IMG/VR virus record: IMGVR_UViG_3300029319_000066 | Span: 1-54,454 of that record | Reading direction: 5' to 3' (one strand) | From: a virus | DNA: 54,454 nt | Shown: piece by piece, positions 1 through 54,454 of the stretch | Position numbering within the stretch: position 1 is the stretch's first letter | Layout: every line of letters starts with the position of its first letter | Notes under the pieces: model-generated | What the model saw: only the letters and a program-made list of their open reading frames with translations | Told to the model about the DNA's origin: nothing | The model's database searches: none | Program-made: the position numbers and the translations under genes

Positions 1-95
1 ATTATCGTCAGAAAAAGTTACTGCTGAATTGCCTGTTGATGTGCCTGTACCAGAGTTGTAAAACTTTAAATCTCCGTTTGCATTTACACCTAAAC
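1..95. repeat. Terminal direct repeat, copy 1 (circle closure)
   Basis: These 95 bases are identical to 54360-54454. The repeat lies inside a tail-fibre reading frame that stays open and in frame when the two ends are joined, so it is best read as the overlap left when a circular or circularly permuted genome was written as a line. It is unlikely to be a biological terminal repeat. Confidence 0.93.
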
Positions 96-2709
96 CCCAA
101 CCCTCATTTCCAGAATTTTCCTCAATGTTTAAAGCAACAGCATTATTTGAACCTGCAGTTTTTAATCGCAAAGTTGCTAGAACAGCAGTTGTGACATCTC
201 CTAAATCTAAGCTCTCCGCACTCGCATCCCAGAAGAACTTAGGCGTTGTGCCTGTGTCCTCATAGAAGGATATGTTGCCACCGCCTGATATTTTTATTCG
301 TTGTTTAAGAGAGTCTGTCCCTGTATGTGTATAAAAACCAAGACCAGCACCACCACTAACATAAGAGCCTATTGAGCCTAAACCTGTATCAGTTTCAAAA
401 TGTAATTGTAAACCTGATGTTGAGGGAGTTGTATCAAATGAAGAAGTTACACCATCCACAGTCAGCCCATCAGCCGTTACAGTGCCAGTAACATCAACAT
501 TACCAGTATGCGTTTGCTGTACATACTTCGCATCAGACTGCGTTTCTGTTAGGTGATCAGCTAAGGTAAATGTTCCGTAAGCAACAATGTCTATAATATC
601 GTTTACAGCAGCACCACTTGCTAATGTAATACTTGTACCATTAGTAGCAGTAAAATCTGTACCATTTAATAATTTTACACCATTCATGTAGACATCTACG
701 TAGCCAGAGTCATACGTAGCTGAAAATACAGTCTGACCTGCACTTGATACTGTATAGGTTTGTCTGTCGGAAGTTCCGTTTACTGAAGAACCTGCGTTAG
801 TCCATCCAGAAGCAGAGTAGACTTTCATAGCCCCTGCTGTAGTATCAAAGTACAATGCTCCAATTACTAAAGCATCACCATCATTATCTACTGTTGGAGC
901 CGAAGATTTTGCACCTAAGTACCTGTCATCAAAGCTATCATATGAAGCTGCGGCTGAGGTAGCACTAGATGAAGCTGAAGTGGCAGAAGTACTTGCATTT
1001 GAAGCACTTGTAGCCGCGTTAGTTTCACTAGTTGCGGCATTGGTAGCTGATGTAGCCGCTGCCGTAGCACTTCCTAAAATACCATCGACATAAGTTTTTG
1101 TTGTAGCATCTGTACCAGAAGTAGGCGTACCCAATCCTGTAATTTTATTAGTACCCATAGCTAGATTACCAGACATTGTATCGCCTGATTTAGCTACGCG
1201 AGTATCTCTCTGTGTATCAGTATATGTCTTAGTAGAAGCATCCTGTGCAGCTGTAGGATCACCAAGACCTGTGATCTTAGATGTACCCATTGCGATAGCA
1301 CCACTCATAGTTCCACCTGCTAGTGGAAGCTTAGTGGCTATAGAATTTGTTACGGTAGTCGAAAATGCGTTGTCATCATTTAAAGCCGCTGCAAGTTCGT
1401 TTAACGTATTCAAATTTCCCGGTGCGCTATCTACTAAGTTTGCAACTTGAGTATCTACGTAACCTTTCGTAGCTGCATCGGTATCGTTTGTTGGAGAAGT
1501 TAAATTCTGAATAGTAGCTGTTGTACCAGCATTCATATTCAGCGTACCATCAATGGTAACATTGTTAAATGAAGATGAGCCAGAAGATGTTACATTACCT
1601 GTAATATTACCAGTAACATCTCCTGTGACATCACCCGTTAAATTTCCTGTAACATTGCCAGTTACTGTACCTGTTACTGTACCAGTGTAACCGCCAGAAG
1701 CTGACAAAGTAGTAAAAGCACCGCTAGAAGTTGAGCTAGACCCAATAGTAGCACCGTCAATCGCGCCACCGTTAATATCAACTGTAGCAAGTGTAGCTTG
1801 ACCTGAAGTCGAGATTGTAGTGAATGCTCCTGTAGCAGACGCATTCGCTCCGATATTTGTTCCATCTATTGCGCCCCCGTTTATATCTACGGTGGCTAAG
1901 GTAGTCGTTCCCGAAGCTCCTAAATCTGTGAATGAACCTGTAGAGGGAGTAGAAGCTCCTATAGTAGCGTTATCTACCGTACCACCATTTATGTCGGCTG
2001 TAGCCGCGACAAGGCTAGTGTTTGCATTAAGGGTAGTGAACGTACCAGCTGCAGGGGTTGTTGTACCGATAGTTGTACTATCGATAGCACCAGAGTTTAA
2101 ATCTATTGAGGTAATAACAGTTGTTCCAGAAGCAGACAGATTTGCCACTGTGACATCACCTGTTACTCCTAGTGTAGAACTCAGTGTTGTTCCACTAGTT
2201 ACGGTAAGAGTACCGCCTACAGTTACATTTCCAGTAGCTGCGATACCACCACTTAGGAACAAATCTTGAAAGCGTTGGGTATTAGATCCAAGGTCTATAG
2301 TGTCAGTAGCAACAGGAAGTATAGCATTTCCGCTTTCTACTTGAACAAGTTCACGCCAAACGGCTGCTCCTGTGGCACTTCCTACACATATATAAATACG
2401 GCCTGTAGTTGTATTTTCCCATAAAGAACCGGGTGCATAGCCTTCTGTATTATCGTTAGTTACAGCAGGTGTTGTAGTGGCATCCATTTTGTTTGCACCA
2501 CCCATACCACCATTGGCTTGTGGCAAATATCCTGACACCGAAGTTGCTAAGTTTATTTTAGGAGAATCTCCTGTTGCACCTGTGTGACCGTGACCAGTAC
2601 TTGCATTAAATGCTGCTAATAGTTGGTTAAACTCCGCATTGATCGGAGGTGCGGTAATAGGTGATCCGTTTATAATACTAGCAGTTGACTGCCTTACATA
2701 CCCTGCCAT
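1..2709 (-). CDS. Large tail fibre protein, N-terminal 903 codons (gene continues at 54359)
   Basis: Virion receptor-binding fibre. ATG at 2709 lies 3 bp after the stop of the tail-tube gene, with an AGAAG-like site before it. The frame has no stop down to base 1 and resumes at 54359, ending at 53160, which gives 1302 residues. The order is: an N-terminal segment (MAGYVRQS) that probably attaches to the tail; four degenerate repeats of about 38 residues (roughly residues 197-338, with DINGGAIDG cores); a GNVT tetrapeptide run; two GGTMSGAI/NKITGLG-type fibre repeats; and an Ala/Ser/Thr-rich stretch (ATSATNAATS) likely to be a trimeric coiled rod. The fibre role is known for these repeat types; the receptor is unknown. 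Confidence 0.85.
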   Translation of the reverse strand, partial: MAGYVRQSTASIINGSPITAPPINAEFNQLLAAFNASTGHGHTGATGDSPKINLATSVSGYLPQANGGMGGANKMDATTTPAVTNDNTEGYAPGSLWENTTTGRIYICVGSATGAAVWRELVQVESGNAILPVATDTIDLGSNTQRFQDLFLSGGIAATGNVTVGGTLTVTSGTTLSSTLGVTGDVTVANLSASGTTVITSIDLNSGAIDSTTIGTTTPAAGTFTTLNANTSLVAATADINGGTVDNATIGASTPSTGSFTDLGASGTTTLATVDINGGAIDGTNIGANASATGAFTTISTSGQATLATVDINGGAIDGATIGSSSTSSGAFTTLSASGGYTGTVTGTVTGNVTGNLTGDVTGDVTGNITGNVTSSGSSSFNNVTIDGTLNMNAGTTATIQNLTSPTNDTDAATKGYVDTQVANLVDSAPGNLNTLNELAAALNDDNAFSTTVTNSIATKLPLAGGTMSGAIAMGTSKITGLGDPTAAQDASTKTYTDTQRDTRVAKSGDTMSGNLAMGTNKITGLGTPTSGTDATTKTYVDGILGSATAAATSATNAATSETNAATSASNASTSATSASSSATSAAASYDSFDDRYLGAKSSAPTVDNDGDALVIGALYFDTTAGAMKVYSASGWTNAGSSVNGTSDRQTYTVSSAGQTVFSATYDSGYVDVYMNGVKLLNGTDFTATNGTSITLASGAAVNDIIDIVAYGTFTLADHLTETQSDAKYVQQTHTGNVDVTGTVTADGLTVDGVTSSFDTTPSTSGLQLHFETDTGLGSIGSYVSGGAGLGFYTHTGTDSLKQRIKISGGGNISFYEDTGTTPKFFWDASAESLDLGDVTTAVLATLRLKTAGSNNAVALNIEENSGNEGWGLGVNANGDLKFYNSGTGTSTGNSAVTFSDDN
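1695..2120 (-). repeat. Four degenerate ~38-codon repeats in the tail fibre
   Basis: The encoded units share a DINGGAIDG core, a TIG turn and a GAFTT segment. They are followed at about 1600-1690 by 12-bp units encoding GNVT/GDVT, also found in the neighbouring fibre gene at 52380-52470. Such repeats form beta-rich shafts and can recombine to change fibre length. Confidence 0.7.
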
Positions 2710-2712
2710 CTG

Positions 2713-4398
2713 TTATCTTCTCCCTGCGGTTGTAAATTCAAAGACCATACCCTGTATGGAAAAAGGTTCTGTCTGACCGACAGTCACAAAAGTAGCCTGT
2801 GCGGAAAAACCTGATCCCTGAATATCGCTGGTCATTATTGGCTTAGACGAACCACCATAAAGTACGTTTGTCGCGTTGTAGTTAATGTTTCTTCCCCCGT
2901 ATCTAGTTGGTGCGCCTGTTGAAGTTTGCGAGTAAGTTGAGGGAACTTGCGTATCTGCATCTCCCCAATCATACGTCATCGAAAGTAGTAACTCTAATGG
3001 ACCTTCAGCCCTGATAAACGTATTTATTTTTCTCATTGTTTTTCGTTCTTCGGTTTCACCGAAATCCAGATATGGAGTAGAATAAATGCCTACTATATCT
3101 GTTCCATTGAACGATGTTCCATTTTCTTGTCGGTAGACCCGTCCATCGTAATCGCCATGAAGAATAAACTCAGTAGTTCCAATATATCCACTGGTACAAC
3201 AAGAAGCTCTTATCCCTAGTAACTCTCCAAATTCCCAAGCTATTGTACCTGAGCTATTAGTTAGTCCACCTATAATTCCAATACTATCTGCTGCAAAGTT
3301 GCTATCATCACCAATAAAGTACCTAATTTGAGACTTTGATCTAATGACCACCCCATTGAGTGTGTCCATATCTTGGTTAGCAATAATATCAACTAATGTT
3401 GCTTGAATAGGTTTACTAACAGTTTCTAATTCTACGTCACCTATTCTAGATGTACCTGCTACTGGCCTAAAACCGTCAGGACTTAAAAACATTAAGTCAC
3501 CGCCAATTTCTAGTACACTGTCTCTAGCTACGCATCCTACGTTAGCTGTTACTTGGTCTAGAGCGAAAGCATTAGAAGCATTTACGCTTATTTTTTTAAT
3601 CGCGTTTGTACCAAAGACAAATAAATCATCTCTAAATGTTTTAATTTGTACGACATCAAATCCTGCCGCTAATTGTCCTGCTGAGGCACTTACGTTAAAG
3701 TCATAAAACCCATCTGGGTCGGCTGTAGAAGTCGGGGCAGAGTGAGCTATTGCTGCTCCAAAAGCCGTGTCTCCAGCGAGGAACAAATGGTTTTTAAAAA
3801 CACTTACCAAGCTTGGTGCATTTATGCACTGATCTCCACCGCCTGTATTTGTACCACCTGCAGTAAAACCACCAGAATTTGTAGATTTAAGTTCTTCCCA
3901 ATTAGCTCCATCAAAAACAATGGCTGGATTTACGCCATCTACAAAACAAATTTTATTTCCTGTACCAAAATTAAAAGTAACGTGTCTGAGTTTTGTAACA
4001 GTACGACCACTAAGGGTCATTGGTCTGGTAACTGAATAATCTAATGTATACTTACGCCAACCTATGAAAGCTGTATAATGATAAAAACTATAATTGCTTC
4101 CACTTGCATCTTGCCTAGCTGCTATAATTTTAGTTGAGGATGTTACGTCATCTTTAAATATAGCAAGACCAAGTACTTTTCCTTGGCCTGTTGATGAACC
4201 AGCTACGGTAACTTCACCATAATCAGTATCATATTCATCAAATCCTTCTATACGGCGATAGCCACCAAAAAGTGATGGCTCATAATTCACTAATCTTGTA
4301 GCTGATCCGGGTGCATTGTCCGACAAATCCAAATGATTTTCGTTACTATTTAGACCGCCACTACAGATTACTTTGTAGGACTCTATTCTGTCAGGCAT
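2713..4398 (-). CDS. Tail tube / tail tubular protein B-like
   Basis: A 561-residue protein starting MPDRIESYKV. It lies directly after the tail adaptor gene, with its ATG overlapping the adaptor stop, and directly before the fibre gene. It is rich in Gly, Asn and beta-type segments, as expected for a beta-propeller-like nozzle protein of short-tailed phages. It likely forms the tail nozzle to which fibres attach. The role rests mainly on position (capsid, adaptor, nozzle, fibre) and the family look of the N-terminus (GGYRRIEGF); no catalytic motif is visible. Confidence 0.65.
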   Translation of the reverse strand: MPDRIESYKVICSGGLNSNENHLDLSDNAPGSATRLVNYEPSLFGGYRRIEGFDEYDTDYGEVTVAGSSTGQGKVLGLAIFKDDVTSSTKIIAARQDASGSNYSFYHYTAFIGWRKYTLDYSVTRPMTLSGRTVTKLRHVTFNFGTGNKICFVDGVNPAIVFDGANWEELKSTNSGGFTAGGTNTGGGDQCINAPSLVSVFKNHLFLAGDTAFGAAIAHSAPTSTADPDGFYDFNVSASAGQLAAGFDVVQIKTFRDDLFVFGTNAIKKISVNASNAFALDQVTANVGCVARDSVLEIGGDLMFLSPDGFRPVAGTSRIGDVELETVSKPIQATLVDIIANQDMDTLNGVVIRSKSQIRYFIGDDSNFAADSIGIIGGLTNSSGTIAWEFGELLGIRASCCTSGYIGTTEFILHGDYDGRVYRQENGTSFNGTDIVGIYSTPYLDFGETEERKTMRKINTFIRAEGPLELLLSMTYDWGDADTQVPSTYSQTSTGAPTRYGGRNINYNATNVLYGGSSKPIMTSDIQGSGFSAQATFVTVGQTEPFSIQGMVFEFTTAGRR

Positions 4399-5087
4399 TA
4401 ATACTTAATCCGTGTATCTCTAATACTAATTTCATTATTAATATAAAGGGTTTGTAGGTCTTTAATGCCACGTTCAAAAGCTACGTAAGCTCCTTGAGCA
4501 GCTTCAATATTATCTTTAAACATATACATATGATAAACTGCGCCATCGATTAATACGGTATCATAGGACTCTGGAATACGTGTGACATCAGTTGCATTTG
4601 TGATGTCAGAAAAATTCATAAAATATCTAAATTTAAGCGTATAGGCTTTATCAGGGGATGGAGTTACGCCATAGCCATTACCATGACCTTGAAAAATAAA
4701 ATCTGGTATTCCTCTACCAGACGTTCCAGACGCATAGTCTTGATCACGATGATCAGAATACCATTCGTCAACATCAATATGTTTTAAATGCTTAAAACTA
4801 GCTCTTAGACTACTATCTTCCTGTATCTGAAAACTATTAAAATCTGCTATTTTATAAAAAGAAGGCCAAGTATATTCTTCTTGGCCCACAACTAAAACTT
4901 GAGTATGTTCAGCAGCATTAAAGGGCCATCCAAACTCAGCTTGATTGATCTTAGCTAATCCAGCTTTGACCGCATCTTTTACTAGGGCTTGAACGCCACG
5001 AACCGACCCAAAGTCGGCTTCCGAAATTTCTACTTCGTTTAAACGCCGTAGCGTTTGGTTACATAAATCTATGTAAGTAGTTGGCAT
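4398..5087 (-). CDS. Tail adaptor / tail tubular protein A-like
   Basis: A 229-residue protein starting MPTTYIDLCNQTLRRLNEVE. The N-terminal LCNQTLRRLNE helix and the length fit the connector-adaptor proteins that sit beneath the portal in podophages. It lies after the capsid gene and overlaps the next gene by one base. Its likely job is to bridge the portal and the nozzle. The assignment comes from family resemblance recalled from memory and from gene order. Confidence 0.65.
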   Translation of the reverse strand: MPTTYIDLCNQTLRRLNEVEISEADFGSVRGVQALVKDAVKAGLAKINQAEFGWPFNAAEHTQVLVVGQEEYTWPSFYKIADFNSFQIQEDSSLRASFKHLKHIDVDEWYSDHRDQDYASGTSGRGIPDFIFQGHGNGYGVTPSPDKAYTLKFRYFMNFSDITNATDVTRIPESYDTVLIDGAVYHMYMFKDNIEAAQGAYVAFERGIKDLQTLYINNEISIRDTRIKY

Positions 5088-5108
5088 AAATAACCCTCAA
5101 TAGAGTGA

Positions 5109-5129
5109 GGGGCCAGTATTACCAGCCCC
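5109..5129 (-). promoter_or_regulatory. Stable hairpin just after the capsid gene
   Basis: The minus-strand RNA reads GGGGCTGGT-AAT-ACTGGCCCC: a 9-bp stem with two G-U pairs, 13 nt past the capsid stop codon. No T-tract follows, so it is more likely an attenuator or an mRNA 3'-end stabiliser that makes capsid message more abundant than tail message than a full terminator. Confidence 0.6.
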
Positions 5130-5142
5130 CCAAGTTATTATA

Positions 5143-6204
5143 TTAAGAAGCTAAGTTGTAATTAGCTGTGAAGATTGCTTCTGGTCGAAGTATCTTCCTG
5201 CCGTAGAGTTGCATTCCTCTCACAATATCCGCAAAGGTTGTTGGTGATCTGAATGTTTCAGTCTTGGCAATTTGCTCCGCAGTAGCAACCGCAGAAGCAT
5301 GACCAGCAACGATAACACCGAAGTTTGTTTCAGAACCTGTACTTAGAATTGTTGCAGGTCCGTTGCCTTCGTATGGAAGGTTATTAGACTTATAGACTGA
5401 GAATCCGCGAATGGTTCCCGGTAATTTACCGTTTCTCATTTCGCCATCTCCACCGAAGTCGCTATTAATTAGCTTGCTCGACTCGTCCATTAAGACTTCT
5501 GCAAACACTGGGTCAACAACGATCCACCTACCGTCAGTGTCTACGTTGGCTTGGTCCATTCTCCTCTGGATGCTATTCATAATCGCCAATGGAGAAGTAA
5601 TACCACTTGAGCCACCGCCTACGGCAACTGGAATAGAAGTAACTTCTGAAGCTACACCAAGGTCAGAGCCACCGAAGTCGGTGATGTCTAACTTGTTATC
5701 TGGTAGAAGTTCGTCATTATCCGCACCACTGTTAGCTTTAGTACCATTCACGTCACCAGAAGCAGAACGCCTTGCCCATGAGCTAGGTGTTTTCCAACCA
5801 GATAGATATCCAAGTACTTCTGCATCGAAAGTATCACGCAGTTTGTAACCTGCTCTATCGGATGCTAAGTCCTGAAATGATACGTGGCTGTGAGCTTCTT
5901 CGATGTCATCAATCGCAAATTGGAAGTAATTTGCTTGATCAACAACCATTGTGAAGTCAGCGTCAGTGAGGTCTTGAGTAGCCAACGTAGTACCACGCTC
6001 GTATGTGGTGATTGTGATGTCTGGCTCTTTTATAATTTTCACTGAATCGCCAAAATTAGCGATTTCGCCACTGTAATCAGTGTTTGTTATTGCATCTACA
6101 ACAGATGCGGTTCTGAAGGCTTTTTGAACCTTCTTGGAATAGATAACTGGTGAAAAGTTACCTGAGTTCAGGTTTGTATAACCTGATGCCTGTGGAAATG
6201 CCAT
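5143..6204 (-). CDS. Major capsid protein
   Basis: A 353-residue protein starting MAFPQASGYTNLNSG. Features typical of HK97-fold coat proteins are visible: an N-arm, a segment around IIKEPDITITTYERGT, a helix around DDIEEAHSH, and a C-terminal stretch NFGVIVAGHASAVATAEQIA followed by FADIVRGMQLYGRKIL. It has a strong AAGGAGA ribosome site, its own 200-nt leader and promoter, and the scaffold gene just upstream. A post-gene hairpin suggests high expression. The call is secure from context and composition. Confidence 0.85.
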   Translation of the reverse strand: MAFPQASGYTNLNSGNFSPVIYSKKVQKAFRTASVVDAITNTDYSGEIANFGDSVKIIKEPDITITTYERGTTLATQDLTDADFTMVVDQANYFQFAIDDIEEAHSHVSFQDLASDRAGYKLRDTFDAEVLGYLSGWKTPSSWARRSASGDVNGTKANSGADNDELLPDNKLDITDFGGSDLGVASEVTSIPVAVGGGSSGITSPLAIMNSIQRRMDQANVDTDGRWIVVDPVFAEVLMDESSKLINSDFGGDGEMRNGKLPGTIRGFSVYKSNNLPYEGNGPATILSTGSETNFGVIVAGHASAVATAEQIAKTETFRSPTTFADIVRGMQLYGRKILRPEAIFTANYNLAS

Positions 6205-6464
6205 GATTAAAGTCTCCTTATTTGAAATGGCTTAAAATAAACTTCTAAAACTCATCTAGAAGTAGCTAGATCAGACAAGTAAACAATAGTGTCAGCTTGA
6301 TTAGAGTGTCGCTGAAAGCGGTTCCAAACGCACTGGTAGACTTTGTATTATTATCTGGAGGGTTTGGGTGTACTAAATAAGTGTCCGTACCCAGTTAATT
6401 CAATGGTTTCATTGTAACACATTGAGTTAATTAATGCAATAGTTAATTGCGTAACTAATTGGTT
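6205..6464 (-). other. Non-coding leader between scaffold and capsid genes
   Basis: About 260 bp without a convincing gene. A promoter lies at 6411-6439, so most of the rest would be a 200-nt untranslated leader of the capsid message. The leader contains a short stem (GCTttcAGC, near 6315) and an in-frame 7-codon ORF with no clear ribosome site. A TTGCGTAACTAATTGG sequence near 6447 resembles the ACGTAA motif seen in other intergenic regions. Confidence 0.6.
6411..6439 (-). promoter_or_regulatory. Predicted sigma70 promoter of the capsid operon
   Basis: On the minus strand TTGCAT-N17-TACAAT, preceded by TGT (extended -10, GTGTTACAAT). The same GTGTTACAATG string occurs in the promoter at 18372-18401. 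It fires towards the capsid, adaptor, nozzle and fibre genes. Confidence 0.7.
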
Positions 6465-7235
6465 TTAACGTGCAGCACCTGAAATGTCGTAAGCAAAATT
6501 GCCAGACTGAATAGCCGCTGTAATAGCTTCTTCATTTTTTTCAAATTCTTTATCCGACATCTTTTGCACCATACTTTCAGAAAATTGAATTTTATTTTGC
6601 ATAGGTGGCGTAGATGCAGATGCTTTATTAACGGCTTGAGCAGCAGATTTACTTGTTTTCCTTTTACCTGTATCTGCTTTGTATAGATCAATTGTTCGAG
6701 CAGCCCATTTTGCATCAGTATTATTTTTATACACACTGTCTTGCAAAGCCATAGGTTGTAATGCAACCCAGTCATGGAACTTGCGATCTTGCCTTATTTG
6801 TGCAAAGTCAGGATGCAATTTCATAAGTTCTTGCTCCGCACTTTGTCGATGTAAACTTTTTTCAAACTTTTCGACTTGCTCAAGACGTTTTTCACCTTCG
6901 GCAAGAACTTCATTAGCTCTTTTTCTAGCGATAGTATCTACAATCTTGGCAACGTCAGGATACTTCTTACTCCAAGCGTCAACTTCTTGATCAGTTTTAG
7001 GAAATTTTATTTGTTTGCGAGTAGCAGAGTCTAACTGTGCTTTAATGTCAGCTATTTCTTTATCCTTTTGATCACGTATATTCTGTATGTGACGCTGAAT
7101 ATCTTGATAGCGTTTTTTATAACTTAATTCTTCAGCATTTAAGTTTTCAACAGGCTCTTGCTGTTGTGCCACTTCTTGGCTGTAGGTTAAATTATTTTCT
7201 GGCTCAGGAGCGCGAGTATATTTTTGTTTTTTCAT
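6465..7235 (-). CDS. Capsid scaffolding protein
   Basis: A 256-residue, highly charged, Gln/Lys/Glu-rich and mostly alpha-helical protein (MKKQKYTRAPEPENN...). A long coiled-coil stretch (roughly residues 40-150) precedes a conserved-looking WVALQPMALQDSVY segment. Charge, helix content and position immediately upstream of the capsid gene are those of podophage scaffolding proteins, which guide procapsid assembly and leave before packaging. ATG at 7235 is preceded by AAAGGA. Confidence 0.75.
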   Translation of the reverse strand: MKKQKYTRAPEPENNLTYSQEVAQQQEPVENLNAEELSYKKRYQDIQRHIQNIRDQKDKEIADIKAQLDSATRKQIKFPKTDQEVDAWSKKYPDVAKIVDTIARKRANEVLAEGEKRLEQVEKFEKSLHRQSAEQELMKLHPDFAQIRQDRKFHDWVALQPMALQDSVYKNNTDAKWAARTIDLYKADTGKRKTSKSAAQAVNKASASTPPMQNKIQFSESMVQKMSDKEFEKNEEAITAAIQSGNFAYDISGAAR

Positions 7236-7275
7236 AATAGTTCCTTTATGGGTCCGATAATATTCGGGTATCCAA

Positions 7276-8841
7276 TTATACCATGAATGCTATTTTTTGT
7301 TTTTTAAGCAGACCGGGTAGGGGTTGTAATACAGGCTCTATCTCTTCGATGTCCTCTGTATCGTCTAATTGATCATCTACCTCTACGGTAGCGATCTCTA
7401 TATCCATCTCTTCAGATGGAATTTCTGAGGATGTTTCGATTTCCTCTTCGGCTTCTTCTTGTTCGGTATAATCTGTATCCGATACTTCGGAGTCCTCAAC
7501 TCCTTCGCTACTGGATTGATTTTCTGTATCCGCATATTGAATTAGCCCATCCATTTTCATAGCCATGAGACCCATCTCAGCCTCAGACTGCATTTGTTGT
7601 ATGTGTTTTAAGCCGTGCCACTTAACTACGTGCGCTGGGAGTACGTATTCGTCCGTACTTAGCTTGGCATCTATATCATCACGCACATTTTCAGGAGAAG
7701 AGCCTAGAGGTACTGGATTACCGCTTACATCATCATAGCCCATAATTCCTTGGTCTTCGCACGTACAGTCTTGAACACTTGAGCATCCACAAGGAAAATC
7801 GGAATAACCCATACCGCCATGAGCCATTTCTACTATTTCATTTTTTTGTACTGCATCCGCTATTTCTTTTTCTCGTACCGAAAGCTCCCCATCGTTATTT
7901 GTGTCTGCCTTCTTATCGTCACGTTGAAATTTTTTAGATGCCATTGTTTCCCCCTCTGGTGTGGTAATTCCTTTTCTGGCAGTTGCTATACCGCCTAATG
8001 CAAAGCCTTGATCTTCCATAAAATAATTACTGAGTACGTTAATATTGTGTGAGCCAAATAAATCAGTCACTGGTTCTTGATTTTCGTAGCCATCATAAAA
8101 AGTATGATTGCCAATTTTTAATGGGTTTGCTCCCTTGTAGTATGTTCCTCTAGCCTTAGTTTTCTTTTCATTTTGAAAAAAAGTACGACCTTTGGAAGCA
8201 TCTTCACCTAACTGAATATAATCAGTCATTTCTTCCATTCCGCGAAGTAATTGATCTTCTGGAACAGGTATTTTTTTTATGCTACCGTATTTGCTTACAG
8301 GCTCAAACTCACTGCCTACTAATACTTCATCAATTGTATTTCCAAATCTGTCGGAACGAAGCCTATTAAATATAACGCCCCTTACAGCATCCCGTCCTTC
8401 AACACCCTCAGTATTTGCTTCAGCCCAAACAACACGTTCAATTTTTTCAAGATCTTCTAACGTAAGATTTGTTTGAGGATTTGGTCTTTTAGCTGGCATT
8501 GCAGAATACATTAGAAGGCCACCTTCAGACATTTCTTTTTCTTTTAATTTTTCCCGTGCTTCTTCAGCCGTTGTAACTGGGTCAAATTCTAAATGTATTT
8601 CTTTATCAAATTTTTGTGCGTCTTCTTCTTTATAAAAACTTTCGTAAACGCCTTCGTCTAATGATCTTTTAATAGCTTCTTCTAATTCAAGAAATTTACC
8701 ATCCCAAACCGTAGGAATTAGATACGTAATCCCATCCATTTCTACTGTGGCAGTTTTTACTGTAGAAAGGCTACCATCTTCATTTTCTATTGCTTTACCG
8801 TCAGCAATATTTTGATAGTAATGCCTTGTAATAGCGTCCAT
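7276..8841 (-). CDS. SleB-type cell-wall hydrolase with acidic tail (virion-associated)
   Basis: Domains in order: an N-terminal module with a DGSLSTVKT/IPTVWDGK pattern (residues 15-50); a SleB/Hydrolase_2-like muramidase domain (about 126-250) with KIERVVWAEANTEG, RGVIFNRLRS and GNHTFYDG; a Cys-rich segment (CGCSSVQDCTC); a LSTDEYVLPAHVVKWHGLKH motif; and a very acidic tail. It probably loosens peptidoglycan during DNA entry, given its place among head genes rather than in the lysis cassette. Start: ATG at 8841 was chosen; a GTG at 8901 would add 20 hydrophobic residues overlapping the upstream gene. Neither has a clear ribosome site. Confidence 0.75.
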   Translation of the reverse strand: MDAITRHYYQNIADGKAIENEDGSLSTVKTATVEMDGITYLIPTVWDGKFLELEEAIKRSLDEGVYESFYKEEDAQKFDKEIHLEFDPVTTAEEAREKLKEKEMSEGGLLMYSAMPAKRPNPQTNLTLEDLEKIERVVWAEANTEGVEGRDAVRGVIFNRLRSDRFGNTIDEVLVGSEFEPVSKYGSIKKIPVPEDQLLRGMEEMTDYIQLGEDASKGRTFFQNEKKTKARGTYYKGANPLKIGNHTFYDGYENQEPVTDLFGSHNINVLSNYFMEDQGFALGGIATARKGITTPEGETMASKKFQRDDKKADTNNDGELSVREKEIADAVQKNEIVEMAHGGMGYSDFPCGCSSVQDCTCEDQGIMGYDDVSGNPVPLGSSPENVRDDIDAKLSTDEYVLPAHVVKWHGLKHIQQMQSEAEMGLMAMKMDGLIQYADTENQSSSEGVEDSEVSDTDYTEQEEAEEEIETSSEIPSEEMDIEIATVEVDDQLDDTEDIEEIEPVLQPLPGLLKKQKIAFMV

Positions 8842-8872
8842 ACAGAATACCAATGCTAAAATAATTATGACT

Positions 8873-11590
8873 TTACGGTGTTGCAAAGCCTTGTTCTTCA
8901 CTATCTTGAAGCACTAAACCCCCAGAAGCGAACATTGTTGAACCACCCTTAGCTATGGATCTTTTGGAGCTAGGAGTAAGTATTTCCTTAGTATCTCCAA
9001 AGCCACCCATCTCTGATTCAATTAAATTAAGGGCTTGTTCTTGGGTTAGGTCACCGTTGTCGTATGCAGTCCAAATTGCGTTTACTTTACGTTTTGCTTG
9101 TGGGCTTTTATTGTTAAACAATGCCCTAACACCTTCCCAAACTATTGATTGGGTTTCTCTTGGTAAAAATCCTCTTTCAGACGCTATGTCTCTATAATCG
9201 TCTGCAATAAATCCGTAATTACCTTTCGCACCAGTTGGTGCGCTTGATCCACCTGTAAGACCTAAGCCTTGAGATGTTAACAAATCATTGCCACCTAATG
9301 GTCTCATTAGACCTGCCGCTATAGCGTGAGTGTCAATTGTTATGTCTCCAAAGTCAGAAAAAGGTACTTCTATATTATTAAAGAAATTTCTAACTTTATG
9401 TTTTGCGCCCATTGCATCAGAAATTGTTTTAAAATCCCCATTGCTTTCTAATGCTCTAACCGCTTTTTCAATATCGCCAAAAGACCCCCAACCTATATTT
9501 TGTGGGGTACCTTTATTTGTTAATTTTATTTCTCCTAAATCACCTTCAGGTGTAAGTGTCCTGTAAGTCTTAGGACTATGAGCTTCATCATAAGCTCTAA
9601 TCCACATTGCTTTTTGTGTAGGTGTTTCTAAGTCAGCGTAGGTTTTACCTTTAATAGTTTCCCATATCAGTTTATTTTTACCTGAAGTAAAACTAGCATA
9701 TTTATCAGCCATAGAAGTCATTTCAGATGACCAAGGAAAATTACGATTGTTTATAGCAGCATTAGCTACTCTTTCTGCTAAAGACGCATTTTGAAACCAA
9801 TCCATCTGTGGGGATAAAGCGGCTATAACACCCGACATAGCAGGACGGGGAACTCCATATTTATTGGCTAATTCTTCTGCTACTCTATTTGCGCCTACAT
9901 ACCAAAGTTTTGATCTGTCTTGAAACTCTTTAGGTAATTTTTCAAAAATAAAATTTAAGTTTTGTTTTTGCATCGCAGATACAAATTCAGCCCTAGCTTC
10001 AGGGTCTAATTTTTCTAAAGCTTTAAAACCCGGAAAATAAGGAACATTACCTGAGTCTGCGTATTCTGGTCCTTGATCTCTTCTGGTAGCTAAGAACTCC
10101 ATATTCTTATCTAGCGTTCCACCTTCTTTCATAGCTTCTTTGCCAATAGTTAATTCGCCAGAATATGTTTCAGGTAAAATTTGTTCGTTTTTACCAGATC
10201 CTTTAGTGGGAACTCTTGTAGAAATACGTCCAGTAGGACCAAAGTTAGGGTCGGAACCAACTACTCGACCATCATCTAACATTTCGTCAGTTTGTGTAGC
10301 TACGGTAGCAGATACTTTTTCAGAGTAGGGTATTCTTGGCATATCAGAACCAAGCACACCTGCATCTTTATTAATTGCTTCAACTTCAGCATCATCCAGT
10401 ATTCTATTTATTTTCATAGAACCAGCGATTAGCCACTGATTAGGATTACCAGACTTTGTATTGTATAAGTAATGACCGCCAACGGGTATTTGATCTGTTA
10501 TATGAGCCGACTTAGCTTCAGGAGTACCATCTTTTTTAATTCTAGCTCTTGCGTTAGCTACTGATTGCCAATCAACATCGTTTGGATGTTCAACTTCAGC
10601 CCAAACCGTATCATCGTCACGCAACCTCTCGTAGTATTTTGTTCCAGACTTTTTATTCTCTACCAGTAAGTTGTTAGCACCCTCAGCCTTTAAGCGATCA
10701 AATGTTTCTTTTGAGATAGGATGCTTTGTTCCAATATGATTAACCCAAGGAAGTTGAGCCGAATGAAATCCGGGTCTATATGCTAATTTACCAATAGAAG
10801 ATTTAACTTTACCATCGACTAATTCGCCTGCGATAGCATCCACCCATTCCCCTTGAGGTATTGGTGTATCGGCATCTACGTAGAGAGGAAATAATTCACC
10901 AGTATCTCTATTAATTCTAAATAATTTATATCCTTTTACGGTATTAATAGGCGGTGCGCCGTTGTTACCCATATTAGCTTGTTTATAAGCTTCTACAGAC
11001 ATTAACTCTTCATTCAAAGTATCTGTAGTTTCATCATTTAATTCAGAATCATCTATTTTATTTTTTTTAAATTTTATATTTCCTAGATTACTTCCTAAAG
11101 TATTTGTATCAATTTCAATTTCTGGTATTGCACTTGATAAAGTTTTTGTTCCTACAGTAGCTACACCAACGGCTGGTACTAACGAAGATGCAATCATAGC
11201 ATCCCCAAGTCTGCTTTCTCTTGCTTGGTTTATTTGTTCTGCCGTTGCATCATCCTGAGTTACGCCAAACATTTCCATAAGACGTTCATCAAGGCTTTTC
11301 GTAAATAGATCTTTTGTACCAGTTGCTACGTCAGAAACGATTTGCTTTGTTGTTTCAATTGGTGCGCTTACAAATTCCTTTGCACCTTCGTACATTCCCT
11401 TAGCGGTATCTTTAAGAAAACCTATTTCGTCTTCGTTAATTTGTCGGCCTAGTTTTTCACCAAAGCTATCATACTGATTATCAAGACCAATAATATTGTC
11501 TAAAATAAGCTCACCGTAACCCATTCCTTTTTCAGTGGCTTCAAGATCGTCTTCAGTTTTATCGCCAAACATAAAGTCGTATATTCCCAC
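8873..11590 (-). CDS. Large polyvalent virion protein with glycosylase-like C-terminal region
   Basis: A 905-residue protein. GTG at 11590 follows AAAGGAG and overlaps the upstream TAG (TAGTG). Residues 1-200 are helical with a hydrophobic stretch (SSLVPAVGVATVG). Residues about 219-400 (AYRPGFHSAQLPW, VWAEVEHPNDVDWQ, GGHYLYNT, WLIAGSMKINRIL) match a module seen in polyvalent proteins of phages and conjugative elements. Residues about 520-860 (GVIAALSPQMDWFQNASLAE, KHKVRNFFNN, ITIDTHAIAAG) recall helix-hairpin-helix DNA-glycosylase folds. It may be injected with DNA to protect or repair it; that role is inference. Confidence 0.6.
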   Translation of the reverse strand: MGIYDFMFGDKTEDDLEATEKGMGYGELILDNIIGLDNQYDSFGEKLGRQINEDEIGFLKDTAKGMYEGAKEFVSAPIETTKQIVSDVATGTKDLFTKSLDERLMEMFGVTQDDATAEQINQARESRLGDAMIASSLVPAVGVATVGTKTLSSAIPEIEIDTNTLGSNLGNIKFKKNKIDDSELNDETTDTLNEELMSVEAYKQANMGNNGAPPINTVKGYKLFRINRDTGELFPLYVDADTPIPQGEWVDAIAGELVDGKVKSSIGKLAYRPGFHSAQLPWVNHIGTKHPISKETFDRLKAEGANNLLVENKKSGTKYYERLRDDDTVWAEVEHPNDVDWQSVANARARIKKDGTPEAKSAHITDQIPVGGHYLYNTKSGNPNQWLIAGSMKINRILDDAEVEAINKDAGVLGSDMPRIPYSEKVSATVATQTDEMLDDGRVVGSDPNFGPTGRISTRVPTKGSGKNEQILPETYSGELTIGKEAMKEGGTLDKNMEFLATRRDQGPEYADSGNVPYFPGFKALEKLDPEARAEFVSAMQKQNLNFIFEKLPKEFQDRSKLWYVGANRVAEELANKYGVPRPAMSGVIAALSPQMDWFQNASLAERVANAAINNRNFPWSSEMTSMADKYASFTSGKNKLIWETIKGKTYADLETPTQKAMWIRAYDEAHSPKTYRTLTPEGDLGEIKLTNKGTPQNIGWGSFGDIEKAVRALESNGDFKTISDAMGAKHKVRNFFNNIEVPFSDFGDITIDTHAIAAGLMRPLGGNDLLTSQGLGLTGGSSAPTGAKGNYGFIADDYRDIASERGFLPRETQSIVWEGVRALFNNKSPQAKRKVNAIWTAYDNGDLTQEQALNLIESEMGGFGDTKEILTPSSKRSIAKGGSTMFASGGLVLQDSEEQGFATP

Positions 11591-11805
11591 TATTCGGCTC
11601 CTTTAATGACTTCATCACGAAGAGTAGCAAATCGTCTTAACTCAACGATTGCACCTTGGATTTCTAAAATTCGATGGTGGTCTTTTGTTGTTTCTAAAAG
11701 ACTGTGTAATAACTTTATTCTTGCTTCAGCGTATTCTTGAATAATTTCAAAATGATTTTTGTCGTTAACTAAAGGAAGCAAAGACCGATATAATTCTTTG
11801 TTCAT
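11590..11805 (-). CDS. Small helical protein of the portal operon, unknown function
   Basis: A 71-residue, almost wholly helical, charged protein (MNKELYRSLLPLVNDKNHF...). Its ATG overlaps the stop of the 26-codon gene before it (TAATG), and its own stop overlaps the next gene's GTG, so it is translationally coupled on both sides. A heptad-like pattern of Leu/Ile across residues 25-60 suggests a short coiled coil. It may be a minor head or connector component. No family was recognised. Confidence 0.7.
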   Translation of the reverse strand: MNKELYRSLLPLVNDKNHFEIIQEYAEARIKLLHSLLETTKDHHRILEIQGAIVELRRFATLRDEVIKGAE

Positions 11806-11885
11806 TATTCTTTTTTACAAGTTCCTGTTTTTCTACATTCTGCCCTTGTTTCACAGTTTGGACACGGCACTGGATATTTACCCAT
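11805..11885 (-). CDS. 26-residue Cys4 zinc-knuckle-like microprotein
   Basis: ATG at 11885 lies 6 nt after an ideal GGAGT site; the stop TAA overlaps the next ATG (TAATG). The product has four cysteines in a CPNC...C...C pattern (residues 8, 11, 17, 23) flanked by Lys/Arg, enough for one zinc site. It sits between the portal gene and the 71-residue gene. The strong ribosome site and coupling argue that it is real. Its function is unknown; a zinc-stabilised nucleic-acid or protein adaptor is possible. Confidence 0.65.
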   Translation of the reverse strand: MGKYPVPCPNCETRAECRKTGTCKKE

Positions 11886-11893
11886 TATAACTC

Positions 11894-14035
11894 CTATTGC
11901 ATTGGGGGCTGTGGTGGCCCTTGTTGTGGTTGAGGTGCATTACCGCCGTTTGCTCCACCGCCACTTCCAGTAAATCCTTCTGCATCTGGCTCTGGAGCTT
12001 GACCGGGAGCAATATTTCCATTGCCATTACCTGTAGGATCTTGCGGTGATGGTGGTCCTTGGGGTTGTTGTTGTTGCGGTGGTTGTTGTGGCATGAGGGC
12101 TTGTATTTCAGCCATCATCTTTTGTTGAATAGCAGCTTCTCTTGGATCATTGAGTATCTTGTCTTCATCCAAATCCATAGACGCAGACAATTCTCTTAGG
12201 ATGTAATCGTATTTAACAAATGGAGCCATCTGAGGATTAGCAGTCATTTGCATAAACTGTAATAATCGTTGGCTACGTACTTCATTTCGCATTAAGCTTT
12301 CAGTACCTCTAGCTTTTACCTCTAAGTCGCCAATAAATTCTTTGTCGAAGTTAAACTGCATATTAAAAGCAAAAAGTGCTTTACCTAGAGGACCAAGTAA
12401 ATAATCGTCTATGTTCCTAACAACAGCTTTAATGTTTTGTGCCGCTGCTCCCATTAACATCGACATACCACTGGCTGTTCTACCTACACCGCCAACGGCT
12501 CCGCTACCGTGACTGTATGAGGGAATACCTGTAGCTTCGTCTGCAAGTTGTCTGCTTTTATCAAACATTAGTAAAAGCTCTTGCGATACATTAGGAAATT
12601 TAGTTCCAAAGATTGCTTGGCCCGGTGCGCCTGCCTGTCTACGGAAAACTTTGCCCGGATAAACCGACATATCTTGACCCGGTACTAAATTAGTTTCATC
12701 TACTTCTATCAATAAGTTACCAGACAAAGCTCCATTATCTACAGCCATACGCATAAAGCCATTCATCAGTAATTGTGTGTCTGTCATATTTTCAGCAACA
12801 CCAATTCCAAAAAAGCTATATGGATTTAGTTCATACGGTACAGAGAGGTACGGTATACGGGTAGGAGTAAAAGGGTTCAGAACAAGTCTAAGTATTTGGT
12901 TGTTACATACCCAAATATTGACCTGTATTTGATCTTGGTCTTCTAAATCCTTTGGAATATCGATGTCAGCTTCCTCAGCTAACTCTGAATCTAAAATACC
13001 CCAATATTCTAGAACTTCGTATCTATCCATAGATGAAGATGTAGAGTCATCTTCTAATGCGTCTTCCCAATATTCGCGCTGATAACTTGCACCCATATCT
13101 AACGCTAATTCTATGCTTTCTTCACGAAAGTGGGGGCGTTTTTTCAACGCTCTCATTTGAGTACGGTTTAACCTATGCCTTTGGATGCTAAATTCTGCTT
13201 CAGACATATTTCTTGCGTCTGGATCTGGGTAAAAATCCCAAATAGAAACATATTCCATTTTAGGAATTGTTTCAAAAAGAGGATCGTAGTTACCTTCTTC
13301 ATCCCAACGTGGATATTCTTTATCTTGAGCAAACGGACCCTTAAATACACCTGTTCCAAACAAACAAGTCTCAAAAGCTACAGATCTTAGGTGTTTAGGA
13401 GCATCAGTTTCATCCAATTGGTCGTGCATTCGCTTTTCCATCTTCTGAGCAGCCCGTTTTGCTGGCTCAAACGTGATAGAATTAGGAACAGTAGAAGCTC
13501 CTAGCTGTAAATCGTCTTTAATTGGCTCTAATTTTTCTTTAAAAAGCCCTAAATCTTTAGCTATGTCGGGTCGAGCAATAGAATTAGGTACTTCGTAGTC
13601 TACATTGACCTTTTCTTTAACATTTTCTGTAGAAAGCTCATTTGGATCGTAAGAAACTGCGTCTGCTACGTTATTTGGGAACTGTCGGGCTTCAATTCCT
13701 ACAGGAAACTTGCTACCAGCGAATAAAACGTCCACAACTTGAGCATAAGCTGCTAAAACTTTGGTTTTTGTAACTTTTATGAAGGCTTTTGACTTTTCTG
13801 CATCCGTAAATTGGACTTCACTTGAATATAATCCTCTATAATTACGATAAGAATCCAACCAACGCTCTTCATCAGAGTATCTTGCGTTTTTTGAACGAGT
13901 GTATTGGTTCTTTACAAAGGCTACTGCACCCGAATAGTTAATATTTTCTTCTTCTACGTTACCATCTTCTTCTAGTGGCACGGCTTTTGTTGTATCTGTA
14001 GCGTCCTCTGGTATTGGTTTATCCATTAATGCCAT
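11894..14035 (-). CDS. Portal protein (P22-like large portal)
   Basis: A 713-residue dodecameric ring protein through which DNA is packaged and ejected. The length, the order terminase-portal-scaffold-capsid, and internal segments such as YVSIWDFYPDPDARN, VPYELNPYSFFGIGVAENM and SGMSMLMGAAAQN fit the P22-type portal family. The C-terminal 70 residues are a low-complexity Pro/Gln/Gly tail (QQPPQQQQPQGPP), perhaps a disordered barrel extension facing the capsid interior. It starts 3 bp after the terminase stop. Confidence 0.85.
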   Translation of the reverse strand: MALMDKPIPEDATDTTKAVPLEEDGNVEEENINYSGAVAFVKNQYTRSKNARYSDEERWLDSYRNYRGLYSSEVQFTDAEKSKAFIKVTKTKVLAAYAQVVDVLFAGSKFPVGIEARQFPNNVADAVSYDPNELSTENVKEKVNVDYEVPNSIARPDIAKDLGLFKEKLEPIKDDLQLGASTVPNSITFEPAKRAAQKMEKRMHDQLDETDAPKHLRSVAFETCLFGTGVFKGPFAQDKEYPRWDEEGNYDPLFETIPKMEYVSIWDFYPDPDARNMSEAEFSIQRHRLNRTQMRALKKRPHFREESIELALDMGASYQREYWEDALEDDSTSSSMDRYEVLEYWGILDSELAEEADIDIPKDLEDQDQIQVNIWVCNNQILRLVLNPFTPTRIPYLSVPYELNPYSFFGIGVAENMTDTQLLMNGFMRMAVDNGALSGNLLIEVDETNLVPGQDMSVYPGKVFRRQAGAPGQAIFGTKFPNVSQELLLMFDKSRQLADEATGIPSYSHGSGAVGGVGRTASGMSMLMGAAAQNIKAVVRNIDDYLLGPLGKALFAFNMQFNFDKEFIGDLEVKARGTESLMRNEVRSQRLLQFMQMTANPQMAPFVKYDYILRELSASMDLDEDKILNDPREAAIQQKMMAEIQALMPQQPPQQQQPQGPPSPQDPTGNGNGNIAPGQAPEPDAEGFTGSGGGANGGNAPQPQQGPPQPPMQ

Positions 14036-14038
14036 ATT

Positions 14039-15910
14039 TTAGTACCCGAAAATTGCGTCAGCTGGTTGCCAACTCTGTTGTGGAACGCCTTTACCCATAT
14101 CGAAGGGGCTAAACGCCTTTGGTCTACTCATAACAGCGTATCTCACGCTGTCGTAAGCATGATCAGAAGTGTATTTTGGATCGATATCTTCTGTTCCTCT
14201 TGGATCATTTGGAATAACGGGCAGATCTGCTATAATTTGCCGACAAGTATTAAAAAATTGTATTCCCGGAAGTCCTGTATCTTCGTTAACTTTTAAAACT
14301 TCGTGTAATCTGTTCTTACCTGCTATACGTGCGCCATTCGTTCTATCGCTTGGTCTCCACCTACAGCCCATTGCTATCATTTCTTCGGCAATAGATGGGC
14401 CTATTTGCCCTCTGTTATGCCAACAACTACTGTCTAATACCCCGTAATCTATTCTTTCTGAGCCTTCAGCTTGTAAAACAGCTTTAGCTAAGTCTCTTCC
14501 TGTATGTTGAGAAAGGTATAATTCCCTGTAATTAATCAGTGTGTTATAACTGGGATCAATTGCAAACCAGTGAACAGCACTAAAAGAACTATATCCAAAG
14601 TCACAGGACCGAAAACGCCTCCAATCGGTAGGAATCTCGTAGGGTTCAATAACGTGTGTATCTTGTCTAAATTCAGAAAATGCAGCACCATCTGCAACCG
14701 CCCAATCTCCCTCTAATAATTGTCTACGTTGCATCTCAGGTAGAGAGAGTAGGTTGGCTTCGTACTGCCCACCTTCCATAAGATACGGGTTATCTTTTAA
14801 ACTGGCTGGTATAAATCGCCTGTAAAAAAGTGGCTCCCCAGATTTTTCGTGGCTTTCTGGGTAAACCAAGTCTTTTCCTGTCTCTATATCCTTAGCCACA
14901 AACTTCTTGTTAGGGGGCGAAGGGTCTATAAACATTCTTTTAACCCAACCATGACCACTACCGCCCGGATTAGTAGTAGCTCTCATGTAAATTGGTAGAT
15001 CAGGGTCCGTAGTACGAAGTCTTGATCTCATATAATTCCAAGCAAACGGCGTTGCGTATTGCGTAAGCTCATCGAATGCTACATACGAGAACGCTTGACC
15101 TTGGTAACGTAAAACGTCTTGATCTCTTTCCAAATACGTGAGCCACATCTTTGCACCAGATGGAAAAGTCCATTGAGACTTTTTTTCAGCCCACCTACAA
15201 CCTTTAAAGGCTTTAGGATAAAGTTCTTGGCTTTTCCAAATAAGTTCACGAAGCTCATCGTTAGTACGCCTTAATATCAAACCATTAAAATTAGGATTTG
15301 AAAAATACCTCATAGGGTCTGCTAGAAGCCCATATGATTTTCCCCCACCTGCCGCACCGCCATAGAGAACTTCTCTTTCAGACGCTGCTAGAAACTCAGT
15401 CTGTGGACCTTTATTCGGCGCAAAGACTACTTCCTTTTTTTTCTTCTCGCTCTCTATAACTGAAAAATCTAAATTGGCTGTATCTAGTTCTTCAGTGGGC
15501 CTTAATTCATCAAGCTTCTTTTTAGCTAAAGTTAACCTTCTTTTTGCATCAGTCTGTCGCCGTTTAGCTGAGGCAAGCTTCTTTTCCTCAACAGTTTTTG
15601 GCTTACGCTTGCGATTTTCCTTAGCTAGTTCCTTTAGCCGTTTTGATGGTTTTTCACTGTCCTTTCCCCGTCTAGATCTCCAAATATGAATAAGACCTTG
15701 ATGGGTAATCTTGTCGCCAGTTTTAGAAGTCAGCCACTCCGCAGTTTTACGGCTAGAGTGTCCACCATCTAAATAATCCAAAGCTTCTTCTACTAAAGAT
15801 GCCTTCTGTTCATCAGCCACTAAAACAAGAGGATCGTGATCTGACTCCTTGTAGGCATATGGGATCTTAGCAGTTTTGTTTGGTCTCTTTCTATCTAACC
15901 AAATGCTCAA
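14039..15910 (-). CDS. terL: Terminase large subunit with N-terminal HTH-like extension
   Basis: DNA-packaging motor. The ATPase domain has Walker A GGAAGGGKS (K191) and Walker B YVAFDEL (D280-E281). The nuclease domain has acidic clusters at CDFGYSSFSAV, YGVLDSSCW and DHAYDSVRY. Residues 1-150 form an unusual extension: a serine-recombinase-like HTH segment (RKTAEWLTSKTGDKITHQGL) followed by a Lys/Arg-rich helix. The ATG overlaps the small-subunit stop by 4 bp. The extension might recognise the packaging site, but that is inference. Confidence 0.92.
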   Translation of the reverse strand: MSIWLDRKRPNKTAKIPYAYKESDHDPLVLVADEQKASLVEEALDYLDGGHSSRKTAEWLTSKTGDKITHQGLIHIWRSRRGKDSEKPSKRLKELAKENRKRKPKTVEEKKLASAKRRQTDAKRRLTLAKKKLDELRPTEELDTANLDFSVIESEKKKKEVVFAPNKGPQTEFLAASEREVLYGGAAGGGKSYGLLADPMRYFSNPNFNGLILRRTNDELRELIWKSQELYPKAFKGCRWAEKKSQWTFPSGAKMWLTYLERDQDVLRYQGQAFSYVAFDELTQYATPFAWNYMRSRLRTTDPDLPIYMRATTNPGGSGHGWVKRMFIDPSPPNKKFVAKDIETGKDLVYPESHEKSGEPLFYRRFIPASLKDNPYLMEGGQYEANLLSLPEMQRRQLLEGDWAVADGAAFSEFRQDTHVIEPYEIPTDWRRFRSCDFGYSSFSAVHWFAIDPSYNTLINYRELYLSQHTGRDLAKAVLQAEGSERIDYGVLDSSCWHNRGQIGPSIAEEMIAMGCRWRPSDRTNGARIAGKNRLHEVLKVNEDTGLPGIQFFNTCRQIIADLPVIPNDPRGTEDIDPKYTSDHAYDSVRYAVMSRPKAFSPFDMGKGVPQQSWQPADAIFGY

Positions 15911-16281
15911 TCTTCACTCTTCGGTGGCAATATAAACATTGCTTCGCCTGTATTCTTTACTTCAATCTGTTCTTTTTTGACTAAACCTGTTCGGTCCAGT
16001 ATTTGTGAAGCCGCTGCTATTGCGTTTCTTGCTCCCATTGAACCTGGATCATCTAACACCTCTACCATCCCCCAAGCAGCTTTAGGAGCGTTCATAGCCA
16101 TCACCATAGACGCTCTTTCGTTAATTTCATCTTTCAGGGCAGAAACAACTACAGTACTGGACGTATTCTCAGCATACCCAGCAACACCCATAGCTTTTTT
16201 AATATTGCCCTTGCATTCTTCTGACATTAGAGCTTCTAGAAAGAGGGTTTGCTTCTCTGTTAGTTCACGTTTTTCCGTCAT
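15907..16281 (-). CDS. terS: Terminase small subunit
   Basis: A 124-residue protein (MTEKRELTEKQTLFLEALMS...). The N-terminal pattern of an LTEKQxLFLEAL helix, then a Cys/Lys segment and an AMGVAGYAENTSS turn, is the usual DNA-binding HTH of phage small terminases, which start packaging by binding the phage genome. The C-terminal half (AAWGMVEVLDDPGS, AASQILDRTGL) fits the oligomerisation region. The gene lies immediately upstream of terL and overlaps it. Confidence 0.8.
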   Translation of the reverse strand: MTEKRELTEKQTLFLEALMSEECKGNIKKAMGVAGYAENTSSTVVVSALKDEINERASMVMAMNAPKAAWGMVEVLDDPGSMGARNAIAAASQILDRTGLVKKEQIEVKNTGEAMFILPPKSED

Positions 16282-16409
16282 TTCTTTTTCTTCTTCTTAG
16301 GCCAACCAGCTTGCATATCTTTGTATGCTTTATCGCTTATAGTTGTGTTCTTTTTAGAACGTGATGTTCCAGCTTTTTTGCGCTTGTTTATATTTTTAAC
16401 CAATGACAT
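16278..16409 (-). CDS. 43-residue Lys-rich basic protein
   Basis: ATG at 16409 overlaps the upstream stop (TAATG), and TGA overlaps the terS start (ATGA). The product begins MSLVKNINKRKKAGTSRSKK and ends in a poly-Lys tail (PKKKKKK). It is very basic, as are its neighbours at 16409 and 17962, which suggests a DNA-condensing or nucleic-acid-binding role in packaging. Double translational coupling supports expression. No family is recognised. Confidence 0.7.
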   Translation of the reverse strand: MSLVKNINKRKKAGTSRSKKNTTISDKAYKDMQAGWPKKKKKK

Positions 16410-16633
16410 TAAGATTTCCTTTTTTTACGAACAGATTTTTTACCTCTACATCCCCAAGCTTTACGTCTTACCCTTACTTTTTCAGTCTGTTTTTGACCGC
16501 TTGATCTTGCACAATAAGCGTCAGCCCTTTTTGTACCTTTTGCAGAAGTACGCTTATGCGTTTTTCCTTTGCTATCTTTATAAGTTGTACCGTTAGCGTA
16601 CTTTCTTTCAGCCTTTTTACTGACCCTACTCAT
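16409..16633 (-). CDS. 74-residue basic protein (DUF6321-like)
   Basis: Strongly basic, with KYANGTTYKDSKGKTHK, GTKRADAYCARSSGQ and an RRKAWGCRGKK segment. The DAYCARSSG pattern recalls a short family found in cyanophage and other marine phage genomes (DUF6321, from memory). Two Cys residues could bind metal or form a bridge. It lies just upstream of the packaging genes in a tight operon. It may be a virion-packaged DNA-binding protein. Confidence 0.65.
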   Translation of the reverse strand: MSRVSKKAERKYANGTTYKDSKGKTHKRTSAKGTKRADAYCARSSGQKQTEKVRVRRKAWGCRGKKSVRKKRKS

Positions 16634-16636
16634 TGT

Positions 16637-16900
16637 TTACCTCAAGTAGATAAAGGCTAATCCCACTGCACCAGTACAGACCATCCAAAAAAACCTTTCT
16701 GCAAAAGCTATTTTTTGACCACGGGCTATAGCTTGTTTTTCAAAATCATCTAAACGATCATCAATTTTTTTATGGGCGTGATCAAAGTTTTCCATACGTT
16801 TAAAAACCGTAATCATACGTTCTTCCATTCTAGCCATTGCAAGTACAGCTTCAGATAATTTATCGATCTTATCTTCCATACGATTAAGCCTGTCTTCCAT
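16637..16900 (-). CDS. Coiled-coil protein with C-terminal membrane anchor, holin candidate
   Basis: An 87-residue protein. Residues 1-62 form a continuous amphipathic coiled coil (MEDRLNRMEDKIDKLSEAV...), followed by one hydrophobic segment near residues 68-85 (FFWMVCTGAVGLAFIYL) and a final Arg. This layout is common among small phage membrane proteins called holins or superinfection proteins. ATG at 16900 has an AAAGGG site. No holin sits beside the endolysin except its own hydrophobic tail, so this is one of the better candidates. Confidence 0.6.
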   Translation of the reverse strand: MEDRLNRMEDKIDKLSEAVLAMARMEERMITVFKRMENFDHAHKKIDDRLDDFEKQAIARGQKIAFAERFFWMVCTGAVGLAFIYLR

Positions 16901-16917
16901 AATGCGCCCTTTGCGAT

Positions 16918-17073
16918 TTAATAATTAACCCACTGGATTGATTGATTACCTACGATTGTCTCAATTACCGCACGGGAACTTGTAATAATTATTATTGTGC
17001 CTTTTTCACTGTATAAAAAATATCTGTTTCCCCGTTTACGGAGAACCTTCGGCTTGGCCCACCGATAGGCCAC
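16918..17073 (-). CDS. 51-residue protein with GTG start, unknown function
   Basis: This fills what otherwise looks like a 170-bp gap. GTG at 17073 overlaps the upstream stop (TAGTG), the same coupling seen at 11590, and the frame stays open for 51 codons to TAA at 16918, 17 nt before the next ATG. The product begins (V/M)AYRWAKPKVLRKRGNRYF and has a beta-like KGTIIIITSSRAV strand. Basic start, beta core: perhaps a small nucleic-acid or virion protein. The GTG start has no strong ribosome site, so coupling would be needed. Confidence 0.6.
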   Translation of the reverse strand: MAYRWAKPKVLRKRGNRYFLYSEKGTIIIITSSRAVIETIVGNQSIQWVNY

Positions 17074-17546
17074 TACAAACCGTAACGAAGTCTATAAGCA
17101 TAATAAAAAAGTCCTATTGCAAAACCGCCAACTATTAAAAATGCTATAGAATATTGCATTATCTCCATAAGTTGCGCTCTGGCTCTAGCTCTTTCCTCTG
17201 CTATTTTTTTCTTACGTTTACGTTCTTCGACCTGAAATTTTACCCAATCATTATAGAGGCCCGGTCTTCCATATATTTTCATCATTGACTCAATTTCTTT
17301 TCTAGCTTCTCGTAATTTGTCCAATTCTAAAAATTCCTGAAAAGAATTTGCGTCCTTGCCCATTGCTCTTGAGAATAATGATCTTTTTTTAGTGTTCCCT
17401 TCGGCTTTTAATGTTTCCTCAGCAGTTAAAATATCCCCAAGCTGTTTTCCCATTTTGCTAATATCTGAGCCATGACCAATTAAGGTCTTGACCTGTCCAA
17501 TAGCTACGTTGGCAGCTGAAATTACTGCCAAAGACTCTGCAAGCAT
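17073..17546 (-). CDS. Coiled-coil membrane protein, unknown function
   Basis: A 157-residue protein. ATG at 17546 follows GGGGAG. The N-terminal region (SLAVISAANVAIGQVKTLIG) is amphipathic; the middle is charged and helical with an ELDKLREARKEIESMMKIYG stretch and a basic EERKRKKKIAEERARAR block. One membrane segment lies near residues 132-152 (IAFLIVGGFAIGLFYYAY) with a basic cytoplasmic-type tail. Similar proteins are common in marine T4-like and podophages without a known role. Lysis timing or superinfection exclusion are possibilities. Confidence 0.6.
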   Translation of the reverse strand: MLAESLAVISAANVAIGQVKTLIGHGSDISKMGKQLGDILTAEETLKAEGNTKKRSLFSRAMGKDANSFQEFLELDKLREARKEIESMMKIYGRPGLYNDWVKFQVEERKRKKKIAEERARARAQLMEIMQYSIAFLIVGGFAIGLFYYAYRLRYGL

Positions 17547-17567
17547 ACTACTCCCCCTAAGAATGCT

Positions 17568-17765
17568 TTAAGTGAGTTTTTCCTTTGTGGGAAAGCAGAA
17601 GGGTCTAGATACTAACCCCAAATGTTTAGCTGCAAATTGCGCTGCTGCTTTCATTTCTATGGCACATTCTTCTCTGCTCTCAAACGCCTTATGTGTAGAC
17701 ATTCTAACGTCACACGTTGATACGTTATACATCGAAGCACATACCAGTATTGCTCCTATAAACAT
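17568..17765 (-). CDS. Small exported-type Cys protein A
   Basis: A 65-residue protein starting MFIGAILVCASMYNVST, a hydrophobic signal-like N-terminus, followed by FESREECAIEMKAAAQF and a second Cys near the C-terminus (SRPFCF). Its ATG overlaps the stop of the next upstream gene. That gene has the same layout (hydrophobic start, [FY]x[ST]xE[E/A]C helix, later Cys), so the two look like diverged tandem copies. A disulfide-linked periplasmic role is plausible but not shown. Confidence 0.6.
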   Translation of the reverse strand: MFIGAILVCASMYNVSTCDVRMSTHKAFESREECAIEMKAAAQFAAKHLGLVSRPFCFPTKEKLT

Positions 17766-17959
17766 TATAAACTAACTTTTGGCTCAAGCTTCACGCACTT
17801 GCTTAAAGCTACAGCGTTAGGCTCAGGCTTAGACATCTCCAAATTTATCATCATCGTAGCCCGATCTAATTCACAGGCATCTTCTGTAGGATAAACAACT
17901 TGATTAGACGCAACTCGATGTTCTCCAAATTGCATCATTAATAAAACAATAACCCACAT
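17765..17959 (-). CDS. Small exported-type Cys protein B
   Basis: A 64-residue protein starting MWVIVLLMMQFGEHRVAS, then VVYPTEDACELDRATMMIN and a second Cys (ALSKCVKLEP). The layout parallels the adjacent 65-residue gene and suggests tandem duplication. It starts 2 bp after the stop of the 48-residue basic gene and overlaps the downstream start. No known family was recognised. Confidence 0.6.
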   Translation of the reverse strand: MWVIVLLMMQFGEHRVASNQVVYPTEDACELDRATMMINLEMSKPEPNAVALSKCVKLEPKVSL

Positions 17960-17961
17960 TG

Positions 17962-18108
17962 TTATTTTTTCTTTTTATAAGCCATACCCCCGTGACCCAT
18001 CATTGGCTTTTTCTTCTTCATAGCCATTCCACCGCCATACATATTTACTTTGGCAGTCTTCCCTGCGGGTGGACAGGAAGCCCCTGCTTTTGCTTTAATA
18101 GCTTTCAT
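17962..18108 (-). CDS. 48-residue Lys/Met/Gly-rich protein
   Basis: ATG at 18108 overlaps the end of the upstream gene by 14 bp; TAA is at 17962. The product starts MKAIKAKAGASCPPAGKTAK, contains a YGGGMAMKKKK block and ends with GHGGMAYKKKK. Poly-Lys with Met-Gly-Gly repeats is typical of small phage proteins thought to associate with DNA or the capsid. It is tightly packed in the operon, which supports it as real. Confidence 0.65.
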   Translation of the reverse strand: MKAIKAKAGASCPPAGKTAKVNMYGGGMAMKKKKPMMGHGGMAYKKKK

Positions 18109-18355
18109 TATCAAATTCCTCTTCTAATAAATCTGGGATAAAACGCTTTGGATCATAAGGAACTGTCACAGAGTTATCTTCTGTAGCAAAATACCTACCG
18201 TATCCATCGAACTCTTTTGCTAGGGGGTTGTCTTCCAACTCTTTCTTGGAGATTAAACCCTCTTCTAGTAATAATTGGCGTATCTTATCAAATTTCAGAA
18301 CTTGACCAGTACGCTCTCTAATCGCTGCACGAATATAGTACAGATTAAATGACAT
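18095..18355 (-). CDS. First gene of the packaging operon, unknown function
   Basis: An 86-residue protein (MSFNLYYIRAAIRERTGQV...). The N-terminal IRAAIRERTGQVLKFDKIRQLLLEEGL segment followed by EFDGYGRYFATEDN and a VPYDPKRFIP strand could be a small winged-helix-like fold, but no family was recognised. The ATG at 18355 has an AAGGAGT site 8-10 nt upstream and sits about 16 nt after the -10 box of a strong predicted promoter, so it opens the late packaging operon. Confidence 0.65.
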   Translation of the reverse strand: MSFNLYYIRAAIRERTGQVLKFDKIRQLLLEEGLISKKELEDNPLAKEFDGYGRYFATEDNSVTVPYDPKRFIPDLLEEEFDNESY

Positions 18356-18371
18356 TTTTAGTTACTCCTTC

Positions 18372-18401
18372 ATTGTAACACTTTTTTATGTGGAACGTCA
18401 A
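18372..18401 (-). promoter_or_regulatory. Predicted sigma70 promoter of the packaging/head operon
   Basis: Minus strand: TTGACG-N18-TACAAT with TGT before the -10 (extended -10, GTGTTACAATG). It faces the 86-codon gene and the packaging operon behind it, and is divergent from the plus-strand promoter at 18435-18463. Confidence 0.75.
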
Positions 18402-18434
18402 GCAATTAATTACGTAAATAGTTATGGAAATAAA

Positions 18435-18463
18435 TTGACGATTTGCTATTTAGGTGCTATAAT
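18435..18463 (+). promoter_or_regulatory. Predicted strong plus-strand promoter with no sense gene downstream
   Basis: TTGACG-N17-TATAAT, with TGC before the -10 (extended -10). The spacer contains TTTAGGTG, half of the palindromic operator seen at 48308-48325. Every gene from here to 22.0 kb lies on the other strand, so the transcript is either a short RNA, an antisense RNA, or a long leader reaching the plus-strand genes at 22.2 kb. Confidence 0.65.
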
Positions 18464-18468
18464 GAATT

Positions 18469-18483
18469 GTTCCCAAGGGGAAC
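18469..18483. promoter_or_regulatory. Inverted repeat at the start of the 18.4-kb transcript
   Basis: GTTCCC-AAG-GGGAAC, a 6-bp inverted repeat about 5-20 nt after the -10 box of the plus-strand promoter. It could be an operator bound by a dimer, or a 5' stabilising hairpin in the transcript. Confidence 0.5.
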
Positions 18484-18532
18484 ACTATATAGATACCTAC
18501 TCTAGTATATTACTTTTAGTCGTAGGCCCGAC

Positions 18533-18946
18533 CTAACTTCCCAAATAATTTATTGCTCTTTGTAGTCTGTCCTTATTATCTTTAAGCAGACCCAATGCTC
18601 TATTGCAGTTATGGCAAAGCCAACCTCTAAAGACATTATTCGTGTGGCAATGGTCCAATACCCACGGCCCAGCTTTTAAACCACCGTACCCAGCTACTTC
18701 TTTTGCAGACTGTTGGCATATAGGACAGATATGATCGTCTGGTGGCACTCCAACTTTAGAATGCAATCTCTTACGGACCCTTTGATCAGAAGCCATACAC
18801 TTTTTACAAGACGTTCTTAGATACTGGTTATTGGCTATACTGTATTCCGACAGTGGTTTATTAATACCGCACTTAATACAAACCTTAGAGTCAACGTCTT
18901 CAGGAGCTTCTTCTGTCCAACCAAATAGGTTAGGCTGGGTCTGCAT
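18533..18946 (-). CDS. Recombination endonuclease VII (HNH, T4 gp49-like)
   Basis: A 137-residue resolvase that cuts Holliday junctions and branched DNA before packaging. The core signature VLDHCHTNNVFRGWLCHNCN carries the catalytic D98-H99 and N115; C74/C77 and C111/C114 would bind the structural zinc. An extra N-terminal Cys4 motif (C23, C26, C47, C50) precedes it. Start: ATG at 18946 lies inside the end of the upstream gene and gives a normal family length; a longer frame from 18982 would add residues read across that gene. It is expressed from the promoter at 19317-19345. Confidence 0.85.
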   Translation of the reverse strand: MQTQPNLFGWTEEAPEDVDSKVCIKCGINKPLSEYSIANNQYLRTSCKKCMASDQRVRKRLHSKVGVPPDDHICPICQQSAKEVAGYGGLKAGPWVLDHCHTNNVFRGWLCHNCNRALGLLKDNKDRLQRAINYLGS

Positions 18947-19286
18947 AGTCAGTATCAAAAAGATCAGCGACATTACGTTCACTGTCTTCTATCCTCTGAG
19001 CCAAACTCCTTAACTTATCAGCCTCGCTGACCAGTTCATTAGCAATAGTATATAATTCTCTGTAATCTTCATCACTATCATCAAGAATATATTGCGTAAT
19101 CTCAGAAAAAGGCTTGTTAACAATAATTTTATCAAATCCGTCTACTTCTAAGGTAGACTGCACATACAGTATACCCCCACTACTGACAGCATCCATTATT
19201 TGAAGGTCGTGTTCTAACTGAAAAGATAATCCACCTTCAATAATTTTACCGTCTTCTATAAAATTGTCAGACATAATTAATTCCAT
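18930..19286 (-). CDS. Acidic protein upstream of endonuclease VII, unknown function
   Basis: An acidic 118-residue protein (MELIMSDNFIEDGKIIEGG...). An N-terminal beta-type region (LSFQLEHDLQIMDAVSSGG, YVQSTLEVDGF) is followed by a helical C-terminal part (IANELVSEADKLRSLAQRI) that looks like a short coiled coil. A second ATG at 19274 (MSDNF) is an equally good start. The end overlaps the nuclease gene by 17 bp, so the two are probably co-translated. No family is recognised. Confidence 0.6.
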   Translation of the reverse strand: MELIMSDNFIEDGKIIEGGLSFQLEHDLQIMDAVSSGGILYVQSTLEVDGFDKIIVNKPFSEITQYILDDSDEDYRELYTIANELVSEADKLRSLAQRIEDSERNVADLFDTDYADPA

Positions 19287-19316
19287 AAATAAAATAATAA
19301 TAAAACTATATACGTA

Positions 19317-19345
19317 AGTATATACTATTTATGTAGCTAATGCAA
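19317..19345 (-). promoter_or_regulatory. Predicted promoter of the endonuclease VII operon
   Basis: Minus strand TTGCAT-N17-TATACT, with the -10 box about 30 bp upstream of the ATG at 19286. No plausible gene lies between it and the terminator at 20077, so an independent promoter is expected here. Confidence 0.6.
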
Positions 19346-20076
19346 TACCTAATACTTTACAGAGTGTTTTTCAAATAATTTACTACAACATATAGTAACT
19401 TTACGAATTAATTCTTTAGAAAAATGCTAAAGGCCGTTTACAATAGCAAAATTCCAATCTCTGGTCAGGGTTGTATATGGATCTAGTATAGGGGGGGGTG
19501 GCAGATGCCCCCTGTAAAAAATTTTTAAAAAAATAAAAAAATTAGTTACGTAATTAGTTGTTTTTCTTGGGTTTTTCTGGGTTCTAAGACTGAATAGTTA
19601 ACAGGTCCATTTTAAAAAGTTCTTAAAAAATAAAGACATAAAATATTTCTATAAAAAATATTATTGCAGTATCTGCTATTTTTATTTGCGTAAATAATGG
19701 TCCATAATTTTAGAGTCATAAAATTTTAATAATCTATTTACGTGAATAGTTTTAGTAATTTGACGATCACCAAATGAAAGAGTGAAGTGTCACTTTGTGC
19801 ATGATTTCCAGAAATCCCCTCAGAGCCATTTTAAAGCTCATACAATGGCAGTATTAATTCTCAGGTAGTCTAATACAAAAAAACTTGTTTCGTCATTTTA
19901 CGCTTTTTAGACCTGTTCTGAGTTAGTTATGTAAATAGTTAAATGCTCTGTACGCCATTTTAAAGCCCACTGAGTAGGTGTTTTAAATTTAGCTATATTA
20001 ATACCTAAAGTGAATTTGGCCTGTCAGTGAGCTTCCTAGAGCTTCTCAGAGTATCTCTAATTTTAGTATTAGGCAT
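19346..20076. other. AT-rich non-coding region with repeated motifs, possible origin or control region
   Basis: No convincing gene in about 730 bp. It holds four variants of TTACGTAAATAGTT (near 19546, 19686, 19738, 19927), two direct repeats of GCCATTTTAAAGC (near 19826 and 19953) with a third partial copy at 19607, a G-run/C-run hairpin (19491-19512), a long A/T tract (19517-19545) and the 11-bp palindrome AAGTGTCACTT near 19784. AT richness plus iterated short motifs is what phage origins and immunity regions look like, but neither function is proved. Confidence 0.55.
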
Positions 20077-20103
20077 AAAAAAACGCCATCCAAAGACAGC
20101 GTT
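20077..20103 (-). terminator. Intrinsic terminator of the DUF932 operon
   Basis: Minus strand: AACGCTGTC-TTTG-GATGGCGTT, a 9-bp stem with two G-U pairs, followed by a run of T. It lies about 30 bp past the stop of the last gene of the minus-strand operon 21985-20132. Confidence 0.8.
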
Positions 20104-20131
20104 TTTAAGTTTTTATTTATTAGATACGTAT

Positions 20132-20326
20132 CTAAGAAGTGTCCTCAACCATATAATCATATTCACGTAAACGCCTTAATAATTCTATGTAAAGCTTGTT
20201 TCTACGATCACGGTATTTTTCTGCACTTTCTGGGTCCACACGTATCAGCCTGTTAAAAGTGCCATAGTCAGTTAATACTTCCCAACTAGGGGCCGTTGCT
20301 ATTTCATTATCTTTGTACGGGTTCAT
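20132..20326 (-). CDS. Last gene of the DUF932 operon, unknown function
   Basis: A 64-residue protein from ATG at 20326, which overlaps the stop of a 28-codon gene (ATGA). The product (MNPYKDNEIATAPSWEV...) has an IRVDPESAEKYRDRRNKLYIELLRRLREYDY helical half and an acidic end. A TTG at 20374 would add 16 residues but would swallow the small membrane gene in another frame; the ATGA overlap makes 20326 the better start. No family recognised. Confidence 0.65.
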   Translation of the reverse strand: MNPYKDNEIATAPSWEVLTDYGTFNRLIRVDPESAEKYRDRRNKLYIELLRRLREYDYMVEDTS

Positions 20327-20409
20327 AGCGAAAAACCTATAATAAAAAGTACGTAGATAAGAGCAAACAAGCAAATAGCCCCAAGTATATCTTCTAGCCA
20401 GTGTCTCAT
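20323..20409 (-). CDS. 28-residue single-pass membrane microprotein
   Basis: ATG at 20409 overlaps the upstream TGA (ATGA), and its own TGA overlaps the next ATG (ATGA), so it is coupled perfectly at both ends. The product begins MRHWLEDILG and continues with an uninterrupted hydrophobic helix (AICLFALIYVLFIIGFSL), long enough to span a membrane. Codon phase and both overlaps are hard to explain by chance. Possible roles are a pinholin-like or membrane-remodelling peptide, or superinfection exclusion; none is shown. Confidence 0.7.
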   Translation of the reverse strand: MRHWLEDILGAICLFALIYVLFIIGFSL

Positions 20410-20657
20410 TGTTCTAGACCATAAAGCATATTGTGAACAAAGACGGGCTTTGATTTATCAAGCTTAAAATCACGGTCATAATACCCGTGAATTTTACGGC
20501 CCTTCATTACTACAATTTCAGAAATATCATCATATTTCACAATCGTGGACCACTTCAAACTATCTGCGTATCTAGCCTTTAAAGCTTTGATAGTTTTTAG
20601 TCTGGGCGATAATCCAACGCCTTTAGAGTTCTTATAATAAATTTCATAGCTATACAT
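20406..20657 (-). CDS. Small protein of the DUF932 operon, unknown function
   Basis: An 83-residue protein (MYSYEIYYKNSKGVG...). Alternating beta strands and a helix (LKTIKALKARYADS, DISEIVVMKGRKIHGYY) suggest a compact alpha/beta fold. The ribosome site AAAGGACCAATAA lies inside the last codons of the upstream gene, and the ATG follows that gene's stop directly. AAAGGACC is a leader shared with several accessory genes of this genome. Confidence 0.65.
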   Translation of the reverse strand: MYSYEIYYKNSKGVGLSPRLKTIKALKARYADSLKWSTIVKYDDISEIVVMKGRKIHGYYDRDFKLDKSKPVFVHNMLYGLEQ

Positions 20658-20813
20658 TTATTGGTCCTTTCTATTTAAAATTTTATTTAAACGCTCAATT
20701 TCTCTAGTTAACTTTGCTTGTTTACGTAGAAGGCAAACTAAACGCTTTTTTGCCGTTACAAATTGGGGCTGTTTTTCAAGCCCCTTGTAATAATTTGCTG
20801 ACAAGCTAGCCAT
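20658..20813 (-). CDS. Small basic coiled-coil protein
   Basis: A 51-residue protein starting MASLSANYYKGLEK. The chosen ATG at 20813 overlaps the DUF932 stop (TAATG); an earlier ATG at 20849 would lie inside that gene. The C-terminal half is a basic helix with a leucine heptad (KRLVCLLRKQAKLTREIERL), probably a coiled coil. Function unknown. Confidence 0.6.
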   Translation of the reverse strand: MASLSANYYKGLEKQPQFVTAKKRLVCLLRKQAKLTREIERLNKILNRKDQ

Positions 20814-21676
20814 TAGGCTACTTCCAAAAATCTTTGGTCGCTCATCCACTTGTTTACTTCAAGTTCACGATTAAGCATTGTCAAAGCTTTGGTCTCAGAC
20901 TGGTTAGCTGTATTTCTAAGCTCGAAGCCGTTTCTACTATCTGCGTAACTAGCGTAATTCGTAAACGCTGACATTAAAGAATATTTATTGTGGCCCCTTA
21001 CTGAAGCTTCGGACATATACAATTCATACATCTTTTTTTGCTTCTGTTCTGATGGAATAATATCCTCAAGTAATTGCTGTACTGTCTTTTCTTTAAGATC
21101 AGTTTGAGCAAATACTTTTAGTCTTTCACTCTCAGCGTAAAAATCATTCTTTGCCCTACGTAGTTCGTTTATAAAAGCTTCTAGAGAAAATCCTGAGCTA
21201 TTCTTTCTACGTATCTTAGAATACTCGCCAGAGATTTGACCGTTAGTACAGAATGTATCAATGGACCCGAAAAGCGTTGTATTAGATCCTTGTTTACCGT
21301 CTACACCGTGCAAAGCTATTATTCTTTGACGTAAGCTAGTCTTATGGCCTGAACTGGTGATAATATCTGCTTCAATACTTGGAAAGCAAACATCCATCAA
21401 AGCAAACCCACCATGACGGGCAGTTTGAAATCTGACCTCTGCGTCTGAAACATCGGCCCCGTCTAGATTCTCAGTAATTTGGCCCCAAACGCCTTCAAAG
21501 AAATCTTTATGCGGAGCGCAATTAAAGCCACTGGATACGTGGCCCATTGCTTCACCATTTAAAGGATTGATAACAAACTTATGGTCTCTCATTTTGGAAG
21601 GTTCAAACTCAGGTACAAAATTAAGTTCGTTAGGTAGTTCGATATTTCTATCTATTGCTGTAAAATCTAAAGCCAT
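20813..21676 (-). CDS. DUF932-family protein
   Basis: A 287-residue protein with the hallmarks of the phage/plasmid DUF932 family: VINPLNGEAMGHVSSGFNC near the start, ARHGGFALMDVCFP in the middle, and an RQRIIALHGVDGKQGSNTTLF/CTNGQISG block. The family is widespread on plasmids and phages and its biochemical role is unsettled, with anti-restriction or DNA-maintenance roles often proposed. The start at 21676 has an AAAGGAG site within the end of a 33-codon gene. It is probably early expressed, from the divergent promoter at 22043-22071. Confidence 0.8.
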   Translation of the reverse strand: MALDFTAIDRNIELPNELNFVPEFEPSKMRDHKFVINPLNGEAMGHVSSGFNCAPHKDFFEGVWGQITENLDGADVSDAEVRFQTARHGGFALMDVCFPSIEADIITSSGHKTSLRQRIIALHGVDGKQGSNTTLFGSIDTFCTNGQISGEYSKIRRKNSSGFSLEAFINELRRAKNDFYAESERLKVFAQTDLKEKTVQQLLEDIIPSEQKQKKMYELYMSEASVRGHNKYSLMSAFTNYASYADSRNGFELRNTANQSETKALTMLNRELEVNKWMSDQRFLEVA

Positions 21677-21678
21677 TT

Positions 21679-21780
21679 TTAGGCTCCTTTCTTTAGTTGA
21701 TTGATTAATTCGTTGGTTACGTAAACAAGCTCAGGAAATCTAACCAAAGTGATAGACTTCCATATAAGAGCAATAGCCAT
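21679..21780 (-). CDS. 33-residue microprotein upstream of DUF932
   Basis: ATG at 21780 lies 5 bp after the stop of the first operon gene, and the frame ends with TAA at 21679, 2 bp before the DUF932 ATG. The product begins MAIALIWKSITLVRFPELVY and ends with a basic LKKGA tail. The frame contains the DUF932 ribosome site. The spacing on both sides is what is expected of a true operon member. It contains a TTTACGTAA motif in-frame. Function unknown. Confidence 0.55.
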   Translation of the reverse strand: MAIALIWKSITLVRFPELVYVTNELINQLKKGA

Positions 21781-21784
21781 TTGA

Positions 21785-21985
21785 TCACTCTTGATCATTT
21801 TGGGTCTCGATCTTACGAGACTTCAAAACTCGAATAAAATGAGGAAGTGATAAATCTCCGATTTTTACCCAAGCGTTTTTGCTCTTAGAAAAATATTTAG
21901 CATCTAAAAGAGATACCAAGTCTTTCGGCATTCTCCTTTTGTGGGTCACATTTTCCATCTGAGCTAGTTGATTAATTGTTAGCAT
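21785..21985 (-). CDS. First gene of the DUF932 operon, possible DNA-binding protein
   Basis: A 66-residue basic protein (MLTINQLAQMENVTHKRRMPKDLV...). ATG at 21985 was chosen because AAAGGACC lies 7 nt upstream; a frame open to 22051 would overlap the promoter. The start (INQLAQMENVTHKRRMP) followed by SLLDAKYF and VKIGDLSLPHFIRVLKSRK could be a small HTH, which would suit a regulator beside a divergent promoter, but the match is weak and this is inference. Confidence 0.6.
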   Translation of the reverse strand: MLTINQLAQMENVTHKRRMPKDLVSLLDAKYFSKSKNAWVKIGDLSLPHFIRVLKSRKIETQNDQE

Positions 21986-22042
21986 ATTTTGGTCCTTTCT
22001 ATTTACGTTAACAATGTAGACACAAACCAAGTGCCTGTCAGA

Positions 22043-22071
22043 AGAGTACACTAATTAGGTGGTTTAATCAA
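22043..22071 (-). promoter_or_regulatory. Predicted promoter of the DUF932 operon with operator in spacer
   Basis: Minus strand TTGATT-N17-TACTCT. The spacer holds CCACCTAATTAGTGT (22048-22062), a near-copy of the palindrome at 48308-48325. It starts the 21985-20132 operon. Confidence 0.6.
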
Positions 22072-22220
22072 ACAATTAATTAAACAGAAAAAAATCACAT
22101 ATTTTGTTTACGTAAATAATAAGCAATTAAAAATGTCATTTAGATTATTTTTTAAGCACACTAAAAAAATTCATTAATTAATTGGTTTATTATTTGATTT
22201 TGTACTAGCTATTGCAAAAA
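22072..22220. promoter_or_regulatory. Divergent control region between minus and plus operons
   Basis: AT-rich, no gene. It carries TTTACGTAAATAATAAGC near 22108 and runs of ATTAATTAATT. It separates leftward (DUF932) from rightward (integrase) transcription, like the immunity region of temperate phages. I could not pick a confident rightward promoter. Confidence 0.5.
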
Positions 22221-22496
22221 ATGTATGTCTATAAAGTATGGTACGGTTCGCGTGGGGAAATTTTTCTCAGAACCAGTTTGGATGTTTTAATGCCTAAAAA
22301 TAATCACCAATGCCTAGAAGAAGCATCAAACGCCATTATATGGGCATCAGAATTAGTAGAGCGCGATAATAAAGACTATAGCGTTGTTTACGTACCTAAC
22401 TTTAATACAATGATAGTCATGCCTAGCGAACCCGACCCCACTACATTTGGTTGGAAAGTCTTAACTACGTTAACAACAACGAGAAGCTGTATGTGA
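22221..22496 (+). CDS. First gene of the integrase-side operon, unknown function
   Basis: A 91-residue protein (MYVYKVWYGSRGEIF...). ATG at 22221 was chosen over a TTG at 22212. Neither has a ribosome site, so leaderless or weak translation is possible. The sequence has a YVYKVWYG strand, an EEASNAIIWASELVERDN helix and a YSVVYVPNFNTMIVM hairpin, suggesting a small alpha/beta fold. It is followed by an excellent terminator, so it forms its own transcription unit. Its position beside the divergent region makes a regulatory role worth testing. Confidence 0.55.
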   Translation: MYVYKVWYGSRGEIFLRTSLDVLMPKNNHQCLEEASNAIIWASELVERDNKDYSVVYVPNFNTMIVMPSEPDPTTFGWKVLTTLTTTRSCM

Positions 22497-22527
22497 AATA
22501 TAATCTTCTTCGCGTAGGGAAATTTAT

Positions 22528-22552
22528 GGTTGCTTCGGCAACCTTTTTTTTT
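22528..22552 (+). terminator. Intrinsic terminator with UUCG loop
   Basis: GGTTGC-TTCG-GCAACC followed by nine T: a perfect 6-bp stem closed by the very stable UUCG tetraloop. It ends the 22221-22496 transcript. Confidence 0.92.
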
Positions 22553-22569
22553 GGCCTGTTAACTTTTTC

Positions 22570-22598
22570 TTGACATTTAATTAGCGGGCGTTTAAAAC
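22570..22598 (+). promoter_or_regulatory. Predicted promoter of the ABC-GNAT/integrase operon
   Basis: Consensus -35 TTGACA, 17-bp spacer, weak -10 TAAAAC. It lies just after the terminator and about 30 bp before the AAAGGACC leader of the next gene. A poor -10 beside a perfect -35 suggests activator dependence. Confidence 0.5.
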
Positions 22599-22631
22599 CA
22601 AATTATTAAGACAGTAAAGGACCAATTAATT

Positions 22632-23906
22632 ATGGTTATTATTTTTAACAATTTATTTTTAAAAGAAAGAAATTTTATAATGACAACATACAATAAAATA
22701 CTTGAAAGTAAGGTATGGTCTACTCCGATAGACAAGAATATTTACAAGTTATTCGACCTATGGAGAGATCACGATCAAGACGTTTACGTAACTAGGTTTG
22801 AAGTTCCTAACTTACACGACCAGTTAATGAGCTTTGACAACGGTAATCCACTAGAGTTTAACATTGGATTAATAGTTGGCTCATCAGGGTCAGGTAAATC
22901 TTCCATACTTAAACAGTTTGGTGAAGAAGAGAAACCTGTCTGGAAGGAAAACTATTCTATAGCATCCCACTTTAAAGATGAATCAGATGCAATCGACAGA
23001 CTGTCAGCTACAGGCTTGAACTCAGTACCTACGTGGGCAAAGCCTAGAGATGTCGTATCCAATGGTGAGGGCTTCAGAGCCGACTTAGCACGTAAGTTAG
23101 GTGATGGGGCTGTAGTCGATGAGTTTACGTCAGTGGTTAATAGAAACGTAGCCAAGTCATGCTCTACATCCATAGCCAAGTATATACGTAAGAATGATAT
23201 TAAGAATGTTGTACTAGCATCTTGCCATAATGACATTATCGAATGGCTTGAGCCTGATTGGGTATATAACACTGACACAAAACAACTTGTGTCTAGGAGG
23301 TCTCTTCGGCAAGGCCGTGTTCGATGGGTCAGACCCACAGTCGAGCTTTCAATTTATAGATGCTGTAGAGAAAAATGGGAGTTGTTTAAAAACCATCACT
23401 ATTTAACAGCTAAACTACCTACGGCAGTAAGATGCTTTCTTGCTAAGTGGAACGGTGAAACCGTTGGCTTTGCTAGTAGTATGGCATTGCCCGGTCGCAT
23501 ACCGCCTTTATATGAGGGCGATACAAGAATGAAATTTAGGGAGTGTAGAACTGTCTGCCTACCTGACTTTCAAGGCTTAGGCATTGGTACAAGATTATCT
23601 GATGCTGTAGCCGACATCCATATCGAACAGGGTCTTCGATATTTCTCTAAGACTAGTCACATACGTATGGGGGAGTACAGACAGAACTCACCTTTGTGGC
23701 GAAAGACAGTCACTAACCTTAAAGACCGAAGTAAATCTACCCACGGTGACGGTAAAGGTTGGCATCACTGGACCTTGGAGAAAAAGAGGATTTGCTACAG
23801 CCATGAATATATTGGCCCAGTAGTAGGACCATATAATCGCTATCGTAAATCCTATGATCCTAAATATCAAAACCTCTACAAAAGAAAGGACCAAAAGAAT
23901 GGTTAA
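22632..23906 (+). CDS. ABC-type ATPase fused to GNAT acetyltransferase (COG2401-like)
   Basis: A 424-residue fusion. The N-terminal half is a reduced ABC-like ATPase with Walker A GSSGSGKSS (residues 83-91) and a Walker B-like GAVVDEF near 170. The C-terminal half is a GNAT fold with the acetyl-CoA loop LPDFQGLGIGTRLSD (about 318-332). The combination matches the COG2401 architecture found in phages and archaea; its substrate is unknown, though modification of nucleic acid or protein is possible. ATG at 22632 has AAAGGACC 10 nt upstream; ATG at 22680 (MTTYN) is the alternative, with a weaker site. Confidence 0.8.
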   Translation: MVIIFNNLFLKERNFIMTTYNKILESKVWSTPIDKNIYKLFDLWRDHDQDVYVTRFEVPNLHDQLMSFDNGNPLEFNIGLIVGSSGSGKSSILKQFGEEEKPVWKENYSIASHFKDESDAIDRLSATGLNSVPTWAKPRDVVSNGEGFRADLARKLGDGAVVDEFTSVVNRNVAKSCSTSIAKYIRKNDIKNVVLASCHNDIIEWLEPDWVYNTDTKQLVSRRSLRQGRVRWVRPTVELSIYRCCREKWELFKNHHYLTAKLPTAVRCFLAKWNGETVGFASSMALPGRIPPLYEGDTRMKFRECRTVCLPDFQGLGIGTRLSDAVADIHIEQGLRYFSKTSHIRMGEYRQNSPLWRKTVTNLKDRSKSTHGDGKGWHHWTLEKKRICYSHEYIGPVVGPYNRYRKSYDPKYQNLYKRKDQKNG

Positions 23907-24102
23907 ACTAGATACGTTAACCGATATCTACAATCGTTGGGGCGATAAAGAAAAGCTCCAACCATTGGGAAGTGCAGACGAAGAACTGTTTGCTAACCCA
24001 AACCTAACCTCTTGCCAAAGAAACTGGCTAAAGAGGTTTGTCGAAGTATGGGAATATGCACAAGGTAAGGAATATGCTGAGTGGGCATCTCGTAATGCTT
24101 GA
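23899..24102 (+). CDS. Small helical protein, unknown function
   Basis: A 67-residue protein (MVKLDTLTDIYNRWGDKEKLQ...). The ATG at 23899 overlaps the end of the ATPase-GNAT gene and has AAAGGACC 8 nt upstream. The second half (LTSCQRNWLKRFVEVWEYAQG) is a helical segment rich in Trp. It ends overlapping the next gene's start. It belongs to the integrase operon; function unknown. Confidence 0.65.
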   Translation: MVKLDTLTDIYNRWGDKEKLQPLGSADEELFANPNLTSCQRNWLKRFVEVWEYAQGKEYAEWASRNA

Positions 24103-24298
24103 TTACGTAGATAAGACCCATCGCAATTTACCACCTTGTGACACCCACAAGTGTAAAAACAAAGCGACCATCAAAGAAAATGATACATACTTTTTCTGCG
24201 CTGAGTGCGCTTTAAAACGAATAAAGGAAAACAAATATGATACAATCACGCACTACAATAGATCAATACGGCCCACGATTACCAGAGGGTCAAACTGA
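24095..24298 (+). CDS. Zinc-ribbon-like small protein
   Basis: A 67-residue protein from ATG at 24095, overlapping the previous stop by 8 bp. Four ligands form a plausible zinc site: C-x-x-H-x-C (CDTHKC) and C-x-x-C (CAEC) about 20 residues apart. A basic C-terminus (NRSIRPTITRG) follows. An upstream ATG at 24038 would extend it back through the preceding gene and is less likely. A small DNA- or protein-binding zinc ribbon is possible; partner unknown. Confidence 0.65.
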   Translation: MLDYVDKTHRNLPPCDTHKCKNKATIKENDTYFFCAECALKRIKENKYDTITHYNRSIRPTITRGSN

Positions 24299-24482
24299 AG
24301 GTACAATAGGAGATTTAAAAACTGTACCAACGCACTACAAGATTACTCTTACTAACATAGATGAGGAGCAAGTAGATAAGATAGCTAGATTTATAAATGA
24401 TCTTAATATGAAAGAGTTAAGTAATCAAAAGAAACAAGCGTTTTATCAGCGATTTCGTACAAAGGCAAAAGATGATGCCTAA
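24237..24482 (+). CDS. Small protein upstream of integrase, possible excisionase position
   Basis: An 81-residue protein (MIQSRTTIDQYGPRL...), with AAAGGA 8 nt before ATG. It overlaps the gene before it and the integrase after it. The core (HYKITLTNIDEEQVDKIARFIND) is a strand followed by helices, and the C-terminus is basic (QKKQAFYQRFRTKAK). The position immediately before int is where phages often place a directionality factor, but no xis-type winged helix is obvious, so this is only a positional hint. Confidence 0.6.
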   Translation: MIQSRTTIDQYGPRLPEGQTEGTIGDLKTVPTHYKITLTNIDEEQVDKIARFINDLNMKELSNQKKQAFYQRFRTKAKDDA

Positions 24483-25602
24483 AGCTCCCTACGTAAGACC
24501 TCGTATGAGGGGCAGTGTAAGGGTCTATGACATTAGACCTACCACTGAAGTAAAGAGGGCATTCCCTGAGCTAGAGAGAGAGACTTACACATCTAGTTCA
24601 GAAGCCAATGCCAGAGGTTATGAGATCAAACGTAAGTTTGAACTTTGGAAGTGCGGTAATCACGAAGATGTTTACGTAGATGATCGATCAGTTGAAGCAC
24701 TGATTAATGATTACAAGAAATCTATGTCCTACGTAAACATTAAGAAGGAGACTACTAGACGTTCTTACAGTGATCACATAAGGCACGTACTTCCTGTTTA
24801 CATAACTAACACACCGTTTTGCAAAATGAATGTGTCAAACGTAGACTACAACTATGCTCAATCTCTTTGGTTACACATAGAAGATTCGGTCTCAACACAT
24901 AAAGCTAACCATACTTTTCGAGTACTAAAGCTAGTCTGGAATGAGGGTCTTCGCTCAGGGAAAGTAAAATTTAATCCTTTCTCTTTGGTCAAGATGCCAA
25001 AGCTACCAGATAGACAAGTTTTGTGGGAGATAGATCAACTCAAGGGTATGATTAAGTATTGCGATGATGAGGGTTATCCTTCGATGGGTACGATGCTTAC
25101 AATGTGCTATGAGTTCTGCCAACGGCCTGTAGATGTACGGACTATGAAGTGGTCCAACATAGACGGTGTTACTGGCGTAAGTAACTTCATACAGCAAAAG
25201 ACGGGTAAACATATGTCTATCAAGGTAACTAATGCAGTACAGAAGCGTATGTCTCTACATAAGAAGCGTAACATAGATGACTATATCTTTGCTTATGAAA
25301 ATACGGGCAAACCCTATACGCAAGACAGATGCAACAAGTTGTTTCGCAAGCTCGCGGATGGGTATGGACTGCCAAAAGTTCCTCTCCACGGTCAGCGTAA
25401 CCGAGATGGTAGCCAAAAGTATTCTTCTATATGGATGGCTGATCTACGTAGGACAGGAGCAACTCATGCCTCGCGCTCAGGTTGTACTGACAGGGAGTTA
25501 ATGGCTCTTACAGGGCATAAAAACCCCAATATGTTAGTTGTTTACGCAGTTGCTGGTGAGATCGAATCTACCAACGCAAACATGAAAAGAGGTTTGCTTT
25601 GA
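24472..25602 (+). CDS. int: Tyrosine site-specific integrase
   Basis: A 376-residue recombinase that would join phage and host DNA at a tRNA gene. The catalytic domain shows R218 (CQRPVDVRTMKW), a beta-hairpin lysine (QQKTGK, K243/K246), R326 (ADLRRTGAT), H349 (LTGHK) and the nucleophile Y358 (MLVVYAV), 9 residues after H349. The usual first His of the HxxR box appears to be Ala323, a tolerated variation in some family members. The N-terminal core-binding helices are at about 85-180. The attP lies 100 bp downstream. AAAGG is 6 nt before ATG. Confidence 0.93.
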   Translation: MMPKAPYVRPRMRGSVRVYDIRPTTEVKRAFPELERETYTSSSEANARGYEIKRKFELWKCGNHEDVYVDDRSVEALINDYKKSMSYVNIKKETTRRSYSDHIRHVLPVYITNTPFCKMNVSNVDYNYAQSLWLHIEDSVSTHKANHTFRVLKLVWNEGLRSGKVKFNPFSLVKMPKLPDRQVLWEIDQLKGMIKYCDDEGYPSMGTMLTMCYEFCQRPVDVRTMKWSNIDGVTGVSNFIQQKTGKHMSIKVTNAVQKRMSLHKKRNIDDYIFAYENTGKPYTQDRCNKLFRKLADGYGLPKVPLHGQRNRDGSQKYSSIWMADLRRTGATHASRSGCTDRELMALTGHKNPNMLVVYAVAGEIESTNANMKRGLL

Positions 25603-25676
25603 TTTTTTGTGATAGAAAGTGGCAGAAATGGCAGACTGCCACAACGTAATCTGCTATGCCATTTTTAATAAAAATA

Positions 25677-25777
25677 TGCGTTAAGTTATTGATTTTAAAG
25701 AGTTTGGCTCCGGCGGTAGGGATCGAACCTACGACCAATTGATTAGTCTGACTCTTTTAAAATCAATGACTTACGCA
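25677..25777. repeat. Inverted repeat arms flanking attP
   Basis: Left arm 25677-25703 and right arm 25751-25777 (27 nt each) are inverted copies matching in 25 of 28 aligned columns, with the tRNA fragment between them. They could be paired arm- or core-type integrase sites, or a remnant of the recombination site. Confidence 0.75.
25705..25746 (-). other. attP: Phage attachment site attP: 3' half of a tRNA gene (probably Asn)
   Basis: Read on the minus strand, this is a tRNA 3' half: anticodon-loop end TAA, stem strand TCAAT, variable loop, a 5-bp T-stem GTAGG-TTCGATC-CCTAC, acceptor strand CGCCGGA, discriminator G and CCA. No matching 5' half (TCCGGCG) lies upstream, so it is not a complete tRNA. 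Placed beside the integrase it is the classical attP identity block that restores the host tRNA after insertion. Acceptor and discriminator fit alphaproteobacterial tRNA-Asn(GUU); the isotype is inference. Confidence 0.85.
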
Positions 25778-25833
25778 ACTAATCGCAGAATACCTGTTAA
25801 CACAAATTGTTTTTAAAAGCACTTAAATAATTG

Positions 25834-25861
25834 TTGACTTATGACATTTACTTATTAGACT
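25834..25861 (+). promoter_or_regulatory. Predicted promoter of the replication operon
   Basis: TTGACT-N16-TAGACT, about 47 bp before the primase ATG. A small CTGT-TCCG-ACAG hairpin follows in the leader. Confidence 0.5.
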
Positions 25862-25907
25862 TACGTCTGTTCCGACAGGGGCAGATATAGCCAACGACTA
25901 TGAGACC

Positions 25908-26672
25908 ATGACCTATTTAGAACAACTAGAAATTGTAGAAGCAATACCTATTAAAGAGGGAGACACTATAGTTATTCAGTGTCCTTTCTGTGGTGGACTA
26001 AAGAAATTGGCTGTTTCTAAACTGGATGGTCAACTAAAATGGTATTGTTATAGAGCTTCCTGTAATGCCAAAGGTATCTACTCAGGTAAACGTAACTTAA
26101 AAGCTGTTAAGAATTATCTCGCGGATACAGTTCAAAAGAAAACTAGAGATCCAAAGCCAATTCCTGAGATAACTACTTCCGTAGATAACCACCAAGAAGC
26201 ATTAGACTATCTTGTTAACGTAAATAGTTTAGAAGCATATGAGAAGGGGTACATCAAAGTAAGATATGCTCCAAGTGAAGACAGGGTACTTTTCTACGCA
26301 GATAATGGTGCTGTTGGACGATCACTTAAATCATACGGACCCAAGTGGATTACTTACGGTACTATTGATACAGGAGTTCAAATAGGTAAAGGGGAGACTT
26401 GTGTATATGTTGAGGATATACCATCTGCTTGTAGTGTCAGTCGATTAAATAATTACGTAGGTGTTGCCTTGCTTGGTACGAATATTACACAAAAGATACA
26501 TAAAGCTACTAAAGTTTATAAAATGAGAATTTTATGTCTTGACAAGGATGCAAGTACTAAAGCAATAAACCAATTAAGAAATGTTGATAGATCAATTAAG
26601 CTTAGACTTTTAGCTAAGGACTTAAAAGAGCTATCTAAGGACCAATTAATAAAGGTATTGAATGTTTACTAA
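25908..26672 (+). CDS. DNA primase (zinc-finger + Toprim, T7 gp4 N-terminal type)
   Basis: A 254-residue protein that makes RNA primers for lagging-strand synthesis. The zinc-binding domain has C25-x2-C28 (CPFCGG) and C47-x4-C52 (CYRASC). The Toprim fold has E169 (VYVEDIPSA) and the D212/D214 pair (LCLDKDAS). It lacks a fused helicase; that is a separate gene 560 bp downstream, so the T7-type primase-helicase is split here. The end overlaps a 50-codon gene by 11 bp. Confidence 0.88.
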   Translation: MTYLEQLEIVEAIPIKEGDTIVIQCPFCGGLKKLAVSKLDGQLKWYCYRASCNAKGIYSGKRNLKAVKNYLADTVQKKTRDPKPIPEITTSVDNHQEALDYLVNVNSLEAYEKGYIKVRYAPSEDRVLFYADNGAVGRSLKSYGPKWITYGTIDTGVQIGKGETCVYVEDIPSACSVSRLNNYVGVALLGTNITQKIHKATKVYKMRILCLDKDASTKAINQLRNVDRSIKLRLLAKDLKELSKDQLIKVLNVY

Positions 26673-26814
26673 TTTTCGTAATTGTGAAGGATTAGTGTGG
26701 GGCGAAGGATATATTAATCCACCCAAAGGACCACCCATTAACGAGTTTTGGCATAGGGTCAAACATCGAAAGTGTAAGACGATAGGTTTACACAGACTGG
26801 TCGAAGTGAGCTGA
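26662..26814 (+). CDS. 50-residue protein between primase and helicase, unknown function
   Basis: ATG at 26662 overlaps the primase end and has AAAGG 6-7 nt upstream; TGA is at 26812. The product starts MFTNFRNCEGLVWGEGYINP and contains PPINEFWHRVKHRKC and a basic end. Two Cys and two His in the second half could bind metal. The RNA of this stretch can also fold (GTGTAA...TTACAC, 26772-26793), so a structured non-coding RNA is the alternative reading. Confidence 0.55.
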   Translation: MFTNFRNCEGLVWGEGYINPPKGPPINEFWHRVKHRKCKTIGLHRLVEVS

Positions 26815-26906
26815 GAGCAATATCTTTATAGGTAAAACCCGAAAACATATATTTTAAACAACAGTCGAAGCTAACCAGTACCGACTCTAAACTCAAAGGA
26901 ATGGTT

Positions 26907-27113
26907 ATGAAAGCTAGAGGAATAGCAATCATTGATCTTGAAATAGACGGTGGATTTAGAGAAGCCGCTAAAGAAGAAGAAGCACTAGAAAATCTTATCA
27001 AAGAGTACGTAAAAAATAATCCTAGAGTAGTTCACTATCAATGTGAGTTACGTGAAAGACGGGGAGAACCTGGCGCAGTTGATCTAAGCAAAATGAAGTT
27101 TAGAGCTAACTAA
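26907..27113 (+). CDS. Small acidic/helical protein before the helicase, unknown function
   Basis: A 68-residue protein. The start at 26907 (MKARGIAIIDLEIDGGFREA) was chosen because AAAGGA sits 6 nt upstream; the ATG at 26901 directly abuts that site and could not be used. A beta-alpha start (ARGIAIIDLEIDGG, EEEALENLIKEYVKNN) is followed by a basic end (LRERRGEPGAVD). The gene is closed by a strong terminator. It may be a replication accessory protein; no family recognised. Confidence 0.6.
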   Translation: MKARGIAIIDLEIDGGFREAAKEEEALENLIKEYVKNNPRVVHYQCELRERRGEPGAVDLSKMKFRAN

Positions 27114-27136
27114 ATAACGTAAATAACTAAAGAAAG

Positions 27137-27165
27137 AGCCTCACTTTTAGTGGGGCTTTTTTTTT
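27137..27165 (+). terminator. Intrinsic terminator after the primase unit
   Basis: AGCCTCAC-TTTTA-GTGGGGCT followed by nine T: an 8-bp stem with one G-U pair. It separates the primase transcript from the helicase-polymerase transcript. Confidence 0.9.
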
Positions 27166-27167
27166 GC

Positions 27168-27197
27168 TTGATTTTTATTATTAGTTGGTGTTTTATA
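27168..27197 (+). promoter_or_regulatory. Possible promoter of the helicase-polymerase unit
   Basis: TTGATT, 18-bp spacer, TTTATA. The spacer contains TTAGTTGGTGT, similar to the operator half-site TTAGGTGT. The -10 is poor, but the terminator just before it makes a promoter necessary here. Confidence 0.45.
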
Positions 27198-27233
27198 GCA
27201 ACTTATTAAATGTTAATAATTTGAAAGAAATAA

Positions 27234-28448
27234 ATGGACCAATCATTGTTGAAGAGTTGTCTTCGTAACTCTTTTTATAAAGAGAATAAGGCAAAATTAA
27301 GAAAATCACTATTTGAAGATAGTAGAAAAGAAGTGTTTGAAACTATTGTTTCGATGCACGAAAAATTTGAAAAAGATATTACTCCATTAGAATTGTTTGC
27401 TTATTGGAAGGCAAAAAATCCTACATCTACTGGATCTTGGTCTGTAGAAATACAGGATGTAATGAACTCAGTCGCTGAGTCTGAGGATATTGATGATGCT
27501 GTAGCTGAAGAAGTTATAGAAAATCTTTGGAGACAACATATTGGGTTAGATATTGCTAACCTTGGCATAAAAATGTCTGAGGGCGATACCTCAGCAATGG
27601 ATACACTCAATAATTTACTTACTCGCGTATCTAATGGCTATTTACCAGACGATTTTGGTGAACCAGTAACTGACGATATTTACGAACTGTTAGCTACTGT
27701 ATCAAATGATAACAGATTTAAGTTTAACTTGGATACGTTATCAAAGGAAGTGTACGGCATTGGTAGAGGTGAGTTTGGAGTTATAGCCGCTTATAGTAAC
27801 GTAGGTAAAACGGCCTTTGCTATAAGTCTTTGTGCTGGTCCATCAGGATTTTGCCAACAAGGTGCTAAAGTTTGTTACATAGCTAATGAAGAAATAGGTA
27901 AAAGAACAAAGCTTCGCGCAATACAAGCTCATACTGGTATGACAGTAGAGGAGATCGAATTTGATCCTCAGAGTGCTTCCGCAAGATACTTAGGTATTAA
28001 AGACCGATTAATATTTGTCGATGCTCAAGGTTGGGATATCCAAACTTTAGAAGCTTACTTAGATAAACAACAGCCAGATTTAGTTATTGTTGATATGGCT
28101 GATAAAGTTGCTCTCGTAGATAAATTCAATTCAGGCCATGAGCGTTTACGTGAATTGTACTATCGACTGAGAGAAGCGGCTAAGAAGTTTAATTGTGCAA
28201 TCTTAGGTCTTTCGCAAGCAAGTGCAGAAGCTGAGGGTAAGACCAGAATTACAATGTCAATGATGGAAGGGTCGAAGCTAGGTAAAGCGGCTGAGAGTGA
28301 TATTATGTTGGGCATTGGTCGTATGAATGACGCTGAGATGCCTGACGATCCTACTCGTTGGATAACCGTAATGAAGAATAAGATCTCAGGATGGCACGGT
28401 ACTATTATTTGTTCACTTAATCAAAAGACCTCAAGGTACGAGGTTTAA
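27234..28448 (+). CDS. Replicative DNA helicase (DnaB/T7 gp4-type)
   Basis: A 404-residue hexameric helicase. Walker A AYSNVGKTA (about 186-194, K192) and Walker B LVIVDMAD (D287), then a LGLSQASAEAEGK motif and a TVMKNKISG arginine/lysine segment, are those of RecA-fold helicases of the DnaB group. The N-terminal 150 residues are helical (DnaB-like primase-interaction region). It probably works with the separate primase upstream. The first Gly of the classical Walker A is Ala here. Confidence 0.85.
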   Translation: MDQSLLKSCLRNSFYKENKAKLRKSLFEDSRKEVFETIVSMHEKFEKDITPLELFAYWKAKNPTSTGSWSVEIQDVMNSVAESEDIDDAVAEEVIENLWRQHIGLDIANLGIKMSEGDTSAMDTLNNLLTRVSNGYLPDDFGEPVTDDIYELLATVSNDNRFKFNLDTLSKEVYGIGRGEFGVIAAYSNVGKTAFAISLCAGPSGFCQQGAKVCYIANEEIGKRTKLRAIQAHTGMTVEEIEFDPQSASARYLGIKDRLIFVDAQGWDIQTLEAYLDKQQPDLVIVDMADKVALVDKFNSGHERLRELYYRLREAAKKFNCAILGLSQASAEAEGKTRITMSMMEGSKLGKAAESDIMLGIGRMNDAEMPDDPTRWITVMKNKISGWHGTIICSLNQKTSRYEV

Positions 28449-28449
28449 A

Positions 28450-30600
28450 ATGAAGTGGTTAGTATTGGATTTAGAAACGACAGTAGAGCGTATCGATGGT
28501 CGTATAGATAATAGCCCTAAGAACCCAAATAATAAATGTGTTTCCGCACATTATGGTTGGCTATCTACGGAAACAGTAGACAAAGTTCATTTTGATATAT
28601 TTTTTCATAAAGAGTGTAGAGTTCCTGATGGAATATCTAGGCTTAAAAGCCATTTGGCTGAAGCAGATGGTTTGATTTGTCATAATGTTAAGTTTGATGC
28701 TGAGTGGTTGATGGAAATGGGCTTCGCGCTCCCACCAGTTGTCTACGATACTATGATTTGTGAGTATCTTTTAGCAAAAGGTCAACGTAGATTGTTGAGC
28801 TTAAAGGAAAGTGCAATCAGACGTAAAACTAAAAGCATTAAAAAATCAGACCTTGTTGATGAGATGTTTAAAGAAGGCACTGACTTTAGTGAAATGCCTC
28901 TCAACGTAGTTATTGAATATGCAGAAGCTGACGTAAAAGCCTGTGGAGAATTGTTTCTCGCGCAACAGGATATTCTAGAGCGTGAGCATAATATTAGTCT
29001 TAAAAAAGTAATCCCTTTTATGAATGAAATGCTTTTGTTTCTATGTGAGATAGAAATGAACGGCGTTAAGATTGATATGGATGCTTTAGAGATTGTTGAG
29101 AAAGAGTTTGAAGCTGAAAAGATTGAGCTTGAAAGACGTTTAACAGAGTTAGTTGAACAAGTAATGGGTGATACGCCTATTAACTTAAATAGTGGCGCAG
29201 ATATGACTAAGGTAGTTTATTCGCGTGAGGTTATTGACAGAGATGTTCACCAAAAGACATTCAACATAGGCACTAATGAAGCAGGTAAATCTCTTAGACC
29301 GCCATATATGAAATCAAATCAATTTGTAGACGCTGTAAGGGCTACGACTAAAGTAGTTCACAAGACAGTTGCTTCTCGTTGTCAATGCTGTGATGGCCTT
29401 GGGTCTATTCAGAAGTTTAAACAAATTACTAAAATTAAAAATGGTAAAAAGTATAGGGTTCAAGGTGGTCCTTATAAAAATAGAACCAAGTGCAAAACCT
29501 GTAATGGAAAGGGTGCTATTTACGTATCTAATGGTGTTGTAGCTGGATTAAGATTGTCTCCAAGCTCTCCTTACGATGCTAGTATCAATGGTTTTAAAAC
29601 AGACAAGGAAACCATTAAGCTTTTAATTCAACAAGCAGAGCGTAAAAACAACGAAGTAGCTAAAGAGTTCTTGACTAAGTTATCTCGCTTGAGCGCAATA
29701 TCTGTTTACCTAGATAGTTTTGTTGCTGGTATAAAGAGGGGTACTAGAGCAAGCGGATTTCTTCACGCAAGCTTTCATCAGTGTAAAGCTTCTACTGGCA
29801 GACTTTCTTCTGGCGGTGGTATGTCCTTAAACTTACAGAACCAACCAAAAAGAGGATTTCCTGTACGTAAGTGCTTTGTTAGCCGTTTTGAAAATGGTCT
29901 ACTTTTAGAGTCGGATTACAGTGGATTAGAATTTAGAACGGCTTGTGAGTTATCTAGAGATAGTCAAGGTCTTGCAGATATTATTGAAGGCAAAGACATA
30001 CACAGACAAACTGCAAGCATCTGTCTACGTAAACCACAGTCTGAAGTTAGTAAATCTGAGAGACAAAACCATAAATGGGCAAGCTTTCAACCTCTCTTTG
30101 GTGGTACTGGAGCTGGTCAGCCTTCACATATAAAAGCGTATTTTGATAGGTTTTATGAGATATACGAAGGTATATACGGTTGGCATCAGTCTTTAATGAA
30201 TGGAACACTCAAGAATGGAACTGTAGAAACACCTAGTGGAAGACAATATTACTGGCCTAATGTTGTCAGAACTAGGAATAATCGCGTAAGTTTTGCTACT
30301 CAAATACTAAATTATCCAGTACAAGGCTTTAGTGCAGATTTAGTTCAATTAGCTTGCATTAGGGCTTATCGTTTATTTAAACAAAAAAATATGCAATCAA
30401 AACTTATACTTACAGTACACGATAGTATTGTTGTTGATACTCATCCAGATGAAGTTGAGGAAGTAAAGGCAATACTTACGCAAGCAATGACAAAAGTAGG
30501 AGATGAAGCAAAAGAACGCTTTGGATACTCTCTTGTTGTACCTCTAGAAATTGAAATTAGTAGAGGAAAAAACTGGTTAGAGCAACAAGAATATGGTTGA
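28450..30600 (+). CDS. Family A DNA polymerase with exonuclease and DnaJ-type zinc finger
   Basis: A 716-residue replicative polymerase. The 3'-5' exonuclease has D7/E9 (LDLETT), CHNVKFDAEWL and YAEADV. The polymerase has motif A D489 (ESDYSGLEFR), motif B R538-x3-K542-x3-F546-x3-F550-G, and motif C H657-D658-S659 (usual HDE has Ser). F546 matches E. coli Pol I Phe762. Inserted between exonuclease and palm is a half DnaJ zinc finger: C311-x2-C314-DGLG and C348-x2-C351-NGKG. Such an insertion was reported in SAR116 phage HMO-2011. It starts 1 bp after the helicase stop. Confidence 0.93.
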   Translation: MKWLVLDLETTVERIDGRIDNSPKNPNNKCVSAHYGWLSTETVDKVHFDIFFHKECRVPDGISRLKSHLAEADGLICHNVKFDAEWLMEMGFALPPVVYDTMICEYLLAKGQRRLLSLKESAIRRKTKSIKKSDLVDEMFKEGTDFSEMPLNVVIEYAEADVKACGELFLAQQDILEREHNISLKKVIPFMNEMLLFLCEIEMNGVKIDMDALEIVEKEFEAEKIELERRLTELVEQVMGDTPINLNSGADMTKVVYSREVIDRDVHQKTFNIGTNEAGKSLRPPYMKSNQFVDAVRATTKVVHKTVASRCQCCDGLGSIQKFKQITKIKNGKKYRVQGGPYKNRTKCKTCNGKGAIYVSNGVVAGLRLSPSSPYDASINGFKTDKETIKLLIQQAERKNNEVAKEFLTKLSRLSAISVYLDSFVAGIKRGTRASGFLHASFHQCKASTGRLSSGGGMSLNLQNQPKRGFPVRKCFVSRFENGLLLESDYSGLEFRTACELSRDSQGLADIIEGKDIHRQTASICLRKPQSEVSKSERQNHKWASFQPLFGGTGAGQPSHIKAYFDRFYEIYEGIYGWHQSLMNGTLKNGTVETPSGRQYYWPNVVRTRNNRVSFATQILNYPVQGFSADLVQLACIRAYRLFKQKNMQSKLILTVHDSIVVDTHPDEVEEVKAILTQAMTKVGDEAKERFGYSLVVPLEIEISRGKNWLEQQEYG

Positions 30601-30625
30601 ATAGAACACCTAACTAGTGTATAAT
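30597..30625 (+). promoter_or_regulatory. Predicted promoter with operator, recombination/nucleotide operon
   Basis: TTGAAT-N17-TATAAT; the -35 overlaps the polymerase stop codon. The spacer contains ACACCTAACTAGTGT (30606-30620), a copy of the palindrome at 48308-48325. The ATG at 30624 overlaps the -10 box, so it cannot be the start codon of this promoter's transcript. Confidence 0.75.
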
Positions 30626-30653
30626 GAAAACTCATTTTAAAAAAAGGAAAGTT

Positions 30654-31484
30654 ATGACTGAACTAGCAATTAAAGAAACTGGCTTATCATTAGAAGAGAT
30701 AAGCGCACAATTAGGTGCGTCCTCTGGCACGAAGGGGCCAAGCATCCCCTCGTTAAAAATTAATTCAAATGGCGAAGACGCTAACGGTAATCAAATTCCA
30801 TTAGGTGCGTTCTTTTTAAATACGGCTGAAGATCGTGTTTATGCAAAGGAAGGCGTAAAGCTAAGGGCTTTTAGTAATCATATCCAGTATCAGCATTGGG
30901 GGGATAATGGACTGATAAACAAATCTCTTTTGATTAAAAATCAGAGAGAAGAAGCACGGGATCAATTAGGTGGTTTTATGTGCGGTATGCCTACTTATGA
31001 ACAATCCAAAAATATGACACCTGAGGAACGTAAGCAATATGAAGGTAGAGACAGGTATCGTATTATTCGTGGATTAGTAAGTTACGTAGGTAAAACGGCT
31101 CAAGGAAAAGAAATAACTTTAGAGAATGAACCTTGTGTACTTTCTTTAAAGCGAAGGAACTACGGACCATTTTGGCATGATGTTGTTAAGAGAATGCCGA
31201 ATGGGATGAACCTTTGGGATTTTGAAAATGTTCTCAAGGCTGAAAAGATGAAGACTGACAAAGGCGCAGTATACTACGTAATGCGTTTTAGTCCTCAATT
31301 TGGGAATCCGATTCCAATGGACCAACTTACCTATGATAGTTTAGCTCACGTAAGTGGTTTGGTTACTTCAGAAAATAAACGAATTGATGAAGCCTTTAAA
31401 TTAGCATCTACACAGACAGAAGAGGAGCAAGAAGCTGCTAGAATTTTAGATGCGGTGGAAACTCTTGATGAAGATGTTGGATAA
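30654..31484 (+). CDS. Conserved replication protein, possibly ssDNA-binding
   Basis: A 276-residue protein (MTELAIKETGLSLEE...). ATG at 30654 was chosen because AAGGAAAG precedes it and because the earlier in-frame ATG at 30624 lies within the -10 box. The sequence mixes beta segments (IPLGAFFLNTAEDRVY, RIIRGLVSYVGKTAQG, YYVMRFSPQFGNPIPM) and ends in an acidic tail (VETLDEDVG), a feature of ssDNA-binding proteins that recruit partners. Being next to polymerase and a RecE-like nuclease fits that role, but no OB-fold signature is certain. Confidence 0.55.
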   Translation: MTELAIKETGLSLEEISAQLGASSGTKGPSIPSLKINSNGEDANGNQIPLGAFFLNTAEDRVYAKEGVKLRAFSNHIQYQHWGDNGLINKSLLIKNQREEARDQLGGFMCGMPTYEQSKNMTPEERKQYEGRDRYRIIRGLVSYVGKTAQGKEITLENEPCVLSLKRRNYGPFWHDVVKRMPNGMNLWDFENVLKAEKMKTDKGAVYYVMRFSPQFGNPIPMDQLTYDSLAHVSGLVTSENKRIDEAFKLASTQTEEEQEAARILDAVETLDEDVG

Positions 31485-32255
31485 ATGGGCATTATTAAAA
31501 ATATGCCTGTTGAAGAATACCATAAACAAAGTGGTATTTCCTCATCTGCGGTAAAAAAAGTTTACAAGAAGTCTATAGCTCACTGGAAAGGTGAGAAAAG
31601 AGTTCAAACTTCTGCGTTTTCTCTAGGGTCGGGTGTTCACGCACTTCTCCTAGAGGAACACCGCAATTTAGTTGTTAAAGGTCCAAAGACCCGAAACTCA
31701 AAAGCATTTAAGGAGATGGAAGAGTCACTTAAACCTGATCAAGTTTTATTGACTGAGGTTGAGTATCACGTAGCCCATCGTATGGCGAAAGAAACTTTAA
31801 AAAATAAAGCTTGTAAGAAAGTTTTACGTCATAAAAATAGACAAAACGAAGTTAGCATTTTTGCAGAGTGTCCTAGAACTGGATTGATATTAAAAACTCG
31901 TCCAGATTTATATATTTTGTCTGAAAACGCTGTCTTTGATGTTAAAACTACTCAAGATGCAAGCCCATCAGGATTTGCTAAAGAGTGTTGGAAATATTCG
32001 TATGATTTACAATCTGCGTTTTATATTTACGTATGTAATTTAGCCGAAATTGATGTAGATAGATTTACGTTTATCGCTGTCGAAAAATCGGCTCCCTATA
32101 TTAGCCATCTGCATTTAGTTAGCCCTGAGTTACTAGAGAACGCTACAGAGCGTATGCACAGGGTATTAGCTACTATAGCCGTGGCAAACGAGAAGGAAGA
32201 TTTTAGCACTGGCTGGGGTGATTATAGTGTCTTGGAATTACCTAAGTGGCTATGA
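31485..32255 (+). CDS. RecE-like PD-(D/E)XK exonuclease
   Basis: A 256-residue nuclease of the exodeoxyribonuclease VIII / DUF3799 type. Motifs: H52 (GSGVHALLLE), D141 (RPDLYI), D152-x-K154 (VFDVKTT), and a later Gln-Tyr motif (YDLQSAFYIY). These enzymes resect one strand of duplex DNA for annealing-type recombination; the neighbouring putative ssDNA-binding protein could be its partner. It starts directly after the previous stop and ends with ATGA overlapping the next gene. Confidence 0.82.
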   Translation: MGIIKNMPVEEYHKQSGISSSAVKKVYKKSIAHWKGEKRVQTSAFSLGSGVHALLLEEHRNLVVKGPKTRNSKAFKEMEESLKPDQVLLTEVEYHVAHRMAKETLKNKACKKVLRHKNRQNEVSIFAECPRTGLILKTRPDLYILSENAVFDVKTTQDASPSGFAKECWKYSYDLQSAFYIYVCNLAEIDVDRFTFIAVEKSAPYISHLHLVSPELLENATERMHRVLATIAVANEKEDFSTGWGDYSVLELPKWL

Positions 32256-32602
32256 AATCATCTAGTGCTAAAGCGAAGGGCAGAAAACATCAACAATGGG
32301 TTAGAGACCATATTCTCGCTCTCTATCCTAAAAAACTACTCCCTGATGATGTTAGAAGCACTTCGATGGGTGCTGGTGGTGAGGATATTCAGCTTAGTCC
32401 TACCGCCAGACACCTATTTAATTATTCAATTGAATGTAAATCACACAAGAATTTTTCTATCTATAAAATAATTAATCAGGCTACGGAAAATTGCCCTGAA
32501 GGGTCTGAGCCATTGGCAATAATTAAAGCGGATCGACAGAAGCCTTTAGCGGTTGTAGATGCGGAACATTTTTTCAAATTAGTTAGTAAAGGCACATTAT
32601 GA
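32252..32602 (+). CDS. PD-(D/E)XK nuclease, Holliday-junction-resolvase-like
   Basis: A 116-residue protein. ATG at 32252 overlaps the previous TGA (ATGA); a GTG two codons earlier is less likely. A basic N-terminus (SSAKAKGRKHQQWVRDHIL) precedes TSMGAGGEDIQLS (E44-D45) and the active-site strand YSIECKSHKNFSIY (E61-x-K63). This is the small, stand-alone nuclease layout of phage resolvases. With endonuclease VII at 18.5 kb the phage would have two junction-cutting enzymes from unrelated folds. Confidence 0.7.
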   Translation: MKSSSAKAKGRKHQQWVRDHILALYPKKLLPDDVRSTSMGAGGEDIQLSPTARHLFNYSIECKSHKNFSIYKIINQATENCPEGSEPLAIIKADRQKPLAVVDAEHFFKLVSKGTL

Positions 32603-32937
32603 AATCACGTAAAAACATTATAAATTTTCGCATCTCTATAGATCAAGATACAGATCATTATGATATTGATGTTAATCATAATTTAAGCACCACAATGACA
32701 GAAGAACAATTTACGTTCTACGCTGATGTTATTGCTGGCTTAAATGCAAAATTAAGAACTGAACTTAATTCATTTGCACATATGGGATCTCTATTACGAG
32801 AAGTTACCATTTTAAGAGACATTATAGAGAGCAACGATACTGAAATACAATTTGAACCTGACAAAGAATTTGAAGAAGCCGTTAGGAACAATGATACTGC
32901 TAAAATTTTAGAATTTAAAACAAAGAAATTTCATTAA
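32599..32937 (+). CDS. Hypothetical protein of the nucleotide/recombination operon
   Basis: A 112-residue protein (MKSRKNIINFRISIDQDTDHYDID...). ATG overlaps the previous stop (ATGA). The N-terminal half is beta-type, followed by a helix (EEQFTFYADVIAGLNAKLRT) and an acidic C-terminus (EIQFEPDKEFEEAVRNNDTA). No family recognised. Its place between nucleases and nucleotide-metabolism genes suggests an accessory role. Confidence 0.6.
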   Translation: MKSRKNIINFRISIDQDTDHYDIDVNHNLSTTMTEEQFTFYADVIAGLNAKLRTELNSFAHMGSLLREVTILRDIIESNDTEIQFEPDKEFEEAVRNNDTAKILEFKTKKFH

Positions 32938-32950
32938 AAAAGGAATAAAA

Positions 32951-33214
32951 ATGGAAAATGATACTTTTAAAGGCGATTACGAAACGGATTTAGTTAATAA
33001 ACCACCACACTATAATAAATCTTCAATAGAGTGCATCGATGCAATGTCTGCAATGGCAGAAAGTGCTAATGAAGTACTCACCGCCCACCAAGCCTATTGT
33101 TGGCAAAACTCCTTTAAATACCTTTGGAGATTTCCTTATAAAAATGGTGCGGAAGACTTAAAAAAAGCTCAGTGGTATTTAAACCGCCTTCTTAAAGATT
33201 TTGAGAGGAGCTAG
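32951..33214 (+). CDS. DUF3310 protein (putative nucleotide kinase)
   Basis: An 87-residue protein with the full DUF3310 signature: PPHYN (residues 18-22), IECIDAM, then FKYLWRFPYKNGAEDLKKA and WYLNRLL. The family is widespread in phages, is often annotated as a nucleotide kinase, and commonly travels with MazG and reductase genes, as here. AAAAAGGAA lies upstream of ATG. The biochemical activity is not established. Confidence 0.85.
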   Translation: MENDTFKGDYETDLVNKPPHYNKSSIECIDAMSAMAESANEVLTAHQAYCWQNSFKYLWRFPYKNGAEDLKKAQWYLNRLLKDFERS

Positions 33215-33216
33215 GG

Positions 33217-33705
33217 ATGATTACCAAAGAAGATATTGATGCGGTGGCATCTTTAGCAGAGCCATTAAATCAAGTTGGTTTACATGATATGGAGCCAGAT
33301 TGGTTAGATCACATAGATAAAAGCTCTCCTCTTCAGATGGTAACTCAATTTGCTAAAGCTATGGGTCAACCTATAAATCAAAGATGGTTGGGCAGTTTTA
33401 AACTAGAAGAATTACGTTTTAATTTTATAAGAGAAGAATTTGAAGAATTTGAGGAAGAATGTTTGAAAGGTGATGCACCTGAAAACGCCCTCAAAGAATT
33501 AGCTGACATTGCCTACGTAGTTTATGGCTATGCAGCTACTTATGGTTGGGATTTGGACGAAGCCGTGCGTAGGGTTCACAAATCAAACATGAGCAAACTA
33601 GGCATTGACGGTAAGCCTATCAAAGACCCTAACGGTAAAGTTTTAAAGGGTCCAAACTATAAAAAACCAACATTACAGGACTTAGTGGAGACCAAAAATG
33701 AATAA
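33217..33705 (+). CDS. MazG-like nucleotide pyrophosphohydrolase
   Basis: A 162-residue all-alpha NTP-PPase. Metal-binding pattern: REEFEEFEEEC, followed by ALKELADIAYVVYGYAATYGWD, then AVRRVHKSNMSKL with a K-rich GKVLKGPNYKKP tail as in the MazG/HisE-like phage subgroup. It would hydrolyse (d)NTPs to monophosphates, possibly to clean the pool or lower ppGpp. It follows DUF3310 by 2 bp and overlaps the reductase start by 8 bp. Confidence 0.85.
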   Translation: MITKEDIDAVASLAEPLNQVGLHDMEPDWLDHIDKSSPLQMVTQFAKAMGQPINQRWLGSFKLEELRFNFIREEFEEFEEECLKGDAPENALKELADIAYVVYGYAATYGWDLDEAVRRVHKSNMSKLGIDGKPIKDPNGKVLKGPNYKKPTLQDLVETKNE

Positions 33706-35641
33706 AAATTTACTTCCAACAGACTATCAAACTTTTATCGCAACTAGCCGTTATGCTCGTTGGCTACCTGAAGAAAAACGTAGAGAAACTTGGACTGAAA
33801 CCGTAGATAGATACATAGATAATGTAGTTAGACCTAGAATTAAGTCAAATGATCCTATTACGCTAGAGTTGATTGAAGAAATTACGGAAGCAATACTTAA
33901 TTTAAGTGTTATGCCAAGTATGAGATCATTAATGACCGCAGGACCAGCGGCTGATCGTGATAATACTTGTATGTATAATTGTAGTTATTTGGCTGTAGAT
34001 GATCCAAAGTCTTTTGATGAAGCTATGTTTATTCTTTTATGTGGTACAGGCGTTGGTTTTAGTGTTGAAAGAAAATTTATTGATAATCTGCCCGAAGTAC
34101 CAAAGCTATTTGATAGTGATACTATCGTGGTTGTTAAAGACTCTAAAGAAGGTTGGGCTAAAGCTTTTAGACAAATCCTAGCATTATTATGGGCGGGAGA
34201 AATACCTAAATGGAATGTTGATAAAGTAAGACCCGCAGGATCTAGATTAAAGACTTTTGGGGGTAGGGCATCTGGACCTGCTCCTTTAGTCGATTTATTT
34301 AATTTTTCCGTTAAAACATTTAAAGAAGCACAAGGACGTAAACTGTCTACGTTAGAATGCCATGATCTTATGTGCAAAGTTGGCGAAATAGTAGTTGTAG
34401 GTGGTGTACGCCGATCTGCTATGATTTCTTTAAGTAATCTACAAGACGATAGAATGCGTTATGCTAAGTCTGGTGAGTGGTGGGATGATGAAGCCGCTGG
34501 AATAAAAAGATATGGCTACAGACGATTAGCAAATAACTCAGTTGCGTATACAGAAAAGCCTGACTCTATGTCTTTTATGCGTGAGTGGATGTCTTTAATT
34601 GAAAGTAATTCTGGTGAGCGAGGTATTTTCAACAGAGAAGCTTGTAAAAAACAAGTTGCAAAAAATGATAGAAGAGATCCAGAGTATGATTTTGGAACTA
34701 ATCCTTGTTCTGAAATAATTCTTAGAAGTATGCAATTTTGTAATTTAACCGAAGTAGTGGTTAGAGCTACAGATACTGTAGAAACATTAAAAAGAAAGGT
34801 TGAATTAGCTACTATCTTAGGAACAATTCAATCTACGTATACAAAATTTCCGTATTTACGCAAAAATTGGCACAAAAATACAGAAGAAGAAAGGCTTCTT
34901 GGTGTTAGTCTTACAGGGATAATGGATAATCCTTTATTGACACATAAAAATGAAGGATTAGCAAACACTTTAGAGCATTTAAAAGAAGAAGCTGTACAAA
35001 CAAATATATTGTGGGCGCAAAAGCTAGGTGTTCCTTACAGTGCTGCTATTACTTGTGTTAAACCATCTGGAACAGTTTCTCAATTAGTCGATAGTTCTAG
35101 TGGTATTCACGCAAGGCATTCACCTTATTATATTCGTACTGTTCGAGGAGATAACAAAGATCCACTTACACAATTTTTAATTGATCAAGGTGTTCCGTCA
35201 GAGCCAGATAATCAAAAGCCAAAGGAAACAACAGTTTTTAGCTTTCCAACAATGTCTCCTGTAGGTGCAATTTGTACTAAAGATTTAACTGCAATCGATC
35301 AACTTAATATGTGGCTTATGTATCAAAGACATTGGTGCGAACACAAACCTTCTGTGACTATTAACGTAAAGAAAGATGAATGGTTTGAGGTAGGTGCATT
35401 TGTTTATGCTCATTTTGATGAAATGTCTGGCGTATCTTTTTTACCATTTAATGAACACATTTATCCTCAAGCTCCCTATCAAGAATGTGATGAAGAAGAA
35501 TATAAAAAGGTATTATCATCTATGCCAAAAAACATAGATTGGACTAAATTATCTACCTACGAGACTGAAGATACTACCTCTGGATCACAGACAATGGCTT
35601 GCGTAGGTAATACCTGTGAAATAGTCGATATTGCTTCTTAA
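33698..35641 (+). CDS. Class II ribonucleoside-triphosphate reductase (adenosylcobalamin-dependent)
   Basis: A 647-residue monomeric NrdJ-type enzyme making deoxynucleotides from ribonucleotides with a B12 radical. Visible: early Cys pair region (C91, C95 in DNTCMYNCSY), LLCGTGVGFSVE, the radical-site loop FGTNPCSEIIL, the VKPSGTVSQL phosphate-binding segment, and the C-terminal reducing pair C635/C640 (ACVGNTCE). No second subunit or glycyl-radical activase is present, which supports class II. It requires a host with B12. Last gene of the plus-strand operon. Confidence 0.92.
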   Translation: MNKNLLPTDYQTFIATSRYARWLPEEKRRETWTETVDRYIDNVVRPRIKSNDPITLELIEEITEAILNLSVMPSMRSLMTAGPAADRDNTCMYNCSYLAVDDPKSFDEAMFILLCGTGVGFSVERKFIDNLPEVPKLFDSDTIVVVKDSKEGWAKAFRQILALLWAGEIPKWNVDKVRPAGSRLKTFGGRASGPAPLVDLFNFSVKTFKEAQGRKLSTLECHDLMCKVGEIVVVGGVRRSAMISLSNLQDDRMRYAKSGEWWDDEAAGIKRYGYRRLANNSVAYTEKPDSMSFMREWMSLIESNSGERGIFNREACKKQVAKNDRRDPEYDFGTNPCSEIILRSMQFCNLTEVVVRATDTVETLKRKVELATILGTIQSTYTKFPYLRKNWHKNTEEERLLGVSLTGIMDNPLLTHKNEGLANTLEHLKEEAVQTNILWAQKLGVPYSAAITCVKPSGTVSQLVDSSSGIHARHSPYYIRTVRGDNKDPLTQFLIDQGVPSEPDNQKPKETTVFSFPTMSPVGAICTKDLTAIDQLNMWLMYQRHWCEHKPSVTINVKKDEWFEVGAFVYAHFDEMSGVSFLPFNEHIYPQAPYQECDEEEYKKVLSSMPKNIDWTKLSTYETEDTTSGSQTMACVGNTCEIVDIAS

Positions 35642-35657
35642 ATAATTGAATTTTATA

Positions 35658-35691
35658 TAAAAAAAGCCTAGAGATCACTTGACCTTTAGGC
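35658..35691 (-). terminator. Intrinsic terminator of the virion-protein operon
   Basis: Minus strand: GCCTA...TAGGC stem with inner AG/CT pairs, followed by seven or more T. It lies about 100 bp after the stop of the 1180-residue gene. Confidence 0.75.
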
Positions 35692-35792
35692 ACAAAATGT
35701 AGTAGAGTTACCGAAGAATTAGGTTGATTGGTCCACCTAATTCGTTGGTGGAGAGACCCTCGCTTTTATACCTTTAAGTGGGGGTTTCTTTT
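35679..35792 (+). ncRNA. Candidate small structured RNA with promoter and terminator
   Basis: A possible promoter (TTGACC-N18-TAGAGT, 35679-35708) precedes a segment that can fold in two exclusive ways: GAATTAGGT...ACCTAATTC (9 bp) or CCACC.AA-TTCG-TTGGTGG (UUCG loop). It ends at a good intrinsic terminator. It could be an independent sRNA or the regulatory 3' end of the reductase message. Confidence 0.4.
35756..35792 (+). terminator. Intrinsic terminator of the replication/reductase operon
   Basis: ACCCTCGCTT, 10-nt loop, AAGTGGGGGT: a 10-bp stem with two G-U pairs, followed by TTCTTTT. It prevents plus-strand transcription from running into the convergent virion operon, whose last stop codon it touches. 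Confidence 0.8.
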
Positions 35793-38700
35793 ATTGTAAA
35801 TTCAACTGTCTCATTTGTTCATCTACGGTAACAGTCGGGCTTGGTTCTGCTATAAATCCTTCACTGAATGCAGAAGAACTTGAGAGAGGGGCTACTGAGC
35901 CAGCATCTATAATAGCTTGTCCTGTTTTCTTGGCTGTACCTACGGTAACATCCTTAGCAACCTTTTTAGCTATTTGTCCTTTACTAAGACCTTTAAATTG
36001 AGATCCATAATTAATAAGAAATTCCTTGACGCTTTCTATAGCTCCCTTACGTATCTGTGGATTTTTATTAAGAGTAGCTAATAAAGTTCTTGGCTGAAGC
36101 ATTAGTACTCTAAGAGCTTCTGATTTTTTGGCGGTAGGTAATCCATCAACTAACTTTTTAAAAGCGGCGGAACCAATAGCTGCTGCTTGTAATTGTGATC
36201 CTTCTCCAACACCAAATTGTGCGCCGAAGTTAGCACCAAATATTCTAGCTGCGTTGGTAACTAAATCACCTTGACCTGTAACAGCGTTTGATATCTGTTT
36301 GTCGTTCATAGTACTTTTTTGAACACGTAATCCTTCGGAAATTACTGCGCCAAGTGCTTGTGTCTCTTCACTTGAAATTACACCTTGCTCTTGCATAATA
36401 TCTAAAATGCTTTTGTCTCCCTTACGCCCACTAAGAGGTCTTGTTAATTCATTTGTTAACGTAAAGAAGTCAGGATCATCGCCAACTTTTGCAGACTCAA
36501 ATAATTTGTCTATCGTAGCCATTCGTAGGTCGGCTAGAGCATTTGCATCTCCTAATGCTTCTGAAGCAAGCTTTGTGTAATCATCTACAGGATTTTTACC
36601 AGTAAGTACCTTACCAATTTCTTTTGGTAATTGTCCTGAAGTAGCAATTTCATTAAATTGATCGAATATTTTATCGGCTGTTCTTTGTGCATCTAAAAGA
36701 CCTACTAATTCAGCCCTAAAATTTGGGAATGCTTTTAGTACTTCTGCATTCTCAGTAGCAGACATAAATTGTTCTAACTTTTGTGGGTCAATCGTACCAT
36801 CAGTACCCCTTAATTTAGTAACTGATCCTCGTAGGAAATCTTCTTGGGCTTTTGTCATAGTTGGCCCAAGGTCTTGACGTATACCCTCATCACGAATTGC
36901 TACAGAAGTAGTTTCTCCACCTTCATTTAATGTAAAATCATCTGTAACCTCAGATTCTGGTGCATCTGGTCTTGGTCTGTTAGCTCCGTAGATAGTATAC
37001 TCTGGAACAGGGTCGGTAGGATCTAATAAAGTATCATCTCCAATACCTGTTACTTTAATTTCTGGAATAATATCGTCATCTGTTGGCATTATTTTTGATG
37101 GATCAACTTTTGTAGGATCATCTACATTATCTGCTTGCGTAGATGGTACTCTTGCACCGTCATCTGCTAAAGTTCTTGCATCAAGTTCTGCCTTTGCAGT
37201 GGCATTTTTTAAATCATCTAAATTTTTTATTTCTTGTAAAGTTTCACCTGCTTGGTCTGCAAATTCTGCACCTTCTCGCATTTCTGCCATATTTAATGCT
37301 CTAGATGTTTCAGAACCAGCCATTGCTTTATCTAAAGTTTCTTCTGCACGTATAGTGGTTCCACCAGTTTCACCTTTAGCAAGAACATCTTGATTGAAGT
37401 AACGGGTAAATCTAGCATTTAACTCTGCACTAAATCTACGAGCAGCTTTTATGTCCATACCACCCATATTATCGGGTATAGTATTTAACTCATCGATTGT
37501 AGCATTAGCTAATTCATCAAAAATACCTGCCTTAAAGTAATCTGGACTAGCACCTGAGCCTAAAGTTCTAGACTCTGCTAACATACGGGATCTAAATTTA
37601 CGTATTTCATCTACGCTAATAGTTTGATTAGGATCACGGGCTTTTGCGTAAATGTTTCTTATAACAGCATCTAATTGACCACCGCCTGCTAAAGTTTCGC
37701 CTTCTAATATTCTACTATTTATTAAGCTATCTATTTTAGACGCAAGTTGATCACCTTGGACTGTAAGTGAAGGATCAATCCTACTCCATAAATATGTTTC
37801 CATATTTCGGATATTGTTTTTAGCTTCAAACAAAGTCTGTTGAGCTATTTCTGAAGCCTTCATTGGACTTACATCTGGACCAAGTTCATTCACTCTAGCC
37901 GTTGCTTGGGCCTGTGCAGAATTAATACGTGTATCTAATAAATTCTGAAAATATCTTGCTCTTAAAGTATTAGCTGCGGAAGTATTACCTGCTCTGGCTA
38001 AATTCTCAGAAGCATTTAGTATTTGATTAAGAGCAATATTAAGTTCTTTTCCTACATCTCCACGAAAATCTGCGTAAGCAGAAGTCATTTCATTTTGAAT
38101 ACCCATAAGAACTGGATTTTCTGTAAGATTGCCAGAAGGTAAATTAATACCTAATTCAGCCATTTGCCCATCTGTAGCATTTAAAGCATTTTCTAAATCG
38201 CTAATAATCCTTTCAGCTTTGTGAGCATCAGCTTCTTCTATTAGTCGAGTATAAAGAGCATCATCACCAGCTTCCTGTGCAACTTTAGCCCTGTCTAACA
38301 GTAAATCTCTTTGGGTTTTAGCTGCTATAAGAATATCATTCACAGCCCCCTTTTGAGCCGCTTGTTTACTTATTGCCGACATAGCTGTTTCTAGTGATTT
38401 ACTTAATGCACTACTTACGCCAGTAGCTGTATCTCCAGCTTTAGATTTTGCAGATACTGTACCACCACCAAGAATAGAACCAACAAACTCTGCACCCATC
38501 ATGGCCCAAGGATTATCGCCTAAGCCAATTGTTTCTATAAAACCAACTGCGCCAGCAGCTGTACCAGTAGCGGCTGTTTCTATCTTTTTAAATTTACTAG
38601 GATCTTTAGCAACTTCCTTAATAAGAGGATTGCTTAATCCAATTCCCATTTTAGCAGATTTTAATAAAGCATAACCCGGTATAGCATTTTCTGTTAGTAC

Positions 38701-39333
38701 TCTGGCAATACTAAAATATGGTTTAAATTCATCTGGAATATTTTCTCTATCTAGATAAAGTTTTTCTCCTTCGTCAACAACACCTGTTTTTTCTGCAATA
38801 AGATTTGCTTTTTCTTTAAGATATTGACTACCCAATACTGGCTTAGGACTTGAAGCTATAAAATCTTTTGGATCAGTGCTTACATCACCGCCAAGTTTGT
38901 TAATACCATAACGTACTCCACCTTCTATTCCTTGTGATGCCATATTCACTAAGTCAACAGGCAATCCAAGAAGGTTCATACCAGCACTACCAATGCCTTT
39001 TGTAATTGCATCACCAGTACTATCTACGTTGGTATCTACGACTTGGCCTGATGTAATAAAATCTAACAAGGCAGTAGGACTAGTACCTTTTTGTATTTCT
39101 GGTGCTAGGTCAAAAGGTTGACCATCCATTTTCCAATTAGTACCGCCTTGTTGAACAATATCATTAAGAATGTTCTGGTCGGATTCACCAGAGCTTCTAC
39201 GTTGTTTAATATTTTGTAGGTCCAACTCCCCAGAGGTTTGTTGTTCCTCAAACGGGTCTACTACTTCTGCATCTTGCTCAAGGTCTAGACGATCTTGTTC
39301 ATCTTCAGCAAATGGATCTACAATATCAGTCAT
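35791..39333 (-). CDS. Very large internal virion protein (1180 aa), probably ejected
   Basis: It starts MTDIVDPFAEDEQDRLDLEQ; ATG overlaps the upstream stop (TAATG). Two acidic DPFxE motifs open the protein. Gly/Ala-rich hydrophobic stretches at about 110-145 and 255-300 (TAATGTAAGAVGFIETIGLG) could insert into the host membrane. The rest is a long alpha-helical region with Ala-rich coils, then an acidic Pro-rich segment around 700-800. Size, place at the end of the virion operon and membrane-active helices fit the podophage internal core proteins that form the ejection channel. No enzymatic domain is recognised. Confidence 0.65.
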   Translation of the reverse strand: MTDIVDPFAEDEQDRLDLEQDAEVVDPFEEQQTSGELDLQNIKQRRSSGESDQNILNDIVQQGGTNWKMDGQPFDLAPEIQKGTSPTALLDFITSGQVVDTNVDSTGDAITKGIGSAGMNLLGLPVDLVNMASQGIEGGVRYGINKLGGDVSTDPKDFIASSPKPVLGSQYLKEKANLIAEKTGVVDEGEKLYLDRENIPDEFKPYFSIARVLTENAIPGYALLKSAKMGIGLSNPLIKEVAKDPSKFKKIETAATGTAAGAVGFIETIGLGDNPWAMMGAEFVGSILGGGTVSAKSKAGDTATGVSSALSKSLETAMSAISKQAAQKGAVNDILIAAKTQRDLLLDRAKVAQEAGDDALYTRLIEEADAHKAERIISDLENALNATDGQMAELGINLPSGNLTENPVLMGIQNEMTSAYADFRGDVGKELNIALNQILNASENLARAGNTSAANTLRARYFQNLLDTRINSAQAQATARVNELGPDVSPMKASEIAQQTLFEAKNNIRNMETYLWSRIDPSLTVQGDQLASKIDSLINSRILEGETLAGGGQLDAVIRNIYAKARDPNQTISVDEIRKFRSRMLAESRTLGSGASPDYFKAGIFDELANATIDELNTIPDNMGGMDIKAARRFSAELNARFTRYFNQDVLAKGETGGTTIRAEETLDKAMAGSETSRALNMAEMREGAEFADQAGETLQEIKNLDDLKNATAKAELDARTLADDGARVPSTQADNVDDPTKVDPSKIMPTDDDIIPEIKVTGIGDDTLLDPTDPVPEYTIYGANRPRPDAPESEVTDDFTLNEGGETTSVAIRDEGIRQDLGPTMTKAQEDFLRGSVTKLRGTDGTIDPQKLEQFMSATENAEVLKAFPNFRAELVGLLDAQRTADKIFDQFNEIATSGQLPKEIGKVLTGKNPVDDYTKLASEALGDANALADLRMATIDKLFESAKVGDDPDFFTLTNELTRPLSGRKGDKSILDIMQEQGVISSEETQALGAVISEGLRVQKSTMNDKQISNAVTGQGDLVTNAARIFGANFGAQFGVGEGSQLQAAAIGSAAFKKLVDGLPTAKKSEALRVLMLQPRTLLATLNKNPQIRKGAIESVKEFLINYGSQFKGLSKGQIAKKVAKDVTVGTAKKTGQAIIDAGSVAPLSSSSAFSEGFIAEPSPTVTVDEQMRQLNLQ

Positions 39334-41936
39334 TAATTTTGCCCACTGTATTTATTATTGTAAAATTCAGTTAATTCAGCGTCAGTTTTACCTTGGTTAG
39401 CTGGTATTGCTTTAGCTGCTTGTATAAATTCTTGAAGAGTAGGTACGTTAGTATTTTGAGTATTATTATTTGGTTTAAATATACTTCCTGTAACTTGATC
39501 CGATTTTGCACCTTCGTCAAAGCTTTGTAATACAGCTTTGTAAATGTTAGAAAGTGGTCGTAAAGCATTTAGTGCTACGTTAGCCTTACTTTGGGCTGTT
39601 GTATTTACACTACGGTCTTTTGCCGTTGCTTCCTGATTTATTATAGCTTGATCAACAAGGTTTTTGATGTCTTCTAAATTTCTACGGGCCTCTGGTTTAC
39701 TTCCAAAAAATCTGCCAGTTTCTGGAATAAGTGCGCCAATCTGAGCTTTTAGTGCTACGCTATCTCTAAGACCCGGAAAAGCTGTTACTATTTGTAAGGT
39801 AGTAACTGTTTTAAGAGCATTTAAACTACTTCTTGCCTCTGCACTGTCTTTCATTGCAGTGCCACCAAAAACACCAGTAACTGTATTTAATACTTTACCA
39901 GCCCAACCTTCAGGACCAAACGCTGCTGAAATATCTTTTAAGTCATTAATGTCGCCTTCAAAACCAATATTTCTTAACGCTTGTATTGCTTGGTCTTGTG
40001 CGGATTGTATAGATTGAGATTCTTCTTCAGTAAGTGTTTCATTTACTATTCTTTGAGAAGCATCAGCATCACTTTCTTGATTGCCAATATTTATTGGAGT
40101 GCCTGAAGCTATATCAACAATCATTGGTCTTCCAAAACCATCAGATGTTATTTTTCTAACACCATTTTTAATTTCTGCTGCTGTCTTTCTGTCTACGTTA
40201 AGATCAGCCATAATCTGGGCAATGTCATCCAACTTGATTGGACTCCAACCTTCTTGCTCCAACTGGGCTTGTTGATCGGCACTTAATACCCGTATTTCTT
40301 GCCCATCTTTATAATATGTACGGGCTGTATATTTTTCTGTAGGTGCTGGCTTTATAGCAGAAAATCCATCTGCAATAGCTACATCCATTTGATCTTGTGA
40401 AAATACTTCTATTTCACGACCATCTTCTGCATATAAAGTTCGTTTAGCAAATTTTTCTGTAGTAGCTGGTTTAATAGCAGACCAACCGTCTTGCTTGTAC
40501 TGGTCTAATTCTTCAATTGAGAATACTTTTACTTCTGCACCGTCTTTATACAGTATTCTGCTATCAAACTTGTCTGTCGGAGCAGCTTTTATAGCAGAAA
40601 ATCCATTAGCTATAGCTGTATCCATTTCTGCTTGAGAAGTAACAACTTGTTGTGCGCCATCTTTGTAAAGAGTTCTTTGAACAAATGGCGTTACCTTAGC
40701 TGGCTTAACTGGAGACCAACCGTCTGATACCAACAGAAATTCTTCATCCTCAGAGAATACCTGTATTTCTGCACCGTCTTTGTACAATGTTCTTTGAACA
40801 TATTCTTTAGTTGGAGCAGCTTTTATAGCGGAAAAACCATTAGCAATGGCTGTATCCATTTCTTCTTGGGTAGTTACGACTTGCTCTGCACCGTCTTTGT
40901 ACAATGTTCTTTGAACAAACGGCACTACCTTAGCTGGTTTTTCTTCACTCCAACCGTCTGCTTTATAAGTAGATAAATCATTTTCGCTAAAGACTTTGAC
41001 TTCTGCACCATCTTTGTAGAGTGTTCTTTCTTTAAAGTCTTTTTCTACAGCTGGTTCTATTGCAGACCAACCAATATTAGTTGCGTCATCTAATTCTTTT
41101 TGAGAAAATACTTCTAGTTTTTGTCCATCTTTATATAATGTTCTTTGTTTAAATGGCTCTGTTTCCTTGGGCTTAACTTCGCTCCAACCTTCGGATTTGT
41201 ATTGTGTTAAATCAGCATTACTGTAGACCTGAACACTAGCACCGTCTTTATAAAGAGTTCTTGTTTTAAAATCTGTATCACCTGCGCCTTTAATTAAAGA
41301 AAATCCTTGTGATATATAATTATTTTCTTCAGCTTGAGTACGGGCAGTAACTTCACTACCATCGGCCTTATATAACTTTGTAGGATTATATTTATCAGGA
41401 TCAGTAAGCGAAGCCTTTCTTCTTATAAGTAAAGCCTTTCTTTCTGCGGTTATATTGGGATTACTTAATTCAAAATTTACTTCATCAAGTGCCATAGAAA
41501 GAGGATCTTTTTGTGATTTACCAAATAAAATTTCACCCATTTGTTGATCAGTACTACCGGGTGTGTACGTAGATGTAGCATCCATTATAGTATTTAAATC
41601 ATTGTATCCTGTAATACCGCCATCAACGATAACACTAAGCACTTTTTGTTTATTTGCTTCAGTTTTATCTATTCCTTTAGTGGTAAGATAAAGATTAGCT
41701 AATCTGTCCTGTTTTTTCTGTTTTTTATCTTCAGCATCTTGCTTTGATTTTATAGCTCTTGCATTGGCCCTTGCTTCTCGTCTTTTTTCAATTTCTTCTT
41801 GTCGTTTAAATTCATCAGCTTTCTTTATTCCGTAAGTAAGCTCATCAAAAAAACCCGCAAGCGGATCTACTTTTTTTCTATAAGCACCAGCGTCTAGATT
41901 AGCTCGTACTCTGTCAGCCTCACTACGAAAGCTCAT
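39333..41936 (-). CDS. Internal virion protein with ten tandem 39-residue YKDG/GW repeats
   Basis: ATG at 41936 (MSFRSEADRVRANLD) was chosen because AGGAG lies 7 nt upstream; a TTG ten codons earlier has none. It has 867 residues: a basic helical start (EKRREARANARAIKSKQDAE), then ten 39-residue units from about residue 180 to 573 (consensus FxxRTLYKDGAEVxVFSxxx..GWSxIKPAxT), then a mostly helical C-terminal part. Units alternate between two types, giving a 78-residue higher-order repeat. The repeats look like short beta-hairpin beads; function unknown, probably structural in the virion. Confidence 0.7.
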   Translation of the reverse strand: MSFRSEADRVRANLDAGAYRKKVDPLAGFFDELTYGIKKADEFKRQEEIEKRREARANARAIKSKQDAEDKKQKKQDRLANLYLTTKGIDKTEANKQKVLSVIVDGGITGYNDLNTIMDATSTYTPGSTDQQMGEILFGKSQKDPLSMALDEVNFELSNPNITAERKALLIRRKASLTDPDKYNPTKLYKADGSEVTARTQAEENNYISQGFSLIKGAGDTDFKTRTLYKDGASVQVYSNADLTQYKSEGWSEVKPKETEPFKQRTLYKDGQKLEVFSQKELDDATNIGWSAIEPAVEKDFKERTLYKDGAEVKVFSENDLSTYKADGWSEEKPAKVVPFVQRTLYKDGAEQVVTTQEEMDTAIANGFSAIKAAPTKEYVQRTLYKDGAEIQVFSEDEEFLLVSDGWSPVKPAKVTPFVQRTLYKDGAQQVVTSQAEMDTAIANGFSAIKAAPTDKFDSRILYKDGAEVKVFSIEELDQYKQDGWSAIKPATTEKFAKRTLYAEDGREIEVFSQDQMDVAIADGFSAIKPAPTEKYTARTYYKDGQEIRVLSADQQAQLEQEGWSPIKLDDIAQIMADLNVDRKTAAEIKNGVRKITSDGFGRPMIVDIASGTPINIGNQESDADASQRIVNETLTEEESQSIQSAQDQAIQALRNIGFEGDINDLKDISAAFGPEGWAGKVLNTVTGVFGGTAMKDSAEARSSLNALKTVTTLQIVTAFPGLRDSVALKAQIGALIPETGRFFGSKPEARRNLEDIKNLVDQAIINQEATAKDRSVNTTAQSKANVALNALRPLSNIYKAVLQSFDEGAKSDQVTGSIFKPNNNTQNTNVPTLQEFIQAAKAIPANQGKTDAELTEFYNNKYSGQN
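40215..41400 (-). repeat. Ten tandem 117-bp repeats coding 39 residues each
   Basis: Each unit codes LYKDG near its start and G(W/F)S near its end. The first unit (LYKADG...QGFSLIK) and last unit (YYKDG...GWSPIKL) are the most diverged. Units 5 and 7 are nearly identical (both with EMDTAIANGFSAIK), and units 4 and 6 share the PAKV ending, so a two-unit block has been copied recently. Confidence 0.9.
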
Positions 41937-42474
41937 TTTCAAGCTCCTCTTCTTCTGTATTTCCAAGCATTGCGGATTGTTCTTCTTCAGAAGCTACTCC
42001 ACCATCTTCTGGCATAGCCATCAGACCGCCTACAGGGGCTTCTGAGGGGGCTTCTTTCATTTGCATAGGCTCTACCTCATCTTCTTGCTCTACGATGCCC
42101 AGAGAAGCTTTTAAGAGGGTAGGGGTAATAACTACTCTATCTTTATCCTCTATTCCCATCTCATACTTAATGCCTACGTCTTTAGCTATTATCTCAATGT
42201 AACGGGCAAGAGGGCCAGCTATTAGAATTGCTAGGTCTATGCCTACCTTTCCTTTACTAATGGCTTGCATAAGTATTGTAGAAACTACGGTAGTAATGTG
42301 AGCATCGATGCCTAGCATTGCGAACACTAGTTCTTTTTGTTCTGGCTCATCAATTTTGTCTATTAAGTAAGAAACAGCTTCATCGTAATCGACTATATCA
42401 GGTGGCCTATGCCAAGCGTAGTTACGAGTATCTGAAGTGTAATTGCTACCTGGAATTGGAGTACTAAGTCTCAT
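41923..42474 (-). CDS. Virion-operon protein, unknown function
   Basis: A 183-residue protein (MRLSTPIPGSNYTSDTRNYA...). A WHRPPDIVDYDEAVSYLIDK opening is followed by two hydrophobic helices (ITTVVSTILMQAISKGKVGI, IDLAILIAGPLARYIEII) and a long acidic, Met/Glu-rich disordered tail. A similar opening (PIPGSNYTSDTRNYAWHRPP) recurs in marine cyanophage and pelagiphage structural regions, as far as I recall. It overlaps both neighbours. Possibly a minor virion or assembly protein. Confidence 0.6.
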   Translation of the reverse strand: MRLSTPIPGSNYTSDTRNYAWHRPPDIVDYDEAVSYLIDKIDEPEQKELVFAMLGIDAHITTVVSTILMQAISKGKVGIDLAILIAGPLARYIEIIAKDVGIKYEMGIEDKDRVVITPTLLKASLGIVEQEDEVEPMQMKEAPSEAPVGGLMAMPEDGGVASEEEQSAMLGNTEEEELENELS

Positions 42475-42658
42475 CTTTTAACTCCTCTTCTTTAGCTTTT
42501 TTACTGTCAGTAGGTTCTTCCAAAAGATCTTCTTCCATTTGGTCAAAAAAGTCGGGTGTATATAGTAATCCGTTCTCTTTTAGCTCAGATGTTTTCATAG
42601 CCATCTTACCTGCTAAAAAGCTTTTAATTGATCGTTTAACCGCAACATTAAAGTCCAT
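42464..42658 (-). CDS. Small acidic protein of the virion operon
   Basis: A 64-residue protein: MDFNVAVKRSIKSFLAGKMA, then a very acidic second half (FFDQMEEDLLEEP...KEEELKDE). It overlaps genes on both sides by 11 bp. The basic N-terminal helix and acidic tail could make it an assembly chaperone for the neighbouring virion proteins. No family is recognised. Confidence 0.6.
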   Translation of the reverse strand: MDFNVAVKRSIKSFLAGKMAMKTSELKENGLLYTPDFFDQMEEDLLEEPTDSKKAKEEELKDET

Positions 42659-44888
42659 TTTGTATCATCCCATAATTTACTCTGAGGTAACCATCTTCAC
42701 CCGTGACTACAGCTTCTGGATGAGATTTTTGAATTACTTGCGCTAGTACTCCAAAGCTAGGATACTTATCTGCGCCTATCTTTTTGCCTTTTTCATTCCA
42801 ATCCCAAGTGTAGAAGTCTATGCCTTTAAGGGTATCGTAGTACTCAATATTTTCTTTTAGGCGTATGTCAGAAAAAGGTAATATTTTTGCCAACCAAGCA
42901 GAACCACTAGTAGACCCCAAGAAAGCACCACCCAACTGAAGTAGACCACTTAAAAATCCACCACCAGAAGACTGACCGCTTTGAGCTTGCATCTGATTAA
43001 CTAGAAGTCTTAGTTCTCTTTCTTGTTCGTTGTCTGTGGTTTTCCAAATGTAATCTAATAAGTTATCGGCGTAATCCCATAACTGGTTTTGTTGTTCTTG
43101 AGTAAGGTCTAAAGCAGCTTTTACGTCAGCCGTGTGAGCATCAACTTCGGCTCTAAAGTTTTCTGTCTCAACTGTTTGTCGCCACTTCGCATTCGCAAGA
43201 TCAATTTGATATTGCATCTCTGCCATAAACTTATCGCGGTCATTTTTTAAATCGGCGTTAAATTGAGCAGCATCATTTATTTCCCCAGCGTTAAATTTTG
43301 CTAGAGCGTTCATTTCAGAACTATTATGACGATCAATTGCTACTTGTAATTCATCATAGAATTTAGCCATATCATTAGCAGTTTCTGCGCCAAATCTCCG
43401 AGCAGCATTTTCTGCTTTTGTATTTTCAAATAAAGCTTGTACTAAGGCTTGCTTATTTACCATCTCAGCCTGTTGCTCATTGTTGAGATTGGTAAGATCC
43501 ATTTCTAAGAACGCTTTAGCATTTTGTATGGCTGCTTGTGAACGTACATCCAAGTTTGCCATTTCAATCTTAGAAAGAATGTTAGCCTTATTAATAATAG
43601 CTTCTTGCTTATTATTAAGATTTGTTGTGGTCAGTGTTTGAAAGAATGTGGCTTCTTTTTCTGCAACGCCTAAAGTAGCTTCCATAATAGCATTACTCAT
43701 AGCGGCTGTAGCTGCGCTTCCAGAAATACCACTAAAAGCTATAGACTTAGAAACTTCTCTGGCTTGTGCTTGCGCCCACGGCGGTATAATTGGATTACCG
43801 TTAGCATCTTTAAACTCAGCAGCTATTGTCTTCATTTGCCAAAGTATAGAAGTTTTAGCGTCTACAAAGTCCTTACCTTCAGCCTTTAATTTATCTGCTA
43901 ATAATTTACCTGCTGTTGTTGTAGTATCGATAATTTTAGACATATCGACACTGGCCCAATCATTAAGGGCTAATCCAAGTTCATTTTTTGTACCGTCTTC
44001 ATTTACACCAGTAGCTGCTCCCGTCATATCTATGGTGTATTCTTCTGCGTCTACTTGAGCTTCATCACTAACCGTTCCAGTAACGGCATTCATCATTTCT
44101 GCGTCAGTAATCTTAGCTTGTGCTGCTTCGTATGTAGTACCTTCTTTCGCGGTTATATCATCAACGATAGTAGCGTCATCTACGGTAGTAGCTTCAAAGC
44201 CATAATTTTCCCCAATATCATAGTTAGGATCATCCGCATCTAGAGTAGTACCTTCAGCATCATCATCCATTGTTGGAAGAAGGTCGGATACTTTTAAACC
44301 CCTATCTTCCAAGAATTTCATTGGGTCAGCTAGAATAGCTTGTGCATCAGCTTCGTTTTGAACAAGGCCAGCTTCTTCAGCCATCTTTTTAATGTTTTCG
44401 GCTGTTGTTGTAATTTGTTCTGTCGCTGTTTGGGTTTCTGTAGAGGTACTTGTTCCATCACCAGTATTATTACTTGTGCTACTGCCATTATCTCCACCAT
44501 CGTTATTATTATTAGTAGTAGTGTTGTTATTAGATGTTGAGGTACTAGAAGAAGGCATATTTAAAGTAGCACCAGCCTGAATAACATTTGCATCAGTAAT
44601 GTTTGGATTAGCTTCCATCAAAGCAGAAACGGTTGTATTATTGGCTTGTGCAATTTCAGAAAGAGTATCCCCAGATTGAATAGTATAATTATCATTGCTA
44701 GAGTCATTCATATTGCCAGAAATTGTGTTGCCAGTAGAAGTTTGACCGCCAGCAGATATGGGCTGCTGAGTTGCGTCATCAACTAATTGACCACCTACGT
44801 AGGAAGCTCCATCGTTAGGTGTAAATACGTTGGCAACGCTTTCGCTAAAACTATTGCCACCACCAAATGTATCTGACCATATGCCCAT
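42648..44888 (-). CDS. LysM + S74 intramolecular-chaperone virion protein
   Basis: A 746-residue protein. Residues 68-111 are a LysM domain (YTIQSGDTLSEIAQANNTTV, VIQAGATLNMP) that binds peptidoglycan; a Thr/Asn/Ser-rich linker and a long helical region (about 350-610, with many Ala/Asn/Gln coils) follow. The C-terminal 74 residues are a short peptidase S74-type domain: S673-D-I-R-L-K678 and YPSFGVLAQVIQKSHPEAV. S74 domains trimerise a partner and cut themselves off at the Ser. LysM with S74 on a helical body suggests a self-cleaving trimeric wall-contacting virion protein. Confidence 0.75.
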   Translation of the reverse strand: MGIWSDTFGGGNSFSESVANVFTPNDGASYVGGQLVDDATQQPISAGGQTSTGNTISGNMNDSSNDNYTIQSGDTLSEIAQANNTTVSALMEANPNITDANVIQAGATLNMPSSSTSTSNNNTTTNNNNDGGDNGSSTSNNTGDGTSTSTETQTATEQITTTAENIKKMAEEAGLVQNEADAQAILADPMKFLEDRGLKVSDLLPTMDDDAEGTTLDADDPNYDIGENYGFEATTVDDATIVDDITAKEGTTYEAAQAKITDAEMMNAVTGTVSDEAQVDAEEYTIDMTGAATGVNEDGTKNELGLALNDWASVDMSKIIDTTTTAGKLLADKLKAEGKDFVDAKTSILWQMKTIAAEFKDANGNPIIPPWAQAQAREVSKSIAFSGISGSAATAAMSNAIMEATLGVAEKEATFFQTLTTTNLNNKQEAIINKANILSKIEMANLDVRSQAAIQNAKAFLEMDLTNLNNEQQAEMVNKQALVQALFENTKAENAARRFGAETANDMAKFYDELQVAIDRHNSSEMNALAKFNAGEINDAAQFNADLKNDRDKFMAEMQYQIDLANAKWRQTVETENFRAEVDAHTADVKAALDLTQEQQNQLWDYADNLLDYIWKTTDNEQERELRLLVNQMQAQSGQSSGGGFLSGLLQLGGAFLGSTSGSAWLAKILPFSDIRLKENIEYYDTLKGIDFYTWDWNEKGKKIGADKYPSFGVLAQVIQKSHPEAVVTGEDGYLRVNYGMIQNGL

Positions 44889-45133
44889 TAAATTTTACCC
44901 TTCTCTTCTTCGCAACGCCGAATACGATCACGCAAATAAATGTATCCCTTCATGGCTTCATCGATAGCAGTATAATTGGGCGGTAAACCTTCCATTTCGT
45001 CTGCTAGTTTTTGATTGAAACTTTCATCGTATTGCTTGATTGACGGGCAATAGATTTCAAGTTTGGTCCTATAGACCGTTTGACCGCAACCTGTCAGTAA
45101 TAGACTTACGATCAGTAAGAGATTCAGTTTCAT
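44888..45133 (-). CDS. Outer-membrane spanin lipoprotein (Rz1-like)
   Basis: ATG at 45133 gives MKLNLLLIVSLLLTGCGQ, a lipoprotein signal with lipobox LTGC (lipidated Cys at residue 16). The mature part (about 66 residues) contains an IYC near the start and a helical, charged end (YIYLRDRIRRCEEEKG). It is embedded in a different frame in the end of the Rz-like gene (65 bp overlap), the typical nested Rz/Rz1 arrangement. It would fuse inner and outer membranes at lysis. Longer than classical Rz1, and not Pro-rich. Confidence 0.75.
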   Translation of the reverse strand: MKLNLLLIVSLLLTGCGQTVYRTKLEIYCPSIKQYDESFNQKLADEMEGLPPNYTAIDEAMKGYIYLRDRIRRCEEEKGKI

Positions 45134-45308
45134 GCTCTGCCATATTTTTATAAAAATCAGTTGCTTTTTGTTGTGCTTGTAAATCGTCTTGAAGAATTTT
45201 ATTTTTTTCTTTTGATGCCCCACGAATTTTACCGAAGGCATAAATAATTGGTAAGGCTAATGCTAAAGCACCTATAATATACATTTTAATTTTACTGAAG
45301 ATGAACAC
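45069..45308 (-). CDS. Inner-membrane spanin (Rz-like)
   Basis: A 79-residue protein: an N-terminal membrane segment (MYIIGALALALPIIYAFG, about 9-26), then a charged periplasmic coiled coil (KEKNKILQDDLQAQQKATDF). It overlaps the lipoprotein gene and follows the endolysin by an ATG/stop overlap, which together identify it as the i-spanin of the lysis cassette. Confidence 0.75.
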   Translation of the reverse strand: MFIFSKIKMYIIGALALALPIIYAFGKIRGASKEKNKILQDDLQAQQKATDFYKNMAEHETESLTDRKSITDRLRSNGL

Positions 45309-46039
45309 TAATGAACGCCTTCTTTATTGTCTTTCCAACGGGCATAAGCTGCTAACGCAATCCCCCCTATAGCGCACAAAAGAAAGATGGTTTTGAGACT
45401 GTCTGCGTAAGCAACTAAGCCCTGTAATTGACTAGCTACTTCATTCAGTCCTGTAGCCGCGCCAGCTATGCCAACACCTGCCATAGTTTTAGATTTGGTA
45501 AGAGATTTTGGATGTTCGGCTGTAGGTCTTTGTACCATATCAGGACCACCTACATCAGAAGGTAATTGAGCATCACGACTAAAAATAGCTGCTTCGGCTG
45601 TACGCCTTCTTGTTAGTCCTCTCAATGCTTGTAACTTACCGTCTACTCTTGCTTTATTCCATCTCATAATTTGTTCAGGACAAGCATCGTAGTCGCCTGC
45701 ATTTAGTTTTTTAAGAAGTGTTGAACTACGAAACGCACCACCACCTAAATTAAATACAAAAGAGACCAGTGCATCGTACTGGCCTTGAGTAAGCGGTACA
45801 TTTACGTATTTCTTAACTATTTTACCGTGTTCATCTAAATCGTGAACTAGTCTTTGTTCGGCTTCTTGAATGGTACATTTACTACCAGATCGAATACCTT
45901 TTGTTGCGCCATAACCTAGTGTCCATTTTCCAGCCGGACAACGATAGGCATGAACTAATCCATCGTTTTTTAATTTGTGTAAGCCTTCAAACTTTTTTAC
46001 AAGCTCTACACAGTTTTTTGATACTGTTGTTGGGTGCAT
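45308..46039 (-). CDS. Endolysin (GH24 lysozyme) with C-terminal membrane segment
   Basis: A 243-residue protein. The N-terminal lysozyme domain has catalytic E18 (VKKFEGL), then AYRCPAGKWTLGYGAT with C34 and T40 in the C-x5-T pattern of phage lysozymes, and YDALVSFVFNLGGGAF and RRRTAEAAIF. About seven extra residues lie between E18 and C34 compared with the usual E-x8-[CD]. After residue 170 a linker leads to a Gly/Ala helix (AGVGIAGAATGLNEVAS) and a membrane span (KTIFLLCAIGGIALAAY, about 213-229). The tail may anchor or release the enzyme, or act as a holin. Confidence 0.88.
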   Translation of the reverse strand: MHPTTVSKNCVELVKKFEGLHKLKNDGLVHAYRCPAGKWTLGYGATKGIRSGSKCTIQEAEQRLVHDLDEHGKIVKKYVNVPLTQGQYDALVSFVFNLGGGAFRSSTLLKKLNAGDYDACPEQIMRWNKARVDGKLQALRGLTRRRTAEAAIFSRDAQLPSDVGGPDMVQRPTAEHPKSLTKSKTMAGVGIAGAATGLNEVASQLQGLVAYADSLKTIFLLCAIGGIALAAYARWKDNKEGVH

Positions 46040-46042
46040 ATT

Positions 46043-47797
46043 TTATCCTGTCATTGCGAAATTTGATGCGAAGCCAGTATTATTTCCACTACCTGCGCTC
46101 ATTGCTGGGCTAAGATTGCCCATTGATGTATTTGCTCCCTGAACAGTGGTTAATTTAGACAAGTTATTAAGTGCGTTATTTACGTTAATAACTTGGTTGC
46201 CTATTACTGCCCCTTGAGGATTAAAGGCTCTAAGCAATAGATTACCACTATTATCTATTGCCCGTGATATTGATGTACCATTTGCCATTACAGAGTTGCC
46301 TATTAATGCACCTGTATCGTCAAATGCTTCACCAAGTTGTTTAAACTCATTTCTCATATTTACGTCTAGATCAGTTTGATCTGCTGCTATTCTCGACATA
46401 TCACGGGTCTGCACAGCTAATTTCTTGTCTTGAATATTAAATCCTTGAGCAATAGCTGCTGTTGTAGCTTCTTCTGATGCTTTAGCTTCATCAAATCCTT
46501 GACTAATTTGGCCCATAAGTGATTGTTCGTAAGCTTCTGCATTACCAAGCATTTGATTAACGTCCATTTGTACTGCGCTAATCTCATTACCTTGACTATC
46601 AAGTTTTCGCTCAACAATAATACCCTGTTCATCCATAGTACGAGTAATTGTATTACCTTGATCATCAATCGCGTTGGATATTAAAGTACCGTTGTCATCA
46701 AAAGCATTAGCAAGTTGAGTATATTGAGCTTTTGTATCTGCCCCAATAGTGTCACCTACATTTTGGACAAGATCTCTAACATTACCTAATCTTACAGCTA
46801 AGTTTTGTTGTGCAATTTGATCGGCAGTAGAAGCATCTGTAAAACCAGTGCCTAGAGCATCTCCTAATTGTTGAAATCCTGTCTGTGTACCTTCTCCAAG
46901 ATTACCTATCTTTTGTTGAATATTTTGTTGGCCTGTAGCAGCTGCTTGAGCAAAAATTCCTAAATCATCACGTAAAGCTTCTGTTTGATTGGCTTGAGCT
47001 TCTGCTAAATCTGCCCTTGACTGTTGTGCTAGTGTTGTGTCTTGTCCATAACGATCTACATACGTATCAAAATCAGACATAAACTGGCCTTGATTAGCAA
47101 GCATCGTGTCTTGGTTGCCCATCATTTGTTCAGCATACACATCCTGAGTATTGGACATTGTATCTAAATCTTGTTGTATTTCTCCTTGACCACCTAATAC
47201 ATTGGCTTGAGTATCTGTTAGTTGTGTACTCATAGCATCTAAATTAGACGCTCTATCAGCTTCAGCATCTGTCATACTTGTATCTAGAGTATCAAACCTA
47301 CCAGTAGCATCAGCAAAGCCTGCGTCTATGGAACTTTGCGCTGTACCTAAGTCAGTACTAACCTCATTAACAGAGTCTTGAACTCCACTAAGATTACTAT
47401 CAACAGTATTAAATCTTCCAGTAATATCCGAAAAACCAGTATCTACAGATGTTTGCGTAGCTAAACCACCAACATTATCTTTCATAGCTTGAAGTAAATT
47501 ATCGTAATATGTTTTTCTATCTGCATTTGCAGCAGTTTGTGCGGATGAGATAGCATCTCCATAAGTACTTAAATTGTCACCTAAAGTAGTAAATCCAGTA
47601 TCAACCTTACTACCTACTCCACCTATAGAACCAGATAATCCAGATACATCCTGAGATATTCCCCCAAGTTGTTCACTGGCTCCTACAAAACCTTCTTCTA
47701 CTTGTTCGCCTACACCGCCTATGTTAGCAGTAAGCTCATCATATTGAGCATCACCAAGGCCAGTTTGGGTAACGTTTGTACTTCTATTAAAACTCAT
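46043..47797 (-). CDS. Repetitive coiled-coil virion protein
   Basis: A 584-residue protein (MSFNRSTNVTQTGLGDAQ...). The first half is made of related helical units (VDTGFSDITGRFNTVDSNL, IDAGFADATGRFDTLDTSM) and Gln/Ala/Asp-rich coils. The second half has short beta-type repeats of the form F-D-D-x-G-x-L-I-x-N and DxQGNxI. Such proteins are usual in the internal-protein block of marine podophages and probably form virion fibres or core. It lies just upstream of the endolysin. Confidence 0.6.
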   Translation of the reverse strand: MSFNRSTNVTQTGLGDAQYDELTANIGGVGEQVEEGFVGASEQLGGISQDVSGLSGSIGGVGSKVDTGFTTLGDNLSTYGDAISSAQTAANADRKTYYDNLLQAMKDNVGGLATQTSVDTGFSDITGRFNTVDSNLSGVQDSVNEVSTDLGTAQSSIDAGFADATGRFDTLDTSMTDAEADRASNLDAMSTQLTDTQANVLGGQGEIQQDLDTMSNTQDVYAEQMMGNQDTMLANQGQFMSDFDTYVDRYGQDTTLAQQSRADLAEAQANQTEALRDDLGIFAQAAATGQQNIQQKIGNLGEGTQTGFQQLGDALGTGFTDASTADQIAQQNLAVRLGNVRDLVQNVGDTIGADTKAQYTQLANAFDDNGTLISNAIDDQGNTITRTMDEQGIIVERKLDSQGNEISAVQMDVNQMLGNAEAYEQSLMGQISQGFDEAKASEEATTAAIAQGFNIQDKKLAVQTRDMSRIAADQTDLDVNMRNEFKQLGEAFDDTGALIGNSVMANGTSISRAIDNSGNLLLRAFNPQGAVIGNQVINVNNALNNLSKLTTVQGANTSMGNLSPAMSAGSGNNTGFASNFAMTG

Positions 47798-47798
47798 T

Positions 47799-48269
47799 TT
47801 ATGCCCCTTTCACGGCTAGGAAGCCAACATCCCTATAGCCCATTCTTGTTAAAAATTTTTTATATCCAGTACCGTAAGCTTCTGTAGAAGCTCCGATTGA
47901 TATTTCTTCTGCGCCGTTGCTTTTGCCCCATTTTTCAAAAGCTAAAATCATTTGTTTTAATACTTTTGGAGCATATCTTCTGTATTGAGGTAAAATACAT
48001 ACAGCCCAATCACCTGCGTATTTCATATTGCTAAAATAATGTTCATCAACATAACCATGAAAATATCCAATTACTTTGTTATTATCTTTATTAAGTGCCA
48101 CAACTACGAACACTGGACTTTTAGGATTTAAGCTCATAGACAAAAGACGTTTAACTTTTTCTTCTTTATAAGTAAAAACTTTGTACCTTGAGTTTTCGTG
48201 TAGCCATTTTGCTATTTGTAGTACTGAAGGTAAGTCTGTGTCTCTAAGCCGTCTTACGTAAACGGTCAT
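47799..48269 (-). CDS. GNAT-family N-acetyltransferase
   Basis: A 156-residue protein. The GNAT fold is seen in VYVRRLRDTDLPSVLQIAKW, FVVVALNKDNNKVIGYFHGY, the acetyl-CoA segment WAVCILPQYRRYAPKVLKQM and a final FLTRMGYRDVGF. The usual R/Q-x-x-G-x-G/A loop is replaced by QYRRYAP, so activity may differ. Stand-alone GNAT genes in the virion block are common in marine podophages; the substrate is unknown. It is first downstream of the promoter-operator at 48303-48332. Confidence 0.8.
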   Translation of the reverse strand: MTVYVRRLRDTDLPSVLQIAKWLHENSRYKVFTYKEEKVKRLLSMSLNPKSPVFVVVALNKDNNKVIGYFHGYVDEHYFSNMKYAGDWAVCILPQYRRYAPKVLKQMILAFEKWGKSNGAEEISIGASTEAYGTGYKKFLTRMGYRDVGFLAVKGA

Positions 48270-48302
48270 AAGTATCTAATTTTATAAATTTAATATGCAA
48301 TC

Positions 48303-48332
48303 ATTATAACACCTAATTAGGTGTTTTTGCAA
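48303..48332 (-). promoter_or_regulatory. Late promoter with 18-bp palindromic operator
   Basis: Minus strand TTGCAA-N18-TATAAT with extended -10 (TGT). The spacer contains the perfect palindrome AACACCTAATTAGGTGTT (48308-48325). A dimeric regulator bound here would lie directly between the -35 and -10 boxes. It drives GNAT, lysis and internal virion genes. Confidence 0.8.
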
Positions 48333-48337
48333 GTATA

Positions 48338-48865
48338 TTATGCCGCATCTTTAACAGCTTGAGGTGTAGCATCTACTACAGCCTGTGCTTCTGCACGTTC
48401 TGCTTTGTCTTTTGTAATAAGTGGGTTTTCTATTGTTTCCTGAGTAGGATCTGCCTCAAGGTCATCTGAGTACATCCACCGTGTGATTGTAGGCTCAACA
48501 GGATCAATCTTTGACTGAATAATAATTTCTTCAGTTTCATCTACCCATTCTTCTTTATCGTTTTGAACTTTCCTACCTGTATTCCTAGTTTCCTTGACTT
48601 CATCACGCCCTTTTTCAACTTCATACTGTGCTAGTCTAGCTGTGGCTGTTTTGTATTCTTTCAGTTGTTTAGCAAATAGTTTAGCATCAGCCGCTGCTTG
48701 TAGTTCAGTTGGGATGTCACCGTCAAAGCAGTCTGCGCCTTGTTCAATGATTGCGTCTAGGACTTCTTGATAGTGGCGGTTTGAAGGGTCTAGGGGGATG
48801 GAAAAAAAGTTGCTTGAGTTTATTGACTTAAATACACCGTCTATGTTGTTTGCTGTATATGCCAT
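48338..48865 (-). CDS. Fibre-associated protein, possible tail assembly chaperone
   Basis: A 175-residue acidic protein (MAYTANNIDGVFKSINSSNF...). The FFSIPLDPSNRHYQEVLDAI pattern near the start resembles the short motif shared by phage fibre-assembly and XkdW-like proteins; a charged helix and the late TRWMYSDDLEADPT follow. It lies directly after the receptor-binding gene (1 bp gap), the usual place of a fibre assembly helper. The role is inferred from position. Confidence 0.5.
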   Translation of the reverse strand: MAYTANNIDGVFKSINSSNFFSIPLDPSNRHYQEVLDAIIEQGADCFDGDIPTELQAAADAKLFAKQLKEYKTATARLAQYEVEKGRDEVKETRNTGRKVQNDKEEWVDETEEIIIQSKIDPVEPTITRWMYSDDLEADPTQETIENPLITKDKAERAEAQAVVDATPQAVKDAA

Positions 48866-48866
48866 C

Positions 48867-50084
48867 TTATAACTCCGCTATAAATTCTAATCTAGCACCA
48901 CTGTCGCCGTTGCTTTCCAAAAATCCAACGTAGCCCACATTAGTCGTACTGGATAAAACCCACCTTACATCCACATCTGTAGTTGTCGCATCATTCACAG
49001 AAACGCTAGACAATGTCATGTTCGATAATCCCCCAGACAGTCTTTTCCATCTAAAGCCCGTCGAGGTAAAACTAGGGGCAGCCCTCATTGAAGGACTTAA
49101 ACGGAATGTCTGCACTAAACCAGTGGTGGTTAAGGCAGCGGTTAAGCCACCAATATAGTGATAGGTGTCAGCAACAGTATATTTCTGATAATACCGCTGA
49201 CACAACGCCAGTTCTTCGCCATAGCTGCGATGTTCAAAGGGGGTGGCGACTTTGCCTGTTTCAAGCTGCAATCCTGTGACGTAGAATACGTTTGAAGTAT
49301 TGTCTAAGAAATCAACGTAATCTGTGTAAGCCCCGGGAACACGGGCAGAGCTATAACCTTGCCACTGACTATCTGATACACCCGCCCTGTTAGCAGCAAC
49401 CGATAGATATATGTCTAGCAGTAAACCATAACTGTTGGTGAACTTAATATCAGCGGCTGTATTTCCTTGAATAGTGAAAACTACTTTTTGCCAAGCATTA
49501 GCTGTATGAACATCAAAATACGAACCCCAAACGTCAAAGCCAGAACTACTATCCTGTGTTATAATAGAAAACCCGTAGCGTCCTGTTTTGTTTGTATATA
49601 CCCAAAAAGAACACGTTAAATCTTTAGCGTCTGGCTCTCCATAAGCTAAATGCTGTAAGTCTTGACCTTCCAAGTATTGGGCGACAGATAAAAATCTTGT
49701 GCTACCTGATGCCATAGACCCGCCGTTTACAGTAGTACATGATAGCTTGAGTGATTTTGAAAACTCGCCATGTCCAGAAGGTGAACCTACCTGTTCCGCT
49801 GCCAAAGCACCGCCCATTCCGCTACCAAAGTCTATCTTCCACCGATCTACAGTAGAGTATCCTTCATTTGAGTTATCTGAGACAGTAACTGCCGAAGTCG
49901 ATCTCTGGGCAATGTTCATTGCACCATTATAAAAAAAGTTCTTCCGACCCGCATTGATAAGCTGAAACTGTTCCTGTGGTGTCTCAGCCCGTAGCATTGC
50001 TTCGCCTGCTATGCCTGTGGTCTTTTTTATGTCAGCTAATTCTGATCTAATATTAATGTTTGGTTTTGATACATTAACTGTCAT
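48867..50084 (-). CDS. Tail fibre / receptor-binding protein with carbohydrate-binding-like domain
   Basis: A 405-residue protein. The N-terminal IRSELADIKKTTGIAGEAML coil is followed by the marine-phage fibre module: FFYNGAMNIAQRSTSAVT, VDRWKID, CSFWVYTNKTGRYGFSI, a beta-sandwich-like NAWQKVVFTIQGNTAADIKF and the ending YVTGLQLETGKVATPFEHRS followed by CQRYYQKY. This architecture is widespread in marine phages and is believed to bind surface glycans. It is one of three candidate adhesins in this cluster. Confidence 0.75.
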   Translation of the reverse strand: MTVNVSKPNINIRSELADIKKTTGIAGEAMLRAETPQEQFQLINAGRKNFFYNGAMNIAQRSTSAVTVSDNSNEGYSTVDRWKIDFGSGMGGALAAEQVGSPSGHGEFSKSLKLSCTTVNGGSMASGSTRFLSVAQYLEGQDLQHLAYGEPDAKDLTCSFWVYTNKTGRYGFSIITQDSSSGFDVWGSYFDVHTANAWQKVVFTIQGNTAADIKFTNSYGLLLDIYLSVAANRAGVSDSQWQGYSSARVPGAYTDYVDFLDNTSNVFYVTGLQLETGKVATPFEHRSYGEELALCQRYYQKYTVADTYHYIGGLTAALTTTGLVQTFRLSPSMRAAPSFTSTGFRWKRLSGGLSNMTLSSVSVNDATTTDVDVRWVLSSTTNVGYVGFLESNGDSGARLEFIAEL

Positions 50085-50092
50085 GTTTGCTC

Positions 50093-52606
50093 CTAATCAT
50101 CTGCCACAAGACCATTGCTTGCGCTAATAGATACGCCAACGGCATTTGTTGTATTTGCTGTTCTGGAAAGTCCTTGAAAAGTTGATCTACCTGCTGAAGT
50201 TCCTACATGAAGTTCTTTGGTAATATCGTCATGTGCCAAGCCTGTTACCGTATCACTGCTACCATATAAAGTGGCTTTTGCATTTGTATTAAAAAGACGT
50301 TTTTCGTCTTCATACATTTTTTTAATTTGGTCTGGGGATGGGGCTGTGGCTGAAATGCGCCAAAGAGCTAAATATCCTCCAAAATGTGTTCCGTAATTGT
50401 GGCTTTGACCTAATAGTAATGGTGGTTTTTCTGACGTATCTGCCAAACTTGTATTTCCTTGGTTAGCAGTACCAATCAACTTTCCATCTACATACAGTTC
50501 CATCATACCACTACGGCGAATTGCAAAAACTTGTTGCCAATTAGATCCTGTGTGGGTGCTAGTTGTAGATATAGTAGTTCTACCAGTGGATTGAAAACCT
50601 TGAGTGTAAATAGCAAAAGTTAAAGTTGAATTAGAACCTGTGCTTATTAAAAATCCTGACCCTGCGCTATTGCTATTGCGAAGCCTATTAATAATAGGAT
50701 CACCAGAACTAGCAGATTTAAACCAACCTGATATACAAAAGTCACCAGTGAAATCTAAATGTGAATTATAAGGCTGAGATAAATAGTTGCCGTTAGAAGA
50801 GAACCCACTATAAGCCACCAAATCCGCACCAGTAGCTACAGCCGATTTGGTCACAGTTCCATATATTCGTAGACCATTTTGATATACTGAACGATCTTTT
50901 TCACTTACACTTAAACTTACATCATCATAATCTGTAGATGTTGACCCTTCAGACCCCATCATTAAATAAGTTGTTGTAGTTGTTGCTGTAAAACTAAAAG
51001 CTAAATAACCATTTGCTGTAGATCTTGAAGTTCCATATGTTCCCCAATCACTTCCTGTAGGAATTGCAGTACTGGCTGACAAAGTTGCGTAACTTCCATT
51101 ATTAGAAACGGTAGCTTCAAATACATAAGAAGTTCCGACTACCGTTGTAACTGCTAAATAAGCATTAGAATACCCACCATTATCTGCTACACGCAAAGCA
51201 TTACTTACTTGCGAAAGAGTAGCATTTGATGCAACCCAATTTCCTGTACCGCTTGTAAAAGTACTGTCGTCACCACTTAGAAGATTTGTATATGAAATAT
51301 CCGTAGTATCCGTATCAGATAGTGTACTAAGTTTATTATTTCCTATTTGCCATCCTGTATTGTAATCAGAAGCTATATAAGCATTCATTCCATTTGTATT
51401 ATCTTTAATGTCACTTTCACTAAGTTCATGTATAGTTAGACCATCTTGCCCGTCAAAATCATTAACAGTCTGAGCTGTAGTTGAAGTAACTATAGTTCTA
51501 GGCTCAATCGTAACTAATTTATCAGCATTGCCTAAAGGACGTGGAAAATTAAAAGCTGCCGTTCCATTGTCATTATCGGCCCAATAGTAATTTGCGTCTG
51601 AAGTGTTACTTAAATAAGATGAACTTTCTCCTACGCTAATATCTTTGTAAATACCATAATACAAAGGAGCCGTAACAACTAAGTTGCGCCCTAGCCACGC
51701 ACTTTTGTGCAAAGCATCCGCAGTAGTAGCTTTAGACACAGTAACACCATCATCTTTAATAATGGTAGCACCCCCACCAGTAGCAATCGCTATGGTTGGT
51801 ACAGGCAACCCCGTAGCAACATCAATAGGTGCATTGGGAAGAACGGTCATGGCTACATCGTTGACATATTGGTTTAAAATAGTATTAGCTACAACCCCAT
51901 CAAATCCCTTGCCTGAATTACGTTCAGCGATACTACCGTTATATCTACCCTTGTTTGCGTAACTGCTACTTGTAGTGTGCCTAAACGCACTGTCAGATAA
52001 GAAGTCAATTTCCGCTATACCTGCATCATTTGGCGCAAGACCTACCATTAACTTGCCATTAAGCATAGCTATGTTCATTCCTGTTCCGTGTGAACGTAAG
52101 ATTGAGTTAGCACTGTTATCAAAAGACATCCAAAGTGGCAGATCAGGGTCATCACCATCATATATGTTAGTCTCTGTCGCACTGCTATCAGCCACAATAA
52201 CAGCCACCGATGGAAACTCTTTACGAGAACCACGGGTGCTAGTGCTTAGGGTTTCATTATACCAAGAAGTATTCTGTGTTCTGTGTCTCCAAGCACCGCC
52301 ATCGCTATCTTTTGAAGTGTCGTAAACGAATACGTCTACGGCTGTGTCGCTAATGGTTGCGGATATGGCTGATACGTTTATTTCGCTTCCAGTTAACTTA
52401 CCTGTTATATCCCCTGTTACATTACCAGTTACGTTGCCAGTTACGTTACCAGTTAGAGGACCAGAGAAAGCAGCTCCTGTAGCCGTTCCTGTAAATGTTG
52501 GACTAGCGAGAGGTGCTGCTCCGACTACCTCAGCAACAGATATTTGACCATCTGCTAATTCAGCGTTGTCCGATATTAAGTCAGCTAATGTACGTGCCTT
52601 GCTCAT
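50093..52606 (-). CDS. Tail fibre protein with GNVT repeats and LamG-like domain
   Basis: An 837-residue protein. The start MSKARTLADLISDNAELADG is a common fibre attachment module. Residues 50-75 contain 12-bp-repeat encoded GNVT units. The central part is beta-rich, and residues about 600-790 form a concanavalin/LamG-like sandwich (LDFTGDFCISGWFKSASSGD, WQQVFAIRRSGMMELYVDGK, ALWRISATAPSPDQIKKMYE). It would bind a sugar on the host surface. Its GNVT repeats are shared with the 1302-residue fibre gene nearby. Confidence 0.78.
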   Translation of the reverse strand: MSKARTLADLISDNAELADGQISVAEVVGAAPLASPTFTGTATGAAFSGPLTGNVTGNVTGNVTGDITGKLTGSEINVSAISATISDTAVDVFVYDTSKDSDGGAWRHRTQNTSWYNETLSTSTRGSRKEFPSVAVIVADSSATETNIYDGDDPDLPLWMSFDNSANSILRSHGTGMNIAMLNGKLMVGLAPNDAGIAEIDFLSDSAFRHTTSSSYANKGRYNGSIAERNSGKGFDGVVANTILNQYVNDVAMTVLPNAPIDVATGLPVPTIAIATGGGATIIKDDGVTVSKATTADALHKSAWLGRNLVVTAPLYYGIYKDISVGESSSYLSNTSDANYYWADNDNGTAAFNFPRPLGNADKLVTIEPRTIVTSTTAQTVNDFDGQDGLTIHELSESDIKDNTNGMNAYIASDYNTGWQIGNNKLSTLSDTDTTDISYTNLLSGDDSTFTSGTGNWVASNATLSQVSNALRVADNGGYSNAYLAVTTVVGTSYVFEATVSNNGSYATLSASTAIPTGSDWGTYGTSRSTANGYLAFSFTATTTTTYLMMGSEGSTSTDYDDVSLSVSEKDRSVYQNGLRIYGTVTKSAVATGADLVAYSGFSSNGNYLSQPYNSHLDFTGDFCISGWFKSASSGDPIINRLRNSNSAGSGFLISTGSNSTLTFAIYTQGFQSTGRTTISTTSTHTGSNWQQVFAIRRSGMMELYVDGKLIGTANQGNTSLADTSEKPPLLLGQSHNYGTHFGGYLALWRISATAPSPDQIKKMYEDEKRLFNTNAKATLYGSSDTVTGLAHDDITKELHVGTSAGRSTFQGLSRTANTTNAVGVSISASNGLVADD
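52380..52470 (-). repeat. 12-bp tandem repeats coding GNVT
   Basis: Successive units such as GTTGCCAGTTAC and GTTACCAGTTAC (plus-strand orientation). The same type occurs at about 1600-1690 in the large fibre gene, giving two short direct homologies in the same orientation across the circle. Confidence 0.8.
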
Positions 52607-52629
52607 GCGCTAGTCCTTCAGTTAATGGA

Positions 52630-52854
52630 TTAAGCGGCTTCCTCTACTGGTGGTTCTTCCAGTGATTTTGCCAACATATTAATGAATGCTTCTCGACCTA
52701 TTTTTAATTGGTCTAGATTAAATTGTGTGCTTGATAGTTTTCTATCTAAGTCAGTAATGTGGTTGATCATAATTTTTTGTTGATCAGTCATTCCTTCAAT
52801 TTCATATTCTTTTTCGTTTACAATAATTGTGGGTGCTTTTTCCTTTTTTCCCAT
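52630..52854 (-). CDS. Small protein between fibre genes
   Basis: A 74-residue protein (MGKKEKAPTIIVNEKEYEIE...). A beta hairpin (PTIIVNEKEYEIEGMT) is followed by a helical coil (KIMINHITDLDRKLSSTQFN) and an acidic end. Proteins of this layout are common beside fibre genes in marine phages (DUF6447-like, from memory). Possibly a fibre chaperone or virion accessory. Function unknown. Confidence 0.65.
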   Translation of the reverse strand: MGKKEKAPTIIVNEKEYEIEGMTDQQKIMINHITDLDRKLSSTQFNLDQLKIGREAFINMLAKSLEEPPVEEAA

Positions 52855-52892
52855 AATAATATCCTTAGTTAAATGTTATTTGGTCCAATTAA

Positions 52893-53147
52893 TTATTTTG
52901 GTGAATTATTTTCTAAATGTTGTGCATAGGCTGTTTTTACAGCGTCTGTGTGAACTATTCCACAAATTGCCTTTACGTCATCAGATTCCCCTGAAGTATC
53001 TGCATTAGGTGTAACTACATGACGATGAAAACTACGGCTAATCTCTATACCATCTCGTTTGATTACCGTAGCTGTACGCACATGAATGTGTTTAAATTCT
53101 CCTACAATTTCTATTTTATCTTCTATTTGTTCTTCTGTTAATGCCAC
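52893..53147 (-). CDS. Small protein after the large fibre gene
   Basis: An 84-residue protein (MALTEEQIEDKIEIVGEFKH...). It has a beta-rich core (HIHVRTATVIKRDGIEISR), an SFHRHVVTPN segment and a C-terminal helix (KTAYAQHLENN). The layout recurs next to fibre genes of cyanophages and pelagiphages, as far as I recall. AAAGGAG precedes the ATG, inside the end of the fibre gene region. Function unknown. Confidence 0.65.
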   Translation of the reverse strand: MALTEEQIEDKIEIVGEFKHIHVRTATVIKRDGIEISRSFHRHVVTPNADTSGESDDVKAICGIVHTDAVKTAYAQHLENNSPK

Positions 53148-53159
53148 TGTTTATCTCCT

Positions 53160-54454
53160 TTAAGGTACTTGGTATGTGCATGAAAAATAAAAATCATCGC
53201 CACCTGTTAAATTACTGGCCCCACCATTACCCATATAAACAGTTAATCGTGTAGTAGCTTCTGATATTTCCCAAGGTTGAACATGAGGATTACTTCCATC
53301 CCAATAAAATACTCCACCGCCACTACGACCAGAACCTTCAGTTAAATTACAAGAGGTGTACGGTAGATTATCAATAAAAAGATAATTTCCACCAGGACTT
53401 GATACACTTGCAGTAATAACCAAACCAAACACTGTAACAAGTCTTCCAACCCTAGTGTAAGACATTGTATTATACACAGAGTTCATAGTTACTGTGCCAC
53501 TGCTTAAAGTAAACGTAGGTTCAAAAGTTCCCTCTTCGTAGTGATCTAAAAGAGTGCTAGAAGCTGAAGCTGGTGATGAAGCTGTAGCATGACCAAACTC
53601 AATACCACCACTAGCCCCTAATTTTACTCTGTTATCGAGATAAAGGTCTTTAAAGGAAGAAGCACCTGGTATACCAAGGTCTACTGTACCGTTTGTAGTA
53701 CCCCCAGAATTGTCTACAGGGAATACATATCCTTCACCAAAACGTAATCCTGTATGGCTTGCTTCAGTGCTATAAATAAGTAAATCACCACCTGAAGCAC
53801 TTATATTTCCCACAGAGTTGAACGAGACCGTACCATTGCTGTCGATGGTCATACGAGCAGTATTATTCGTAGCAAATACCACTGGTTTTTCATTGCGAGT
53901 ACCGATTTCAAGTGAATTGACACCAAATCCTTCAATTCGCCCCGGATAAGCAGTTCCAGCCCAGCCAGTAAGACTAGCATCTCCAGTATAAATATAAAGA
54001 TTTTCAGAAGAACTTGTTGTACGCGTGACTTGTATTCCATTTATCCCTGCCCCATTTGAGGCTGGAGCAGCACTGTTGTCACCTAGAACAGTAAGTCGTG
54101 AGGGTGGGTTGTTATCACCAATTCCGACATTTCCCATAAAGTAGCCACCACCAGTAGTGTTTATTTCAGCTTTAACACTGGTGCTATCTTCCATTTTCAA
54201 AAAGAAACGATTGGTTACGTTTGGTGTGTTGTTTGGAAAATTTATTAGAACGCCTTGAGGTATACTAGTTGCTGTATTTACAAACTCGGCAACAAGACCA
54301 CCAGAGTTGTCTGATTCAACGTCTAAAGCATAGGTAGGACTAGTGCCAATTCCAACTTTATTATCGTCAGAAAAAGTTACTGCTGAATTGCCTGTTGATG
54401 TGCCTGTACCAGAGTTGTAAAACTTTAAATCTCCGTTTGCATTTACACCTAAAC
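53160..54454 (-). CDS. Large tail fibre protein, C-terminal part (gene begins at 2709)
   Basis: The frame is open from the window end (overlap copy of bases 1-95) to the stop at 53160; after joining the circle it is codons 904-1302 of the fibre gene. It carries VGIGTSPTYALDV and VGIGDNNPPSRLTVLG units, typical of fibre shafts that precede an S74 chaperone; here no S74 follows, and the protein instead ends in a beta-rich tip (SYTRVGRLVTVFGLVITAS, LPYTSC, YFSCTYQVP) likely to be the receptor-binding knob. A methionine at 54200 is internal and not a start. Confidence 0.85.
   Translation of the reverse strand, partial: LGVNANGDLKFYNSGTGTSTGNSAVTFSDDNKVGIGTSPTYALDVESDNSGGLVAEFVNTATSIPQGVLINFPNNTPNVTNRFFLKMEDSTSVKAEINTTGGGYFMGNVGIGDNNPPSRLTVLGDNSAAPASNGAGINGIQVTRTTSSSENLYIYTGDASLTGWAGTAYPGRIEGFGVNSLEIGTRNEKPVVFATNNTARMTIDSNGTVSFNSVGNISASGGDLLIYSTEASHTGLRFGEGYVFPVDNSGGTTNGTVDLGIPGASSFKDLYLDNRVKLGASGGIEFGHATASSPASASSTLLDHYEEGTFEPTFTLSSGTVTMNSVYNTMSYTRVGRLVTVFGLVITASVSSPGGNYLFIDNLPYTSCNLTEGSGRSGGGVFYWDGSNPHVQPWEISEATTRLTVYMGNGGASNLTGGDDFYFSCTYQVP
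54360..54454. repeat. Terminal direct repeat, copy 2 (circle closure)
   Basis: Exact copy of bases 1-95. Removing one copy leaves a 54359 bp circle. The physical genome ends (cos, pac or short direct repeats) cannot be told from the sequence. Confidence 0.93.

Follow-up and report, generated by a model that had tools for sequence, protein, structure and literature searches.

An ordinary-looking tandem repeat in a putative ejection protein proves to mark a cassette that phages of an abundant marine group have exchanged. The repeat lies in the window analysed here (the whole stretch of DNA, a virus record of 54,454 bases), where ten units form an array at a single site of a large protein. Phages that are 95–100% identical over several kb carry arrays that are 44–51% identical, and a number of arrays are similar to ones from distant phages. 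From this we conclude that the array is a cassette that undergoes exchange and has its own genealogy. Mosaic proteins of the ejection type are of a known kind, and what is new is an array of beads that lies outside the family libraries searched.

The phage and the array-bearing gene

The window shows synteny with Roseobacter phage CRP-738, a member of the HMO-2011-type phages, a dominant marine group (PMC9038755). It shares with the isolates of this type the order of the replication, structural and packaging modules, and on this gene order it is identified as an HMO-2011-type marine podovirus. PHROG matches in the window cover the terminase, a portal-like protein, tail proteins, a DNA polymerase (28450–30600), a helicase, a ribonucleotide reductase, a MazG-like protein and an integrase. 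In this group the DNA polymerase characteristically contains part of a DnaJ domain as an insertion, with two CXXCXGXG motifs.

The features of the array locus are collected in Table 1. The ATG listed there, and probably not the TTG at 41966 given by the ORF finder, is the likely start of the array-bearing gene, since it is preceded by the GAGGAG sequence and since the proteins of CRP-738 and most relatives have this same first residue, with a common MSF(K/R/S)(S/T)EA. The ten units follow one another in frame on the minus strand from nt 41378 to 40203, corresponding to aa 197–588 of ORF 39333–41966. Each was recovered by an iterated profile with an E-value between 4e-14 and 5e-20, which excludes a chance origin, whereas Tandem Repeats Finder (TRF) reported a 234-bp period only, covering part of the array. 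No Pfam family covers the unit and nothing scored above the cut-off; matches to VWF (PF23244), Nop5_N, Astro_VPg and the like lay below the curated cut-offs, extended over short stretches and were rejected. A scan for the array across bacterial and archaeal genomes returned no relative.

Table 1 Features of the array locus in the window
Feature	Coordinates	Strand	Length (aa)	Description
Downstream neighbour	35791..39333	-	1180	Last gene of the structural block; likeness to T7 gp16 by position only
Array-bearing gene	39333..41936	-	867	ATG at 41936, Shine-Dalgarno-like GAGGAG upstream
C-terminal helical domain	39333..40202	-		aa 589-877; common to relatives with or without the array
Unit 10	40203..40319	-	39	GWS; conserved terminal unit continuing into the C-terminal domain
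Unit 9	40320..40439	-	40	GFS
Unit 8	40440..40556	-	39	GWS
Unit 7	40557..40673	-	39	GFS
Unit 6	40674..40790	-	39	GWS
Unit 5	40791..40907	-	39	GFS
Unit 4	40908..41024	-	39	GWS
Unit 3	41025..41141	-	39	GWS; alternation broken here
Unit 2	41142..41258	-	39	GWS
Unit 1	41259..41378	-	40	KADG, GFS; cap-like first unit
Conserved N-terminal part	41379..41936	-		Basic segment, one ~60-residue helix (aa 35-96), then linker domain
Upstream neighbour	41923..42474	-	183	Conserved in HMO-2011-type and Rhizobium/Sinorhizobium phages; synteny anchor
746-aa protein	42648..44888	-	746	Matches: LysM, S74 chaperone, 'DNA ejection protein'

Organisation of the array

An initial annotation of this DNA had described ten 39-residue repeats at 40215–41400 with alternating GWS and GFS types and a two-unit higher-order period. 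Ten tandem units are indeed found at this location, but the bounds were off by about 12–22 bases, and while eight of the ten units are 39 residues long, units 1 and 9 have 40. The alternation is strict from unit 4 to unit 10 but not before, unit 1 being of the GFS type and units 2 and 3 both of the GWS type. Units of the same parity are more alike than units of different parity in the window (p=0.008 relative to chance unit order) and in the array of its sister L073 (p=0.028), but the effect is not significant in the arrays of CRP-738, L022, L074 and L027; as a general rule, the two-unit period was thus rejected.

Recent copying of a 78-residue block, for which near-identity of units 5 and 7 had been adduced, is contradicted by the measured values. 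These two units share 79% of their amino acids and 77% of their nucleotides, and the blocks formed by units 4–5 and 6–7 are 73% identical in nucleotide sequence, and among their 78 codons 21 differ synonymously and 21 non-synonymously, so that a copy of the block would not be recent. When compared with L073, units 5 and 7 display four parallel changes, all within 24 bases, while 16 sites track orthology, a pattern more in line with conversion over a short tract than with a new duplication. Collapse of the array during assembly, an objection anticipated by the initial annotation, is unlikely for the window because the longest exact repeat within the array measures 33 bp and a second IMG/VR contig, possibly of the same source, is identical to the window over 16.5 kb.

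Predicted fold

An AlphaFold2 model of three units, built from an in-register alignment of 19 three-unit stretches, reached a pLDDT of 91 and a pTM of 0.44 with linkers of lower confidence. Each unit is accordingly predicted to be a compact beta-beta-alpha bead on a flexible linker, with the mutual arrangement of the beads left undefined; the early idea of a beaded protein is thereby upheld at the level of prediction. The model of the full protein has low overall confidence (pLDDT 61) and features a long N-terminal helix, a helical C-terminus, and a hairpin followed by a nine-residue helix in nine of the ten units, unit 9 not being resolved. Foldseek matched no solved structure in the PDB, and searches of the PDB with the array, by sequence and by fold, were empty at E 0.001.

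Contents of the array site in related phages

The loci of relatives were fetched in two ways, via the 183-aa gene and via the array. Complete genes hold ten units in the window, nine in CRP-738, eight in L022, L074 and L075, five in L021, L025, L027, L031 and their copies, one in L039 and none in others. Rather than being fixed across relatives, the repeat number therefore varies (5–10). The adjustable length envisaged at the outset is real in so far as relatives have 5, 8, 9 or 10 units, but the number has changed mainly by the exchange of whole arrays with other lineages and not by recent local duplication. The syntenic orthologue in CRP-738, gp21 (UAW59265.1, hypothetical protein), is 47% identical to the window's protein and has the same N- and C-terminal parts and the same repeat type; it differs in its nine units as opposed to ten, and the array is just 53% identical. 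L073, whose 1180-aa protein is 92% identical to that of the window, has kept units 2–10 one to one.

Other contents occupy the same site elsewhere. The syntenic gene of ten isolates, comprising HMO-2011-type and Rhizobium/Sinorhizobium phages, encodes 365–935 aa without units, and helical modules take the place of the array in other relatives. In the array gene of L037 and L041 the site carries a different, longer helical module that seemingly repeats within itself. An endolysin-like domain begins at aa 151–175 in six loci, and the four of these that were scanned matched phrog_26675 (E 5e-8 to 1e-12); L047 and L049 had been considered endolysin-like by virtue of a GKYQF motif, but the profile did not confirm them and they are not claimed. 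The replacement can be abrupt: L023, which has units, and L032, which has an unrelated middle part, are 96.4% identical until about codon 64.

Exchange of whole arrays

The identity of the arrays is decoupled from that of their surroundings. L025 and L027 have identical gp22 proteins (the 183-aa protein, 100%) and arrays with 51% identity; the corresponding values are 98% and 44% for L031 and L027, and 98% and 47% for L021 and L022, which have five and eight units, respectively. L025 and L021, on the other hand, have gp22 proteins that are 73% and arrays that are 72% identical. In the pairs that were profiled, identity drops to 52–68% over the array, with flanks mostly at 95–100% over several kb on each side. 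Nor is the array the only part to be exchanged, since the C-terminal domain (gene nt 1800–2400) has also been swapped between the near-identical phages L025 and L027 and between L025 and L031.

This pattern is akin to the metaviromic islands, which likewise represent local hypervariability in otherwise near-identical marine phage genomes (PMC3909814), and in which internal virion proteins are among the hypervariable genes and have remained unexplained (PMC3909814). The island study relied on read recruitment (PMC3909814), whereas the present analysis resolves which segment is exchanged and what can take its place. In a phage group that is dominant in the sea (PMC9038755), the variable segment is thus narrowed to a single site, for which the alternative contents can be defined.

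Such variation could be borne by a passive spacer or rod whose length is set by the number of units, although we consider this unlikely. Beads on linkers, as predicted, a unit number between 5 and 10 and the unrelated helical modules that fill the site in other relatives would all suit a spacer. However, the arrays of L025, L027 and L031 have changed strongly in sequence (44–58% identity) at a constant five units each, which a pure spacer does not require, and the endolysin-like domain at the same site is no spacer. It is in our judgement similarly improbable that the variation is neutral, that is, that repeats recombine easily and the arrays drift and are exchanged without selection. Repeats do supply homology for exchange, and both the conversion tract between units 5 and 7 and the 99%-identical 234-bp repeats in L097, a locus from an unrelated phage group, are in keeping with such a process, but the swap of non-homologous contents exemplified by L023 and L032 goes beyond what repeat homology can offer. 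The exchange of arrays within nearly unchanged DNA suggests that what the bead string encounters is a part of the host that changes.

Relationship to repeats of phage nucleases

Two leads pointed from the array to phage nucleases: a weak tblastn match (E 0.02) to the GIY-YIG nuclease of Chryseobacterium phage MA9V-2 (MA9V2_138), and the top match of the full-length model in BFVD, an HNHc-domain protein (E 1.7e-5). They led to a profile comparison with hhalign, in which 77 array units aligned with 16 nuclease repeats over 24 columns with a probability of 91, a score of 26.4 and a P of 1e-6, the latter being the value of a single comparison and not of a database search, with a nuclease set picked through the tblastn lead. 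The maximum score in 150 column shuffles was 13.9, and the reversed profile scored 5.4. The motif of the nuclease repeats, a DG turn, a hydrophobic strand, a helix and GW, is present in the array units, and the C-terminal repeats of MA9V2_138 resemble the array in the pattern kDG...V...E(L/V)...L..GW, in their tandem copies and in their similar length. They differ in being basic, in ending with GW..G and in being attached to a nuclease, whereas the array units are acidic, end with G(W/F)S..KP and belong to a structural-block protein. On this profile similarity, array units and nuclease repeats are likely to have a small fold in common by descent. The sugar-binding modules that had been suggested for the units find no support, and the resemblance detected is the one to phage nuclease repeats: searches for a carbohydrate- or cell-wall-binding repeat family gave no Pfam match above the cut-off and none in the PDB at the threshold given above, and a match to the carbohydrate-binding module (CBM) of a PDB xylanase (E 1.2) was rejected as chance.

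Common descent does not make a common function likely. If the array, derived from the tandem repeats of GIY-YIG nucleases, bound DNA, it might hold the genome end in the virion or guide the DNA during ejection, and both the hhalign and the BFVD results speak for this reading. The basic surface expected for DNA binding is, however, absent from the array (net charge −19, pI 4.7), and the YKDG units have a mean net charge of −2.2 compared to +1.6 for the nuclease repeats. The acidity of the one and the basicity of the other disfavour DNA binding as a shared property; moreover, DNA binding by the nuclease repeats themselves is an assumption, and a DNA target that is the same for all phages would leave the exchange of arrays unexplained. 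We therefore regard a DNA-binding array as very unlikely.

A putative role in DNA ejection

By position and neighbour matches only, the array-bearing gene is a member of a putative ejection/DNA-transfer gene cluster. In the window a 'DNA ejection protein' match lies nearby (Table 1), and in L097 (contig G001) the units reside in a gene between matches to phrog_4287 'DNA ejection protein' (E 5.5e-7) and phrog_770 'DNA transfer protein' (E 3.6e-10). The agreement between the two contexts makes a putative ejection-type role for the array protein well supported. No match in PHROG, Pfam or the PDB labels the array protein as an ejection protein, and for a likeness to T7 gp15 there was no PHROG match and no useful fold match, the full-length model being poor. 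The rod-forming virion protein of the initial annotation survives as a likely virion protein, but gene context places it among internal, ejection-type proteins and not in an external rod. The array of L097 (11670–12370) consists of the same units and has a 234-bp period at 99% identity; it contains a 10-N scaffold gap, which makes the unit count unreliable and a collapse in assembly likely there. A tblastn search for cultured relatives of the L097 array gene found none.

Podovirus ejection proteins exit the capsid, build a channel across the periplasm and are mosaic, with peptidoglycan hydrolase domains that move between gp16 and gp15 homologues (PMC8954989). The proteins of T7 (gp14, gp15, gp16) and P22 (gp7, gp16, gp20) are comparable to the array protein in cluster position and as large helical proteins, and also in their mosaic exchange and in a peptidoglycan hydrolase domain that is found in different members of the set (PMC8954989). 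They differ in that they have no detectable sequence match to the array protein, and no tandem beta-beta-alpha array is seen for podovirus ejection proteins in the passages of PMC8954989 that were consulted.

We propose that the array gene encodes an internal virion protein of the type that podoviruses push into the periplasm to form the DNA channel. Its conserved basic helical N-terminus and conserved helical C-terminal domain flank one exchangeable site, which holds ten predicted beta-beta-alpha beads on flexible linkers here and fewer beads, helical modules or an endolysin-like domain in relatives. At infection the string of beads would become accessible in the periplasm and would contact a host target that is not the same in all hosts or that resident prophages modify. 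The phages would keep pace through recombination that brings in whole arrays from other lineages and through a slower process, conversion among the units. We give an even chance to this reading, in which the array is a part of an ejection protein that faces the periplasm, can be exchanged and contacts a host target that varies. A position facing the periplasm is the simplest reading of a site that holds an endolysin-like domain in relatives. Hypervariability is also typical of external receptor-binding proteins, which counts against an ejection protein.

An external adhesin with the units as sugar- or protein-binding modules on the virion surface is nonetheless highly improbable, as its likeness to the hypervariable host-recognition genes of marine metaviromic islands (PMC3909814) is countered by the location of the gene, which lies towards the end of the structural block and has ejection-type genes as neighbours in two phage groups, by tail-fibre matches that sit elsewhere in the window, away from the array gene, by Pfam and PDB searches without a carbohydrate-binding match and by the island study itself, which lists internal virion proteins too. 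For the periplasmic segment of an ejection protein, a possible selective reason to exchange arrays is offered by P22, where mutants that escape the exclusion protein SieA have changes in the ejection proteins gp16 and gp20 (PMC10883804).

A broader and more tentative extension, which we hold to be doubtful, is that one site of the ejection protein acquires its contents by recombination, be it a whole tandem array, helical modules or a domain resembling a peptidoglycan hydrolase, and thereby sets which hosts, or which prophage-protected cells, the DNA can enter. Phage host range is usually ascribed to tail fibres; if the extension is true, there would be a second, internal determinant of host range, made of a repeat that phage nucleases have as well. 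With CRP-738 as a cultured isolate that bears the array, and with the exchanged site resolved, the notion of ejection proteins as a second layer of host range becomes directly testable.

Further features of the genome

The integrase match is of the tyrosine type and lies at 24472–25602 on the plus strand; the phage may be temperate, and a temperate lifestyle has been reported for some HMO-2011-type subgroups. The LysM domain (aa 68–112) of the 746-aa protein is not apparent in CRP-738 gp24, and this neighbour of the array-bearing gene may vary in its modules too. Both end regions of the window contain similar 12/24-bp tandem repeats of the GTTACATTACCA type, at 1588–1686 and 52389–52464, which lie inside the large ORFs 1–2709 and 50093–52606, respectively.
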